From Daphnia pulex (lineage: Eukaryota; Arthropoda; Branchiopoda; Diplostraca; Daphniidae), in contig NC_060026.1 of NCBI RefSeq assembly GCF_021134715.1, positions 3,100,001-3,164,000 of the forward strand: a stretch of 64,000 bases of DNA, written 5' to 3'. Below the pieces are notes generated by a model that was not told the origin of the DNA, did no database searches, and was given only the letters and a program-made list of their open reading frames with translations. Shown piece by piece: positions 1 to 64,000 of the stretch (within the stretch, counting starts at the first letter, position 1; each line of letters starts with the position of its first letter). The translations under genes and the position numbers were made by a program.

Positions 1-65
1 CAATTTGCGATAATAATAATTCACGTACAAAAATGAATAAAAAATAACGTCTTTCAAAACGACAG

Positions 66-778
66 CGAGCAAATGTTGGTCGACTGCGACACAACCAACC
101 ACGGCTGCAACGGTGGAATGTACGATGCTGCTTGGCAATTCCTCCAAGGAAAGGGCGGCGCCATGAAGAGCTCATCCTACGCTTACACTTCCGGACCTAC
201 CGGAACTGTACGGAAATGTTTTCTATCGATATTACCAAGATGGCCCAAGTATATCCATTGCTAACTTCAAATTGTTTTCGATTCGATCGTATATGCAGGC
301 CGGAACCACTTGCAAGTTCGACAGCACCGCCGTTGGCGCCAAGGTGGCTTCTTTCGGCTGGGTCGATCCTTACCCCAACCCCACCGCTATCATGACCTCC
401 TTGCAAAGCAACGGACCGCTTCCAGCTGCCCTGGAGGTCCTCGACTCCCTCTACAGCTACTCGTAAGATGAAATGGCGACCTCGAATTTCATCATCAGCA
501 TTTTATTTCGATCCCATTTACTAATCGCTCGATTATCAAATAGAACTGGAGTCTACAGTGATGCTGCTTGCCCATCTGACGTAAATACTGTCAATCATGC
601 CGTCGTTATCGTCGGATACGGCACCACCACCGCCACATCCACCGTTCCGGCCACTCCTTACTGGATTATCCGCAACTCATGGAGCACCGGATGGGGTCTC
701 TCCGGCTACTTCATGATCAAGCGCGGTGTCAACATGTGCAACATCGAGTCATGGGCTGCCTACGTTAAGGTTGTCTAA
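66..778 (+). CDS. CP0: papain-like cysteine protease, 3' part (last three exons)
   Basis: Exons 66-207, 299-462 and 544-778 join in frame; the 5' part lies before the window. The first exon begins with EQMLVDCD and carries the GCNGG motif of C1A peptidases. The last exon has the catalytic His in [11 protein letters not shown] and the catalytic Asn in [11 protein letters not shown], followed by the stop at 776-778. Intron phases (0 then 2) match the last three exons of the minus-strand array at 22-59 kb, so it is a member of that family in opposite orientation. The loop between VGYG and the Asn motif is longer than in the minus-strand copies, with a Thr/Ala-rich insertion. The catalytic Cys exon is outside the window, so activity cannot be judged. 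Confidence 0.88.
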
Positions 779-1328
779 TAATAACTAATTCCCTATACAC
801 CACCGATACGAATGCGCCTCGATTTCACATTCTCTTCCTTCCCAAAAAAAAAATTATTTTATGAAATTGTTTACGTGCTGGGGCATAGAAAACAAATACA
901 CTTGAATTTGGCATGGCAAAATTCTTCCTTGAACATCTCTCGTTATTGGAAACACACTCAGATTTCCATTTTACTAATGGAGTTGAGTGGAGAGTTACTG
1001 CGCATATACGTTGACAAATGTTGACGGTTTCGACGCAATAGACGAATGATAGGACAGGTTTCAGATTTCCAAGCGAAAAAAATAACAATAAAAAAAGAGT
1101 GTCGCAGCCCTGGAAAGCGCCACATTGTGCGTGGTATGTCAACAGCTGCGAGGGGAATAAATAACGCCAGATATTCAATTATTTGACTAAATCCATAGTC
1201 CGATAAACTCGCCGTTAAATCAACCTCAACTGGAATTGATAGCATTGCGAACCAGGTGTAAATAACAACACCTGTACATCCGTAATTGGCCGCCATAGCC
1301 TTGTTGTTTTACAGTAAAAATATGGGGC

Positions 1329-1336
1329 TATAAAAA
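1329..1336 (+). promoter_or_regulatory. TATA box of Ast1
   Basis: TATAAAAA lies about 30 bp before a likely transcription start. It is followed by a non-coding first exon ending at 1395 (donor GTAAAT) and an intron to 1466 (acceptor CTGTAG), then the ATG at 1486. Ast2 has the same layout. Confidence 0.65.
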
Positions 1337-1485
1337 TGGGCAGCCGAAAGCTGTTGGATCACTCGTGAAACGGGCAACTCATCGACAACAGAAAGGTAAA
1401 TGTATAACTTTGGTGCTCAAATTACTTCTGTCCAGCTCTAAAAATAAATTCACTTGATTTCTGTAGCTTTAATATTGAATGAAAA

Positions 1486-2868
<1,383 letters not shown>

Positions 2869-3239
2869 AAAAAATCGACCGGCTAAAATGACAAAACTTC
2901 GATTCAAGTCGTCGCCTGTTGCTGTCGCTATTTTCGAAATGTCAAATTCTTCGAAACTTTTCAAACAAAAAATATCTTTTACCGTTTTTGTTTTATTATT
3001 TTGGTGGCAAGGGTTGGAACTGGAGAACCGGTGATAGATTGATTAAAACATGTTATCAATTTTTCAATACATTGCTATTGCGAAAATTAGCCTCAATCGA
3101 AGAGTTTTGAAAATGGGCAAGTCAAAAAAATAACGGGCTGATTGCTTCCCAACTCGCGTTCGGAATCCGTACGAAAATAGCATACATGTTATTGTGTGGA
3201 CAGTTAGGAAAAGTACATAACCCAAATGGCCATCTGACT

Positions 3240-3330
3240 CGACACAGACGCGTTCTAATTAGCTGGCGTTATTTGCACTGTAGATTGGTTCGAATCAGTC
3301 AACTGGCGCAAGCAGATCTTATGTAAATAT
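3240..3330 (+). promoter_or_regulatory. Orphan copy of the astacin upstream block
   Basis: A block with TTATTTGCACTGTA, TTGGTTCGAATCAGTCAAC and GCAGATCTTATG occurs here, at 8590-8660 before Ast3, and in diverged form before Ast4 (10797-10890), Ast5 (14992-15070) and Ast6 (17766-17830). Here no astacin follows, so it probably marks a gene lost from this site. Regulatory function is inferred only from its repeated position. Confidence 0.5.
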
Positions 3331-3489
3331 AGACATGGACTGAGCAGGGCTAGAACCGAAGCGGCTGTTGCGCTCACTGTGAAATCTATTCAACCTTGAC
3401 GCACTGAAGGGTGCTAGATTCGAAATGTACTCAAGTGTACTTGCAATAGGAAGCACGGACTTTTAGACAGCCGCTTCAGTTCCAGCTAA

Positions 3490-6180
3490 TCAAATCAATC
3501 AAATAAATTTGAAAACAAGAAAACAGACTACTACAAAAAAAAAATGAATCCTTTTTTGGAGTGATAAAACTGATAATCGAAATTGTCAGAAGGGGATCGT
3601 CGATGATAACAATGTCCATAATATCAACAAGTGAAAAGAATTAAAATTACAGTTAAAAAGTATACTCAGGAATGGGAATCGACTGAAAATGCGCGTTAGC
3701 TTTTAGCAAAAGCAATCAAGAGAAATAGGAACGTATTCAAATTTCTTGGTTCCGACTGCTTCAACGCAAACAGGTTCACCACAACCGAATTTCGAGTAAT
3801 TATGGAAAATACTTTCAAAATGAGGTTAGTAAAAAAAATATATATATATACATCGACTTCCAGTGGAAACAAAATAGAACTCATTTATCAGAGCAACAAG
3901 TTCGACGATTGGATTTTTAAATTCACAAGACGGACAAGAGGTGCAGAAGAAAACTGACCACTTCAAATTTCGGTAAGCTAAGTCGATTGCACGAACGACA
4001 CCTTGATTTCAGTCTGCTGAAATATTTTCGTCTTTTAACGCAAGACAAAAAAAAAGATGAGGAGATAAGATTGTCAATTGCATCCTTTGCCCAAAGAATG
4101 ACTATGCAAATAGCGAAAACCTTTGGAGTATGGGATTGAAGTCAAGAAAGTCCAGCTATGCCATCCCATTTAAAAATTTAGAAAAAATTGTCATATGAGA
4201 ACAATCACGGAAAAAATGTTCTGGCAATGTGAAGGAAGAGGATAACGCCGATTACCTCTAAAATTGTGTCAAGACAAAAAAATTCTGAAAAAACTCTACA
4301 CCGGAGCGTGTGTCCAAACGAGAGTATGTGGGGAAAAAACAAAACTAGACCTTTGCTCAGTTGCAAGGACTAGTAAAGGCTTTTCACATCGGGCCTCCAG
4401 TACCAGCGAAAATACGAAACACATACAGGCCGATTCAAGGGTAGTTTTCAATTTCAATCGCCAGCGATTTTCCCTATAAGGAACACGAATAGTGTCTATC
4501 AATTCCATTAGGGCACGAAAAATAAAGTCTGGCGACTTCTTTTTTAACTTCAAAATGACGACAGGTTGACAGTGGCTCTACAGATTAATCCAGGCAAAAC
4601 ACACGCTGAACGAAGACAACTGTAAAATATCATCAAAGAAGCTTCTTCATAAAGACAATCGCAATTTTACTATTGCTCAATGGTTCAAGTTTTCTCCAAA
4701 CCAATAATTAAAGAAAGTTGGGGCCGTTACTCGGAAGCAATTGCCTACGTACACATATCCATCTCGACGAAAATGAACATGAAAACAAACAGAGTTGAGC
4801 TAGAAACTCGAGAGTATACCAGAAAACTGATTGACATGATGTGATCATCCGAAAAAGTTTACGTGAAGGTAAGTACAAAATCGTCAAGTATACTGCGCGA
4901 AAATGCCTTCAGTTCAGTCTTGTCATAAAGGTCTAACACAACACCAATCAAAAAAGAAACTCAAGTACTTGGAGTGAGTATCTTGATTTTCAGCACCTGG
5001 GCGATAACAACAAGAATACCTTGATCGAAGCAAACCTTAAAAGATTTGGAAGAAAAATTGACAATAGACGTAAAAATAATTTAGAAATGCGGTGTCCAAA
5101 AAGCCCTGAAGCAAGAAAAAAGCTGCAAAGTTAAAGAATTGCGCTAACTCGTGGCTTATTACACTCACGGCAGAATTATTCCTTATTCGATTTCGGTCAG
5201 ATTTTTAGTGGACAAGAAGGGGCCAGGACAGTTTTGCCGAAACTATGCTGACCCCGTTGAACGAAGAAGATCGTCTTGAGATTCGACCTAATCTCGAGAG
5301 ACCCAATTGATGAGCTTGGGAATCATTAAAATTTTGTCAAGCAGTGATGAACATGGAGAATGTTCATCGAGGGTAACGATGACTCAAGAAGCCAATACTT
5401 GTGTATGTGTTTGCTCTCCGTCCACATATTTTGCTGCCAAAAGGCAATTGAGCAATTTGCATGGGAGCCATCAGTTGGAGGATGTCCTAACCAACAGCAC
5501 CAAAAGGAAAAAAAAAAAGGCATAAATTTTCCTACCTTGAAGCCCGGGAAATTCAGCCAGGCATCTCCAAGTGCTTCATCCGCAGAAAAGTTGAACACGT
5601 CAGGCAAGATGAGGACGTCCTCGTAAATCAGCAAAAAAAAATGGATGACAACAAAACTGGCGCTTGTTGTTTTATGAATTATGATGGTGGCCAGCTCAGA
5701 AATCAAATCTGCAAAAAGAAGAAAAATGGAAACATGAAGTCGCATTCTATCTAAACAAAGCAAAATGCCAATACATGCCACACATCTGGTTACATGATAA
5801 TTGCAAGCGAAAAACCTAGACAATTTCGGGCCAGATCACTCCTCTTAATGTAAAGCTCCCATTTTCATACGATTTGTTTCTAGATTTGAAGTTATTTAAC
5901 TGCTTAAAAAATGTGTATAAAACTATCGAAGAGACACGAGACACGACCGACACGACGATCACATTTTTGTAAAAATTTGTTTTACTACAATTAACGCCGT
6001 TGCCAAATAAACTCTTGCCCAGCCTACCCCGGAACTAAGTTGAAAGTTACAACAAAAGTTTTGCATCCGGACATTCCGGAGAAACTGGGTAGGATTAAAT
6101 GGAAAAATTTTTTTAATTGAACAAAAATGTTGCGAAGTAATGAATTTTGTAACGAATATTATCATTAAAACAAGCAAAAA
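3490..6180. repeat. R1: co-duplicated block of unknown nature, first copy
   Basis: Large parts match R2 (12760-14720), R3 (19740-21890) and, inverted, R4 (26740-27970). Two stretches look like decayed coding sequence. On +, 4020-4140 reads as a diverged peptide shared with R2 (ASFAQRMTMQIAKTF here, DSLAETLALQIPKAFG in R2). On -, 5530-5720 is bounded by a TTTTGCAG acceptor and a TTCAAG/GTAGG donor and contains DVFNFSADEALGDAWL. I do not recognise the family. There are stops and frameshifts, so this is not a working gene as it stands. No astacin or cysteine protease exons lie in it. Confidence 0.6.
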
Positions 6181-6654
6181 GGGTTGACAAGTTGTTAAGG
6201 GAAGGAAGCTTGTTGAGGTGGAATTGATACCCTTTGTTCGTATTTCATTGACTGCGCACTATGCTTTAATTGGACCGCTTTATCGGAGCGCATGTTTTGC
6301 ATATCATTACACCGGTTCACAAGGGTGATGTCCTAGCATACATTAGCCTTATTCGACGAGTTTCAGAATAAGGAACTAAACAAATAAAGAGTATAGCTAC
6401 TTCCCAATTCACGTTTGGACTTGGCAAGAAATAGCAAAATTCTTCCTTGAACATCTCTCGTTATTGGAAACACATTCAGATTTCCATTTTATACTAATGG
6501 AGTTGAGTGGAGAGTTACTGCGCATATACGTTGACGAATGTTTACGGTTTCGACGCAATAGACGAATGACAGGACTGTTTCAGATTTCCAAGCGAAAAAA
6601 TTAACACTAAAAAAGAGTGTCGCAGCACTGGAACAGGACAGTAAAATAGGGGAC

Positions 6655-6660
6655 TATAAA
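6655..6660 (+). promoter_or_regulatory. TATA box of Ast2
   Basis: TATAAA in the same context as Ast1 (followed by AATGGGCAGCCG). A non-coding exon ending near 6721 and a 5' UTR intron with acceptor CTCTAG follow. Confidence 0.65.
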
Positions 6661-6813
6661 AATGGGCAGCCGAAAGCTGTTGGATCACTCGTGAAACGGG
6701 CAACTCATCGACAACAGAACGGTAGATGTATAGCTTTTGTGTGCTCACATTCTTTCTGTTCAGCTCTAAAAATAAATTCGCTTGTTTTCTCTAGCTTTAA
6801 TATCGAATGAAAA

Positions 6814-8209
6814 ATGGCCCATTCGCTAGTGACGATGCTGACGCTTTCCGTCTTGTGCCTTTGGCTTGGATCAGTCGCAGGAACGCCCGTCTTACTTCCT
6901 AACGATGAACGCGTAAGTCTAAATCACTCTAAAACAAAACAATTCAGATCATTCAAGTTGGTTAATTAGTCGAACAATTTCCAACCTGGACCTCCACTCA
7001 CATACAAAGAACTCAAAAGCGACATCTCCAGCAAAGCGGACAGTAAATTAAAAAAATACCTAATTAATTTCAGTTGTAGTTTGATATTCTTGAATTGCCA
7101 TTTAAAAAAACATTGCAAAATTTGCAGAAACCAACAGCGATCTTTTTATTCCGTGGGAGAAGCAACACCCTGGGCTCGTTGAGGGCGACATCATGCCGAC
7201 GGATAAGAAAAACGCCATCATCAATCCAGGTGGACTTCGGCCCAACAAAATCATTCCTTACGTCATCGATATATATTACAGTATCTACACAATTGTGTCG
7301 TTCACGTCAGAATTTTGATTTTAAAAATATTTCTCTCGTAATAAAAAGCAACCGAACAGCGAAATGTCATAGCGTCCGCCATGGACGCCTACCACACCAA
7401 AACTTGCATCCGCTTCGTTCCGCGAACGAACGAAACCAATTACATCCAGATCTACAAGAGTGGACAAGGGTAAGATTATTTCAAAAACTAAATGGCCCTT
7501 TTCAAACTGACCGAAGTACCGGTATGAAACTTGTTGCTTGAATGAAATTGTGGAAATCTAGTTGTTGGAGCTACGTTGGCATGGTGAACATAGAAGGTCA
7601 AGGACAAGGATTGGGTCTCGACGACGGATGCATAGCAAGCTGGGCGCCCGGAGTCGTCATGCACGAGCTGATGCATGCCGTCGGATTTTGGCACGAGCAC
7701 ATGCGCCCAGATCGCGACACCTACGTGTCCATCAATCTGAACAATGTTTTGATTAGTCAGTACATACGCCTAATGGATTTCTTTAAAAAAAAGTGAAATA
7801 TTCATTTTTAAAAAATCTCATAGATTACAGAGGCGACTTTGGCAGGCTTTCAACAACGCAAGTTACCACTCTCGGACTTCCTTGCGATTACGGTACAGTT
7901 GTTTGGAGGTGTGCTCACAGAGGAGGAAGTTAAGTTCCATTAAAATCAATATTTTTTTTTTAGTTGAAATTTCAGGTTCTGTCATGCATTACCCAAAGAA
8001 TGCCTTCGCTATAGATAATAACATTGCCGTCATCACGCCGCTGATTGGAAACCCTACCATAGGTCAAAGAACAGGATTTAGTGACGTAAACAATTCTCAT
8101 TATTTTCCCTCTGCGTCAATCTATAACTCTGTTTAAAATCTCACCACAGTTGGACGTGCAGAAACTCAACAAGTTGTACAGCTGCTCAACATCCACCTGT
8201 TCTGGATAA
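6814..8209 (+). CDS. Ast2: secreted astacin (M12A) zinc metalloprotease
   Basis: Exons 6814-6912, 6970-7042, 7128-7280, 7349-7469, 7562-7755, 7824-7892, 7976-8085 and 8150-8209 join in frame to 292 aa. It has the signal peptide, the LVEGD propeptide motif, CIRFVPRT, CWSYVG, the zinc site [19 protein letters not shown] and the Met-turn SVMHYP. Differences from Ast1: one codon fewer before IPWE, two codons more after CWSYVG, and Trp to Arg in the mature N-terminal GGLRPN. The donors GTATCT (exon 3) and GTCAGT (exon 5) are weaker than in Ast1. It is a tandem duplicate of Ast1 and appears intact. Confidence 0.9.
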
Positions 8210-8729
8210 AAGAAATCGACCGGCTAAAATGACAAAACTTCGATTCAAGTCGTCGCCTGTTGCTGTCGCTATTTTCGAAATGTCAAATTCTCCGAAATTT
8301 TTCAAACAAAAAATATCTTTTACCGTTTTTGTTTTATTATTTTGGTGGCAAGGGTTGGAACTGGAGAACCGGTGATAGATTGATTAAAACATGTTATCAA
8401 TTTTTCAATACATTGCTGTTGCGGAAATTAGCCTCAATCGAAGAGTTTTGAAAATGGGCAAGTCAAAAAAATAACGGGCTGATTGCTTCCCAACTCGCGT
8501 TCGGAATCCGTACGAAAATAGCATACATGTTATTGTGTGGACAGTTAGGAAAAGTACATAACCCAAATGGCCATCTGACTCGACACAGACGCGTTCTAAT
8601 TAGCTGGCGTTATTTGCACTGTAAATTGGTTCGAATCAGTCAACTGGCACAAGCAGAGCTTATGTAGCTAAATATACTATTGCCAGCTGCTGTTTTGCGT
8701 CAGCTTGACGAAACTATATTCAACCGAGT

Positions 8730-8737
8730 TATAAATT
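8730..8737 (+). promoter_or_regulatory. TATA box of Ast3
   Basis: TATAAATT, followed by a short 5' UTR exon (CTCTCCGATTCACG, donor GTACG near 8791) and an intron ending at 8880. The same arrangement precedes Ast4. Confidence 0.6.
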
Positions 8738-8898
8738 GCCTGGCTTCACTCGTATCGCTCGACAGACACTCTCCGATTCACGGTACGATTCAGAATAATC
8801 CGCTGGTCTTTCATTAATTACAAAATTTAAGTTTTACATTAGGTTTAATGATTTCATTTCTCTCTTGTTGTTATTTCAGAGGTAAAATTGAGTTGAAA

Positions 8899-10287
<1,389 letters not shown>

Positions 10288-10790
10288 TCTCCCTGATTCT
10301 TGGATTCTATATGGCATTGGCTATAAAATAGCGGCTGCTGGCAACTATACAATCCACCTTCCGTCAACGTCTTCAAGTTGATCCTCAAATGTCAATCCTA
10401 TCCAATTTAACCACTATGCCGTAGTACACATCCTTTGTTCAGCATTAGTGGTGTTTATTCATTTTCAAATTCAATGGCGCGCAATTCAAATGTGGCAATG
10501 TTCCATGCCCAAGTTAGCGCTAGCGTGTTTATTTTTAGGGCTAACAAAATCATTAAAATCAATCTGGCATAACAACAATCTGACGTTCGTGCTTTAATGA
10601 GAATTCAAAAACTTTGAGAAATTATTGGAAAGAGCCGCCGTTTCGAAACAGTTGTCAATGCTAGCTTTTTAAAACTGTTTTTCAAACGAAAGCAAGCGTT
10701 GCAAGTGTGAAAGAATGGAACCGTGAATAGTTTTTAAAAAAATGTTAATGGCTCGCAAGCGATAGAGGCGCAAATTGCATCTGATTCAAT
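10288..10790. other. Ast3-Ast4 spacer, no gene seen
   Basis: 3' flank of Ast3. I see no protease exon, tRNA or mobile element in it. Some of the sequence resembles the 3' flanks of Ast4-Ast6. Confidence 0.5.
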
Positions 10791-10962
10791 ACAGATGCGT
10801 GTTCAAATACCTATGTAGCTTTATTAGCACTACAAATTGGTTCTAATTAATCAACGGTGGCGCAGGCAGATCTTATGTCAATATTGCCAGCTGCATGTCT
10901 GTACCAGTGTACCTATACCATACAAAATTTGTGTTCAGCTTAACGAAGCTGCTCAACTGAGT

Positions 10963-10970
10963 TATAAATT
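10963..10970 (+). promoter_or_regulatory. TATA box of Ast4
   Basis: TATAAATT. A 5' UTR exon with CTCTCCGATTCACG, donor GTACG near 11031, and an intron ending at 11120 follow. Confidence 0.6.
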
Positions 10971-11143
10971 AGCAGCTGCAAAGGACTGATTATCACTCGT
11001 ATTGCTCGAGAGACACTCTCCGATTCACGGTACGAAAGAAAAATCCATTGGTCTCGATTAATTAACATTTAGTTATACGTAGCATAAAATTACTTCACTC
11101 CTCTTTTGATATGATTTCAGAGCAAAAAAAACTTAAGTTGAAA

Positions 11144-12496
<1,353 letters not shown>

Positions 12497-12759
12497 CTGG
12501 TTTCTTGAAAGTGGACTGGCTCCTGACAACGAAAAAAACTACCTTCCGTCTTGGTCTTCGCCGCTATAGGTCTGTTTCCCCCTGTTATTCTATAGAAATA
12601 TTGGATTGCAAAGAGGAGGTTTTCTGTTTTGTGTTCGGTGCATTTAATCAATACACATACTTTTTTGAGCATTATGTCGTTTCTTCATCTGGAAATTTAA
12701 TTGCGCGTTAAAAATACTTGAAAATTAAAAAAAAAAAAAAAAAAACGAACTACAACTTC

Positions 12760-14720
12760 AAATGTTTCGATTCGCTTATAACCTGAAGAACTTTGGTATA
12801 GATGGCCAGATCGATTATTTGGCATCATTTGAATACAACAAATTAAGACTGCGCAATCATCACATTAATTTCTGCGTGACGGACAGGGCGGATCAAATCT
12901 TAATTTAAAAACTGTTTTCTTTTTCCCCCAAAATCGGAAAATACAAAAAGATGGTAGAAGTGCTGAGGGTAACGAACTCAGTGTCGCATCAACAGACAGA
13001 AATCAAAATGGAAGAACAGCAAAATGATATCGCTAAACATATCTTAAAATATATGGATTGACTTTCCATATAGGGGAATAAGAAGCTGAATTTCGCAACT
13101 TACAAGAATTCTATTAATTTATAGCTTTAAAAATTCTACAAAGATGTTTAAATCAATAAGAAAAAAATTAATCCTTTCGTAGTCTGATAATCGAAATTGT
13201 GGTCCATTCATCAGATGTATACGAAAAATTTAAAATTGTTTTCAATTCCACAACAAATGAAGATCGTCATTGATTGAAAAATTTCCGTAATAGCAACAAG
13301 AGAAAGAAATTATAATAACAGTTTAAAAATGTACGCTCAAGAATGGAAATCGACTGAAAATACGCGCTAGATTTTTGCACATGTAATCACAGAGAAGAAT
13401 GTGAATGTATTAACAATTCTTGGTTCCCTCTGTTTCGACGCAAAGATGTTCACCCCAACCAAATTTCGAGTAATTATGGAAATTAATTCCAGATTGAGGT
13501 TAGTATTTCAAAAAATCTCGTTAACGCGAAAAACATCCGCTGGAAACAAATATACGAAAGCAACAAAATCGACGATGAGATATTCAAATGCTGAAGCTTT
13601 TGCTGAAGCTGCTGAAATATTTTCGTTCTTATGGTCTAACAGTAAGACGAGGAGACAAGATCGACACAGTTGATTCTTTGGCAGAAACTTTGGCTTTACA
13701 AATACCTAAAGCCTTCGGAAATATGGGATTGAACGGGATTGAAGTCAAGGAAGTACAACTGTGCGATCCCTTTTGAAAATTTGTCATATGAAAACAAATA
13801 CGAAATAAACTCTCAAGACATTTTAAAGGAATAGACTGAAATTGTGCGGGGAAATAGCTGAATACCTCATCCGGAGCGAGTGCCCAAACGAGAGCTTGTA
13901 AAATACTCAGCTAGATTTTGATGCTGCTCAGTGGCAAGGACTAGTAAAGGCTCCTCGCATCGGGTCTGCGCCTTGGGTACCAACGAAAATCCGAAACACT
14001 AACAAGCCGATTCACTGTAGTTTGTTTAAATTTAAATTGATAGCGTTTTCCCTTATACAGATTATTGATAGCGGTTATCAATTCCATTAGGGTAAAATCC
14101 GGATCACTCCGAAAAAGATACGGAAGGGTAAGCACAAAATCGTTACACATAAAAAAAATTAAAATACTGCGCGAAATGCCTCCAGTTTAAACTATATAGG
14201 AGTCAAACACACAACCAAGAAAATGAGATGTCCAAATTTAAGCTAGGTAGGTAGCTGCAAAGTGAAAGAATCGCGCTGAATAGCACTCACATTCAAATTC
14301 GTCCTAATTCGACTAAAATCACATGTTCAAGGCCCGTCCTATTCTCAAAATACTCAGTTGATGCTTGCAACGATACGCCACCAAAAAGAAAATGGGCTGA
14401 ATTTTTCCTACCTTGAAGCCAGAGAAAAACAGCAGAGCATCTCCTAGCGCTCCTTCCGCAGAAAAGTTGAATACGTCAGGCGAGCGGAGATGGGAGAAAA
14501 GTCGTCGTCGTCGTGAACCAGTTCATAAAACTTGCACTCGTTGTTTTTGTGATGATTGCCGGCTCAGGAATAACATCTGCAGAAAGAAGAAAAAAGGAAA
14601 CATGAAGTCAAATTGTAAGTATTAAGTAAAATGGCAATGCACCCCATACATCGTCTGGTTACACGATAAGTCCTTGCCAAAAAATTTAAATTTGACCAAG
14701 TTTGAAACAGGACATTACTC
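12760..14720. repeat. R2: second copy of the co-duplicated block
   Basis: Follows Ast4 as R1 follows Ast1. Shared landmarks include GCTTATAACCTGAAGAACTT, CAGCAAAATGATATCGCTAAAC (shared with R3) and the minus-strand splice-like edges TTTCTGCAG and TTCAAG/GTAGG near 14415 and 14580. The + strand stretch 13588-13776 is open for 62 codons and gives the longest version of the relic peptide. On -, the second relic reads DVFNFSAEGALGDALL. No known domain recognised. Confidence 0.6.
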
Positions 14721-15099
14721 TTATAAAAGCCCTCATATTCATACTTCTTTATACCGTATTTAGTTTTCTGCCTGGCTGTGTTTCCCGCATATCAGCACAA
14801 GGGCGATCAAATGGCTCTTGTGAAATAAATGTAAGCGTTATTCGACGAGTTTTAGAGAATTAAACAAATAATGGGTAACTCCCAACTCACTTTTGGAGTT
14901 GATAGATACGAATATAGGCCTAGTAGGCATGTTATTAAGGACAGTTCGGATAAGTATACATAACCCAAGTTGCCATCTGATTCGAAACAGATGCGTTTTC
15001 ATTTAAGTAGCGATATTTGCGCTGTAAGTCTGCTGTAATAAATCAACCGACACATCTTATGTCAATACTTTTGTCAACTGCATGTCTACACCTACGAGT

Positions 15100-15107
15100 T
15101 ATAAATT
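15100..15107 (+). promoter_or_regulatory. TATA box of Ast5
   Basis: TATAAATT, still well conserved although the coding start downstream is gone. Confidence 0.5.
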
Positions 15108-15227
15108 GCCACAGTTGCTGCCTATCATTCGCAGCGAGACTCTTTCCGATTCAGGATTCACGCCACGAAAGAAAAATTCGATGCCGTTACAGAGCTAAAA
15201 CTAAGTTGAAAATTAAACACCATTTGT

Positions 15228-16339
<1,112 letters not shown>

Positions 16340-16840
16340 GGATCTCCGACACAAGCTAAAGAGAACCGTTGACTGCTGGCAACGATAAAATTCACCTTCG
16401 ATCGTCGTCTTTAACAAAATGAAGTTAAAAAAGAAATGACATGTTGATATCCCCAAAAAATTTGATTACAAATAGGAGATCTTGTGTTATGTTTCCGGTG
16501 CATTTAACCAATGTGCCGTAATACACACCCTTTGTTCAGCATAATGCCATTTCTTCAGTTTTAGATCCAATGGCGCGTATTTTAAAATGCGGCTATATTC
16601 CATTCCCATCTAAGTTCGTGCATTTGTGAATAATTCGGGTTTTAACGAGCAGGGTGAAGAAAGTTGGTTGGTCCACATAGTTAATTACGTTAACTGTGAC
16701 CTCATTTACACACTAAAACCTGGATTGCTCACAGCTAAATCATGGGAAAATAAAATGTCGCCAGTTGTATTCGCAATCATATTCGTACACCCTCCCAATT
16801 AAATCTTAAAAAAAAAAAAAGAATCTGAGTAAGAATCTCA
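16340..16840. other. Ast5 3' flank, no gene seen
   Basis: AT-rich spacer with an A-run near 16807-16819. No exon recognised. Confidence 0.45.
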
Positions 16841-16844
16841 GTTT

Positions 16845-17230
16845 GATGATTTTATTTTGTGGGACAAAACAAAATCATTTTTGAAGGAGACGCCATGACT
16901 TCAGCGGAACACTATTCTTTTAAATAGCTTTGGTCGAACGCAATTACACCTTACGTTTATAGCTACTGTTTTCTCTCGCTCTTTTGATTATCTCCGACAA
17001 TAGCACGTGAACAACGGCAAATGATTGCGCATTAGCTAAGAACGAGTACCACAATAAACCGTTTCTCGGATCAGCGAAGCCAACTGCATCAAGATAAAGA
17101 ATGTGATGAAATTAAATTATTAAAATAAGTTTCTCGAGCTACGCAGGCAAAGAGCTATGTGTCCTGATCGTGACGCAAATGTTTTGATCAATTACACTTA
17201 TCTCAAACTGCGCAATACCATGAAAATTTT
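16845..17230 (+). pseudogene. Heavily decayed astacin relic
   Basis: Short runs align in order with astacin exons: TTTTGTGGGACAAAACAAAAT (the IPWD-Q region), a remnant of GGAGACGCCATG (GDIMP), TTGGTCGAACGCAATTACACC (LWPNAxIPY), GAACGAGTACCACAATAAA (NEYHNK), and CCTGATCGTGACGCAAATG (PDRD). Introns are collapsed and most exon sequence is deleted. It is an old dead copy between Ast5 and Ast6. Confidence 0.75.
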
Positions 17231-17848
17231 CAGCGTTGTTTAAGAACCCCCACCTCGCTGACAAAGCAACAAAATCTCCAATTTCAACATATGCTAATTC
17301 AACAATTCGCAATAAAGTACAGTAGCTAAGCTAAGCTATAAAAATTGTTCGGTAAAATGGATTTGGTCTGGGTACAAGCTCGTACTTTATTGTGCCGCAT
17401 ACTGATCCTTTATTGGCCCACTTTAAATTACCGAATGAACAGTGGCAGTCGGCCATCCTCAGGGGGTTAATAATGCAACACCTCGATGCGTGATCCAGCT
17501 ATCAGAGAATACCAGGGTTTTTATGGGTTACAATCTTTACAACAGTTGAAGGCGTCAAACAAATCGAGAGATGAAGTTTAGCTAAGTGAATCAAGTCATA
17601 AAGAATTAGGACGTGACATTGCTGGGCCCTATATACTGCAGAGAGCAAACATGGAAGGCATACCGTGCTCTGTGCACGGGTTTTCCCCGTTGAGCTGGCT
17701 CAAATAAAATCGGTAATGCCCCGCACGATAAGTGCTTGGGGCTCAAGTTTGACTCCATACAGACACGTACTCAATTGGCTCACGTTATTTGCACTAAATG
17801 AATTGGTTCAATTAAGTCAAGTGACGTCCATTGGGGGCAGCAGATTGG

Positions 17849-17856
17849 TATAAATA
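17849..17856 (+). promoter_or_regulatory. TATA box of Ast6
   Basis: TATAAATA, then AGCTTGACGAGACTGCTC as in the other astacin promoters, a 5' UTR exon ending near 17991 (GATTCACG-like, donor GTAAG) and an intron to 18077. Confidence 0.5.
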
Positions 17857-18096
17857 CCTGCATGCGAAACCTTCTTCGGTATACGATTCGTTTTCAGCTT
17901 GACGAGACTGCTCAATCGAATTCAAGGGGACACTTCAACGTTGCTGGAAATTATTCGCACCTCTCAATATAGGCGCTTTCGAATTCACGGTAAGAAAAAA
18001 TGAAATCATTACTGCTGGTCTTAATCGATAAACATCGATAAACATTTAACTTCATTCCTCTCCTGTTACTGTTTCAGAGCTAAAATCAAGTTGAAA

Positions 18097-19419
<1,323 letters not shown>

Positions 19420-19739
19420 TCTCTCTGATAATATCCGACATTAGCTGTAGAGAACTGGCTGTTAGCATCGATGCAATCTACCTTGGTCTTCATTCATCCA
19501 ATGAAGCTAATTCTAAAATGCCAAGTTCCTATCCCTAATAATCTTCCCTTTTATATTTGTTTATTCCCTGTTAGTAGTACTTAGAAATATTCATTTGCAA
19601 ACAGAAAACCTACTTTTGCGTTATTATACCAATGCATTTAACCAATACGCCGTAATACAAATACTTCATTGAGCATTATACCATTTGTTCATTTTCAAAT
19701 TCCATGTGCACACCCTTCAAAATGCTTGTGATCAGACTG

Positions 19740-21890
19740 TCAATTTAAATAACGATCTACAATTGTTTCAGTACGCTTATAACCTGAAGAACTTCGGTAA
19801 AGAGTATCTAATCAATTATTCAAGACGGTAAACGTGCTGAAGGTATCGATGCAATTGTCGCATCAACAAACAGAAATCAAATCGAAAGAACAGCAAAATG
19901 ATATCGCTAAACATGCTCTAAATTGTAGATTGACTTTCCAAATGAGGCGAGAAAAAAAAACCAGGGGTTTTGGCTCCGAAACAATGGCAAGTATTAAGAA
20001 ATAGTAAAATAAAATTTTATTTTGCTATTTTTATCGACCATTTAAAAAAAAGAAGAAGCTACTGGAAAACCCTTCGAGGTCTAGTAATTGACTTTATGGA
20101 AACATTAGCTGTACGAAATTAAAGGTATTTTTCACTATTCTTTTCCCATAAACAATGACGTAGTATCAAGGTGGAGAAGAACTACAATAACGATTCAAAA
20201 TAAAAACAAACAAAAAATATTAAAAAGTCGAAATCGACAAAAAATTACCAAAGATTTTAGAAAGTGCAATAAAAAGGAGAAAAGGGGGAATACATTCAAA
20301 TTTCCGCGACTCTTTCAACGCAAATTACCAATAACTATGGTCAAACCAAAACGACCTCATGAAAAAGTATTTCATGGAGGTTTCATCAATGTATCTGAAA
20401 AAGTCAGATGAGATTTTCAATAAGGGGAAAAAACAATCAGGTAGAACGCCTTTGAAGCTTAAAGCATTTAATTGTTCCCAGCCCATTGCTGTGAGGGACA
20501 GGGGAATCCACGGCTTGCAGCCAACACGCCAAACGAAAAAATATTGGATGGACGATCAATTTTGGGATTAACAAACAAAAGAATTAAATAACTCCCTAGA
20601 GAGATTCAGACGTCGGCAAAGGTTTACACAGTAAAGAAACGCGTGTCCGAAAAGCTCGGAAAACTCCAAAGTAAAAGAATTGCGCTGACCCACTCACGTC
20701 AAACATTTCCTGATTATACTGTGACTACTATCATATATCTATAGTGAACCTGAAGGGCCATAGGATAGTTTTGTCGAAACTATGCTGACCCACATGAACG
20801 AAGAAGATTGTGTTAACTCGAGAGACCCAATTATGCTTATAACGATACGCCACCAAAGAGAAAACAAGCATAATTTTTCCTACCTTGAAAGCTAGGAAAT
20901 ACAGCCAGGCATCCATTTTCATAGAGCAGCCAAGTTGAATACGTCTGACGCGATAGGGAGAAGAGTGTCCTCGTGAATACCCCCACATTCACATGAGTGT
21001 ACACGAGGACAGAGGAATTTAAAGGTGGGGAAGAAGAGATGAATCGTCCGACATCGTTGGATTCTCCATCAAATGTTGTGCTAATTACCTACAAAATACA
21101 AGAATGATTAGAATGGAAAACAATTACAAAAGCCAGAAGTAAAGATATAAGTTGAAAATGAAAGAGTAGGAATTTTTTAAACGAGAGAATATAAAGTTTC
21201 AATGGAGCACACTACACATACACAAGTCATGCAAATCATTAAATTAGATACAGACTAAATGAGGCAGGGGTGGAAAAATGAATACCAAATTGATGAAGCT
21301 GACAAGCTGGACACTGCTGCTGATGACGCTGCTGATGAGGTTGAATGATGACAAGAAAGCTTCAATTCTTGTTAATGATGATGGCTGGCTCGACTCAACG
21401 TCTGCAGAAAGAAGACAAAATTGAAAACTCACACTGAAACATAGTTAATGACAAATCCATGTTACTGTCTATGGTTACATGATAAGTGCTCGACACAAAT
21501 CAAAATTTTACAAATTATTGAACCGTAATATTCCATTTATTACAGCCACACGAATCATCCTAATTAATTCTAAACTATTTACCTGCTATGCAAAGTATAT
21601 TAAACTTATCGAGGAGACAAGAGAAGACACGACCGACACGACACACGACACAAAGATCACATTTTTGTAATTTTCTGTGTTTCGTAGAATTTTAGCAGCC
21701 ATTAACACGGTTGCCAAATATATTCCCGCCTAATTCTCCCCCTTCCCGCCCCTCTGGCGGCGCCAAGTTGAAACCAACACAATGAAAAATAGGGCGAGAA
21801 ATGTAATAAGAAAAAAATGTAAAAATTTAACACGAACTCACTAAAAAAAAGAAGAAAAAAAAATTATTCTAGTAACATTTTTTTAAATTA
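19740..21890. repeat. R3: third copy of the co-duplicated block
   Basis: Follows Ast6. It shares with R1 the stretches GAAACTATGCTGACCC and CGAGAGACCCAATT, and the segment near 21610-21740 (ACACGACCGACACGAC, GGTTGCCAAATA) matches R1 5930-6010. It also carries the pair CCTCGTGAATAC ... GTACACGAGGAC near 20968-21010 that recurs in R4. No intact ORF of note. Confidence 0.6.
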
Positions 21891-22177
21891 GAATCAGCAA
21901 AAGGGAAGGCATCTGGATTTCGGAGTGATGACTGATATTACCCTGGTATTACCAAAATAATTGCGATGGGATTTGTTTGCTATGATTCCAATGTATTCGA
22001 TATAATTCTTGCCAATCGCCCACTTATCACAAAGAATTTTGCCACAGGTAATTAAAAACCACACCCTTTGTAAATTGTCAAATGTTTTAATAGAGATTAT
22101 AGGAACTTGAAGAGAGCCGTACTGATTAATCCAGTATTTAGCGAAGGAACTCATTAAGAGCTTATTAGCTTATTATC

Positions 22178-24618
22178 TTAGGCTGCTGCCACAACGTAGG
22201 CGGGATAGGTTTCAACGCTGCACTTGTTGACACCGCGCTTCATTAGGATGTAGCCACCAATCCCCCAACTGGTGCCCCATGTATTACGAACGACCCAATA
22301 GTTAATGCTCTTAAGCACGCCCCATCCAACTACGACAACGCCGTGATTGACATCCTTTCCGTCACAGGCCGGATCATCGTACACGCCACTCCTATAAGTA
22401 AACACATTTCAATTAAATCGAGGGATCAGGAGGCATGATAAACAGTTAACTTACGAGTAGGAATAAAAGGAGCCGACCACAGTAATGGCAACTGCCAGAG
22501 GGCCGTATTTCGTCAGAGCTATTTGCATCTCAGTGGCGTTTTCGGCGGGGGTTGGCAACTCAAAATTTGGGTGTACGAGGATTCAGAATCTCAGAGATTC
22601 CGAGAGATTCTAGAGATTCTGAGGGATTCTGAGAGATTCTACGAGATTCCTGCGAGATTCTGAATCAAGTTTTCCCCAAAATTCCGCTAGGGGCGCCACT
22701 AGTCCTTGGCCCAGTTTCTCTACAGAAGTATGCACTATGTTACGTAGTGGGCGTAGCACCGTTTTGGCGTTTTGGCATGCTATACAGCTTATATAGACAT
22801 GTAGATCGTATTATCTTTAAGATAATTTACTGATAGGAAAAGGTGCTACAATAGGTTTTGTAAATTATAGTAGGATGAAGTAATCTGATAGTTAGAAATT
22901 AGATAGGTTTGAATTAAAAGTCCAGATTATTAATTTTAAAATAAAATATACGGGGAAAATTAACTTTAATTGCTGGGAATTATTGGTATATTATCAATTA
23001 AGTTTTTTTAACTATAAATTTTTCCCACCCCATCCTCCATTCATGAGCAGATGAAAAAATGTGTGCGCCACCCAGCGGTGGGAAAAAGGAGGGAAAATTA
23101 AAGAAGATTTGGCGCAACCCATATTTTTACATTTTGCAGTATTTCTAGTGCATTTTTTTACAATTGGAGCTTTTCAAAGACCAAATCTACAAAATATCTG
23201 GAATTTAGACGGTTTTGGGGTAGTTTAAAGTTAAAAAAGGGGGTTAATTTAGTGAGATTCTGGAGATTCTACGAGATTCTATGGGATTCTACGGGATTCT
23301 GTGAGATTCTGAAGATTCTACGAGATTCTGAAGATTCTATGAGATTCCGGGGATTCTGGAGGGATTCTTAAGATTCTGACAAGATTCTGGCTAGGGTGTA
23401 CGAGGATTCTGGGGAGTTGCCAACCCCCGGTTTTCGGATTCGACGTAATCGAACGAGGAAACTTTGGCTCCGATTTTACACGCACATTTCGAGCAGAAGT
23501 TGCAGGTGTTTTTCTTTGTAAATTATTCGCTTGATTAGTCCTCGTTTACAAATCATTTATGGTCGCCTGTGTATCTATCAATGAAACGACAACTTACTTT
23601 TGCGGTGTAAGGGTAAAGCGCTTCCTTAGCAGATCCACCAACCTTCTGCAAGTGTTCCCACGCTACGGTGTACCATCCACCATTACATCCCATGTTAGTG
23701 CTGGCAGTGTCGCAGTCAACCAGTTGCTGTTCGCTGGAATGTGAGAGAGATAATTAGGAGGTCTAAAATTTCTCTGAAATTAAAATTTGTTATAGTTTGG
23801 ACTCACCTTAACACAACGGCTCGTTTGGTTTTCAGGCATTTGGAGAACTCGAGCGGAGCGATGGCACTAAAAGCCCAGCAGCTACCACACTGTTAATTTT
23901 TAAAAAAGCGCGGCAATTTTAAAATGTTACAAAATAGTAAATTAGCTCAAATTTAAAGGTGGTACCAAACGTTGGTTTTTCACAGCAGCCAGGCAAGTGT
24001 GATTACGGTAGTCCAACTACTCAACAAAAAGACAAGAAAATTAAGATCCTTCAAAGCAGACATGAATAGATTTGTGGACACGTACGCTAGCAGCAATACG
24101 AATAGCTTTGCGATCGTTATGGTGACCGCTCTTGGATATTAGCGATCGAGGTTTGGAGGTTAGTTGAGGCAACACAGTTCCTAAAAGTTGATTCAATTCC
24201 TCTTCCGTCTAGAGTAGAAATTCGATCAGAAACGCAAGTGAATGAAGATAAATAAAAATTGATGATCGAAAAGTGCGTTTCCTATTTAAATACCCTGTCG
24301 GAGAGTTTATTGTGTGTCTGTTTATAGGTAGAATTGCCGCTGTTGTGCTTCTTGATTTTGGCGTCTTTGTTGAGGAAAACTTGTTTTCGCATTTTCTCCT
24401 GCTTCCCTCCGTCAACCGTTTCATTGTAATTTTTACTGTGTTTTGTCTGCAGAAGAAGCGATGCGATTTGAAATAATCAATTCAACAAATTAGTAAACCA
24501 AATTTTCTGCTCGTATAGGTTAAATTACCTTGTAATCTTTCCATTCGGCGGTAGCCTCAGATTGGCCTTTGATGGCTATTACGATCATAAGAACAACGGA
24601 TACAAAAAGAACCTTCAT
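22178..24618 (-). pseudogene. CP1: cathepsin L-like cysteine protease interrupted by a hAT-type MITE
   Basis: Exons (5' to 3'): 24529-24618 signal peptide; 24294-24446 and 24086-24208 I29 prodomain; 23966-24016; 23807-23889 with CGSCWAF; 23598-23733 with GCNGG; exon 7, split into 23430-23513 and 22455-22537; 22178-22391 with [11 protein letters not shown] and VRNTWGTSWG. Exon 7 contains a MITE at 22546-23429 with an 8-bp target duplication. Without the insert and one duplication copy, exon 7 is 167 nt and fully in frame, so the gene was intact until the insertion. The catalytic triad is otherwise present; NSW is NTW here. Exon 7 has additional cysteines (CNFCSKCAC), shared with CP2. Confidence 0.88.
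22546..23429. mobile_element. Non-autonomous hAT-type element (MITE) with GATTCT-rich ends
   Basis: 884 bp with perfect 16-bp terminal inverted repeats (CGGGGGTTGGCAACTC) and an 8-bp target duplication GTTTTCGG at 22538-22545 and 23430-23437. An 8-bp duplication and a CxGGGGTTGGCAA-type end are typical of the hAT superfamily. Both subterminal zones hold many GATTCT units in the same orientation, and GGGTGTACGAGGATTC occurs near both ends. No transposase ORF. Confidence 0.88.
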
Positions 24619-24659
24619 TTTTTGCGACTAGCGATCCTGCCTGTCCTGTCTTTTTAAAA

Positions 24660-25480
24660 AAGAAATATTATCAAGTATTATTTCACTGAAAATGATGAAA
24701 AGGCTTATCCAGGATTTCCGTTTCAATATGCAGCTACTGAATAAATGCTCATAGTTTCACTTCACGTCCCGTATTTTTCTTAACATTAGAAATAAGGTCC
24801 ACCAAATTGTGAAAGTGGGAAATTACGTATTCACAGACACGCTAGAAATGTTTCTGTCTGGTGTCCATCTGCGTTTTTTTTTCTTTTTTTGAATAGGGTA
24901 GCAGTTGGGACCGGATACAATCTAGACTATACAGTCTAGCATCTGTCAGTTGCGCCACATGCCATACAACAGTAGTACTGTCGTTAGCGGCAAAGTAGTA
25001 GTAGTAGTTGCACTATATAAGTTGTACTATAAGCAAGACAATAAGATACAGTACTAGGAGGCCTTATACTGTTAATAGAATTAAAGTTCTGTTGAAAAAA
25101 CTTTCGAAAATTAGTTCAGTTATCTATCAATATCGGACAACATCCTGCATGTGGTTGATAGAACAATGGCCATATAGAAGTACCGGATTCTCTTGGGTAG
25201 GGTTTGCAAGAAGGTTAAGAGTTAATAATTACTTTTTGCAAATTCTCTCCTAGAGAATACGTTTTACTCGAAGCTACACATCAGATACTCCGATCTGACT
25301 CCGATTACTGATGAAATTCTGTCAAAATATTATTCAATTAATTCATAAAATTTCTGATTATTAACATTCTTCTAGAACACCACATCTTCCACCAGATTAA
25401 TATCTACATTAATAGGCTACTCTAAATTAATAGCCAAGCTATTATTTTTTGCTGTAGATAAAAAGGTAACTTGCGCTATT
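24660..25480. other. Spacer upstream of CP1, nothing recognised
   Basis: Contains a short GTA trinucleotide run near 24995 and T-rich tracts. I see no exon or RNA gene. Confidence 0.4.
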
Positions 25481-25486
25481 CCCATT

Positions 25487-25735
25487 TAATTAGTGTCCCA
25501 TGAATTCCGAACGATATGGTATAGTAAACTCGATTGAGATTGACCCAGCAACACGCTACAGGTACACGTCGTTGTAAACTCAACTCCTGTAAGATATAAA
25601 TGTACCGCCGGTGATCGGTGAATAAAACCAAAAGTTCCAAGAAAAATAATTAATGAATAACACGGACACGTAAGAATAAAAGCTGCCGTCAGCGGCAATG
25701 GCAACTGAGGCCCGTATTTCTGCAGGTATCAAGAG
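25487..25735 (-). pseudogene. Cysteine protease relic (fragments of last two exons)
   Basis: On -, about 25670-25735 reads LQKYGP then, after a small deletion and frameshift, a remnant of AVAIAADGSFYSY, which is exon 7 of the array genes. About 25487-25590 retains pieces of the last exon: GVYND, VLLGQS and IVRNSWDTN. Several frameshifts are needed, so it is dead. It lies between CP1 and CP2, as expected for a lost array member. Confidence 0.72.
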
Positions 25736-25739
25736 CTCG

Positions 25740-26735
25740 TCTGCTATAAGTGCATCACTCACAATTGCGCAGCTCGTTTAGGTTATTCCGCACGTTTCAC
25801 AGAAAAAGGCAGACTGTTCGGGCAGGTCTAATCACTTAATTCTGAAAGGGATAGCTGGTAGCATTTCAATACAGTTTGCGTCATGCCTCATTTTAACGCT
25901 ATACATCTGCGTTTTCGGGATTGAATGGCTTCCATTAACTGCACTATAATACCTGGACAATAGAACTATAGTTGCATTTGGTGTTTGGATTAGTTATTGG
26001 ATTTTAAGAAATGTTGTTGTATATTAATGAAAAGTTGAAAACACCCACTGAATGAAGACTCCTCCCATTCGGCTTTTTTCTGTTCCAGTATCTATGGTTT
26101 TTATAAAAATATGAGTTATTGATGAAGTGCTAAGATGTGACGCGCATCTGTTTTCCGGACATATGGTATAGACTACGTAACAGACAAGATGAAACCGGAT
26201 ATGGAAAACGAAGCTTTTATTCGTTTGGCCTGCAATTATTCAAATTTCGATAGAGCTTGTGTGGATTCACTATAATGTCCATCATTGTCGTTTGTCTTTG
26301 GCTGGCGGGCTGGCGGCCTTGGCTTTTTTATTTATTCTTTGGGGGAAGAGGGGAAAATTATTAAAAAAAATAGAAGGAAATCATTTCAAATTGCTAGATA
26401 ATATAGATCCCAAAATAAAAATAGTACGTCATAAAAAGTTATTATTATCAACTCACATCATCAGTCACATGTTGTGTTAACGGGATTTGGCAACGGCGTA
26501 AATTAATGGCTGCTCGAAAAAGTGTACACAACAAATGAAATTTCAAAAATGTGTCCGGGCGCAGTGTCTCGGATCTCCTCCACAGTTCCAGTTCAACTTC
26601 AACACTTGATGCAGGAATTTAAGCTGGTAAATTGCTTTAAAATTTTAAAATAAAAATAGTTCGTTAATGGGGGCTTCGATCAGAGTATACTTAATACTTA
26701 TCATGGAATTATCAATGCAAGATCTCAATCAGTGC
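25740..26735. other. Spacer, nothing recognised
   Basis: AT-rich with short chance ORFs only. No similarity to the neighbouring protease exons that I can see. Confidence 0.4.
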
Positions 26736-26739
26736 ACGG

Positions 26740-27970
26740 CATGGCATGGCAAGACATACATTTTGCATTTAGTTTGTTTGCAATGCTAATTCATGCTTCC
26801 TATTTTCTTCTTTGTTCAGATTTGAGTGCTGAGCTTGCCAGCCCATCATCAACATCATCAACTTGTGCACGTCAGCATCAGCAGCAGTGTCAGCTAGGGT
26901 GGGTAGGTACATTTTGTGATACTCTCAATAATTTAATTTAATCAGTGATGTCTTTAAATGATTTATACATGACTTGCACACGTGCAGTGTGCTAGGTTCA
27001 AACTTAACATCTTCTCGTTTATTAAAATGAATGATATAGATATATATCCATCTTATTTTAAAGTTCCCCTTACTTGTAGATTCCATAAATATTTTCCACA
27101 CCATATCTATTATTTTTCTTTTGTGCAGGTAAACAGCATCCGTTTTTTTGGGGGAATTCACCAATGACTCATCAATCATCTCTTTTTTCCCCCTTTAAAT
27201 CCCCAAACATCCTCGTGTACACCCATGTGAATATGTATGTATTCACGAGGATGCCCTTCCTCCCACCTCGTCTTACGTACGTTCAACTCTTCTGTCTGGA
27301 TGGAGCACTTGGAAATGTCTGGCTGTGTTTCCCAGGCTTCAAGGTAGGAAAAATTATACCTATTTTTCCTTTGGTGGCGCATCAGTTGGGTCTCTCGAGA
27401 ATAGAACCAGCGTCAACATGATTTTTTGCGTTCACGTAGGTCAACATATAGTTTAGGTCTGTCCGTTAGTGTAATTCTGCCGTGAGTGTGTATCAACGAA
27501 ATCCTTTTACTGAGCTTTTCGTACACACTTTTTTAAATTTTGCAAAGCCTTGCCCGTCTTGTTGGCATGGCTTTCTCTGAATAACCCTCTAGGGAGTAAT
27601 TTAATTCTTTTGTTCAAATAGGATCACACAGTTGCACTTCCTAAACTCCAATTCTATTTTCTCAAAGGATTTTCCTATTTGCCAAGTCAATGTCTGTAGG
27701 AATGATGCAACTGCTAATCTTGTAGCCTATAGTCGTCTTGATGTTTTACGATGAAAACGAAAATATTTCGGTACACTGAAACACGATATGTTTTTCGTGC
27801 AGTCGACTCTTGGTTTCCAGAAATCGAAATGGACAGTTTTCTCCTGTATTTTCTGGTCAACAATTTTGTGTGTTAGAAAAATTAAATTGTCGAACCTATT
27901 TTTGCCTTGATCAAGGAATTCTATGCTCAAATAGAATTTCTATCGCATTTTGATTGCTTGAATACAAATC
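26740..27970. repeat. R4: inverted copy of the co-duplicated block
   Basis: The reverse complement matches R1-R3, including TTTTTCCTACCTTGAAGCC, CTCGAGAGACCCAACTGATG, the hairpin-like GTATTCACGAGGAT/CTCGTGTACAC pair, and the relic peptide near 27640-27800 (VASFLQTLTWQI in R4, DSLAETLALQI in R2). Edges AG/ATTTGAGTGCTGAGC (26821) and TTCAAG/GTAGG (about 27342) are conserved. It lies within the cysteine protease region with no astacin beside it. Confidence 0.6.
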
Positions 27971-27974
27971 AAAA

Positions 27975-28395
27975 GCAATCAAGTTGTGATCGAAACCTGT
28001 TACCGTGTCCCACGGACAGCCCGAATATGTTACGCAATAGCTAGTGTCGAAAAACCAGACACACGGCGAGCTGTCGTCCTGTAAAGTTTGACAAATTATT
28101 TGAAAATATTTCCATAACGAATCAACTCATTCAATCACTTTTTTTTAATACGTGGATATTTTTCTCCTGCTGAAAGTTGGTCGGGGAAATGTTGTCTATT
28201 ACCTTACTAACGTCATTTGGTTTTGGCTAGGCCTTTTGATTTTCTCGGTGGGAAAAAAGGGGGAATAAATGCTCACAAGGAAGTCGGTTAAAATGGCTTT
28301 TTTTGTATTGTTTTTTATTCGTACCGATCAGCAGGAAATAAAATGACAAAAAGAACCAGGCCTGTCGGTATATTGCAGTTTGGACTAATGAAAAC
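27975..28395. other. Spacer downstream of CP2, nothing recognised
   Basis: Non-coding 3' flank of CP2. No exon recognised. Confidence 0.4.
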
Positions 28396-28404
28396 AGGCG
28401 GCGG

Positions 28405-30001
28405 TTACGAGGCCGGCACAACGTAAGCGGGATAAAGCTCCATTTTGCACTTGTTGACTCCGCGCTGGATGAGAATGTAGCCTTTGAGTCCCCATCCGGG
28501 TCCCCACGAATTCCTGGCGATCCAGTACTTGACTCCGTTGAGAATACCCCAACCGACCACGACGACGCCGTGATTCAGATCCGCTGTATCGCACGTTTTG
28601 TCCGTGTAAACGCCACTCCTGTAAGCGGATTGATTATTCTAGAATTTTCATCTACGATGCAACGAATGAAATAATCACGTACGAATAGGAGAAGAAGGGA
28701 TTGACCACTGAGATGGCTACAGCGAGAGGCCCGTACTTCTGCAGGGCAATTTGCATGGCCGTCGCATTGTTTGATTGGGCGTATCCGTACGTGGACACCT
28801 TGGCTCCGATCATACAGGCACACCCTGGACAATATTTGCAAGTGCCTTGCTAATAAAATAAAAATTCAAATAACGTTGCTGGTCTTTTATAGCCACACTC
28901 ATTTATCCCTAGAAAACAACTTACAACTCCTGTGTACGGGTAGAATGACTGTTTGGTCGATCCTTTGGCCGCTATGAGGTAGTCCCAGGCATCGGTGTAC
29001 CAACCGCCAGTGCAGCCTCCGTCAATTTGATCGCAGTCGACAAGTTGCTGTTCGCTGTGACGACGATAAGGTGAAAATTTGAGATGATTCAACAATAGTT
29101 AAAAAATAAAAGATTGGTTCACTCACCTCAGTAAAACAACTGACTTGGTTTTATTCTTGCACTGGGCAAACTCGAGCGGAGCGATGGCTGCGAAAGCCCA
29201 ACAACTTCCGCACTTGTTATATCCCAAATTGAAATTAATTTTGACTCGATGAGAAACAATTCAAGTAATCAAAAGTTACCCCTCCTTGATCTTTGACGGG
29301 TGGCATGCAGGTGTCGTTGTGATAGTACAGCTACTCTCCAAATCCAGAAAAAGAAAATGTCATTAAAGTAAAATGAATCATGGGAAATCTGGTAATTCTA
29401 ATAGTACACTAGTAGGAAGGGCGCGATTTTCGAATTCGATATTGAAGGATTGCAGAAACCGAGGAGAAGGGGCCAAAGAAGCATTGAGACCAAGATACCT
29501 TGTTAATTCTTCGTGACTCTGTGTATAAAATTTCAAATAATTGCCTGAACAATAGTTTCGCTCGCAGTATTAGGTAATGGTTTGTAATTTTCACCAAGTC
29601 TGAGAATTTGTTGTGCTCCAGTTGGTAGGAATGGCCTTGGCTGTTATGCAGTTTCAGTTGTTTGTCTTTAGCGAGGAAAATGGCATTGCGAATGTCATCT
29701 TCGCCTTTGAAGTAAATTTTGTTGTGTTTCAACTGCAATTAAAAAAAAGTGATTTGTTCAGAGCGGAAATAATTTGATACGGTTCAAATTAATTCTTTTT
29801 GAAGCATACAATTCACTATTGAATGAAAAAATTTGTTGAATTTGAAATTTTGATTGAAAATATCTCTGAAAGTGAGGTGCTTTAATAATGGTAATAGTAT
29901 TATACCTTGTACGATTTCCAGTCAGCTTCGGAAACAGATTGGCCACAGACGGCTGTTACGAAGACGGAAAAGAATACAGAGACGAGTTTCGTTTTTGCGA
30001 T
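28405..30001 (-). CDS. CP2: cathepsin L-like cysteine protease, start codon not found
   Basis: Exons 29906-about 30001, 29595-29732, 29408-29518, 29280-29330, 29127-29212, 28925-29054, 28683-28849 and 28405-28618 are all in frame. Prodomain with LEHNKFSDL; catalytic exon [35 protein letters not shown]; stop at 28405. Exon 1 encodes a good signal peptide core ([19 protein letters not shown]) but has ATC where the other genes have ATG. No ATG occurs in any frame on this strand for over 150 bp upstream. Either the start was lost, a non-ATG codon is used, or an upstream exon supplies it. Exon 7 has additional cysteines (CKYCPGCAC), as in CP1. Confidence 0.78.
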
Positions 30002-30109
30002 GAAGATGAAAATTGAAATCAAATCACAAAAATGTAATTCCAGCCCAAAATATTTGCTTAAGAGATTTGAAAACCAAGTCTTCTTGACAGGCCCACAATT
30101 CTGTTTATG

Positions 30110-31270
30110 ATTGTAACCACGAAAACGAAAGAACCCCTTATGCCGAATCGTTCGAACCCGTAATGGAATTTTTTTTTAAATCACGCCCATATTTGTGTGT
30201 CATATCCATCCGTTTATTGAAAATGGGGTTTTCGTGCTCTACATTTCTATCGCATCTGTCTACCCAACAGATTTTTTTTTTCTTTTTTAAATTAGCTCTA
30301 AAGGTTTCAGTGGGAGGTCCTTTCTGTATGTTTCAATACGTATATACTTCTACCGACTCCATTTGTACGTGTTGCTATGTCTGCATTTGTGTCTGCATTC
30401 GTTTTCATTGGTTGTTTCCTGTTGTGCCGGTTGCCACCGCTAGCGTGCGAAAGACCAATTGAGGTGCTTCAACTCTATATATCGAGCTCTGCGCGCGCTG
30501 CGCTTATTAGAGCGTAACAGTCACGCCACGTTATCGGCAACAAGTGCGACCATTACTCAGTCTGCAGCAGGAGCTTACTGACACATGACCACCATTCGGT
30601 ATAACTCGGTTGTAATAGCCCCAACGCTGAAAGTACGGGCAATTCTCTGCTGGACAGTTAGTCGTTTCAATTGTCATTTTGCTGGTGATTCGATTGAAAA
30701 TTGAGCACACTGAGCACAGCTATCCAACAGTCTATAAATGGTAGTTAAATTGTCGCCAGGGAAATCTCTGAAGGAATGCGATGGCAGAGTCGACAAAGCG
30801 CTAAAAACCTGATATAAACGTTACGTAATACGTAACCTGCTGCTGGATAGCTTGTTGGGGCGGGGGGGCGGGTGTTGTTGCATCACTTTCATCCGCTTTT
30901 GGGCCGTCGCAGATGTTCCCAGTAATTGGCTGTGTGTATTTGTTGGGAACTGGCTTAACATGATGTCGCCTTTGCATTAATAAAAGCCAACTGTTGTTTC
31001 GTTGACATCGCCATTAAATTAAGTTACCTTTTAAGGACTTTTCGAGTTTCCTTCCTCCCTTTTATCCAATAGGAATGAAACACGAGTCTTGCTATACATA
31101 TTCTACCGCGTAGATGGCTGACATTTATTTTATTTGTTTAAATCCCAGCATCAAGTTAACTACGAGTTAGTTATATTTTTTGATAATTTGAAATACTGTT
31201 ACACTTTTGTTATAATTAATAAATGTCAATAAATATTTTGTTTTTAAAATAATCGCGCACACGGCACGCC
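30110..31270. other. CP2-CP3 spacer, no gene seen
   Basis: Contains a G-rich run near 30858-30870. There are no protease exons and no tRNA-like fold that I could find by eye. Confidence 0.4.
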
Positions 31271-31273
31271 CAC

Positions 31274-33125
31274 TCAGGATAATTTAACAAAAACTGGATA
31301 GCTTTCGATTCCGCATTTGTTGACGCCTTTCTGGATTAGAAAATAGCCTTCTTTGCCCCAAACGGTTCCCCATGAGTTGCGGCCGATCCAGTAGTCGACT
31401 CCGTTTTGATTGCCCCAGCCGACGATGACTACAGCGTGATTGGGGTCTTGCCCGTCACAATCGTTGCTATCGTAGACGCCGCTCCTTCACATTTTTTTGG
31501 TATTGTATTTTGATAAAAATTGAAGCGATGGAAATGATTCAAATATGTATCGGGCACACATCCTGTGCGCATTTCAATTCACCTACCCGTAGTCGGCAAA
31601 AGAATCCGTGACGGTCATGGTGGCTGAAAGTGGTCCCAACTTAGTCAGAGCGTATTTCATGTCGACGATGCTTCCGCCCTCGATGTAATTGCACAACTCG
31701 ACGCTCGCCGCCTTCATATTGGCAACGTATTTGCACTGGCCACCCTGAATTTAATTAGGGACAATTCATTAGATTTCTTCTTCAAAGTCTAACAACAGCC
31801 GATTTGTTTAGCTTATTTAAACTCACAGTTTTCTTGTAAGGGTACCGCGATTCTCTCGTTATTCCTGTAAGCATGCTGGACTCTATCGCTGTCATTGGAA
31901 AACCACCGTAGCAACCCTTGTTCAACCCGCCTCGGTCGCAATCGATCAGCTGTTGCTCGCTGAAAAGTTACGAACAATTATTGTTTATTTATTTCAATTT
32001 TTTTAAATTGTATATTATTATTATTTTTAACATTTTTATCTAGAGACACGCTGTCAATAACTGATCGTCGAATGGAAATGCTCAATTCGTTTGGGAAAGC
32101 TTATACTATGTCAATTGATAATCAACTGGTGTTGTACAAGCTTACCTCAAAGTCACAGAAATGTTTTTGTTTTTCTTGCAGTAAGCGAATTCGACCGAAG
32201 CAATGACGCTGAAAGCCCACGAAGCTGCACACTATTGCCACACAAAGTCGTTATTCACACTAGCCATTTTGAAACTGATTTGGCTATACATGCTGGAACA
32301 AGAAATATTACCTGCTCTTGGTTTTTTATACCCGTCAAGCAGGGGTGGTAACGATAGTCCAGCTACTCCCCAAAGAAGTTGAAAGCCAAAATTAAAGATT
32401 TGCCATGTTGGTTGAGAATTATTTGAACGAATAATTCTTACAAACAAAACAAACGAACAAAAGAAATACCGGAAATCTGCAAGATTAGGAATAGAACACT
32501 TACTCTGGAAGGAACGTCCGGATCGGTAATATCCGAACCGTCAGGTCTAAGGGACACTGCCTCCTTCGTATGAGAAGGGATGGCATTTTTATTGACGCCA
32601 AGAAATTTTTGAAATTCCACCTTTAGCTAAATTTTAAAATTTTCTTTCTTAAATTATTTTAAAAAAATGAATGAAATAATTTTGAGAATTGAAACTGCTA
32701 CATACCAGGTCGGTGAAGCGAGTGAGTTCTCTTCTGTAATTAACTAACGGATTGCTGTTGTGTAGTTTGATTTGTTCGTTTCTTGTGAGGAAAATTTGCT
32801 TGTGGATTCTATCCAGTCTTCCGTTGTCAGACGCAATGAAATAATTTTTGTTGAACGTTTTCTGCAAAAATTAAAAAAATTAAACTTTTTTTTTCAATAC
32901 TTTGACATTTTGAGATTTCAGTAGTTAATCGTGAGTTTTACAAAAATTATTCTATGAATTTTATTTGACGGTTAAAAATAATAACTAGATAAAAATTTGC
33001 TGTCCATTTTCTATGCTAGGCTTACCCTAGTATACCTTGTACATTCTCCAGTCGTCTTCAGTTGTTTGTCCTTCGACGACAGTCATGACGATGGCACAAA
33101 CGGTAAACGCGAATAAGAAATCCAT
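31274..33125 (-). CDS. CP3: cathepsin L-like pseudoprotease, catalytic Cys replaced by Ser
   Basis: Exons 33036-33125, 32706-32861, 32504-32626, 32312-32362, 32146-32231, 31827-31959, 31587-31744 and 31274-31484 join in frame to a full-length protein. Signal peptide, I29 prodomain and the last exon ([21 protein letters not shown]) are normal. The active-site exon reads CAASWAF where the family has CGSCWAF, so the nucleophile Cys is Ser and Gly-Ser is Ala-Ala. The oxyanion Gln (KNQ) is kept. The reading frame and splice sites are all intact, which argues for retained function of another kind, as in silicateins or TINAG proteins, which also carry Ser here. It also has GCYGG, and a less usual FADYG end of exon 7. 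Confidence 0.9.
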
Positions 33126-33328
33126 TTTTTAAAAGCATTTTTCTGATCTGCCATAACAAAAAGAATGGTATAGACAATTGCACGACAATTTTTTTGGTCA
33201 AATCGAATCAAGCCTCACCGAAAAAGAACGATAAAAGTGCGATGTCGTGTCTCCTAAACCGTGTTCTGTGACACTAGTCTATAGCACACCTGGATGTGAA
33301 CAAATTCGCGTTGTAAGACAGGTCCCCC

Positions 33329-33336
33329 TTTATATA
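33329..33336 (-). promoter_or_regulatory. TATA box of CP3
   Basis: TATATAAA on - about 200 bp before the ATG. CP4, CP5 and CP12 have similar boxes at comparable distances. Confidence 0.6.
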
Positions 33337-33339
33337 TGC

Positions 33340-34840
33340 AATATGACGCCAACAAATCCGATAGAACTCTTTAAGTCGTAATTCTGTATTTGGCTATATT
33401 GTCATTCCGATCGTCTAGTTCATTTGGATTGCTGAAAAACTCGTTGCACAACACTTGCACACCTGAGTTTCATGAACCCCTCCAAAAATGTTGGCGATTG
33501 AACAGCACATCAGCGGGCCGGTTTTTGCTCCACTTATTATTTAGTCCTTGCGATTTTTGTTTTGTTTCCTTTTTCTTCTTTTCCGGGATTCATGTATACG
33601 TGACTTGCATTGAAATCATAGAGCGAGTGCGCACGCGCAACAACGCCCTACGTGACAACCAGTGCTAAAGAATACTGATCTTTGATCAACCTTCACTGCG
33701 ATTTCAAGTGCCGGTTGGAATCTGTCAAACTTATCGTCACACTCCTTTCGACCAGTTAAACTGGTACTCATCTTTACTTATTTTCTGATCCGCGAACGTA
33801 CTTTTTCACTTGGGCGAATAATTGAAACCAGTCTGCGGTTGACAATGTCAAAAATTCATGTTTTTCGTTTAAACTAAAAAAAAAAACTTCCTGGTTTTCA
33901 GCTGTCATCCTCAACTACGTCGATGGGAGATTAAGGCTAGATGAATGAGTTTTTTTTTTAATGTTTGACTGGCTGGATGACGACGTCAAATTGAATCTGA
34001 GATAGGCTTGCGCTTTTAATTCACGTTATCCGGAAAGCATAATGATTAATGGCGTTGTTGTTTCATTCCAACCGAAGCAAATGTCCCGTAGCCCGCATTG
34101 TCATTTGAAACTCGATTCCAATCTTCCAATTGTTGGAAGTTTTATCGGGGAAATTCGAGGGGAAATTTCCCTTTTCTTTTTTTTTCTTTTTAAACAATTT
34201 CATTTCTTTCAAATTAGCATTTTTATGTTTCGCCATTTTTTTCTTCTTCTTTTGGTTTCGTTGGAAACCTGATTTAACCGTTACTGTATATCTTGTCATC
34301 AGCTTGTTACAATGATCAGCTCTTCAAACAAGCGCTTCAGCTCATACAATTTTTGCAGTATGTACTAATATGTGCCGAGTACATTCACCCTCTATTTTCC
34401 AACGTGTCCTTTTGACCGTTTCGAATTTGGAAACTGATTTGAATTGGGTTAACTATCCCGTTTTCTTTTTCCCTTTTCGAGCTTCTAATTTTTATTTTAT
34501 TTTTGTTATTATTTGGATTTTACGTATTTTTTTAAGAATTTGATGGCCATTATTTTGACTATCTACTTTGCCAATCACGCAACGAATAACAGCACATCAT
34601 TCATTCAGAAAATTTAGATCGGTTATTATTAGCTGATATGACGACATTTGCATATCCCCAACAGCAATGAAATTATAGGCTTGATAGGTCGAGACATTAA
34701 AATGTTGTTGAATGTGATATTCGTATAAATTAAGCATTTAAATAGAAACAACTTGTTTGAAAATACAGCGCACAAGTCACACAAATCCTTAACGTATGCC
34801 GCTGCACTTCTCTGTCGCGAAACGAATGTCGTTGCTGTTG
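33340..34840. other. CP3-CP4 spacer, no gene seen
   Basis: T-rich tracts (for example 34165-34260) give chance ORFs. No exon, repeat family or RNA gene recognised. Confidence 0.4.
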
Positions 34841-34848
34841 TTTTGAGT

Positions 34849-36592
34849 CTATACTAAAGCGTAGCCGACATAGGTTTCGATGCTGCATTTGTTGACTCCT
34901 CGCTGGATTAGAAAGTAGCCTTGTTTGCCCCAGCCAGGTCCCCATGAGTTGCGGCCAATCCAGTAGTCCACTCCGTTTTGATTACCCCAGCCGACAAGGA
35001 CCACAGCGTGATTCACCAATTTCCCGTCACAAATCTTGTCATCGTACACGCCACTCCTGCAAATTCATTTAGAAAAAACACACAACATGTAACTTCCATT
35101 TTTCTTTGCGGAATAGCTTTGGCAAAACGCCATTCAACATCGCTATTACAATTATAAAATAAAAATGCTATAGGCCTCTATACTTACGCGTAGTCCATAA
35201 AGGATTGAACGACAGTCATGGCAGCTACAAGTGGTCCGAAATTCGTCAGAGCGTATTGCATGTCGACGACGTTTCGGGATTCGACGTAATTGTATGTCCT
35301 AACACTGGTCACTCTCATGGTGTCGACATATTTGCAAACGCCATCCTGATTTTTTGAAAAGGAAAAATAATCGTTTGATTTCTAAACTTTGAAAAGTGAC
35401 AGCCGATTTTTCGAAACAATTAGTTCAATTCATTCAAAAAATATTGAAATCAGGGTTTATATATAGCTTTATTAGACTTACAACACCCTTGTAAGGGTAC
35501 ACCGGCGCCCTCGCAATTCCGTTTGTGCTCATGTACTCCCAAGCGTCCCAGGGCCAACCCCCGAGGCAGCCTTTACTCATGTCGGTGCGATCACAATCAA
35601 GCACTTGCTGATCGCTGAAAAATTGAGGAACAAAATAAAAGGATATCAACTGAATTGATCATTGCATTTTAATTGAAAAATTCAGTTGTTGTCTCCGGAA
35701 AATTGAGCCAATTGTAAAGTTAAAACAAAAATGACTTAAGCTTACCTCAAAAGAACAGAAATGTTGTTGTTTTTCTTGCAGTAAGCGAATTCGACCGAAG
35801 TTATGGCGGTCAAAGCCCAGCAACTTCCACACTGTTTCACACATTAAATAGAGGATAATTCTTTTTTTAATAATAATTTCACTTTCACTATGGGCCAACA
35901 AAGTATTACCTGCCCTTGGTTTTTGATTTCCGGCAAACAGGAGTCGTAACGAAGGTCCAGCTACTCTCCAGAGAAAACGCGATCAAATTTGTCGTAACTG
36001 CTAAGAAAATTATTGAATTTGAACAAATGTCAAGATGTGGCACTTACTCTAGAAGGAGTGTCTTGTTGGGTAATAATATCCATGCCAAGAGGATGAATGG
36101 ACATCTTCGGCGGAGCAGTAGGGATCGAATCGTTATTGATGCCGAGAAATTTTTTTAACTCCCCCGGTAGCTATAAAGCAAAGAATAATATTTAGCCAAC
36201 ATTTTATTAGCTTCTCTCTGCCAAGTTGTTTTTTGTTTTTGAAATGTTAAACATCAAAATTGTTGCTTAGGCTTAACAATACCCTGTCGGAGAAATGATT
36301 CAGTTTTCTCCTGTAATGGGACATGCGATTGCTGTTGTGTTTCTGGATTCGGTCGTAACTTTTGAAGAAAGTTTCCTTGCGCATTCTATCCCGTTTTCCG
36401 CCATCGGCCGGAATTTGGTAATTTTTATTGAACTTTTTCTGTTTGGTGGAAAACAATCAAAATTTGATTAAACCGCCAAAACGTGAACGTTGATTACGTT
36501 ACCTTGTACATTCTCCAGGCCTCTTCTTTTGACTGTCCTTCGACGACAGTTACGACGACTGCGCAAACCATCAGCGCAAACAAGAAATTCAT
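34849..36592 (-). CDS. CP4: cathepsin L-like cysteine protease
   Basis: Exons 36503-36592, 36283-36438, 36048-36170, 35910-35960, 35746-35831, 35482-35614, 35188-35345 and 34849-35056 give 334 aa. Signal peptide (NFLFALMVCAVVVTVVEG); I29 prodomain with HNSNRMSHYRRKLNHFSD; oxyanion Gln in IKNQGQ; CGSCWAL (Phe to Leu after Trp-Ala); [26 protein letters not shown]. All catalytic residues are present. Closest in layout to CP3, its neighbour, which also shares the VVEGQ signal end and FAYCKKN. Expected to be a secreted zymogen activated by removal of the prodomain. Confidence 0.92.
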
Positions 36593-36776
36593 GTTGAACA
36601 ACGCGGCTATAAAACGCAATTCTAAACAGTTGAGGATCTGAATACCGAATCGAGCCTCACGCCACAATTGTGCTAGTACCGTTCAGTCTGTGTGTCGCTG
36701 CCAACTGCTGTTTGATGCCAATGCGCTAGTCCATAGCACAACTCGTTGTGCATCCATTCGCGCTGAAGCACCGAGT

Positions 36777-36784
36777 GTTTTATA
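36777..36784 (-). promoter_or_regulatory. TATA box of CP4
   Basis: TATAAAAC on -, about 185 bp upstream of the ATG. Confidence 0.55.
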
Positions 36785-37189
36785 TGCAATGAGGTGTCGC
36801 CAAATTGGGTAAAACTCCCTCATTATGCGTGACCAATTTTGGTCATTGACATTCTTCTTTCGCGTCCATCTCGTCCCGTGTCTCGATGGCTGGCCAAAAA
36901 GAAACGTCTTCACTTGCATATATTCTTGATCTACTTCTTGTTTGTAAACTTTTGGCAAGTACAAAAACGTTCCTGGTTTCTCTCAAGTATAAGTAGTTTG
37001 GTTGACCGGTTGTTGCTCCACTTTGGCTGCCGGCCATTTTTGCGATTGTCTGTGTGTTTTTTCTTCACTCCATCGATGATTGGAATACGTGATGCGCATT
37101 ATCAAAGGGTGAACTCGCACGCGCATCGTACGAAAGCAACGCCCTTTACAAGCCAAGGGTAACTGGAGAAGTCTTGGTCGATTCAACGT

Positions 37190-37535
37190 ATTTCAACGAC
37201 TCAATAAGTTCTAGCTAACTGTTCTTCGATGCGTCGATTGGAATCTGTCGAAAACTGTTCTCTGCAAACCAACGGAAACTAGTATACTATCTGAGCACTG
37301 CGTCTAGCCAAAGCAATACCAAAGTCAAATAGCAGGTTGACTTGTTTTCTGCTTTTCGGATGTACATTTTAATTGGAAGTGACGGAATTTTTTTTCAAAC
37401 TTGTCTGCTGACGGTCATAGTAAAAAGTTGAATATTCATGGGATAGTTTAAATAGATTTATTCTTATTTTTCAAAACCCCAAATCCATAAATATTGAAAC
37501 AGACCAGGAAAAAATATGAAATAAATTATAACAAT
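37190..37535. other. CP4-CP5 spacer, nothing recognised
   Basis: Short AT-rich spacer. No exon seen. Confidence 0.4.
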
Positions 37536-37539
37536 TCAG

Positions 37540-39211
37540 TTAAACGGCTTGAACATAGGCGGGATATAATTCAATGTTGCATCTGTTGACACCGCGCAGG
37601 ATTCGACCGTAGCCCGAGATCCCCCAGCCGGTCCCCCAAGAATTCCGAACGACCCAGAAGTCGACTCCGTTGAGTTTGCCATATCCGACCAGTACAACGG
37701 CGTGATTGACATCCGGTCCATCACAAGCCGGATCGTCGTACACGCCGCCCCTGTTAACAAATAAATAAAAGAAAAAGAAAAAAATTGTGTCGGCTCTTAT
37801 ATGGCGTATCATTTGAACCGTTCTGCACTTACCCATAAGAGAAAAACGAGTTTATGACATTGATGGCAACTGCAAGGGGACCGTATCGTTGCAGGGCTGA
37901 TTGCATGGCTGCCGGGTTATTACTTTGAACGTAACCGTAAGTCGATACCTGGGCTCCGACCATCGAGGTCTTGAATTTGCAAGCACCTTTCTTTAAATGA
38001 ATGTGATTTTAGTTATTAATTCCGAATGATAATCCGACAAACTTAAAGCAAATAATAATTGACAAGATTTTTTTTCCTTTTTTCGATGAATTATTTTACC
38101 CTGCCAGTGTAGGTGTAGAGTTGTCTTTTTGCAGATCCGCTTTTGGACTTGAGATAATTCCAGGCGTCCATGTACCACCCACCGTTGCATCCGTTGTTGG
38201 AGGTGTCACAATCAACCAAGTGCTGCTCGCTGCAATCGGACGGGGGTGATTGACAAATTATTGATTCCAAAATTCATTCGAAAGTTAGTTGATGAGGAGA
38301 AACATTTGAGCTTACCTCAACATAACGGGGCTTCCGGTTATCTTGCATTTCGAGAACTCGAGCGGGGTAATGGCAGTAAACGCCCAGCAGCTTCCACACT
38401 GAATGCAGAAACTATAGCGTTAATTTTTTTCAATTTAAAAAATAATAGACCCCGGCAAACCCCCACCTCTCCGAGATGTAGTCGAATTGTATCTTACCCG
38501 CCCTTGTTGTCTGACTGCCGGTAAACAGCGGTCGAAACGGTAGTCCAACTAAAACAGCATTCGTCCAAGGAAATTAAAAGAATGAATTTCACGAGATGGC
38601 AGTTATAATATTGGATTGATAATTGAACAAAATTTGAAAGATTGACTCAGTTAGCCACTCACGCTCGGGGGAAGTTGGCGACTTTGCAAGTCGAAAACCG
38701 GAATGGACTTGAGAAACTCGGCGCTAGGGACCATGGAAGCATTCACTCCGAGGAATCGTTTCTTTTCCCAGGGTCCCTGAATTTGAAACGTTCACCAACG
38801 AGCGATTGCGATTATTGCTGTGTAGATCGTATTCATTTAATGTGAGTGCCCTTGACACATCATCACGTATTCGCGAGCGGAATCTTACCAAGACGGAAAA
38901 TTCATTGAGTTCTTGGAAAAAGCCGTTGTCCTTTTTGCTGTTATGTCGTTTGATTTGTTCCATCTGGGCGAGGAAATTCTTCTTGCGAGCCCGGTCTCGC
39001 TTGCCATTGTCACCCGCAATGTTGTAGTCTAACTTGTACTTCCTCTGCAATTTTTTTTAAATGCACGGGTTTATCATTTGCCAATCGCTGTATAGATTGA
39101 GAAAAACAAATCTTGGCTTACCTTGTAATCTCTCCAGGCGTCCTCGTCGGAATAGCCTTTGACCACCGAGACGGCCATCGCAAACGCAGCCAATACAAAG
39201 AAGAGCTTCAT
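37540..39211 (-). CDS. CP5: cathepsin L-like cysteine protease
   Basis: Exons 39122-39211, 38889-39044, 38663-38776, 38498-38548, 38316-38398, 38100-38229, 37833-37990 and 37540-37750 give 330 aa. Signal peptide; I29 prodomain ([20 protein letters not shown]); Gln in [41 protein letters not shown]. No break seen. Exon 1-3 sequences and the promoter are close to CP6 and CP7, which form a sub-cluster with it. Confidence 0.92.
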
Positions 39212-39412
39212 TTCAAGTCACTACACGATGCGTTTTCTTTTGGAAACGTAGAATGGCTAATTTTAAATAACAACAGGGGCACAAGAATAAAAATTCCTTT
39301 AAATGTTTTTATACGGCGATGATTTAGCGCGTTACCCGGGAAGCGCTGTTAAATCAAACCGACACTGATGGAGTTCTGTAATGTCAATAGACTCTGTTTA
39401 GGAGGTGCGTCA

Positions 39413-39420
39413 TTTTTATA
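39413..39420 (-). promoter_or_regulatory. TATA box of CP5
   Basis: TATAAAAA on -. The sequence just downstream on - (CTATACAGACT-like, then GACATTACAGAACTCC) is related to the CP6 and CP7 promoters. Confidence 0.6.
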
Positions 39421-39424
39421 TGGA

Positions 39425-40380
39425 ATGGAAAAATCGCCAAATTAGGAGTAGTAGGATGGCGCTTTGACATCCTTTTTTTATCAATATCAGGTCGCAATCG
39501 CTTCTTTGATTTGGCTTCCGCAATTGATGGAACACAAAAGTACATGTGTAACGACATCTGGGGGTTGCTCGAAAGTTATCAACTTTTGCGTTGACCGTTA
39601 TATCGACCCACTTTGATTTCTCTTATTCCACGTTTGAATTTGAGACTTTGTGAGTCGAGTGATGTTGTTTCATCATAATTCAAAGCCGAATGCATTTTGG
39701 TTTTATTGTTGAACTCGACTCCAGTCTCGACGTATATACACGAGAGTTGAAATTGTGTAATTCTTATTTATTCGCATTTCAACTGAAACCGGGATAACCT
39801 AGCTGGACAAACTTGAAAAGGAAAAGAAAACTGAGCGATTTTTTAAGGCTTGTTCTCAGGTTTCCCCGCCATTTCTTGTAGGTTTACGTCTTACCAAATT
39901 TTGTTTTTTCTATGCGCTGGTAACTTTTTATGGTGACGTTTTTTAAAATGCTGTATCATATTAAATTATTTCTGGATAAGACGCTTGTAAATGCGCATCT
40001 TAAACACTTCAAAATCGAAAGTTGTCAACTAATAAACCGATAGTGTCACAAACTCAATCGCAGGCGGAGCAATTTGATTATTGCGAAGCTTGTTCTAACT
40101 CAGAGCGATGAAGAATGGCCAAACTCTGCCAATCAGTCCTTTAATTGGTGGTACTTAATGTTTTTTTCTGTCGTACTAGAAGTCTAGAACGAAATCCAAC
40201 GGCTTCCGCCATCTGTCTGTTGAAAGCCTTAACTTAACATTGCGTGACTTCAATGACTCTTGCCCGGATAAAATCGATAGATAAAGACACAACTTCCGGC
40301 TATTCTCTGGCGTGAAATGGCCAGCTCGAGTACTATTACCACCAGAAACATTGATGTAAAAGAGAGTTGATGTAACAGAT
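39425..40380. other. CP5-CP6 spacer, no gene seen
   Basis: I searched this strand for exons 4-8 of CP6 and found none. It is otherwise featureless apart from the conserved element that follows it. Confidence 0.5.
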
Positions 40381-40389
40381 TAGTCACTG

Positions 40390-40520
40390 GTGGAACGTTC
40401 ACTCAATTTCCATGTCAACAGCTGCGTTCGAAATAACCGGTTCGATTTCACGGCACGATCGGGCCCCGCATTTTACAGAAAAATATCACACAACATCCAT
40501 CTGTCGAGTTGTGGATTCAC
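40390..40520. promoter_or_regulatory. Conserved non-coding element, copy 1
   Basis: CGTTCACTCAA, GTCAACAGCTGCGTTC, AACCGGTTCGATTTCAC and CACGATCGGG occur in this order. The same series recurs at 42245-42320, 45605-45730 and, diverged, 56650-56780. Each copy lies between two cysteine protease genes. Function unknown; it may be a shared distal regulatory element or simply duplicated spacer. Confidence 0.5.
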
Positions 40521-40671
40521 TTTTTTCCCGTCTCATTTTGTGGCGCCAATTCACGTTATTTTTCAAATATTCACACGTCATTTTATAATATCCGCATCCG
40601 AGGTGATTAAAACATTTATTTTACGTTAGGATAGAAAAAGGTTGAATTGAGCAATGTAATGGACTACTTGG

Positions 40672-41276
40672 TTAGCTACTCACATTCGGAGGAAGTTTGC
40701 GATTTTGCGAGTTAAAAACCGGAATGGACTTGAGAAACTCGGCGGAAGGGACCCTGGAAGAATCAATACCGAGGAATTGTTTCTTTTCCCAGGCGGTCTA
40801 AAATTGATAATTCACCAACGAGCACGAGATGTTTAATATTGGACGAATTATAGAATAACAATTTTGAACGCTTTTGCCACATCGTGCGGATTATTGACGA
40901 GCGCTTTTAATCGCCATGAAATTTTGTCGTAAAGAGATTTGAGAATTATATACTCTTACGGTCTTACCATAACGGAAAATTCACTGAGTGCTTGTAAATA
41001 GTTGTTGCTTTCGCTGTTGTGTTTATTAATTCTTTCCCTCTGGGCGAGGAAAATCTTCTTGCGCAATCCGTCTCGCCTTCCGTCGTCACCTGCAATGTTG
41101 TAGTCTAACTTGTGCTTTTTCTGTAAATTACGTGGTTTACAATTTGTCAGTCGTTATTAGTTTGAAAGAAACAAATCTTGGCATACCTTGTAGTCTCTCC
41201 AGGCGTCATCGTCGGAATAGCCGTTGACCACCGAGACGGCCATTGCAAAGGCAGCCAATATAAAGAAGAGTTTCAT
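40672..41276 (-). CDS. CP6: secreted prodomain-only (I29) protein, truncated cysteine protease
   Basis: Exons 41187-41276, 40968-41120 and 40797 to the stop at 40672 give about 122 aa. It has the signal peptide ([19 protein letters not shown]), the conserved DDDAWRDYK start of the prodomain and an ERFNIN-like helix (RRDGLRKKIFLAQRERINKHN, in two halves). It then has the third prodomain exon with YLG/FLG and SIPVF. Where the other genes splice at PPN/GTGAGT, read-through adds three codons and a TAA. No catalytic exons follow in the next 1.4 kb. The promoter and all splice sites are intact. Known analogues are propeptide-only cathepsin inhibitors (Bombyx BCPI, Drosophila crammer, mouse CTLA-2). 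It could inhibit the neighbouring proteases, or be a young truncated pseudogene. Confidence 0.75.
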
Positions 41277-41496
41277 TTCGAATCTCCACAAAGTGCTTTG
41301 ATCCTATTTTTGGAATGTAAAGTAACAAATTTAGAAAACCAAAATACAACACAAATGCGTTACAATTATAATTCATCAAAGTTTTTACGGCATCAATATT
41401 TTGGAATTTAAATTTTACCCAAGGAAATGCTAGCCAGTCAGACCGACACTGCTGTAGTCCTGTAATGCTAATAAAGTCTGTATAGGAATTGCAGCA

Positions 41497-41504
41497 TTTT
41501 TATA
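41497..41504 (-). promoter_or_regulatory. TATA box of CP6
   Basis: TATAAAAA on -. The whole stretch 41280-41720 is nearly identical to the CP7 upstream region 44415-44830, including this box. Confidence 0.65.
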
Positions 41505-42244
41505 GTAGAACTGGGCGCCTAGTTAGGAATGCTACTCTTTGGCGCCACACCCTTTTTGTCATCTTCTGTCACCAATCTTGATTGTTTCGCATCCGCAATC
41601 ACAGCGCGGAGTCCACCCTACACACATCTCTAACACCTGAAGGAGGTTTGCCAGTTGGCAACACGTTGATTGGCGTTGACCGGCTATCGACCCCCTCAAC
41701 TTAAAAAAATCCATTAATTATCTATGAGTCCCAAATTAGGAATTTAGACTCTTTGACACCGTTGTTGTCATTTTTTTTGTTGCCAGTCGCGTTTGTTTTG
41801 CGTCCCATATCAGAACGCAGGATCTAAACACACATTTCCACTACTTAAAGAGGGTGTTTATTTTTCACAACATGTTTATTTGCCTTGACCGGCGGTTGTC
41901 GATCCGTCTTAGTAAGACTGACTTATACCTTACACTTCGTCTTTCCTTAATGGTTGATTTGAATTCATACCTTGGGACTTGTTTTCTCGATCCAGCTAAA
42001 GAAACCACAGTAAAGAGTAAAGTCGCAATATTTTTAATTTTGATGCTCATGAAATTTAAAAGTTCATCACCCACAAAGGCCTCTACAAATTTGGTTGTGG
42101 AATGTAACTCTTCTCCACCCTTTCCTAATTTTATGTAATAGCTAAAGGAGTGAGTACAAGAATAAACTAAAATTCTGAATTTAATATGGGAGACAGGCTA
42201 TTACTAAAATTCTTTTAAAAGATGTAATGCAACAGATTATATTA

Positions 42245-42330
42245 TGAAAGTTCACTCAACTTCCTTGTCAACAGGCGTTCAGAAACCGGTTTGAATTCTC
42301 TGCACGATCGAGTCCCGCCTATTAGAAAAA
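42245..42330. promoter_or_regulatory. Conserved non-coding element, copy 2
   Basis: GTTCACTCAACTTC, GTCAACAGGCGTTC, AACCGGTTTGAATTC, GCACGATCGAGTC in the same order as copy 1. Lies between CP6 and CP7. Confidence 0.5.
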
Positions 42331-42745
42331 ACACGCAGCTTCATTTGCTGAGTAGCAAATTAATTCCCCCCCCCCCGTCTCTTTATATCGTCGATCATCT
42401 CACGTTATTTGTTATTTATTTTCGTACTCGACATTTCCACGGTGAATGTTTGAGGTTGGCCGTGTTTGATTAAGCAGATCGCTGAATTGGCAGATTGTTA
42501 GGCTCCAATCAACAGCGTGTTATTCAAATTATTTTTTTTTCGGAGCCAAACAACTAAATCCCCTTCAGAAATTGTTTAGTAAAAATTGTTTCAAGTAAAA
42601 CGTCTTCGTTTGGATTTAAAAGATTTATTGGGAGTTTTCCATCACCGCAACACAATTTTTTAAAATGGTATTTCTCAGTCAGTAGACTGAGAAATTTTAT
42701 AAATATTGAAACCGATGGAAACAAATCAGCGAAAAACAACAGGAC

Positions 42746-44411
42746 TTAAGCTGCTGCTGCAACATAGGCTGGATAGTTTTCGATTCCGCATTTGTTGACA
42801 CCACGTTGGATTAGAAAGTAGCCATTAGTTCCCCAGGTGGTTCCCCACGAGTTGCGGCCGACCCAGTAGTCAACTCCGTTTTGATTGCCCCAGCCAACGA
42901 TGACAACAGCGTGATTGACAGACTGTCCATCACATTCTAGATCGTCGTAAACTCCGGCCCTGTCGACGTATGACATTTTTTTAAATAAAAGGAAAATATT
43001 ATGCTGTCAATCGGACCATTTTACACTTACCCATAAGCGAAAAACGACTCTATGACAGTGAGAGCAGTTGCGAGAGGACCGTATTCCATCAGGGCTACTT
43101 GCATGGCTGTGGCGTTGTTACTTTGAACGTAATCGTACGACGCTACCTGGGCTCCGGTCATCGAGGTTTTGAATTTGCAAACAGCCTCCTGTAGAGTAAT
43201 GTGATTAAGCAATCTCGAATGACACTCCAACAAATGAAGATAACTGGAATTAAAGGTTATTACGTGAAACATGTATTTTTACCTTGGCGTTGTAAGGGTA
43301 AAGTGTCTCTTTGACAGCTCCACTGTTGGATTGTAGATAGTCCCAAGCGGAAGTGTACCACCCGCCGTTGCATCCACCATTAGTGTTGTCGCAATCGACC
43401 AAGTGTTGCTCGCTGCAATTTCGATGAGGTGATTCGACAAATTAACATTCGTTTAGAATCAAAGTTACACTCGTGAATTTACGAGGAGCAACATATTAGC
43501 TTACCTCAATACAACGGGGCTGTCGGTTAGCTTGCATTGAGAGAATTCGAGCGGAGTAATGGTGGTAAACGCCCAGCAGCTTCCACACTGAATGAAAAGA
43601 CACATTTTTATTTTCCCCATGGCTCTCAGACGTATATTTAAAATATCAAACTGAATCTTACATATCCCTGGTCTTTAATCTCCGGCATACAGGGGTCGAA
43701 ACGGTAGTCCAACTAAACATTCGTCCAAGGAAATTAAAAGAATGAATTTCACGAGATGGACAGTTCTTGATTTCAATTTAACAAATTTGGAGCGTGTTGT
43801 TTAATGGTCAAATCAGTTAGCTACTCACACTTGAAGGAAGTTGGCGACTTTGCAAGTTAACCGGAATGGACTTGAGAAAATTAGCTTTAGGGGCCTTGGA
43901 AGGATTGACACCGAGGTATCGTTTCTTTTCCCAGGTGCCCTGAAATTAAAAATTCACCAACGAGCGATTATTTATGATGTTTAACATTCTATGAATTTAT
44001 TCAAATTTGAATGGCACATCTGGGCACATCGTGTGGATTACTAACGAGCGCTTTAATCCATCATGAATGGAGTCGTAAAATTGAATCATGCTCTTACCAT
44101 AGCGGCAAATTGATTTAGTTTCCTTAAATAGCTTTTTGTATGGCTGTTATGCTTATTAATTTTTTCTCGATTGTTGAGGAAAATCTTCTTGCGCAATCCG
44201 TCTCGCTTTCCACCGTCATCTTCGATGTTGTAATCCAACTTGTGCTTTTTCTGTCATTTTAAAATTGACAGTTATAATTGAACAGTCGCTATAGTTTGAG
44301 AAAAAACAAATCTTGTCTCACCTTGTAGTCCTTCCAGGCGTCATCGTCGGAATAGCCGTTGACCACCGAGACGGCCATTGCAAAGGCAGCCAAAACAAAG
44401 AAGAGCTTCAT
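42746..44411 (-). CDS. CP7: cathepsin L-like cysteine protease
   Basis: Exons 44322-44411, 44098-44250, 43829-43939, 43662-43712, 43505-43587, 43283-43412, 43031-43188 and 42746-42959 give 329 aa. Signal peptide, I29 prodomain (LNNREKINKHNS), Gln in [41 protein letters not shown]. All catalytic residues are present. The C-terminus is a run of four Ala. Exon 3 is one codon shorter than in CP5. Promoter, 5' UTR and exons 1-2 are close to CP6, so CP6 and CP7 are recent duplicates of one gene and CP6 lost the catalytic half. Confidence 0.92.
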
Positions 44412-44627
44412 TTCAAATTTCAACAAACCGCTTTGATCCTATTTTTGGAAATGCAAATAAGAAATTTAGAAAACCAAAACACAACACAAATGGTGTACAA
44501 CTAAAATTCATCAAAGTTTCTACGGCAATAATTTGGAATTAAATTTTACCCAAGGAAATGCTAGCCAGTCAGACCGACACTGCTGTAGTCCTGTGATGCT
44601 AATAAAGTCTGTATAGGAATTGCAGCA

Positions 44628-44635
44628 TTTTTATA
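44628..44635 (-). promoter_or_regulatory. TATA box of CP7
   Basis: TATAAAAA on -, in the duplicated upstream region shared with CP6. Confidence 0.65.
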
Positions 44636-45604
44636 GTAGAACTGGGCACCTAGTTAGGAATGCTACTCTTTGACACCACACCCTATTTGTCATCTTCTGT
44701 CGCCAATCTCGATTGTGTCGCATCCGCAATCAGATCGCAGAGTATACTTAAACAATTTCTGTAACACCTGAAGGAGGTTTGCCAGTTAGCAACACGTTGA
44801 TTGGCGTTGACCGGCTATCGACCCTATGCTCTAACTGTCTAACATATAAGCATTTTTTTTATACGGTCGCCAAATTAGGAATGCTACTCTTTGACTCTTG
44901 GACCGCACCCTTGGTTCAAAATCCTGCGCGAATCTCGTTTGTATTGCATCCTCTATGAGATCGCAGAGAGTCTAAACGCATCATTTCACTACTTCTGAAA
45001 GAGGTTTGACAGTTCACAACTTGTTTTGTTTGCCTGCACCGGTTGTCCTGTCCATCCACCTCACCAAGCACATCGACTTTCTTTTTTTGGTGGTTTTTAA
45101 CTGATGCGATGCGAGGTATTACTGTGTTAGTCAATTCAAATGGGCTTTGAATTGTTTTCGTTAGTTCGATCCTGCCACGCGAACAAATAAAATCTAAGTT
45201 TTTTTCATTGTGATGCTCATGAAATATTTGAATTCAGCCAACTCCGACGAATTTAAGTCTCTTTAGTAAAACACTGAAAATTCCTTATCGAGATGATTCG
45301 TTTTTAATGTTCAGCATCTGCTTTCACTCGATGAACTTGTCCTGGACGATGACACTTGATCTAAATTTACTTACAGACCTTTAGATTTTTAACAGCACTT
45401 ACCGTTTACCACACAAATACAAATTTGTTTGGCAAAAACTCTTTTAGAATTGAATGCATGGGCTTTTTCCTCTTTTGAGTTTGATTAATAAGGTGACATC
45501 CGTTCACCTATTGACGAATCATAACCAACATTGAGCTGTTTGTATTGCCATCACGAAAAGTTCTGTAGAAGAATTGATGCAACAGATAAATCACTTGTCG
45601 AGCG

Positions 45605-45735
45605 TTCACTCAACTCTAGATCTGCTGCGATAGTCAACAGCTGCGTTCAGTAACCGGTTCGAATTCACGTCACGATCGGGTCGCGCATTAAAGAAAAATA
45701 CCGCCACAGCATCATCTGTGGACTTTAACCCCGTC
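45605..45735. promoter_or_regulatory. Conserved non-coding element, copy 3
   Basis: GCGTTCACTCAACTC, GTCAACAGCTGCGTTC, AACCGGTTCGAATTCACG, CACGATCGGGTC, then CAGCATCATCTGTGGA. Lies between CP7 and CP8. Confidence 0.5.
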
Positions 45736-45965
45736 TTTTATTGCAACGCCAATTCACGTGATTTATCTTTGTATAGAAAAAGGGAAATGATTCACTGATT
45801 AATTGGTTGTGCAATTTTTTTTTATCCGTCAATTCTAATAAATAAGCGCTTCAAACAACATTTAAAAGATAAAGGTATTTCTGGGAAGTTGAAATGTCAT
45901 TCAGAAATGAATGAATGAATTTTTCGAATTGTTCGAAGTTGATGCGATTGGCCACAAAATCCAAT

Positions 45966-47576
45966 TCAGGCTGGCACAACGTAGGCGGGATAGGATTCGA
46001 TTCCGCATTTGTTGACGCCCCTCTTGATTCGAATGTAGCCGGAGAGTCCCCAGTTGGTCCCCCACGAATTACGGACCATCCAGTAGTCGACTCCGTTGAG
46101 ATTGCCCCAACCGACGACGACTACAGCGTGATTGATCTCAGCGTCATCACAAGCATTGTCGTCGTACACATCTCCGCTGTTATTAGATTAAAATGTGATA
46201 ATGTACAAGTATTTCACTGTACTATGAAGCGCCGTATATAAAATTGGCGGTGGATTACTCTTACCGAAATGACAGAAAGGAATGCACCACTGCAATGGCC
46301 ACCGCGAGAAGACCGTGTTGTTCCATAGCTACTTGCATGGCCAAGGGATTATTGGCCGGAAGGAAATCGAATGTGGAAACTTGGGCTCCGACCATGCTGC
46401 TTCTGAATTTGCAAAAGTTTTTCTGTGGGGGGGGGGGGGGGGGAGGCGATATGAATGAAATGAAAGAATAGGCCGCTTTTATAATTATATTACATACCCT
46501 GGCATTGTAAGGACTGTACAGCGTTTGTTTTGCACTTCCGCCGGCGTTCTGCATGTAGGTCCAAGCATTCGTGTACATTCCGCCGTTGCAGCCGCCGTCT
46601 AGTCGATCGCAATCCACAAGTTGCCGCTCGCTGAAATTTCAGTTAACAAAATTTTGAGAATCCAGCACTGAAGAATAATTACGATACTATTACAAATTTG
46701 TTTTGATTCGCACCTCAAAACCACGCGAGTCGAGTCTTTCTTGCATTGGGCGAATTCAAGAGGGGCAACCGCAGCAAAAGCCCAGCAACTTCCACACTAT
46801 TTTAAATGCAAAGAAGTATAATCCAAATAATAATTCTTATTTCAATAATTCATTTCTCCGTGATTTTTAATTAGTATAATTACTACCTGTCCTTGGTCTT
46901 TTACTTCCGGCAAACAGATGTCGTAGCGGAGATCGAGCTGGTGTCGCCATAGAAAAATTTCAAAGTGCGAGTTGATGAGCAGCATTAGATTAAGAATTGT
47001 ATATGTAAAAGGTATCAGCAGTTCTATACTTACGGTAGGAGAAACATCTCTGCTTTCCACCTTAAATTTAGTGGGCCCGGCCTTCAACCGTGCGGCAACC
47101 AAGGCAGCTTTATTGAGCCCCAAATATCTAGACCACTCCGAGGGCAACTAAAACGGGAAATATAATAACTCGTACATTAGGCTATACACACAATTCAAAA
47201 AAAAAAAAAAAATTCAAAAGTTTTATTTTTTCACCATGTCAGAGAATTTGTTCAATCCTCGTCTGTAGGACGGCGATTCTCCGCTGTTGTGCTCCTTAAT
47301 TTTAGCATATTCGGCCAGGAAAAGTTTCTTGCGCATTTGGTCTCGCCATCCACCGCCGAAGAAGCCCGTGTAATCTTTCTTGTGTGTTAGCTATTAATTA
47401 TACATGCAATACAGGCGATTTTTGGCTTTCAATTAGAGGCGTAAAAATACACATCAACTGGCTAATAAATAATCGATAGCTACTTTGTAATCATTCCAAG
47501 CGTCGTCGTCGGAGTAGCTGTTAACAAATACGACCAAAATGGAACACACCAACAATTTGAAGAGGAACTTTTTCAT
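45966..47576 (-). CDS. CP8: cathepsin L-like cysteine protease
   Basis: Exons 47484-47576, 47235-47390, 47034-47147, 46887-46937, 46714-46796, 46498-46630, 46265-46422 and 45966-46176 give 332 aa. Signal peptide, I29 prodomain ([20 protein letters not shown]), Gln in [41 protein letters not shown]. No break. Intron 6 has a run of 17 G on + (46427-46443), which forms the pyrimidine tract directly before the acceptor on -. The donor of intron 5 (GTGCGA) is a little weak. Confidence 0.92.
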
Positions 47577-47654
47577 TTTGTTTGTTTTTTTGTTTAATTT
47601 TCCGTCGTATCACTGAACGAAATTAAACGCACAGCAACAGATGACGACCAATCA

Positions 47655-47685
47655 CAACCACTGACGCTGAACGAATGTTGTAATA
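47655..47685 (-). promoter_or_regulatory. Initiator-like core promoter of CP8
   Basis: On -, CATTCGTTCAGCGTCAGTGG. Related blocks occur before CP9 (49965-50000), CP10 (51811-51846) and CP11 (55443-55478). It contains TCAGTG, the arthropod initiator consensus. Confidence 0.55.
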
Positions 47686-47689
47686 TTTC

Positions 47690-48155
47690 TTCGAAAAATC
47701 GAAGAAGCCACCGGATTTGGAATAATGTTATGCACACCTTTTTTTTGGTATAGAATTCATTGACATTGGGAAAGCTCATTGGCCTTTTTTCTTATACGGG
47801 CTGCCCAACGGCATTTCTTAGAAACAAAAGCTATTCACCTTAAAGCCCGATAAAAAATGTTTGTAAAAGAAATTGTTTTTCTTTTTTTTTCTGATTATCC
47901 GGTTTGTCATTATATGTGAAATAAGACATTTTCCAAAAGCCGTTGGTATATATGCAGTCCAAAAAACTGGTTTGAGACCTTTATATAGATCTACCATTTA
48001 TAGAAACCTGTAATTCTGGGGCTAATACGGAAAACATAGCCTAGACACGGACATTTGATAGAAATATTACGCCATCATGTTTACATCTCCAAGCATTCCC
48101 ATAAATAATTTGTTATATAAGTTAAAGTATTATTACGATATGTATACAATCGAGT
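47690..48155. other. CP8-CP9 spacer, no gene seen
   Basis: Upstream region of CP8 and 3' flank of CP9. No exon or repeat recognised. Confidence 0.4.
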
Positions 48156-48162
48156 CAAAAAA

Positions 48163-49858
48163 TCAGAGTGGCCTAACATAGGCGGGATAGGACTCCATTT
48201 TGCATTTGTTGACGCCGCGGTGGATTAGACCGTAGCCGCTTAGTCCCCAACCGGTTCCCCACGAGTTGCGGATGATCCAGTAATCGACTCCGCCCTGACT
48301 ACCCCAGCCGACGACGACTACTGCGTGATTGACATCCACGTTATCACAATCCGTTGCGTCGTACACGCCATCTCTGTGAATAGACCGTGAATTTCCATTT
48401 CAAGAATAATTAAAAATGCAATCGTGAAATCAGCTAAAGTAAGATTTAATGAATTCAAACCGACTGAGCTGGAATTAAGGAAATAATCAATGAAGATAAT
48501 TTTTCCGACAATTTTTCAGACAATACCTGTAGGAGAAAAAGGAGTTTGCGACCGCAAAGGCAACTGTTAGGGGGCCGTATTGTTGCAGAGCTACCTGCAT
48601 AGCCATGGCGTCATTGGCTGGGGCGTAATCGTACTTATAAACCCGAGCACCGGTCATGAACCACAAGAGCCAAAATGGGCAAAAGTTTCGCTGATAAGAA
48701 AACATCAAAGAAAATATGATTTAAAAATTTGGCAAGAATTATTGACAAGGCATATTTAGTGATAATACTGTAGCTGTGTAAGGGTATAGCGATTGCCGAG
48801 CAAGTCCACCGGCTAGCTTGATATGTTGCCAGGCCTGCGTGTACCATCCGCCGTTGCAGCCGTTGTTGAAAATATCGCAATCGACCAGTTGCTGCTCGCT
48901 AAATGTTGATAATATTAATTAAAGCAATCAAATCGTGACCGCTATAATAACAAAATTGTTTTGAATTATTTGTTGGGTTATTTTACTCGCCTCAGAGCGA
49001 CTGGAGTTTGCTGGTGTTTCTTACAGGAATTGAACTCGAGAGGAGTAACGGCAGCGAACGCCCAACAGCTACCACACTTGATTGATTTGAAAAGAAAAAC
49101 AAGTTTTACGATTGATGTAACATAGTAACCTGCAAGAATTTCATTTCTGGTTAAAGTCAAAGTTACCGATCCCTGGTCTTTAATTGCCGCCATGCAATCG
49201 TCGGATCGATAGTCCAGCTACACTTCCGAACAAAAATGATAGAAAGTGAATTCAACAGATATTTAGAAATGCTGAATAATTTCTCTATTGCGTAATTTCG
49301 AAAAAAAAAATTTGAATAACACTCACTTCCGCAGGAAGAGACTGTCGATTATCCAATAACGGATAATATCTTTGAATGGAATTCATAAACTGACTGGAAG
49401 GCGCCCTGGAAGATTTGAGGCCGAGATATTTGGACTTTTCTGATGGCCACTACGAACGAAAATCGAAGAGCTTAATGATATGTACAATCAAATTTTTCAA
49501 TTTTAGTTGCATATTACCATGTCGGAGAATTTGTTGAGTTCTTTATTGAAGGACGGTGAATCCCCGTTGTTGTGTTGATGAATTTTGTCACGTTGAGCCA
49601 GAAAAAGTTCCTTGCGCTCGTTGTCGTGCAGTCCGCCGTCCAAGTAACTCATGTAATCTTTTCCGTGTTGTAACTTGAAATCATTGATAGGAACGACACA
49701 TTTTTAAAAAATTAACAAATCGACAATTGAGAAAGAATGCGAAATTTTCTTTTGGCATGTTATAATACCTTGTAATCATTCCAAGCTTCGTCGTCAGAAT
49801 GGCCATTGGCAGTACAAACGGACACAGCGAAAACGACAAACTGAAAGGCAAATCTCAT
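48163..49858 (-). CDS. CP9: cathepsin L-like cysteine protease with a GC-AG intron
   Basis: Exons 49769-49858, 49518-49673, 49327-49449, 49167-49217, 48991-49076, 48769-48898, 48527-48690 and 48163-48373 give 336 aa. Signal peptide, I29 prodomain (LNKFSDM), Gln in [41 protein letters not shown]. Intron 5 has the donor GCGAGT (at 48990 downward on -) where all paralogues have GT. Exon 7 is two codons longer and reads [12 protein letters not shown] where most copies have [12 protein letters not shown]11 shares this, so CP9-CP11 are a sub-lineage. Catalytic residues are complete. Confidence 0.9.
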
Positions 49859-49964
49859 TTTCTTTATTCTAATAAAAAAAATAGTAATGAAACTCTGATG
49901 TAGCCTATGTGATAATTGAAATGTGTGTATTAACGGGTAAAACGGTTCAAGAAAAATATTCACA

Positions 49965-50000
49965 CCAAACAAATCGGGACAGCTGACGCTATACGAATGA
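49965..50000 (-). promoter_or_regulatory. Core promoter block of CP9
   Basis: On -, CATTCGTATAGCGTCAGCTG followed by TCCCGATTTGTTTG. The same block occurs before CP11. A TATA-like TTTAATAAAAG lies about 35 bp further upstream. Confidence 0.55.
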
Positions 50001-50640
50001 GCTTTGAACGTCTACCCGTCTTACTTTTATTAAAGCTTCGTTTTGAAATCACATCCTATAAAGGAATGAGCTTGTTTTATAGCTAGGGGCGTGATGTGAA
50101 GGAAGAGTCTGTAGCTCGGGCTGATCTCAAGTTATTAAGATGGTCAGGTAGCTGCAAGAGTCTAAGCGGGGGTCATCAGGACGCGGGAGTCCAGACAGGA
50201 AGTACATAGAAACAAGACCCTCCCATCATCATATACGTCATGGATATAGCCGCTCGTCACCGTTTACAGGTGAGAATAACCTGCTGTGTGCTGTAAGATT
50301 TAGAATTCAGCTACACGGACCAGCTGTGCTGCGCATCGTATAAACGATGGGATGCCAAAATTGACTCGAATTGACGCAATTTGTCGCAATTCTAAATTTG
50401 GAAACGTTGTAATTGCGATTATTGGGATGGCTGTCGGGGAATTCTTGCATGAACATGAAAGACTTTTCTGTTTTATATGTATAATGATACATGATCACTA
50501 GATACAGCGTGGATAATCACTAATCTTGACCCTACATAAGGCAGACGCCAGCACCAAATCTGTTCCGCAAATCACAGCTATCCGAAATCACGAAAAAAAC
50601 TGGTTATATTTCAATTTGGATTTTCTCGCCAGATTTATTC
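49980..50640. repeat. Duplicated upstream region, copy 1 (before CP9)
   Basis: Diverged copy of 51830-52460 (shared: ACTAATCTTGACC, GGCAGACGC, CACCAAATCTGTTCCG). It shows that CP9 and CP10 arose by tandem duplication of gene plus flank. The homology to the CP10 gene body resumes only after exons 6-8 are missing. Confidence 0.55.
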
Positions 50641-50783
50641 GACCCTCCAGCGTGATTCTACCAAATAAAACCCGTTTTTGGTATTGTTTTTATCCAGAAG
50701 TTAACGAACTGTCCGACACCATGTTTCCAACATCAAGCGCTATAATAATCATTCGTCGAATTATTGGTTTGGTTTTTACTCAC

Positions 50784-51703
50784 CTCAAAACGATGGGAGT
50801 TTGTTTTTTGTTTCTTGCTGTAATTGAATTCGATTGGAGCGACTGCAGCGAACGCCCAACAGCTTCCACACTTGATTGAATTAAAAAGAACGACATTTGT
50901 CGAATTTATTAGCGCTACAAGAATTCCATTTTTGCTTAAATCCAAGTTACTTTTTTCTGGTCTTTAACTGCCGCCATGCAATTGTCTGTTCGATAGTCAA
51001 GCTATTATATTCCCAAAAACCAAAATTACAAAAATAATAATTCATCAGAGATTTAGGAAACAATAATGTCAAATAAGTATTATTCAAGCAAATCGATAAA
51101 TAAATAACACCCACTGCTTCAGGAAGGGCTTTTCTATTTTGCGGCAGGTCATCATCATCATCTCCGTGAATGGATTTCATAACCTGAATGGAAGGCGCCA
51201 TGGAAGATTTTAAAACGCCGAGATATCCAGACTTTTCCGATGGCCTCTTATAGAAGGGAATAAAATATCAAAGGACGGAATTATATTATGCTCCGTAAAT
51301 GATAATAGCGTGCGAACGTTAGCCGGCGATTTATCAGCAGAGGTAAATTCGAAAGTGATGTAATAAGACTAAATTTCTAATCCATACCATATCGGAGAAT
51401 CTGTTCAATTCTTGGCTGTAGGATCGCGATTCGTTGCGGTTGTGTTGATTGACGAGTTGGCGTATTCGGCTAGGAAAAGTCTCTTGCGCATATTGTCCCT
51501 CCATCCATCCACCGCCGAAGAAAGTCGTGTAATCTTTCCGTGTGTGTCAACTTGAATAATAATGGATTGCCATCCGCGTTAAAGAAAGAAGTACATTTTA
51601 TTTTGGCTTCTTATCGTACCTTGTAAGCGTTCCAAGCGTGTTCTTCGGAAAAGCCGTTTGCGACGACAACGAATAAGGCGACAAACTGAAACGAAAATTT
51701 CAT
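50784..51703 (-). pseudogene. CP10: truncated and frameshifted cysteine protease
   Basis: Only exons 1-5 remain: 51620-51703, about 51388-51548, 51115-51246, 50951-51001 and 50784-50870. Exon 2 has an extra base early on (ACACACGG where CP8 has ACACAAG) and further indels. Exon 5 (CGSCWAFAA) has one extra A in an A-run, making 87 instead of 86 nt. Exons 6-8, with the GCxGG, His and Asn motifs, are absent; the sequence passes directly into the duplicated flank. Clearly a pseudogene. Confidence 0.88.
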
Positions 51704-51810
51704 TCGACGCAAATTACACCGCTATAGCGCCCAGCTATTCAAATGTGTAACAAGTCGGTAAAAGTTGAAAAGAAAAAAAAAAAACTATGGAATAAGTCAA
51801 TTTCCCATGC

Positions 51811-51846
51811 CAAACAGATTGTGAACACTGACGCTGGACGCGAATA
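51811..51846 (-). promoter_or_regulatory. Core promoter block of CP10
   Basis: On -, CAGCGTCAGTGTTCAC followed by AATCTGTTTGG. It is a diverged copy of the block before CP9 and CP11. Confidence 0.45.
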
Positions 51847-52460
51847 CCACCTTTGCCTTCTATGCATCTTATACAGTTAGTTAGCTTTGGGTTAGTTTTT
51901 GTTTTAATGATATAACTGGTTGGATACCTCAAGGAATGAGCTCGCTGCTAAAGGCGTCAAGTGGGTAAGGACGCCGTGTGTTGTAGTTCGGCGAGTGGTG
52001 GAATTTTCAAACTGGGGATAATATTAGGTGAGGTGAAACAATCTATTCAGCAGCTATAGCAATCGGGACGGGAGTCGGGCGGAGTCCAGTCCGCAAGAAG
52101 CCCCTCCCTTACGTCACCGATGCACCCGGAAGCCAGCAGTTGTCGCCGCGTTTACAGACGATCCAGGTAATAGACACAGATCAGACAATCGTATAGTTAC
52201 ATTGGAGATTATAACAGTCATTATTGCTGCATGAACGCCACTAGACTTTCTTCTCTATGACTTCACTTTTGCTTGGCAGATTTTTCTGTGCACATGGTAT
52301 TAGTCACCTTAGCCCATGATCGTTAGATATAGCAATTACAGCCGCGAAGAACATGAAGCTTGGGTAACTTTAGCGTGATCACTAATCTCGACCATATAAG
52401 GTAGACGCACCAAATTTGTTCCGTCAATCGGAACATCTGATGTGACGGAAAACTGGTTTT
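51830..52460. repeat. Duplicated upstream region, copy 2 (before CP10)
   Basis: Diverged copy of 49980-50640; see CP9. Shares GTGATCACTAATCTCGACC and CACCAAATTTGTTCCG. Confidence 0.55.
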
Positions 52461-52678
52461 GAAATTTGAATCTTAGTTTTAGTTCCTCATTGGCGGTTAA
52501 ATTTCAACTGGTTTTTGAGCTGCTTTGGTCTATAAATGTGTAACGTGATTTCCTTTCGTGTTTCTATTATTCTGTGACCTGGCCGTTTCTGGGTAACAGG
52601 CACGGAAAAATCTTATGTTTCTTTCCTTTGATGATTATTCAATCCACTTAACAACCGTTATTTAGTCTTAACTATTAG

Positions 52679-53173
52679 CAGGGTTGTTAATATCGCAAAA
52701 AATAAGTATTTCCGATTGCGATAGCGATATTGGTGTTTTTTTTATTGCCGACTATCGAACGATGAAGTTTCAAAAAAGTATCGGTGCGATAATCGCCGAT
52801 AGTCGCCGATACTTTTTACAACGTTGCAAAATTAAAAAAAACAATTTATTAAATATTTTTCTGCATATTTTTTTCAAAAGAAGAAAAACTATATTAACAA
52901 TATCCCTTGTTTTCCAGCTCGGACGTGGTATTTAAAAAAACTTGGATGAGCGAATACACCACTGTAGTGCTCATCCATTTTCAGCTGTAACTTAATGCTA
53001 CTTTTAAGCAGTCTGCAGTTAAAAAAAAACTATCGCTATCGCGTCATCGGCGATGAAAACGCGATTATCGATCGATACTCATTTTGAAACCTATCGCGCG
53101 ATAATCGCTCGAACAAAAAATTTCATTTCCGATGACGATTTCATCGTTCATCGCGGCGATATTAACAACCCTG
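52679..53173. mobile_element. hAT-type MITE with perfect TIRs and 8-bp target duplication
   Basis: 495 bp. Terminal inverted repeats CAGGGTTGTTAATATCGC are perfect over 18 bp. The target duplication ACTATTAG stands at 52671-52678 and 53174-53181. A CAGGG end and an 8-bp duplication point to the hAT superfamily. Internal sequence is rich in ATCG and CGAT words (ATCGCCGATAGTCGCC, CGCGATTATCGATCG) that can pair across the element. No transposase. Confidence 0.92.
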
Positions 53174-53347
53174 ACTATTAGTCATATTTTTTTCCTCCTA
53201 AAAACTCCCTCTACAATGGAGAAATTGAACGCCAAATATATTTAAAAGATTTAAGATGACCAAATAATTAAAAGACAAAAAGAGATCCACGAATGAATTA
53301 ATTTGGTAAGTTGATGTTTATTCGTACCCGCATAAAATAAAATCAGA

Positions 53348-55190
53348 TCAGAATGGCAACACGAAGGCCGCATAGAATTCAATTTGGCATTTGTTGACTC
53401 CTCGCTGGATTAGGACGTAGCCGCTGTCTCCCCATCCGGTTCCCCACGAGTTGCGCACGATCCAGTAATCGAGTCCGTTTTGATTACCCCAGCCGACAAT
53501 GACCATAGCGTGATTGACATCCAAGTTATCACAATCCGTGTCATCGTACACGCCATCCCTTTCAAATAAAAGTATAATAAACCTCATTTGTCATAAATCC
53601 AACGAATTAAGCCATCTAATTGTCAATGAACCATGGCAATCAGATAGCGAGTTGTATAAGCAATTTTGACATGAAATGGATTCAACTTTTTCTAGATCGC
53701 TCAATTTTTCTGAGGATTATTTGTTGCGTAATAACACTTACATGTAGGAGTAAAAAGATTCGGCCACTGCAAAGGCAACTGCCAAGGGGCCGAGTTTTTG
53801 CAGAGCTACTTGCATGGTCACAGCATCATTGGCTGGGATGTAACTGATCATAAAAACCCGAGCACTGGCCAGGAAAAACCAGAACGGGATCGGACAAGAA
53901 CTTTGCTAAGAGCTCATATAAATGCAATTAAAAGCCACGAAAATAAAAAAAATGATGTAAAATTTTTTGAGAGAATTATTTTTAAGACGCACCGTGGCTG
54001 TGTAAGGGTATTTTGAGTCCCGTACAATTCCGCCAGTTATCTTGATATATTTCCAGGTCTGCGTGTACCATCCGCCGCTGCATCCGCCGTCAATTTTGTC
54101 GCAATCGACCAGCTGCTGTTCGCTAAATGTTGAGAAAGCCATCAAAGTATTAGAATCTAAAAAAAAATGTTCGAATTATTATTATTATTTTTGATTATTT
54201 GACTCACCTCAAAACGATAGGAGTTTGTTTGTGTTTCTTGCAGTAATTGAATTCGATTGGAGCGACTGCAGCGAACGCCCAACAGCTTCCACACTTGATT
54301 GAATTAAAGGAATTCGAAAGGAATCATTTATTTTCGAATTACAAATAAATTCATAATGCATGATATCAATTATAAGGTGAGTTACCGATCCCTGGTCTTT
54401 AACTGCCGCCATGCAAATGTCGGATCGATAGTCAAACTATACTTCCCATCAAAAATGAAAAAAAAAAAAAAAAGTGGATTAAATATAAAGATTTAGAAAA
54501 AAGCTCCGGTCAAACGAGTATTTAATTTAACAAATCAAATGATAACAACGAGGAATAACACTTGGCCTTAATACTTTGACAGAAAGAGCTTGTTGACTTC
54601 CCAGTAGATGACCTAAATGAATGGATTTCATCATCAACTGACTGGAAGGCGCCATGGAAGATTTGAGGCCGAGATATTTTGACTTTTCTGATGGCCACTA
54701 ATTACGCAATATGTAAAAAAAAAAGATAGAAAAAATTTTACTCCATTTGATGTGACGTTTATGTGTTATATATGTATGTGTTATATAGCCACTGATGAAT
54801 CGAAAAAAAGCCAGTAAGTCTGTCCTATTTGATATACCATGTCGGAGAATCTGTTCAATTCTTTTCTGTAGGACAGTGATGCTCCGCTGTTGTGTTGATT
54901 AATTTGTTGACGGTGAGCGAGGAAAATTGCCTTGTGAATGTCGTCTTCGGAGGAACTCGAGTAATCTTTTTTGTATTCAAACTTTGAATAATTGAAGCAA
55001 TGAAACATTTTGTAATTATCAATCCCAGTTATTGAAAAGTAATAATATCGCGAAATTTTCTTTGGCGTGTTATACTGTTATAGTTACAGTATAATCTAAC
55101 CTTGTAAGCGTTCCAAGCATCATCGTCAGAATTGCCATTGCTGAGATAGACAACCATAGCGAAGACGATCAAATGAATAGAGAATCTCAT
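53348..55190 (-). CDS. CP11: cathepsin L-like cysteine protease
   Basis: Exons 55101-55190, 54838-54981, 54575-54697, 54386-54436, 54208-54293, 53993-54122, 53742-53905 and 53348-53558 give 332 aa. Signal peptide ([18 protein letters not shown]), I29 prodomain (LNRFSDM; four codons shorter than CP9), Gln in [41 protein letters not shown]. The first donor is GTTAGA, weaker than the family GTAAG. Exon 7 reads [12 protein letters not shown], like CP9. All catalytic residues are present. Confidence 0.9.
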
Positions 55191-55281
55191 TTTTTTTTCC
55201 CGGCTGTATAGCCCGATCGAATCTGCATTCAAAGCTTCAAACACGGGCACAACCTGGTAGAACAAAGCCTGTATAGACCTG

Positions 55282-55310
55282 AAAAAAAAAAAAAAAAAAA
55301 AAAAAAAAAA
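55282..55310. repeat. Run of 29 A
   Basis: Homopolymer in the 5' flank of CP11, between the ATG and the promoter block. Likely a slippage tract; I see no target duplication or element attached to it. Confidence 0.8.
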
Positions 55311-55442
55311 CATTCAGCATATTCGTATGCAATTAATTATGTTCATAGTGAATAAGTCTTACCCTGGAGTTATAGTAGCGCTGCTCTATACGGCCCTATT
55401 ACAAAATCGCAAATGGTAGGCTATATAAAAATGATGAACGTG

Positions 55443-55510
55443 CAAACAAATCGGGACCGCTGTCGCTGAACGAGTGCCACTTTGAGTCGTCCAAGAAGCT
55501 TATTTTTATA
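55443..55510 (-). promoter_or_regulatory. Core promoter of CP11: TATA box and initiator block
   Basis: TATAAAAA on - at 55510-55503, then the block GTTCAGCGACAGCGGTCCCGA (shown to its core) at 55478-55443, shared with CP9. Spacing of about 35 bp fits a TATA-initiator promoter. The distance to the ATG (about 250 bp) suggests a 5' UTR intron. Confidence 0.55.
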
Positions 55511-55519
55511 TTGCTGCTG

Positions 55520-55769
55520 TATACTATCCGTTAACCAGTTGCTACTTGATTTTTTATTTATTTTTAGTTTACGCAAATGAGCATTTGGTGTATTGCTTTA
55601 TACGGTGATTTTATACCTGGACAAAGTGGTGGCCATAGAATTATCGTCGCCAATTTCCCTGGACGCCAGCAGCCGGCGCCAACCAGGGCATTTGAATCGG
55701 AGGGCGATCACAAATACCATCGTTGGGATCCGTCACGTGATGCTTCTGCTTTTCTTTTGTCTTTTTCTG

Positions 55770-55800
<31 letters not shown>

Positions 55801-56220
55801 AAGTTGGTTATATACATATCCTATACATGGGATGGACTTGGCAATCGCTACCCCACCCAGCACGAAAATAGAAAAAACAAACTGGAAATGGCTGAAACAA
55901 AAATAGAAATAACCCTACGTATTACGCTATCCAGGTTAGATTATCGCAACGGCTATATATATTCCATCCGCTATAGATTTCTATTTCAATCATCAGCAAA
56001 TCTTTTATTCTTCAATGCACAGCTCGTTTTTTTTTTTTTTGCGCAAGTTTAATCAAACCATGCACACTTGGAAATCGATAACGTATAATAGGTTCGTATA
56101 ATTTTTCAAAATTTGTTATTATTGCGTAGGAGAAGAGTGAGAAGAAGCTAATAGTTTAATGGGTTGATTCATCGAACCTGTTTCTTCACTTGTGTGGCCT
56201 AGGTCAGTGTCGTCGTAATT
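55520..56220. other. CP11-CP12 spacer, first part
   Basis: Holds a TTTTG repeat run near 55760-55800 and T-runs. No gene seen. Confidence 0.4.
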
Positions 56221-56649
56221 CAGTGTTAGATAATTAGGCCCTCGCAGCTGTATAGCCCAACGACTTCCCCCTGTGAAATGTCTTGGAGAAACACGACAAA
56301 ACGGAATGCAAAGTAAAAACGGGCTACATACTGTAGAATTCTAAAAAAAAAGAAAAAGAATAGTTTTGAAGGCGACAGTAAAATGCCCCATTTTGAGATA
56401 ACTCGTTTTTGAATGCTTGTTTCAATCAATCTCATCGTATACCTCACATGGAAATTTGAGCTAGACCTGAACAATTGTCCGATTTTCAAGTTCCCCCTAG
56501 AATTTTTTACGTTCGATGATGTGATAACTATATGCTGATGACTCCCGGCCGTGAAGATTTTACATTACAACAATTTCCTGGAAGTGGAATTATACGGGGA
56601 ATTTCATTTCGTTCCGCAGTGTTCTGTTTTTAGTCATGTTGTAGTAGAC

Positions 56650-56785
56650 CGTTCACTCTCAGCTTTGCTTGTCAAATATAGCTGCGCTGTAGTAACCGGT
56701 TTGAATTCAACAGTAGGGTTATATAGTATCTTACAGAAAAACAAAACACATCACAAACAGCATCATCTGTGGAGTAGTGAGTAAA
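56650..56785. promoter_or_regulatory. Conserved non-coding element, copy 4 (diverged)
   Basis: CCGTTCACTCTCAGC, AGCTGCGCTGTAGTAACCGGTTTGAATTC in two parts, and CAGCATCATCTGTGGAG match the order in copies 1-3. Lies between CP11 and CP12. Confidence 0.45.
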
Positions 56786-56799
56786 ATTTTCATCGACGG

Positions 56800-57600
56800 T
56801 TTATTTGCGGCGCCAGGTAACTTACAGTCAGGTACCAAGGCAAACAACATTTTGTTTTAAATTCAGTGTCTCGTGTCCCTCTTTAATTTTGATCATTCTA
56901 TTGTTTCGTCTGTTGCTATAGCAATTGGCTGGATGGAATTGACAGCGCAAATCTTACCCGGCAGTTAAAACGAAAACGCTGCTGCGAGGCAAACATCGTC
57001 GCGCCGTGTATAATTGAGAAACGGCTCCGACATTAATTACCTACGTATGGTGCAACAACTTTGGCTGCCTCTAGCGGTTGCTGCTTACCTCGGAATGCCG
57101 TCTATAATTACTAATCCTGAAACTATCAAATGGAGAACAATGTTTTACATTTTCCGAAACGTCAAACATTCCTTGCTCTTATCTACTTCCTACATTGCAA
57201 CGTAATTTGACGTATATGTAATTAATGTTCGGATAGCGACAATGAGCATTCTCCTTTTGTTGAATTTTATGATCTATCATAAAAGTTCCCCGATGGTGCT
57301 GTAAGATACTATACAGTGCAAAATCATTAATCGCTATGCATCCGCAGAAACTGGTTTGAAAATTCTGATTGCTCAAATTATTTGGTATTCAATTCATGTT
57401 ATGTTTAATTTCCATTTTTTAATCTGGTTGGCTAAGTTCGTTCATTTTAATTTGTCAGGAGAATTAAGACAACCCCGAAGACAACATTTATTGAGAATAG
57501 GTAAAAGAATTTCTTAAATATCAAAGTATCGATTATTAAATGCCGGCGCAAAAAACATGAGTCAGCGAGAGCTTATTCAATTGGATTATTTTTTCAGGTC
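56800..57600. other. CP12 3' flank, no gene seen
   Basis: No exon or mobile element recognised. Confidence 0.4.
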
Positions 57601-57620
57601 GATTCCGTACATGGAATAGT

Positions 57621-59268
57621 TTAGACTGGTACCACGAAGGCGGGATAGATTTCAATGCCGCATTTGTTGACGCCGCGCTGAATGAAAAAGTAGCCGGAGA
57701 GACCCCAATTGGTTCCCCACGAATTACGGACGATCCAGTAGTTGACTCCGTTGAGATTGCCCCATCCAACCAGCACAACGGCGTGATTGACGGCCTGTCC
57801 ATCACAAGCCGGATCGTCGTACACGCCGCTCCTGTCAACGCATCGTAAAGTATGTATCGCAATAGTATCGAATACTCGCAATAATTCAAATACTGCTGTT
57901 CTTATAACTTACGCATAAGAGTAAAAGGATGGAACGACGGTGATGGCAACAGCGAGTGGCCCGTATTTTTGCAGAGCTAATTGCATGGCCGTCGCATTGT
58001 TCGACTGGACGTACCCGAACGAAGACACCTTGGCTGCGATCATGGCGGTGGTGAATCTGCAAGTGCTTTTCTATACGTATAGAAAGAATTTTAGTTATTA
58101 CCAAGGATCCTCTAAAGGTAAATAGAGAAAAATGAATCATCAAACTGATAACTTACTTTAGCGGTGTAAGTGTAAAGCGTCTGCTTGGCAGATCCGCCGG
58201 CTTTCTTCAGATACGTCCAAGCATTCACGTACCATCCGCCGTTGCAGCCGCCGTCTCCTGTATCGCAATCAACCAGATGTTGTTCGCTACAATAAGAAAA
58301 GAAATGGAAGATTTAAAATTTTAAAGATTCCTAATTGCTTCTTTATTTATGACTTACCTCAAAACAGTGGTAACTTTGGCTTTCTTGCATTTTGAGAACT
58401 CGAGCGGAGCAATGGAGGTAAAAGACCAGCAACTACCACACTGTTACAGCAATTTGTCGTTGGTGCAAATAAAAAATTTGGCAAGTTAACTCTTGTTTAG
58501 CTGGTTTAAGGATGTTGCGAAATATTATACCTGCCCTTGGTTTTTAATTGCAGGTAAACAAGAGTCGTAGCGGAGGTCAAACTACTCTCCAATAAAAAAG
58601 AATTGTTTTCAGGATTTGGATGGTGATATAATTAGACAAATTTTAAAAATCAAGCTCAAATTTTGAAATTGCATCAATTTGACTTACGCTAGCGGGAGGA
58701 GCTGCACGACTTTCCAGGTCAACGCTGACGGACCTCATAAACGCCAGGGAAGGAACAGCAGTGGCATTGACACCGAGATAACTTCTCAACTCCAACGGCC
58801 ACTGAAAAAAAAAGAAATACCAAACGTAATTGATTATTAGCGCAATAAATTTAAACCTCTGACAAACGAATACATTATCTCTTAATTACCAGGTCGGAGA
58901 ATTGATTGTGTTCCTTTCGAAAGGTTCCAGCCTTTTCGCTGTTGTGCTTCTTGATTTGCTTATCTCTGGCCCGGAAAAGTTCTTTCCTGGTTTTATCGTT
59001 TTTACCCCCGTCAGAAGAAGGTCTGTAATCTTTTTTGTGTTTTTTCTGCATTTTGAAATATATTTAACGATCAAATCAATTTGAAACGCCTAATAGAATG
59101 GCCAGAGAATTCCCTAGATATCGGTTTCTAATGAATAGACTTAACCGAAAGCTTGTCTCTTGGGATATGCTTGTTTACCTTGAAATCTTTCCAGTGGTCA
59201 TCCTCGGAATAGCCTTTGATGACAGTTACGACGGTGGCAATAACTAGAAACACAAACAGCAACTTCAT
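57621..59268 (-). CDS. CP12: cathepsin L-like cysteine protease
   Basis: Exons 59179-59268, 58890-59045, 58688-58801, 58531-58581, 58358-58440, 58157-58286, 57913-58070 and 57621-57831 give 330 aa. Signal peptide (KLLFVFLVIATVVTVIKG), I29 prodomain (LFRARDKQIKKHNS, HNQFSDL), Gln in IKNQGQ, CGSCWSF (Ala to Ser after Trp), [26 protein letters not shown]. Complete and unbroken. It is the outermost array member and the first transcribed from this end. A 5' UTR intron is likely (donor GTAAGACTT near 59366, acceptor near 59294 on -). Confidence 0.92.
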
Positions 59269-59413
59269 ATTGTGGCTGAGTTAGTTTTATGACCTAAAGA
59301 ATATTAGCTAAATTTGATCGTTACGACACGAATGTGCAAAAATAGAATTCACCCAAGTCTTACCCAGAAACTGATCCGATCCGACTGATCGAGAAAATCT
59401 AGCAAGCTTCCTT

Positions 59414-59421
59414 TTTATATA
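59414..59421 (-). promoter_or_regulatory. TATA box of CP12
   Basis: TATATAAA on -, about 150 bp before the ATG. Confidence 0.6.
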
Positions 59422-59429
59422 GAAGTGGC

Positions 59430-60700
59430 TACCAAATCAAGAATAATTTTATGCGTGTCTACCTGTCCGCTTCTTCGTTCCATCTCCATTCGAGGAGTGG
59501 GCATGTAACCAAATTTAATCTGATGAAATATCCACCATAGTTTTATAATCATTTTCGAAATTCTTGGACCCGTTATTGCCCCGATTCAACTATACCCTGG
59601 TGGCTGTTTTCTTTTTCGTTCGCCGTCTCTGGACAACCGGTTTTATTATATATTAAAGCAATTCGTTATTTTTCTTAATAATTATGTTTATCAAAGTCAG
59701 TTCACGTGCTACGAGCGAAGATTTAATTTAAAATACCCGAAGCTTTTTGTTTGAGAGTCAATGATTTTTGGTCCCTTCTTTCGTGCGGATTTGATTCTTG
59801 GCAAAGAAAAAACGAGTGGGCATCTAATTTTCAGCAGCTCTGCAACCAGATAGCCTTTCAACGAACGAAAAAACCGGCCAACGGCCATATACTACTATTT
59901 GCATAAAGCTATCTCTCCTGGGAATCTAATACATGGCTAAACTAGAAAAAGTTGTTATGAAAAAAAAGGGACTCTTCGCATTACTTAAACGGGAAAATTT
60001 GACTAATTGTCAGAGAACAACACGAAGAATAGGAATGTCAAATGTCAACTATTTAATAACCAAAAAGGCTTAAAAATAAAACCTTCCTCCGAAATCCGAA
60101 TATAAAGTCGGCAGCGCCATATAGTCTCCTTATGTTAGTAATTGGAATTTGAAATTACGCAATTATTTTTAATAATTAAACAATTGCAAATGCTTTTTTA
60201 ATTTAGAAGAAATTAGAACACTATCGTTCTCGTCAGTCGTCAATGCGGACTAATATGAAAAAAAAAAAAGAAAAACAAAATATATGAAAATCTAAATTTT
60301 TTAAATATCTTAATAAGCAATATGGTGATAATTCAAATTTATTAGATTAATCGAATTGTTTAATTGTTTTTTCTTTAAAAAAAAAAAAAAAATGGAAAAT
60401 CAGGCAAGGGGAAGAGGGATCAAGGCTAGAGGAAATGGAAACAATAGGGGGGTGTTCCTGTCAATTACGTTTGGTTGTGCTGTAGCAGAGGTGCAGGTTG
60501 GATCTGCAGTTGAATAACTCGCCCCCCTGCACGTTTTAAGTTTCCTTAGAACTTTTCGTCTAAAGAAAGAAAAGAAGACGTTTTGCGGAACTTAAAGAAA
60601 AATCACAAGAAGTGGGAGTGCTTGAATTCACAATTCAGTCGTGTTTCTGGTAGTTTGTGGACTAACATCACGTGGCTATTAATTAGTCACCAAAAAACGG
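59430..60700. other. Boundary spacer between the protease array and the EAR gene
   Basis: AT-rich, with A-runs near 60258 and 60378. No protease relic or RNA gene seen. It should hold the promoter of the EAR gene. Confidence 0.4.
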
Positions 60701-60715
60701 AAAGGCTTCTTCAAC

Positions 60716-63700
60716 ATGGTCAAAGCCTTTTCCAAGGCACTGCTTTATTACGTACTTCCTATTTTTTGTTTTATCGTGTCGGGTCTGAGTCAAAGTCCTC
60801 TAAGGCAGGATTCGAATCATGCAATTACAGGTATATAAAAGGTCTATTTAATTTCCCTGATAAATTTTAACCTTTTCACTTTTCATTTCCTTTGCCTAAG
60901 GTTCTGAAAAATTCAACACAGCAGCTCTCTTTCCTTCGATAGCAGATCAGCTAAAAAAATTAAGCCATATTCGAAACCCTAGGCAAATTGATTCAGGGAA
61001 GCTTTATATGGATCATAGTGGTGAGTAATGACGAATCTAGTCTGTACAAGCTGCTGTTTATTTCCCATCGAAACCAAAGTATTCTTTGAAAACATGTGAA
61101 CTATGATGTTCCTCTAAATAGTTTAAGAATGCTTTCATGCCTGAGGAATCAGATGAGGCTTTGATATCTGCAATGTTGGAGAAATTTTGAAATTTCTGAA
61201 CTTCGTCATGTTCTTCTAATTTACAGGAAATCTTCTGCCAGTTTAGTGCACGAATCTAGAAAAAAGCTAGGTTTCATTGTGTGCATTACAGATTTTTCAA
61301 AATGTTACCCTTTGCCACCATATGTTGCAATTTGTTTCCAATCCTTCCACACAGATTAAGCCAGGTTTCCCAGGTAAAAAGAAACCAGTGAGATTTAATT
61401 CTTTAGCCCAGTCTTCAATATTCTTCATTTTTGACTTGCTGTAAATGTGGTGAGAATGAATCCACATTCTGAAAGTTTTCTTGTCTTCGGTTTTGGAGAT
61501 AGGGGCTAGAATATCTCCCTCTAGGAAGGTCAAGTAAGCAGGAAAATTATCCTTTACCCATTCTACTACTGAACCAATATAGATTGATTCTGGCTCCAAT
61601 GTACGTTGAAAACTTCTGAGTTCCAAATTGATCCCATTATGATTAGTTCTTCCTAGGTGCCCACTGTGCACTGATATTTGAGCTGGTATACTTGGGTAGG
61701 AATTAGGAAGTGATACACTTATATTAACCTTTGCCTGTAAATGGATGACAGTATAGAAAGAAATATTTCTCTCTGCTTCAAATATTCTTACCTCCATAAT
61801 GTTAAGGTTGATGTTATACTCCAGTTTTGGAACTTTGTCTCTTCCTAGTTTACCCGATAAAAAGTCGTGTAAATCAGAAATAACTCCAGGATCAATAAGC
61901 TCAAGCTCGCCCTTGTTTGGAAACATAGATCCCAGCATTTCCAGCTCAGAAAGCTGGAGCTCTATATTATTTTCTACATCACTGTTTGAATCCATCAAGT
62001 TACTCGTGTTTTGTAGTCTTGTTTACGTTTTCAATTGACGTAAGGTGCGTTGTTGCCGCTTTTATTTAATCTGAAGAAAAGTTGCATTTTATTGATAATA
62101 ATTGAAAATAATATTCAGTTGGACTAAACATGTATATGTGATTTTCTTTCAAGATGTTTGGGTGGTACAAGGCTTCAAGAATTTCCGAGGCTGTCCGAAA
62201 GCTGCACAACAATTCAAGGTTTTCCAAAATGCTGAAGATTGGTACGCCGTGATTGCTACCAATGCGGTGGAAAACAACACAGAAATTTACTCATTTTCTA
62301 CGGTATAAATATTTTAAAGTACTCTGCTTTTTTTGCGCATGGTCTAATCATGTTTTTTACAGCTAAACGGATGTGAAAAATTACTCGAAACGCTTCCGAC
62401 CCGCCTGGCGTTCGATTTTGAGGTCGTCCGCACTAATGACGTCATACGTATAGTCGTTTTGGAGAAGACCCCAGCCAAATACCCACACAAACGGATTGGA
62501 TCTTCAGTTTACACCATTAACTTTGCCACTAATGTGACTATCAGCGCCAACAGAAGAGAAGCGCTTCGCAGCGAAGATCCCACTTGCATCACTTCTTGGT
62601 TGTTTACTATTAATTGTATTCAAAACCAAATCCATCTTATAATTATTTGTTTTCGTCTTGAATAGGGAACAGTTTGGAATTCCACACGTCGCTATTTGTA
62701 ACGGCAAGAATCGTGATTTTAGAGGAATTGAAAGCTACTGGGCAAAGTCGTATATTTACTGTGCTAGTGGAGGCTATTTTGATCGGTGCGGAGAAATCGA
62801 GACACACTTTCCGAAGGCGATCCGACACTTCCGCATATTTTCCAAGCACTATTTAGCTGTTGCCAATTACCCTAACGAAACTGGTACAGATCGATGACTT
62901 TACGTTTCCAACTAAATTAAATTCCCTGTCTCTTAAATTTTAGTGGCTGAAGATGTCCCCACTGAAATTCTTCGATATGATCTTGGCTCAAAAATGTATA
63001 AACAGTTGCAGTTTTTGCCAACCAAGGGTGCATCTGATGTGTGCTTCTTGGACATTGGTACGGGACTGAATACCCTCCACTTCCTCGTGGTTGTGAATAG
63101 GCTTACTTTCGGTATGACAGATTCAATTCAGGAAATGCCACGTATTAATGTTTATAATTTCTGATCCGCTTAACCTCAGATTCCACAGGAAAGGGCAATA
63201 ACGATGCCACATCGCATGTTTATAAATTCATTGGCGAAAAATTCGAACCGTTTCAGTCTATTGCTATTGACAGTAAAACGACGGGATGCTTTGCTTATCA
63301 GGTAATTTTGTTTTGTGAAATTCACAGTAATTGATTCCTCATTTTAGCATTTCACTGTATTAGGAGAATGGTGGAAAATCGGCTTTGATATTTTCCACTT
63401 GGTGGGGAGTAGATGTTTATCAATACAATGGATGGCGTTTTGTAAGGGTCGTCCAGTATTCCAGCTTCGCTCTCGGTTCTGGAATCAACACTCTTGGAAC
63501 TCTGAAGATGAATAAGGAGACTTTTATAAGTATTAATATTTTTTAGATAATCAAAGAGGAAAAATACTAACCGGTGTTTTTTTTTCTGCATTGTCTTTTA
63601 GCTGTTGCAAACTCTAATCCAGCAAAATCCTTCAACGACAACTTGTTTTCACTAAAATTCTCTCAACAATTAAACGCCACCCTATCTACCGTTTTCTCAA

Positions 63701-63990
63701 AGGGCATGTCAACATGTCATCAACTGAGATCTGAACTTGAAGTCGATCCCTTGAGGCTCATAACGGAATTGTATCCACGTGCCGTTAAGAAGAATGACAC
63801 TGTTATCCAGTTGGGCAAGGTCGATTTCAGTTCTTTGAAAGCTGGTCGCGTCTGGACTAACCAGGTGAGTGTGTCTGCGATGTAAACATTTTTGCGTTGT
63901 TAAAATGAGCGTCTTGTTATTATTAGGTGGTACTGAAATCAAATATGTCGAGATTGGGAGCTACTCAAGTGATCCAGCTGAAAAGACTTG
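60716..63990 (+). CDS. Secreted EAR/EPTP-repeat protein, TSPEAR-like, 5' part
   Basis: Exons 60716-60830, 60901-61020, 62154-62302, 62363-62598, 62666-62883, 62944-63111, 63180-63301, 63364-63529, 63602-63864 and 63927-63990 join in frame; the gene continues past the window. The ATG at 60716 begins a signal peptide (ALLYYVLPIFCFIVSGLSQ). Repeated units such as EIYSFST, SHVYKFIGEKFEPFQSI and VDVYQYNGWRFVRVVQY fit the EAR/EPTP repeat (YxFxGxxFxxFQxI), which builds a beta-propeller in LGI, ADGRV1 and TSPEAR proteins. I see no laminin G domain before the repeats. Role here is probably extracellular or matrix binding. Intron 2 (61021-62153) encloses an antisense gene. Confidence 0.75.
61058..61995 (-). 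CDS. RWDD2: RWDD2-like protein: RWD domain plus DUF1115-type C-terminus
   Basis: Exons 61792-61995, 61309-61734 and 61058-61255 give 275 aa. N-terminal RWD features: LQLSELEMLGSMFPN, a beta-rich stretch, and LPNSYPSIPAQISV (the RWD YPxxxP motif). The C-terminal half has KTFRMWIHSHHIYSKSK, FFLPGKPGLICVEG and WWQRIRALNWQKI across the last intron, typical of RWDD2A/RWDD2B. The 57-bp intron (61735-61791) has GTAAGA and TTTACAG ends and no stop in frame, so retention would add 19 residues. The last intron splits WWQR/IRALNW. The molecular role of RWDD2 proteins is poorly known. The whole gene lies antisense inside intron 2 of the EAR gene. Confidence 0.85.
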
Positions 63991-64000
63991 GTAATAAAAT

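Follow-up and report, generated by a model that had tools for sequence, protein, structure and literature searches.

A prodomain-only member of a Daphnia pulex cathepsin-L-like protease array is probably a truncated relic with inhibitor potential

The protease array and the gene structure of CP6

The window analysed here is the 64,000-nucleotide stretch at positions 3100001-3164000 of contig C10, in an assembly of 133.19 Mb in 13 contigs, and it carries a tandem array of cathepsin-L-like genes on its minus strand. Spliced alignment to CP7 yielded models for ten genes (CP1-CP5, CP7-CP9, CP11 and CP12), all of which align to CP7 across the prodomain and the catalytic part; the models are rough at the start of CP2 and at one junction each in CP9 and CP11. 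CP6 lies between two intact neighbours, CP5 (37546-39211, minus strand) and CP7 (42749-44411, minus strand), the latter with a CP6-like promoter. These two were the array members submitted to full-protein Pfam searches, and both carry an I29 and a C1 domain. CP10 (50736-51703, minus strand) is a broken member of the same array, decayed by frameshifts in exon 2 and by stops, in contrast to CP6, which is open and has a conserved promoter block. Additional C1 genes are found to the left of the array on the plus strand, and the stretch 60900-63400, which includes an ORF (61300-62022, minus strand) encoding RWD and Prp3_C domains, is present twice more at 95% identity, at C10:2829636-2832144 and C10:2843736-2846174.

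CP6 itself occupies 41276-40672 on the minus strand and consists of three open exons, in phase 0 throughout, which together comprise 357 nt, or 119 codons, with no stop. As read from sequence, Pfam and alignment, exon 1 (41187-41276) carries the start codon, a signal-peptide-like hydrophobic stretch and the start of the prodomain, exon 2 (40968-41120) the core of the I29 domain, and exon 3 (40684-40797) the prodomain end with a Leu-Gly pair, followed by a linker. The donors read AAG|GTATGC, ATG|GTAAGA and AAT|GTGAGT, and AG closes both coding acceptors. The hallmarks of a pseudogene (stops, frameshifts, lost splice sites) are absent from the three exons, which bears out their description in the first-pass annotation as intact, open and bounded by family splice sites. 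The spliced CP6 product scores 31.3 bits against the Pfam I29 profile (cut-off 24.4), compared with 31.3 for CP7 and 31.7 for CP5, while exon 2 alone stays below the cut-off at 22.6 bits.

Upstream of the coding part, a TATA-box-like element, TATAAAAAT (41496-41504, minus strand), is identical in CP7. It is followed on the same strand by a putative untranslated first exon (41419-41475), whose start would lie about 30 bases after the TATA element and whose donor, GTAAAA, begins at 41418, and by a putative intron of the 5' untranslated region (41304-41418, GT...AG) that aligns with that of CP7. Over the block 41529-41420, which spans the TATA element and 5' untranslated region, CP6 and CP7 are identical at 108 of 110 positions (98%), so that the promoter is indeed nearly that of CP7, as had been proposed. 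In the same alignment the DNA before this block is identical at 191 of 240 positions (80%; P = 4e-7); a better pairwise alignment gives 68-98% in 40-base steps for the upstream DNA, and the contrast is real but patchier than this P value suggests. Further upstream of CP6, a 60-base block (41638-41697) has 97% identity with CP7, and BLAST also pairs 41662-41513 with a second site upstream of CP7 (45020-44865, 69%); the 60-base block may belong to a repeated, possibly regulatory unit.

Reading through the third donor into the start of the old intron 3 (40672-40683, minus strand) gives V-S-S-stop. This stop three codons past the donor had been noted as a property of CP6; the stop is present but not specific to CP6, since translation of intron 3 in the intact genes CP7 (VSS-stop, 43817-43828, minus strand) and CP5 (VSG-stop, 38651-38662, minus strand) ends in the same way. 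In the other eight genes, the read-through meets a stop after 5 to 63 codons. The VSS stop most likely predates the truncation, being inherited intron sequence and no speciality of CP6, and its evolution for a short CP6 product is ruled out by the same stop in intact CP5 and CP7. Retention of intron 3 in intact CP5 or CP7 would likewise yield a secreted prodomain-only product. About 50 bases past the stop, the hexamer AATAAA (40615-40620, minus strand) is a possible poly(A) signal, one that chance would supply in about 11% of 100-base stretches on that strand.

Loss of the catalytic part and history of the locus

No catalytic remnant was detected between CP6 and CP5 by spliced alignment, in which the CP7 mature domain scored 41 against 40680-39212, equal to the best of 30 shuffles (41), and a PF00112 profile scan (E up to 1, best candidates) gave no C1 match in this gap. 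Both searches agree with the earlier observation that no catalytic exon follows CP6, which has lost exons 4-8 and with them an essential part of the parental gene. A single BLAST alignment covers the homology between CP6 and CP7; it spans 41905-40657 with 79% identity across 1295 columns and stops within intron 3. The DNA from about 40584 on is similar to the spacers that precede CP6 and CP7. Since homology breaks off in intron 3 and spacer homology lies beyond it, exons 4-8 and the 3' end have been lost and intron 3 is now joined to the spacer upstream of CP5; judged from the BLAST alignments, the exact breakpoint is placed within the stretch of about 70 bases between 40657 and 40584 (minus strand). 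The truncation looks like a deletion or an unequal crossover that fused the two. A possible source of the junction stretch, the CP8-CP7 spacer, matches it over about 30 bases (P = 0.02; two overlapping targets, 9 tried), but no weight was placed on this match.

Tandem arrays collapse easily, and an assembly error could in principle have removed the catalytic exons. This is highly improbable here: the region 40001-42600 contains no N, and the sequences in the assembly closest to the CP6 region share 76-82% identity with it and are thus easily told apart. The intact third donor (GTGAGT) and the phase 0 joins would also allow CP6 to serve CP5 as a cassette that supplies an alternative promoter and prodomain, with exon 3 spliced to exon 4 of CP5, or to its exon 2, to give a proenzyme with the CP6 prodomain or with two prodomains. 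Exons 1-3 of CP6 joined to exons 4-8 of CP5 are open for 329 residues, and joined to exons 2-8 for 419; phase 0 is, however, usual at these junctions in the array, so that an open frame is expected. Such splicing would have to skip CP5 exons over 1.6-2.1 kb, against introns of 71-158 bases in CP5 and CP7, and a TGA is met at once if the acceptor of the CP5 untranslated exon is used, all of which makes the arrangement improbable.

The age of CP6 differs between its parts. Intron 1 is 65% identical to that of CP7 and 74% to that of CP5, intron 2 67% and 61%, respectively, and introns 1-2 overall are about 66% identical to CP7 and CP5 alike; the identities of 65% and 67% to CP7 rule out a young copy of the whole CP7 gene. 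Along the upstream region and on to the end of the untranslated intron, CP6 groups with CP7 (143 CP5-only, 20 CP6-only and 21 CP7-only changes), while from exon 1 to exon 3, including introns 1-2, it is about equidistant from both (63, 39 and 60, respectively); both sums leave out the short rows of the 5' untranslated region and intron 3. The first-pass suggestion that a pseudogenic CP6 would owe its open frame to young age thus holds for the 5' end, which is close to CP7, but not for the body with its divergent introns. The 5' end would share a later history with CP7, through conversion or unequal crossover, and the body would be old. The truncation itself may be recent, and over most of its branch CP6 may still have encoded a complete protease.

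This mosaic bears on the idea that gene conversion from CP5 and CP7, and not selection on CP6, kept the frame open. CP6 resembles CP7 in its 5' part and is mixed in its body, the switch lying near exon 1, and within exons 1-3 the CP5-like and CP7-like sites are clustered, falling into 50 runs where 62 are expected (P = 0.014). By NG86 with correction, CP6 differs at silent sites by 0.30 from CP7 and by 0.33 from CP5, not above the uncorrected intron difference of about 34%. The counts are nevertheless small, the clustering weak and the patches short, and the pattern is compatible with the other readings as well; maintenance by conversion is accordingly judged unlikely, if marginally less so than a splicing cassette.

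A genome-wide search for I29 exons returned 37 profile matches (E up to 10, best candidates scored), a lower bound given that exon 2 of CP3 is missing among them. Three of the 37 matches listed have no adjoining C1 match, namely CP6, C12:3909887 and C10:2834038. The weak match at C12:3909887 (E = 0.14) looked unconvincing when read in three frames. The third belongs to a copy of CP12 exons 1-3 with its promoter-like region, here termed CP12b (C10:2833819-2834492, plus strand), which continues into a novel tail of about 35 residues and sits 325 kb from CP12. CP12b ends a block of at least 11.3 kb that shares 93.9% identity, over 11505 alignment columns, with the part of the window extending upward from 58702, and this segmental duplication breaks off inside exon 3. 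On the CP12b branch dN/dS is 0.27, with 1 not rejected (lnL -1529.88 against -1531.00). Recurrent selection for prodomain-only genes is weakened as an explanation, CP12b being the edge of a segmental duplication, and two breakpoint-made fragments in one genome speak for the ease of a passive origin, which is not proof of selection.

Selection and constraint on CP6

Selection was assessed with a codon model with branch classes, applied to paralogues of one genome (five genes, 118 codons and four topologies; also eight genes), in which the CP6 branch also spans the time preceding the truncation. The one-ratio estimate of dN/dS for the five genes was 0.40. Over all three exons, a free CP6 ratio fitted better than the background (P = 0.001 on each of the four five-gene topologies; 0.003 with eight genes), with almost no silent change on the branch and the estimate at its upper bound; a CP6 dN/dS of 1 was not rejected (P = 0.055-0.068 with five genes, 0.094 with eight). 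When data were simulated on one topology, the observed statistic was reached in 0 of 89 runs under one ratio and in 7 of 74 under a CP6 dN/dS of 1. The codon test thus gave no sign of purifying selection on the CP6 branch, where dN/dS is above the background and not below 1.

Divided by part, the nominal P values for the signal, I29 unit and linker were 0.37, 0.019 and 0.029 against the background and 0.50, 0.22 and 0.08 against a dN/dS of 1. Nominal departures from the background were also obtained when the test was confined to exon 3 (P = 0.003-0.009) or to exons 2-3 (P = 0.001-0.003), and in both cases 1 was nominally rejected upwards (P = 0.021-0.035 and 0.030-0.049, respectively). No such departure was seen for exons 1-2 (P = 0.08-0.12) or for exon 2 taken by itself (P = 0.14-0.23); all these P values are uncorrected for multiple testing. 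When the eight tips were tested one by one as a control, CP3 was the only one of the seven intact genes that was also raised (1.21, P = 0.018). The polarised codon changes are not striking, with replacement-to-silent counts of 7:2 in CP6, 12:7 in CP5 and 12:5 in CP7. A dN/dS near 1 between orthologues had been named at the outset as an outcome that would speak against a functional CP6; the branch is indeed indistinguishable from 1 over all exons, but the comparison is one of paralogues, and intact CP3 is raised too.

Other results speak against a plain relic. CP6-only changes number 9 of 243 positions in exons 1-2 against 20 of 173 in introns 1-2 (P = 0.003), and exon 3 is intron-like, with 10 of 111 (P = 0.56). 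The ratio of exon 2 to exon 3 changes is 7:10 in CP6 against 47:14 in CP5 and CP7 together (P = 0.007, for a comparison picked post hoc). The I29 core exon 2 of CP5 (38889-39044, minus strand) and of CP7 (44098-44250, minus strand) itself changes at an intron-like rate, with 23 and 24 lineage-only changes per 153 columns. CP6 breaks none of the nine positions in exons 1-3 that never vary among the nine genes aligned with it (CP1-CP5, CP7-CP9 and CP12); by the same count CP4, CP5 and CP7 also break none and the remaining six break 1 to 5. With a dN/dS of 1, the codon model assigns about 0.07 substitutions per site to the CP6 branch. Frame, start and splice sites were all kept in 7.1%, 2.2% and 0.7% of neutral simulations (3000 runs) at indel rates of 0.05, 0.1 and 0.15 per substitution, and in 26-47% at a rate of 0.02. 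Such rare survival under full neutrality means either that the truncation occurred late in the history of the branch, or that conversion, selection or function kept the frame.

Comparison with stand-alone I29 inhibitors and interpretation

Stand-alone I29 inhibitors are generally taken as descendants of cathepsin-L-type genes whose catalytic part was lost. CP6 resembles them in having an I29 domain above the Pfam cut-off and no catalytic C1 domain, and the proposal that a truncated duplicate is able to encode a secreted I29-only protein is supported by its sequence, from the signal-like start to the 31.3-bit I29 score. On the further first-pass suggestion, an inhibitor matched to its neighbours in a self-regulating locus, the sequence is neutral. 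The product, if made, is predicted by eye from its signal to be secreted; any activity would be that of a prodomain in trans. The array prodomains contain a stretch that we take to resemble a GxNxFxD motif, in which CP6 has Ser for Asn; CP3 is also without the Asn, and the Asp is already gone in CP5, CP7 and CP6.

The closest parallels are BCPI, the Bombyx cysteine protease inhibitor (MEROPS I29), mouse CTLA-2alpha and the CTLA-2-like crammer of Drosophila. In the reports on these proteins, BCPI is a tested inhibitor that contains no cysteine and needs L77-R80, CTLA-2alpha needs Cys75, and crammer loses potency when Gly73 is changed (PMC4089206); crammer is likewise a tested inhibitor, with Cys72 present (PMC4089206, PMC3551606), in which W9, Y12, Y20, R28 and Y32 matter (PMC3551606). 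Like BCPI, CP6 is a cathepsin-L-type prodomain alone, without Cys, and it keeps near its end the Leu-Gly pair that is invariant in nine aligned prodomains and that matches, by eye, the L77-R80 region. Unlike BCPI, CP6 is a predicted protein, has a linker after Leu-Gly and is flanked on both sides by intact proteases of its own family. CTLA-2alpha is a similar case of a cathepsin L relative reduced to its prodomain, and crammer has the same prodomain type, whereas CP6 differs from both in having no Cys. A weak alignment (E = 0.48) of the first half of CP6 to crammer (PDB 2l95), which ends before the Gly73 part, places W, Y, Y, R and F at the five residues that matter and H and A at F16 and E8, neither of which is kept; intact relatives also differ at these two. 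The spider mite genome is reported to lack Bombyx-type small propeptide-like genes (PMC3407033), and a tick report applies "I29" to proteins that also carry a C1A domain, so that the name alone does not denote a stand-alone protein (PMC5361777). Among the matches listed in a search of literature titles and abstract openings, none concerned I29-only genes of Daphnia.

These resemblances make it conceivable, though unlikely, that CP6 is a functional secreted I29 inhibitor which works in trans on the neighbouring proteases, as BCPI and crammer do, its prodomain folding alone, docking and threading the active-site cleft. An I29 score equal to that of CP7, the unbroken invariant positions, the retained Leu-Gly and aromatic residues, the conserved promoter block, the low rate of change in exons 1-2, the improbability of the open frame under full neutrality and the AATAAA past the stop all fit such a role. 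Against it stand the codon test, with its lack of purifying selection on the branch, the Ser in the GxNxFxD-like stretch, albeit with the Asn also missing in CP3 and the Asp in CP5 and CP7, and the H and A at F16 and E8, where intact relatives also vary. A further proposal, fainter still, is that the array makes its own inhibitor: CP6 would be a secreted I29 inhibitor of very recent birth, driven by the promoter type of CP7, its likely target, with adaptive change after the truncation (dN/dS nominally above 1 in exons 2-3) and enzyme and inhibitor switched on together. If true, a partial duplicate would here have been caught in the act of becoming an I29 inhibitor, between its intact relatives.

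The account we favour, at a probability of about 0.58, is that CP6 is the truncated relic of a tandem cathepsin-L-like gene, with at most incidental inhibitor activity. It would be the 5' half of an array gene from which a deletion or unequal crossover took exons 4-8 and the 3' end, leaving behind the promoter-like region, the untranslated first exon, the signal peptide and the I29 exons. Judging from the conserved promoter block, CP6 is probably still transcribed; its transcript would end in the old intron 3 at the inherited stop, and the product, once its signal is cleaved off, would be a secreted protein about 100 residues long. A relic is preferred because no clear selection to keep the CP6 protein is visible, and it is favoured by the homology break in intron 3, the lack of a catalytic remnant, a dN/dS above the background with 1 not rejected, and the passive origin of CP12b. 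Weighed against this were the neutral frame survival of 0.7-7.1%, the nine invariant positions left unbroken, the fewer changes in exons 1-2 than in introns, the conserved promoter block, the failure of exons 1-2 to depart from the background ratio, the plain codon count and the raised ratio of CP3. The estimate at its upper bound and the nominal upward rejection of 1 in exons 2-3 and in exon 3 are also not predicted by a plain relic.

CP6 shares with truncated pseudogenes of tandem duplicates the partial array copy, the intron breakpoint and the lack of clear coding constraint, and differs from them in its still open frame and conserved promoter block. Most probably it is a relic, or else a gene on which selection is not yet detectable. 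Taken on its sequence, it is probably a relic with inhibitor potential and possibly a working inhibitor. Both prodomain-only copies found here are explicable by duplication or deletion breakpoints, a warning for annotation that a gene model with I29 alone does not necessarily encode an inhibitor. CP6 displays the loss of the catalytic part in place, with both neighbours intact, and thereby offers a direct test of whether a fragment of this kind is an inhibitor from the start or just debris.
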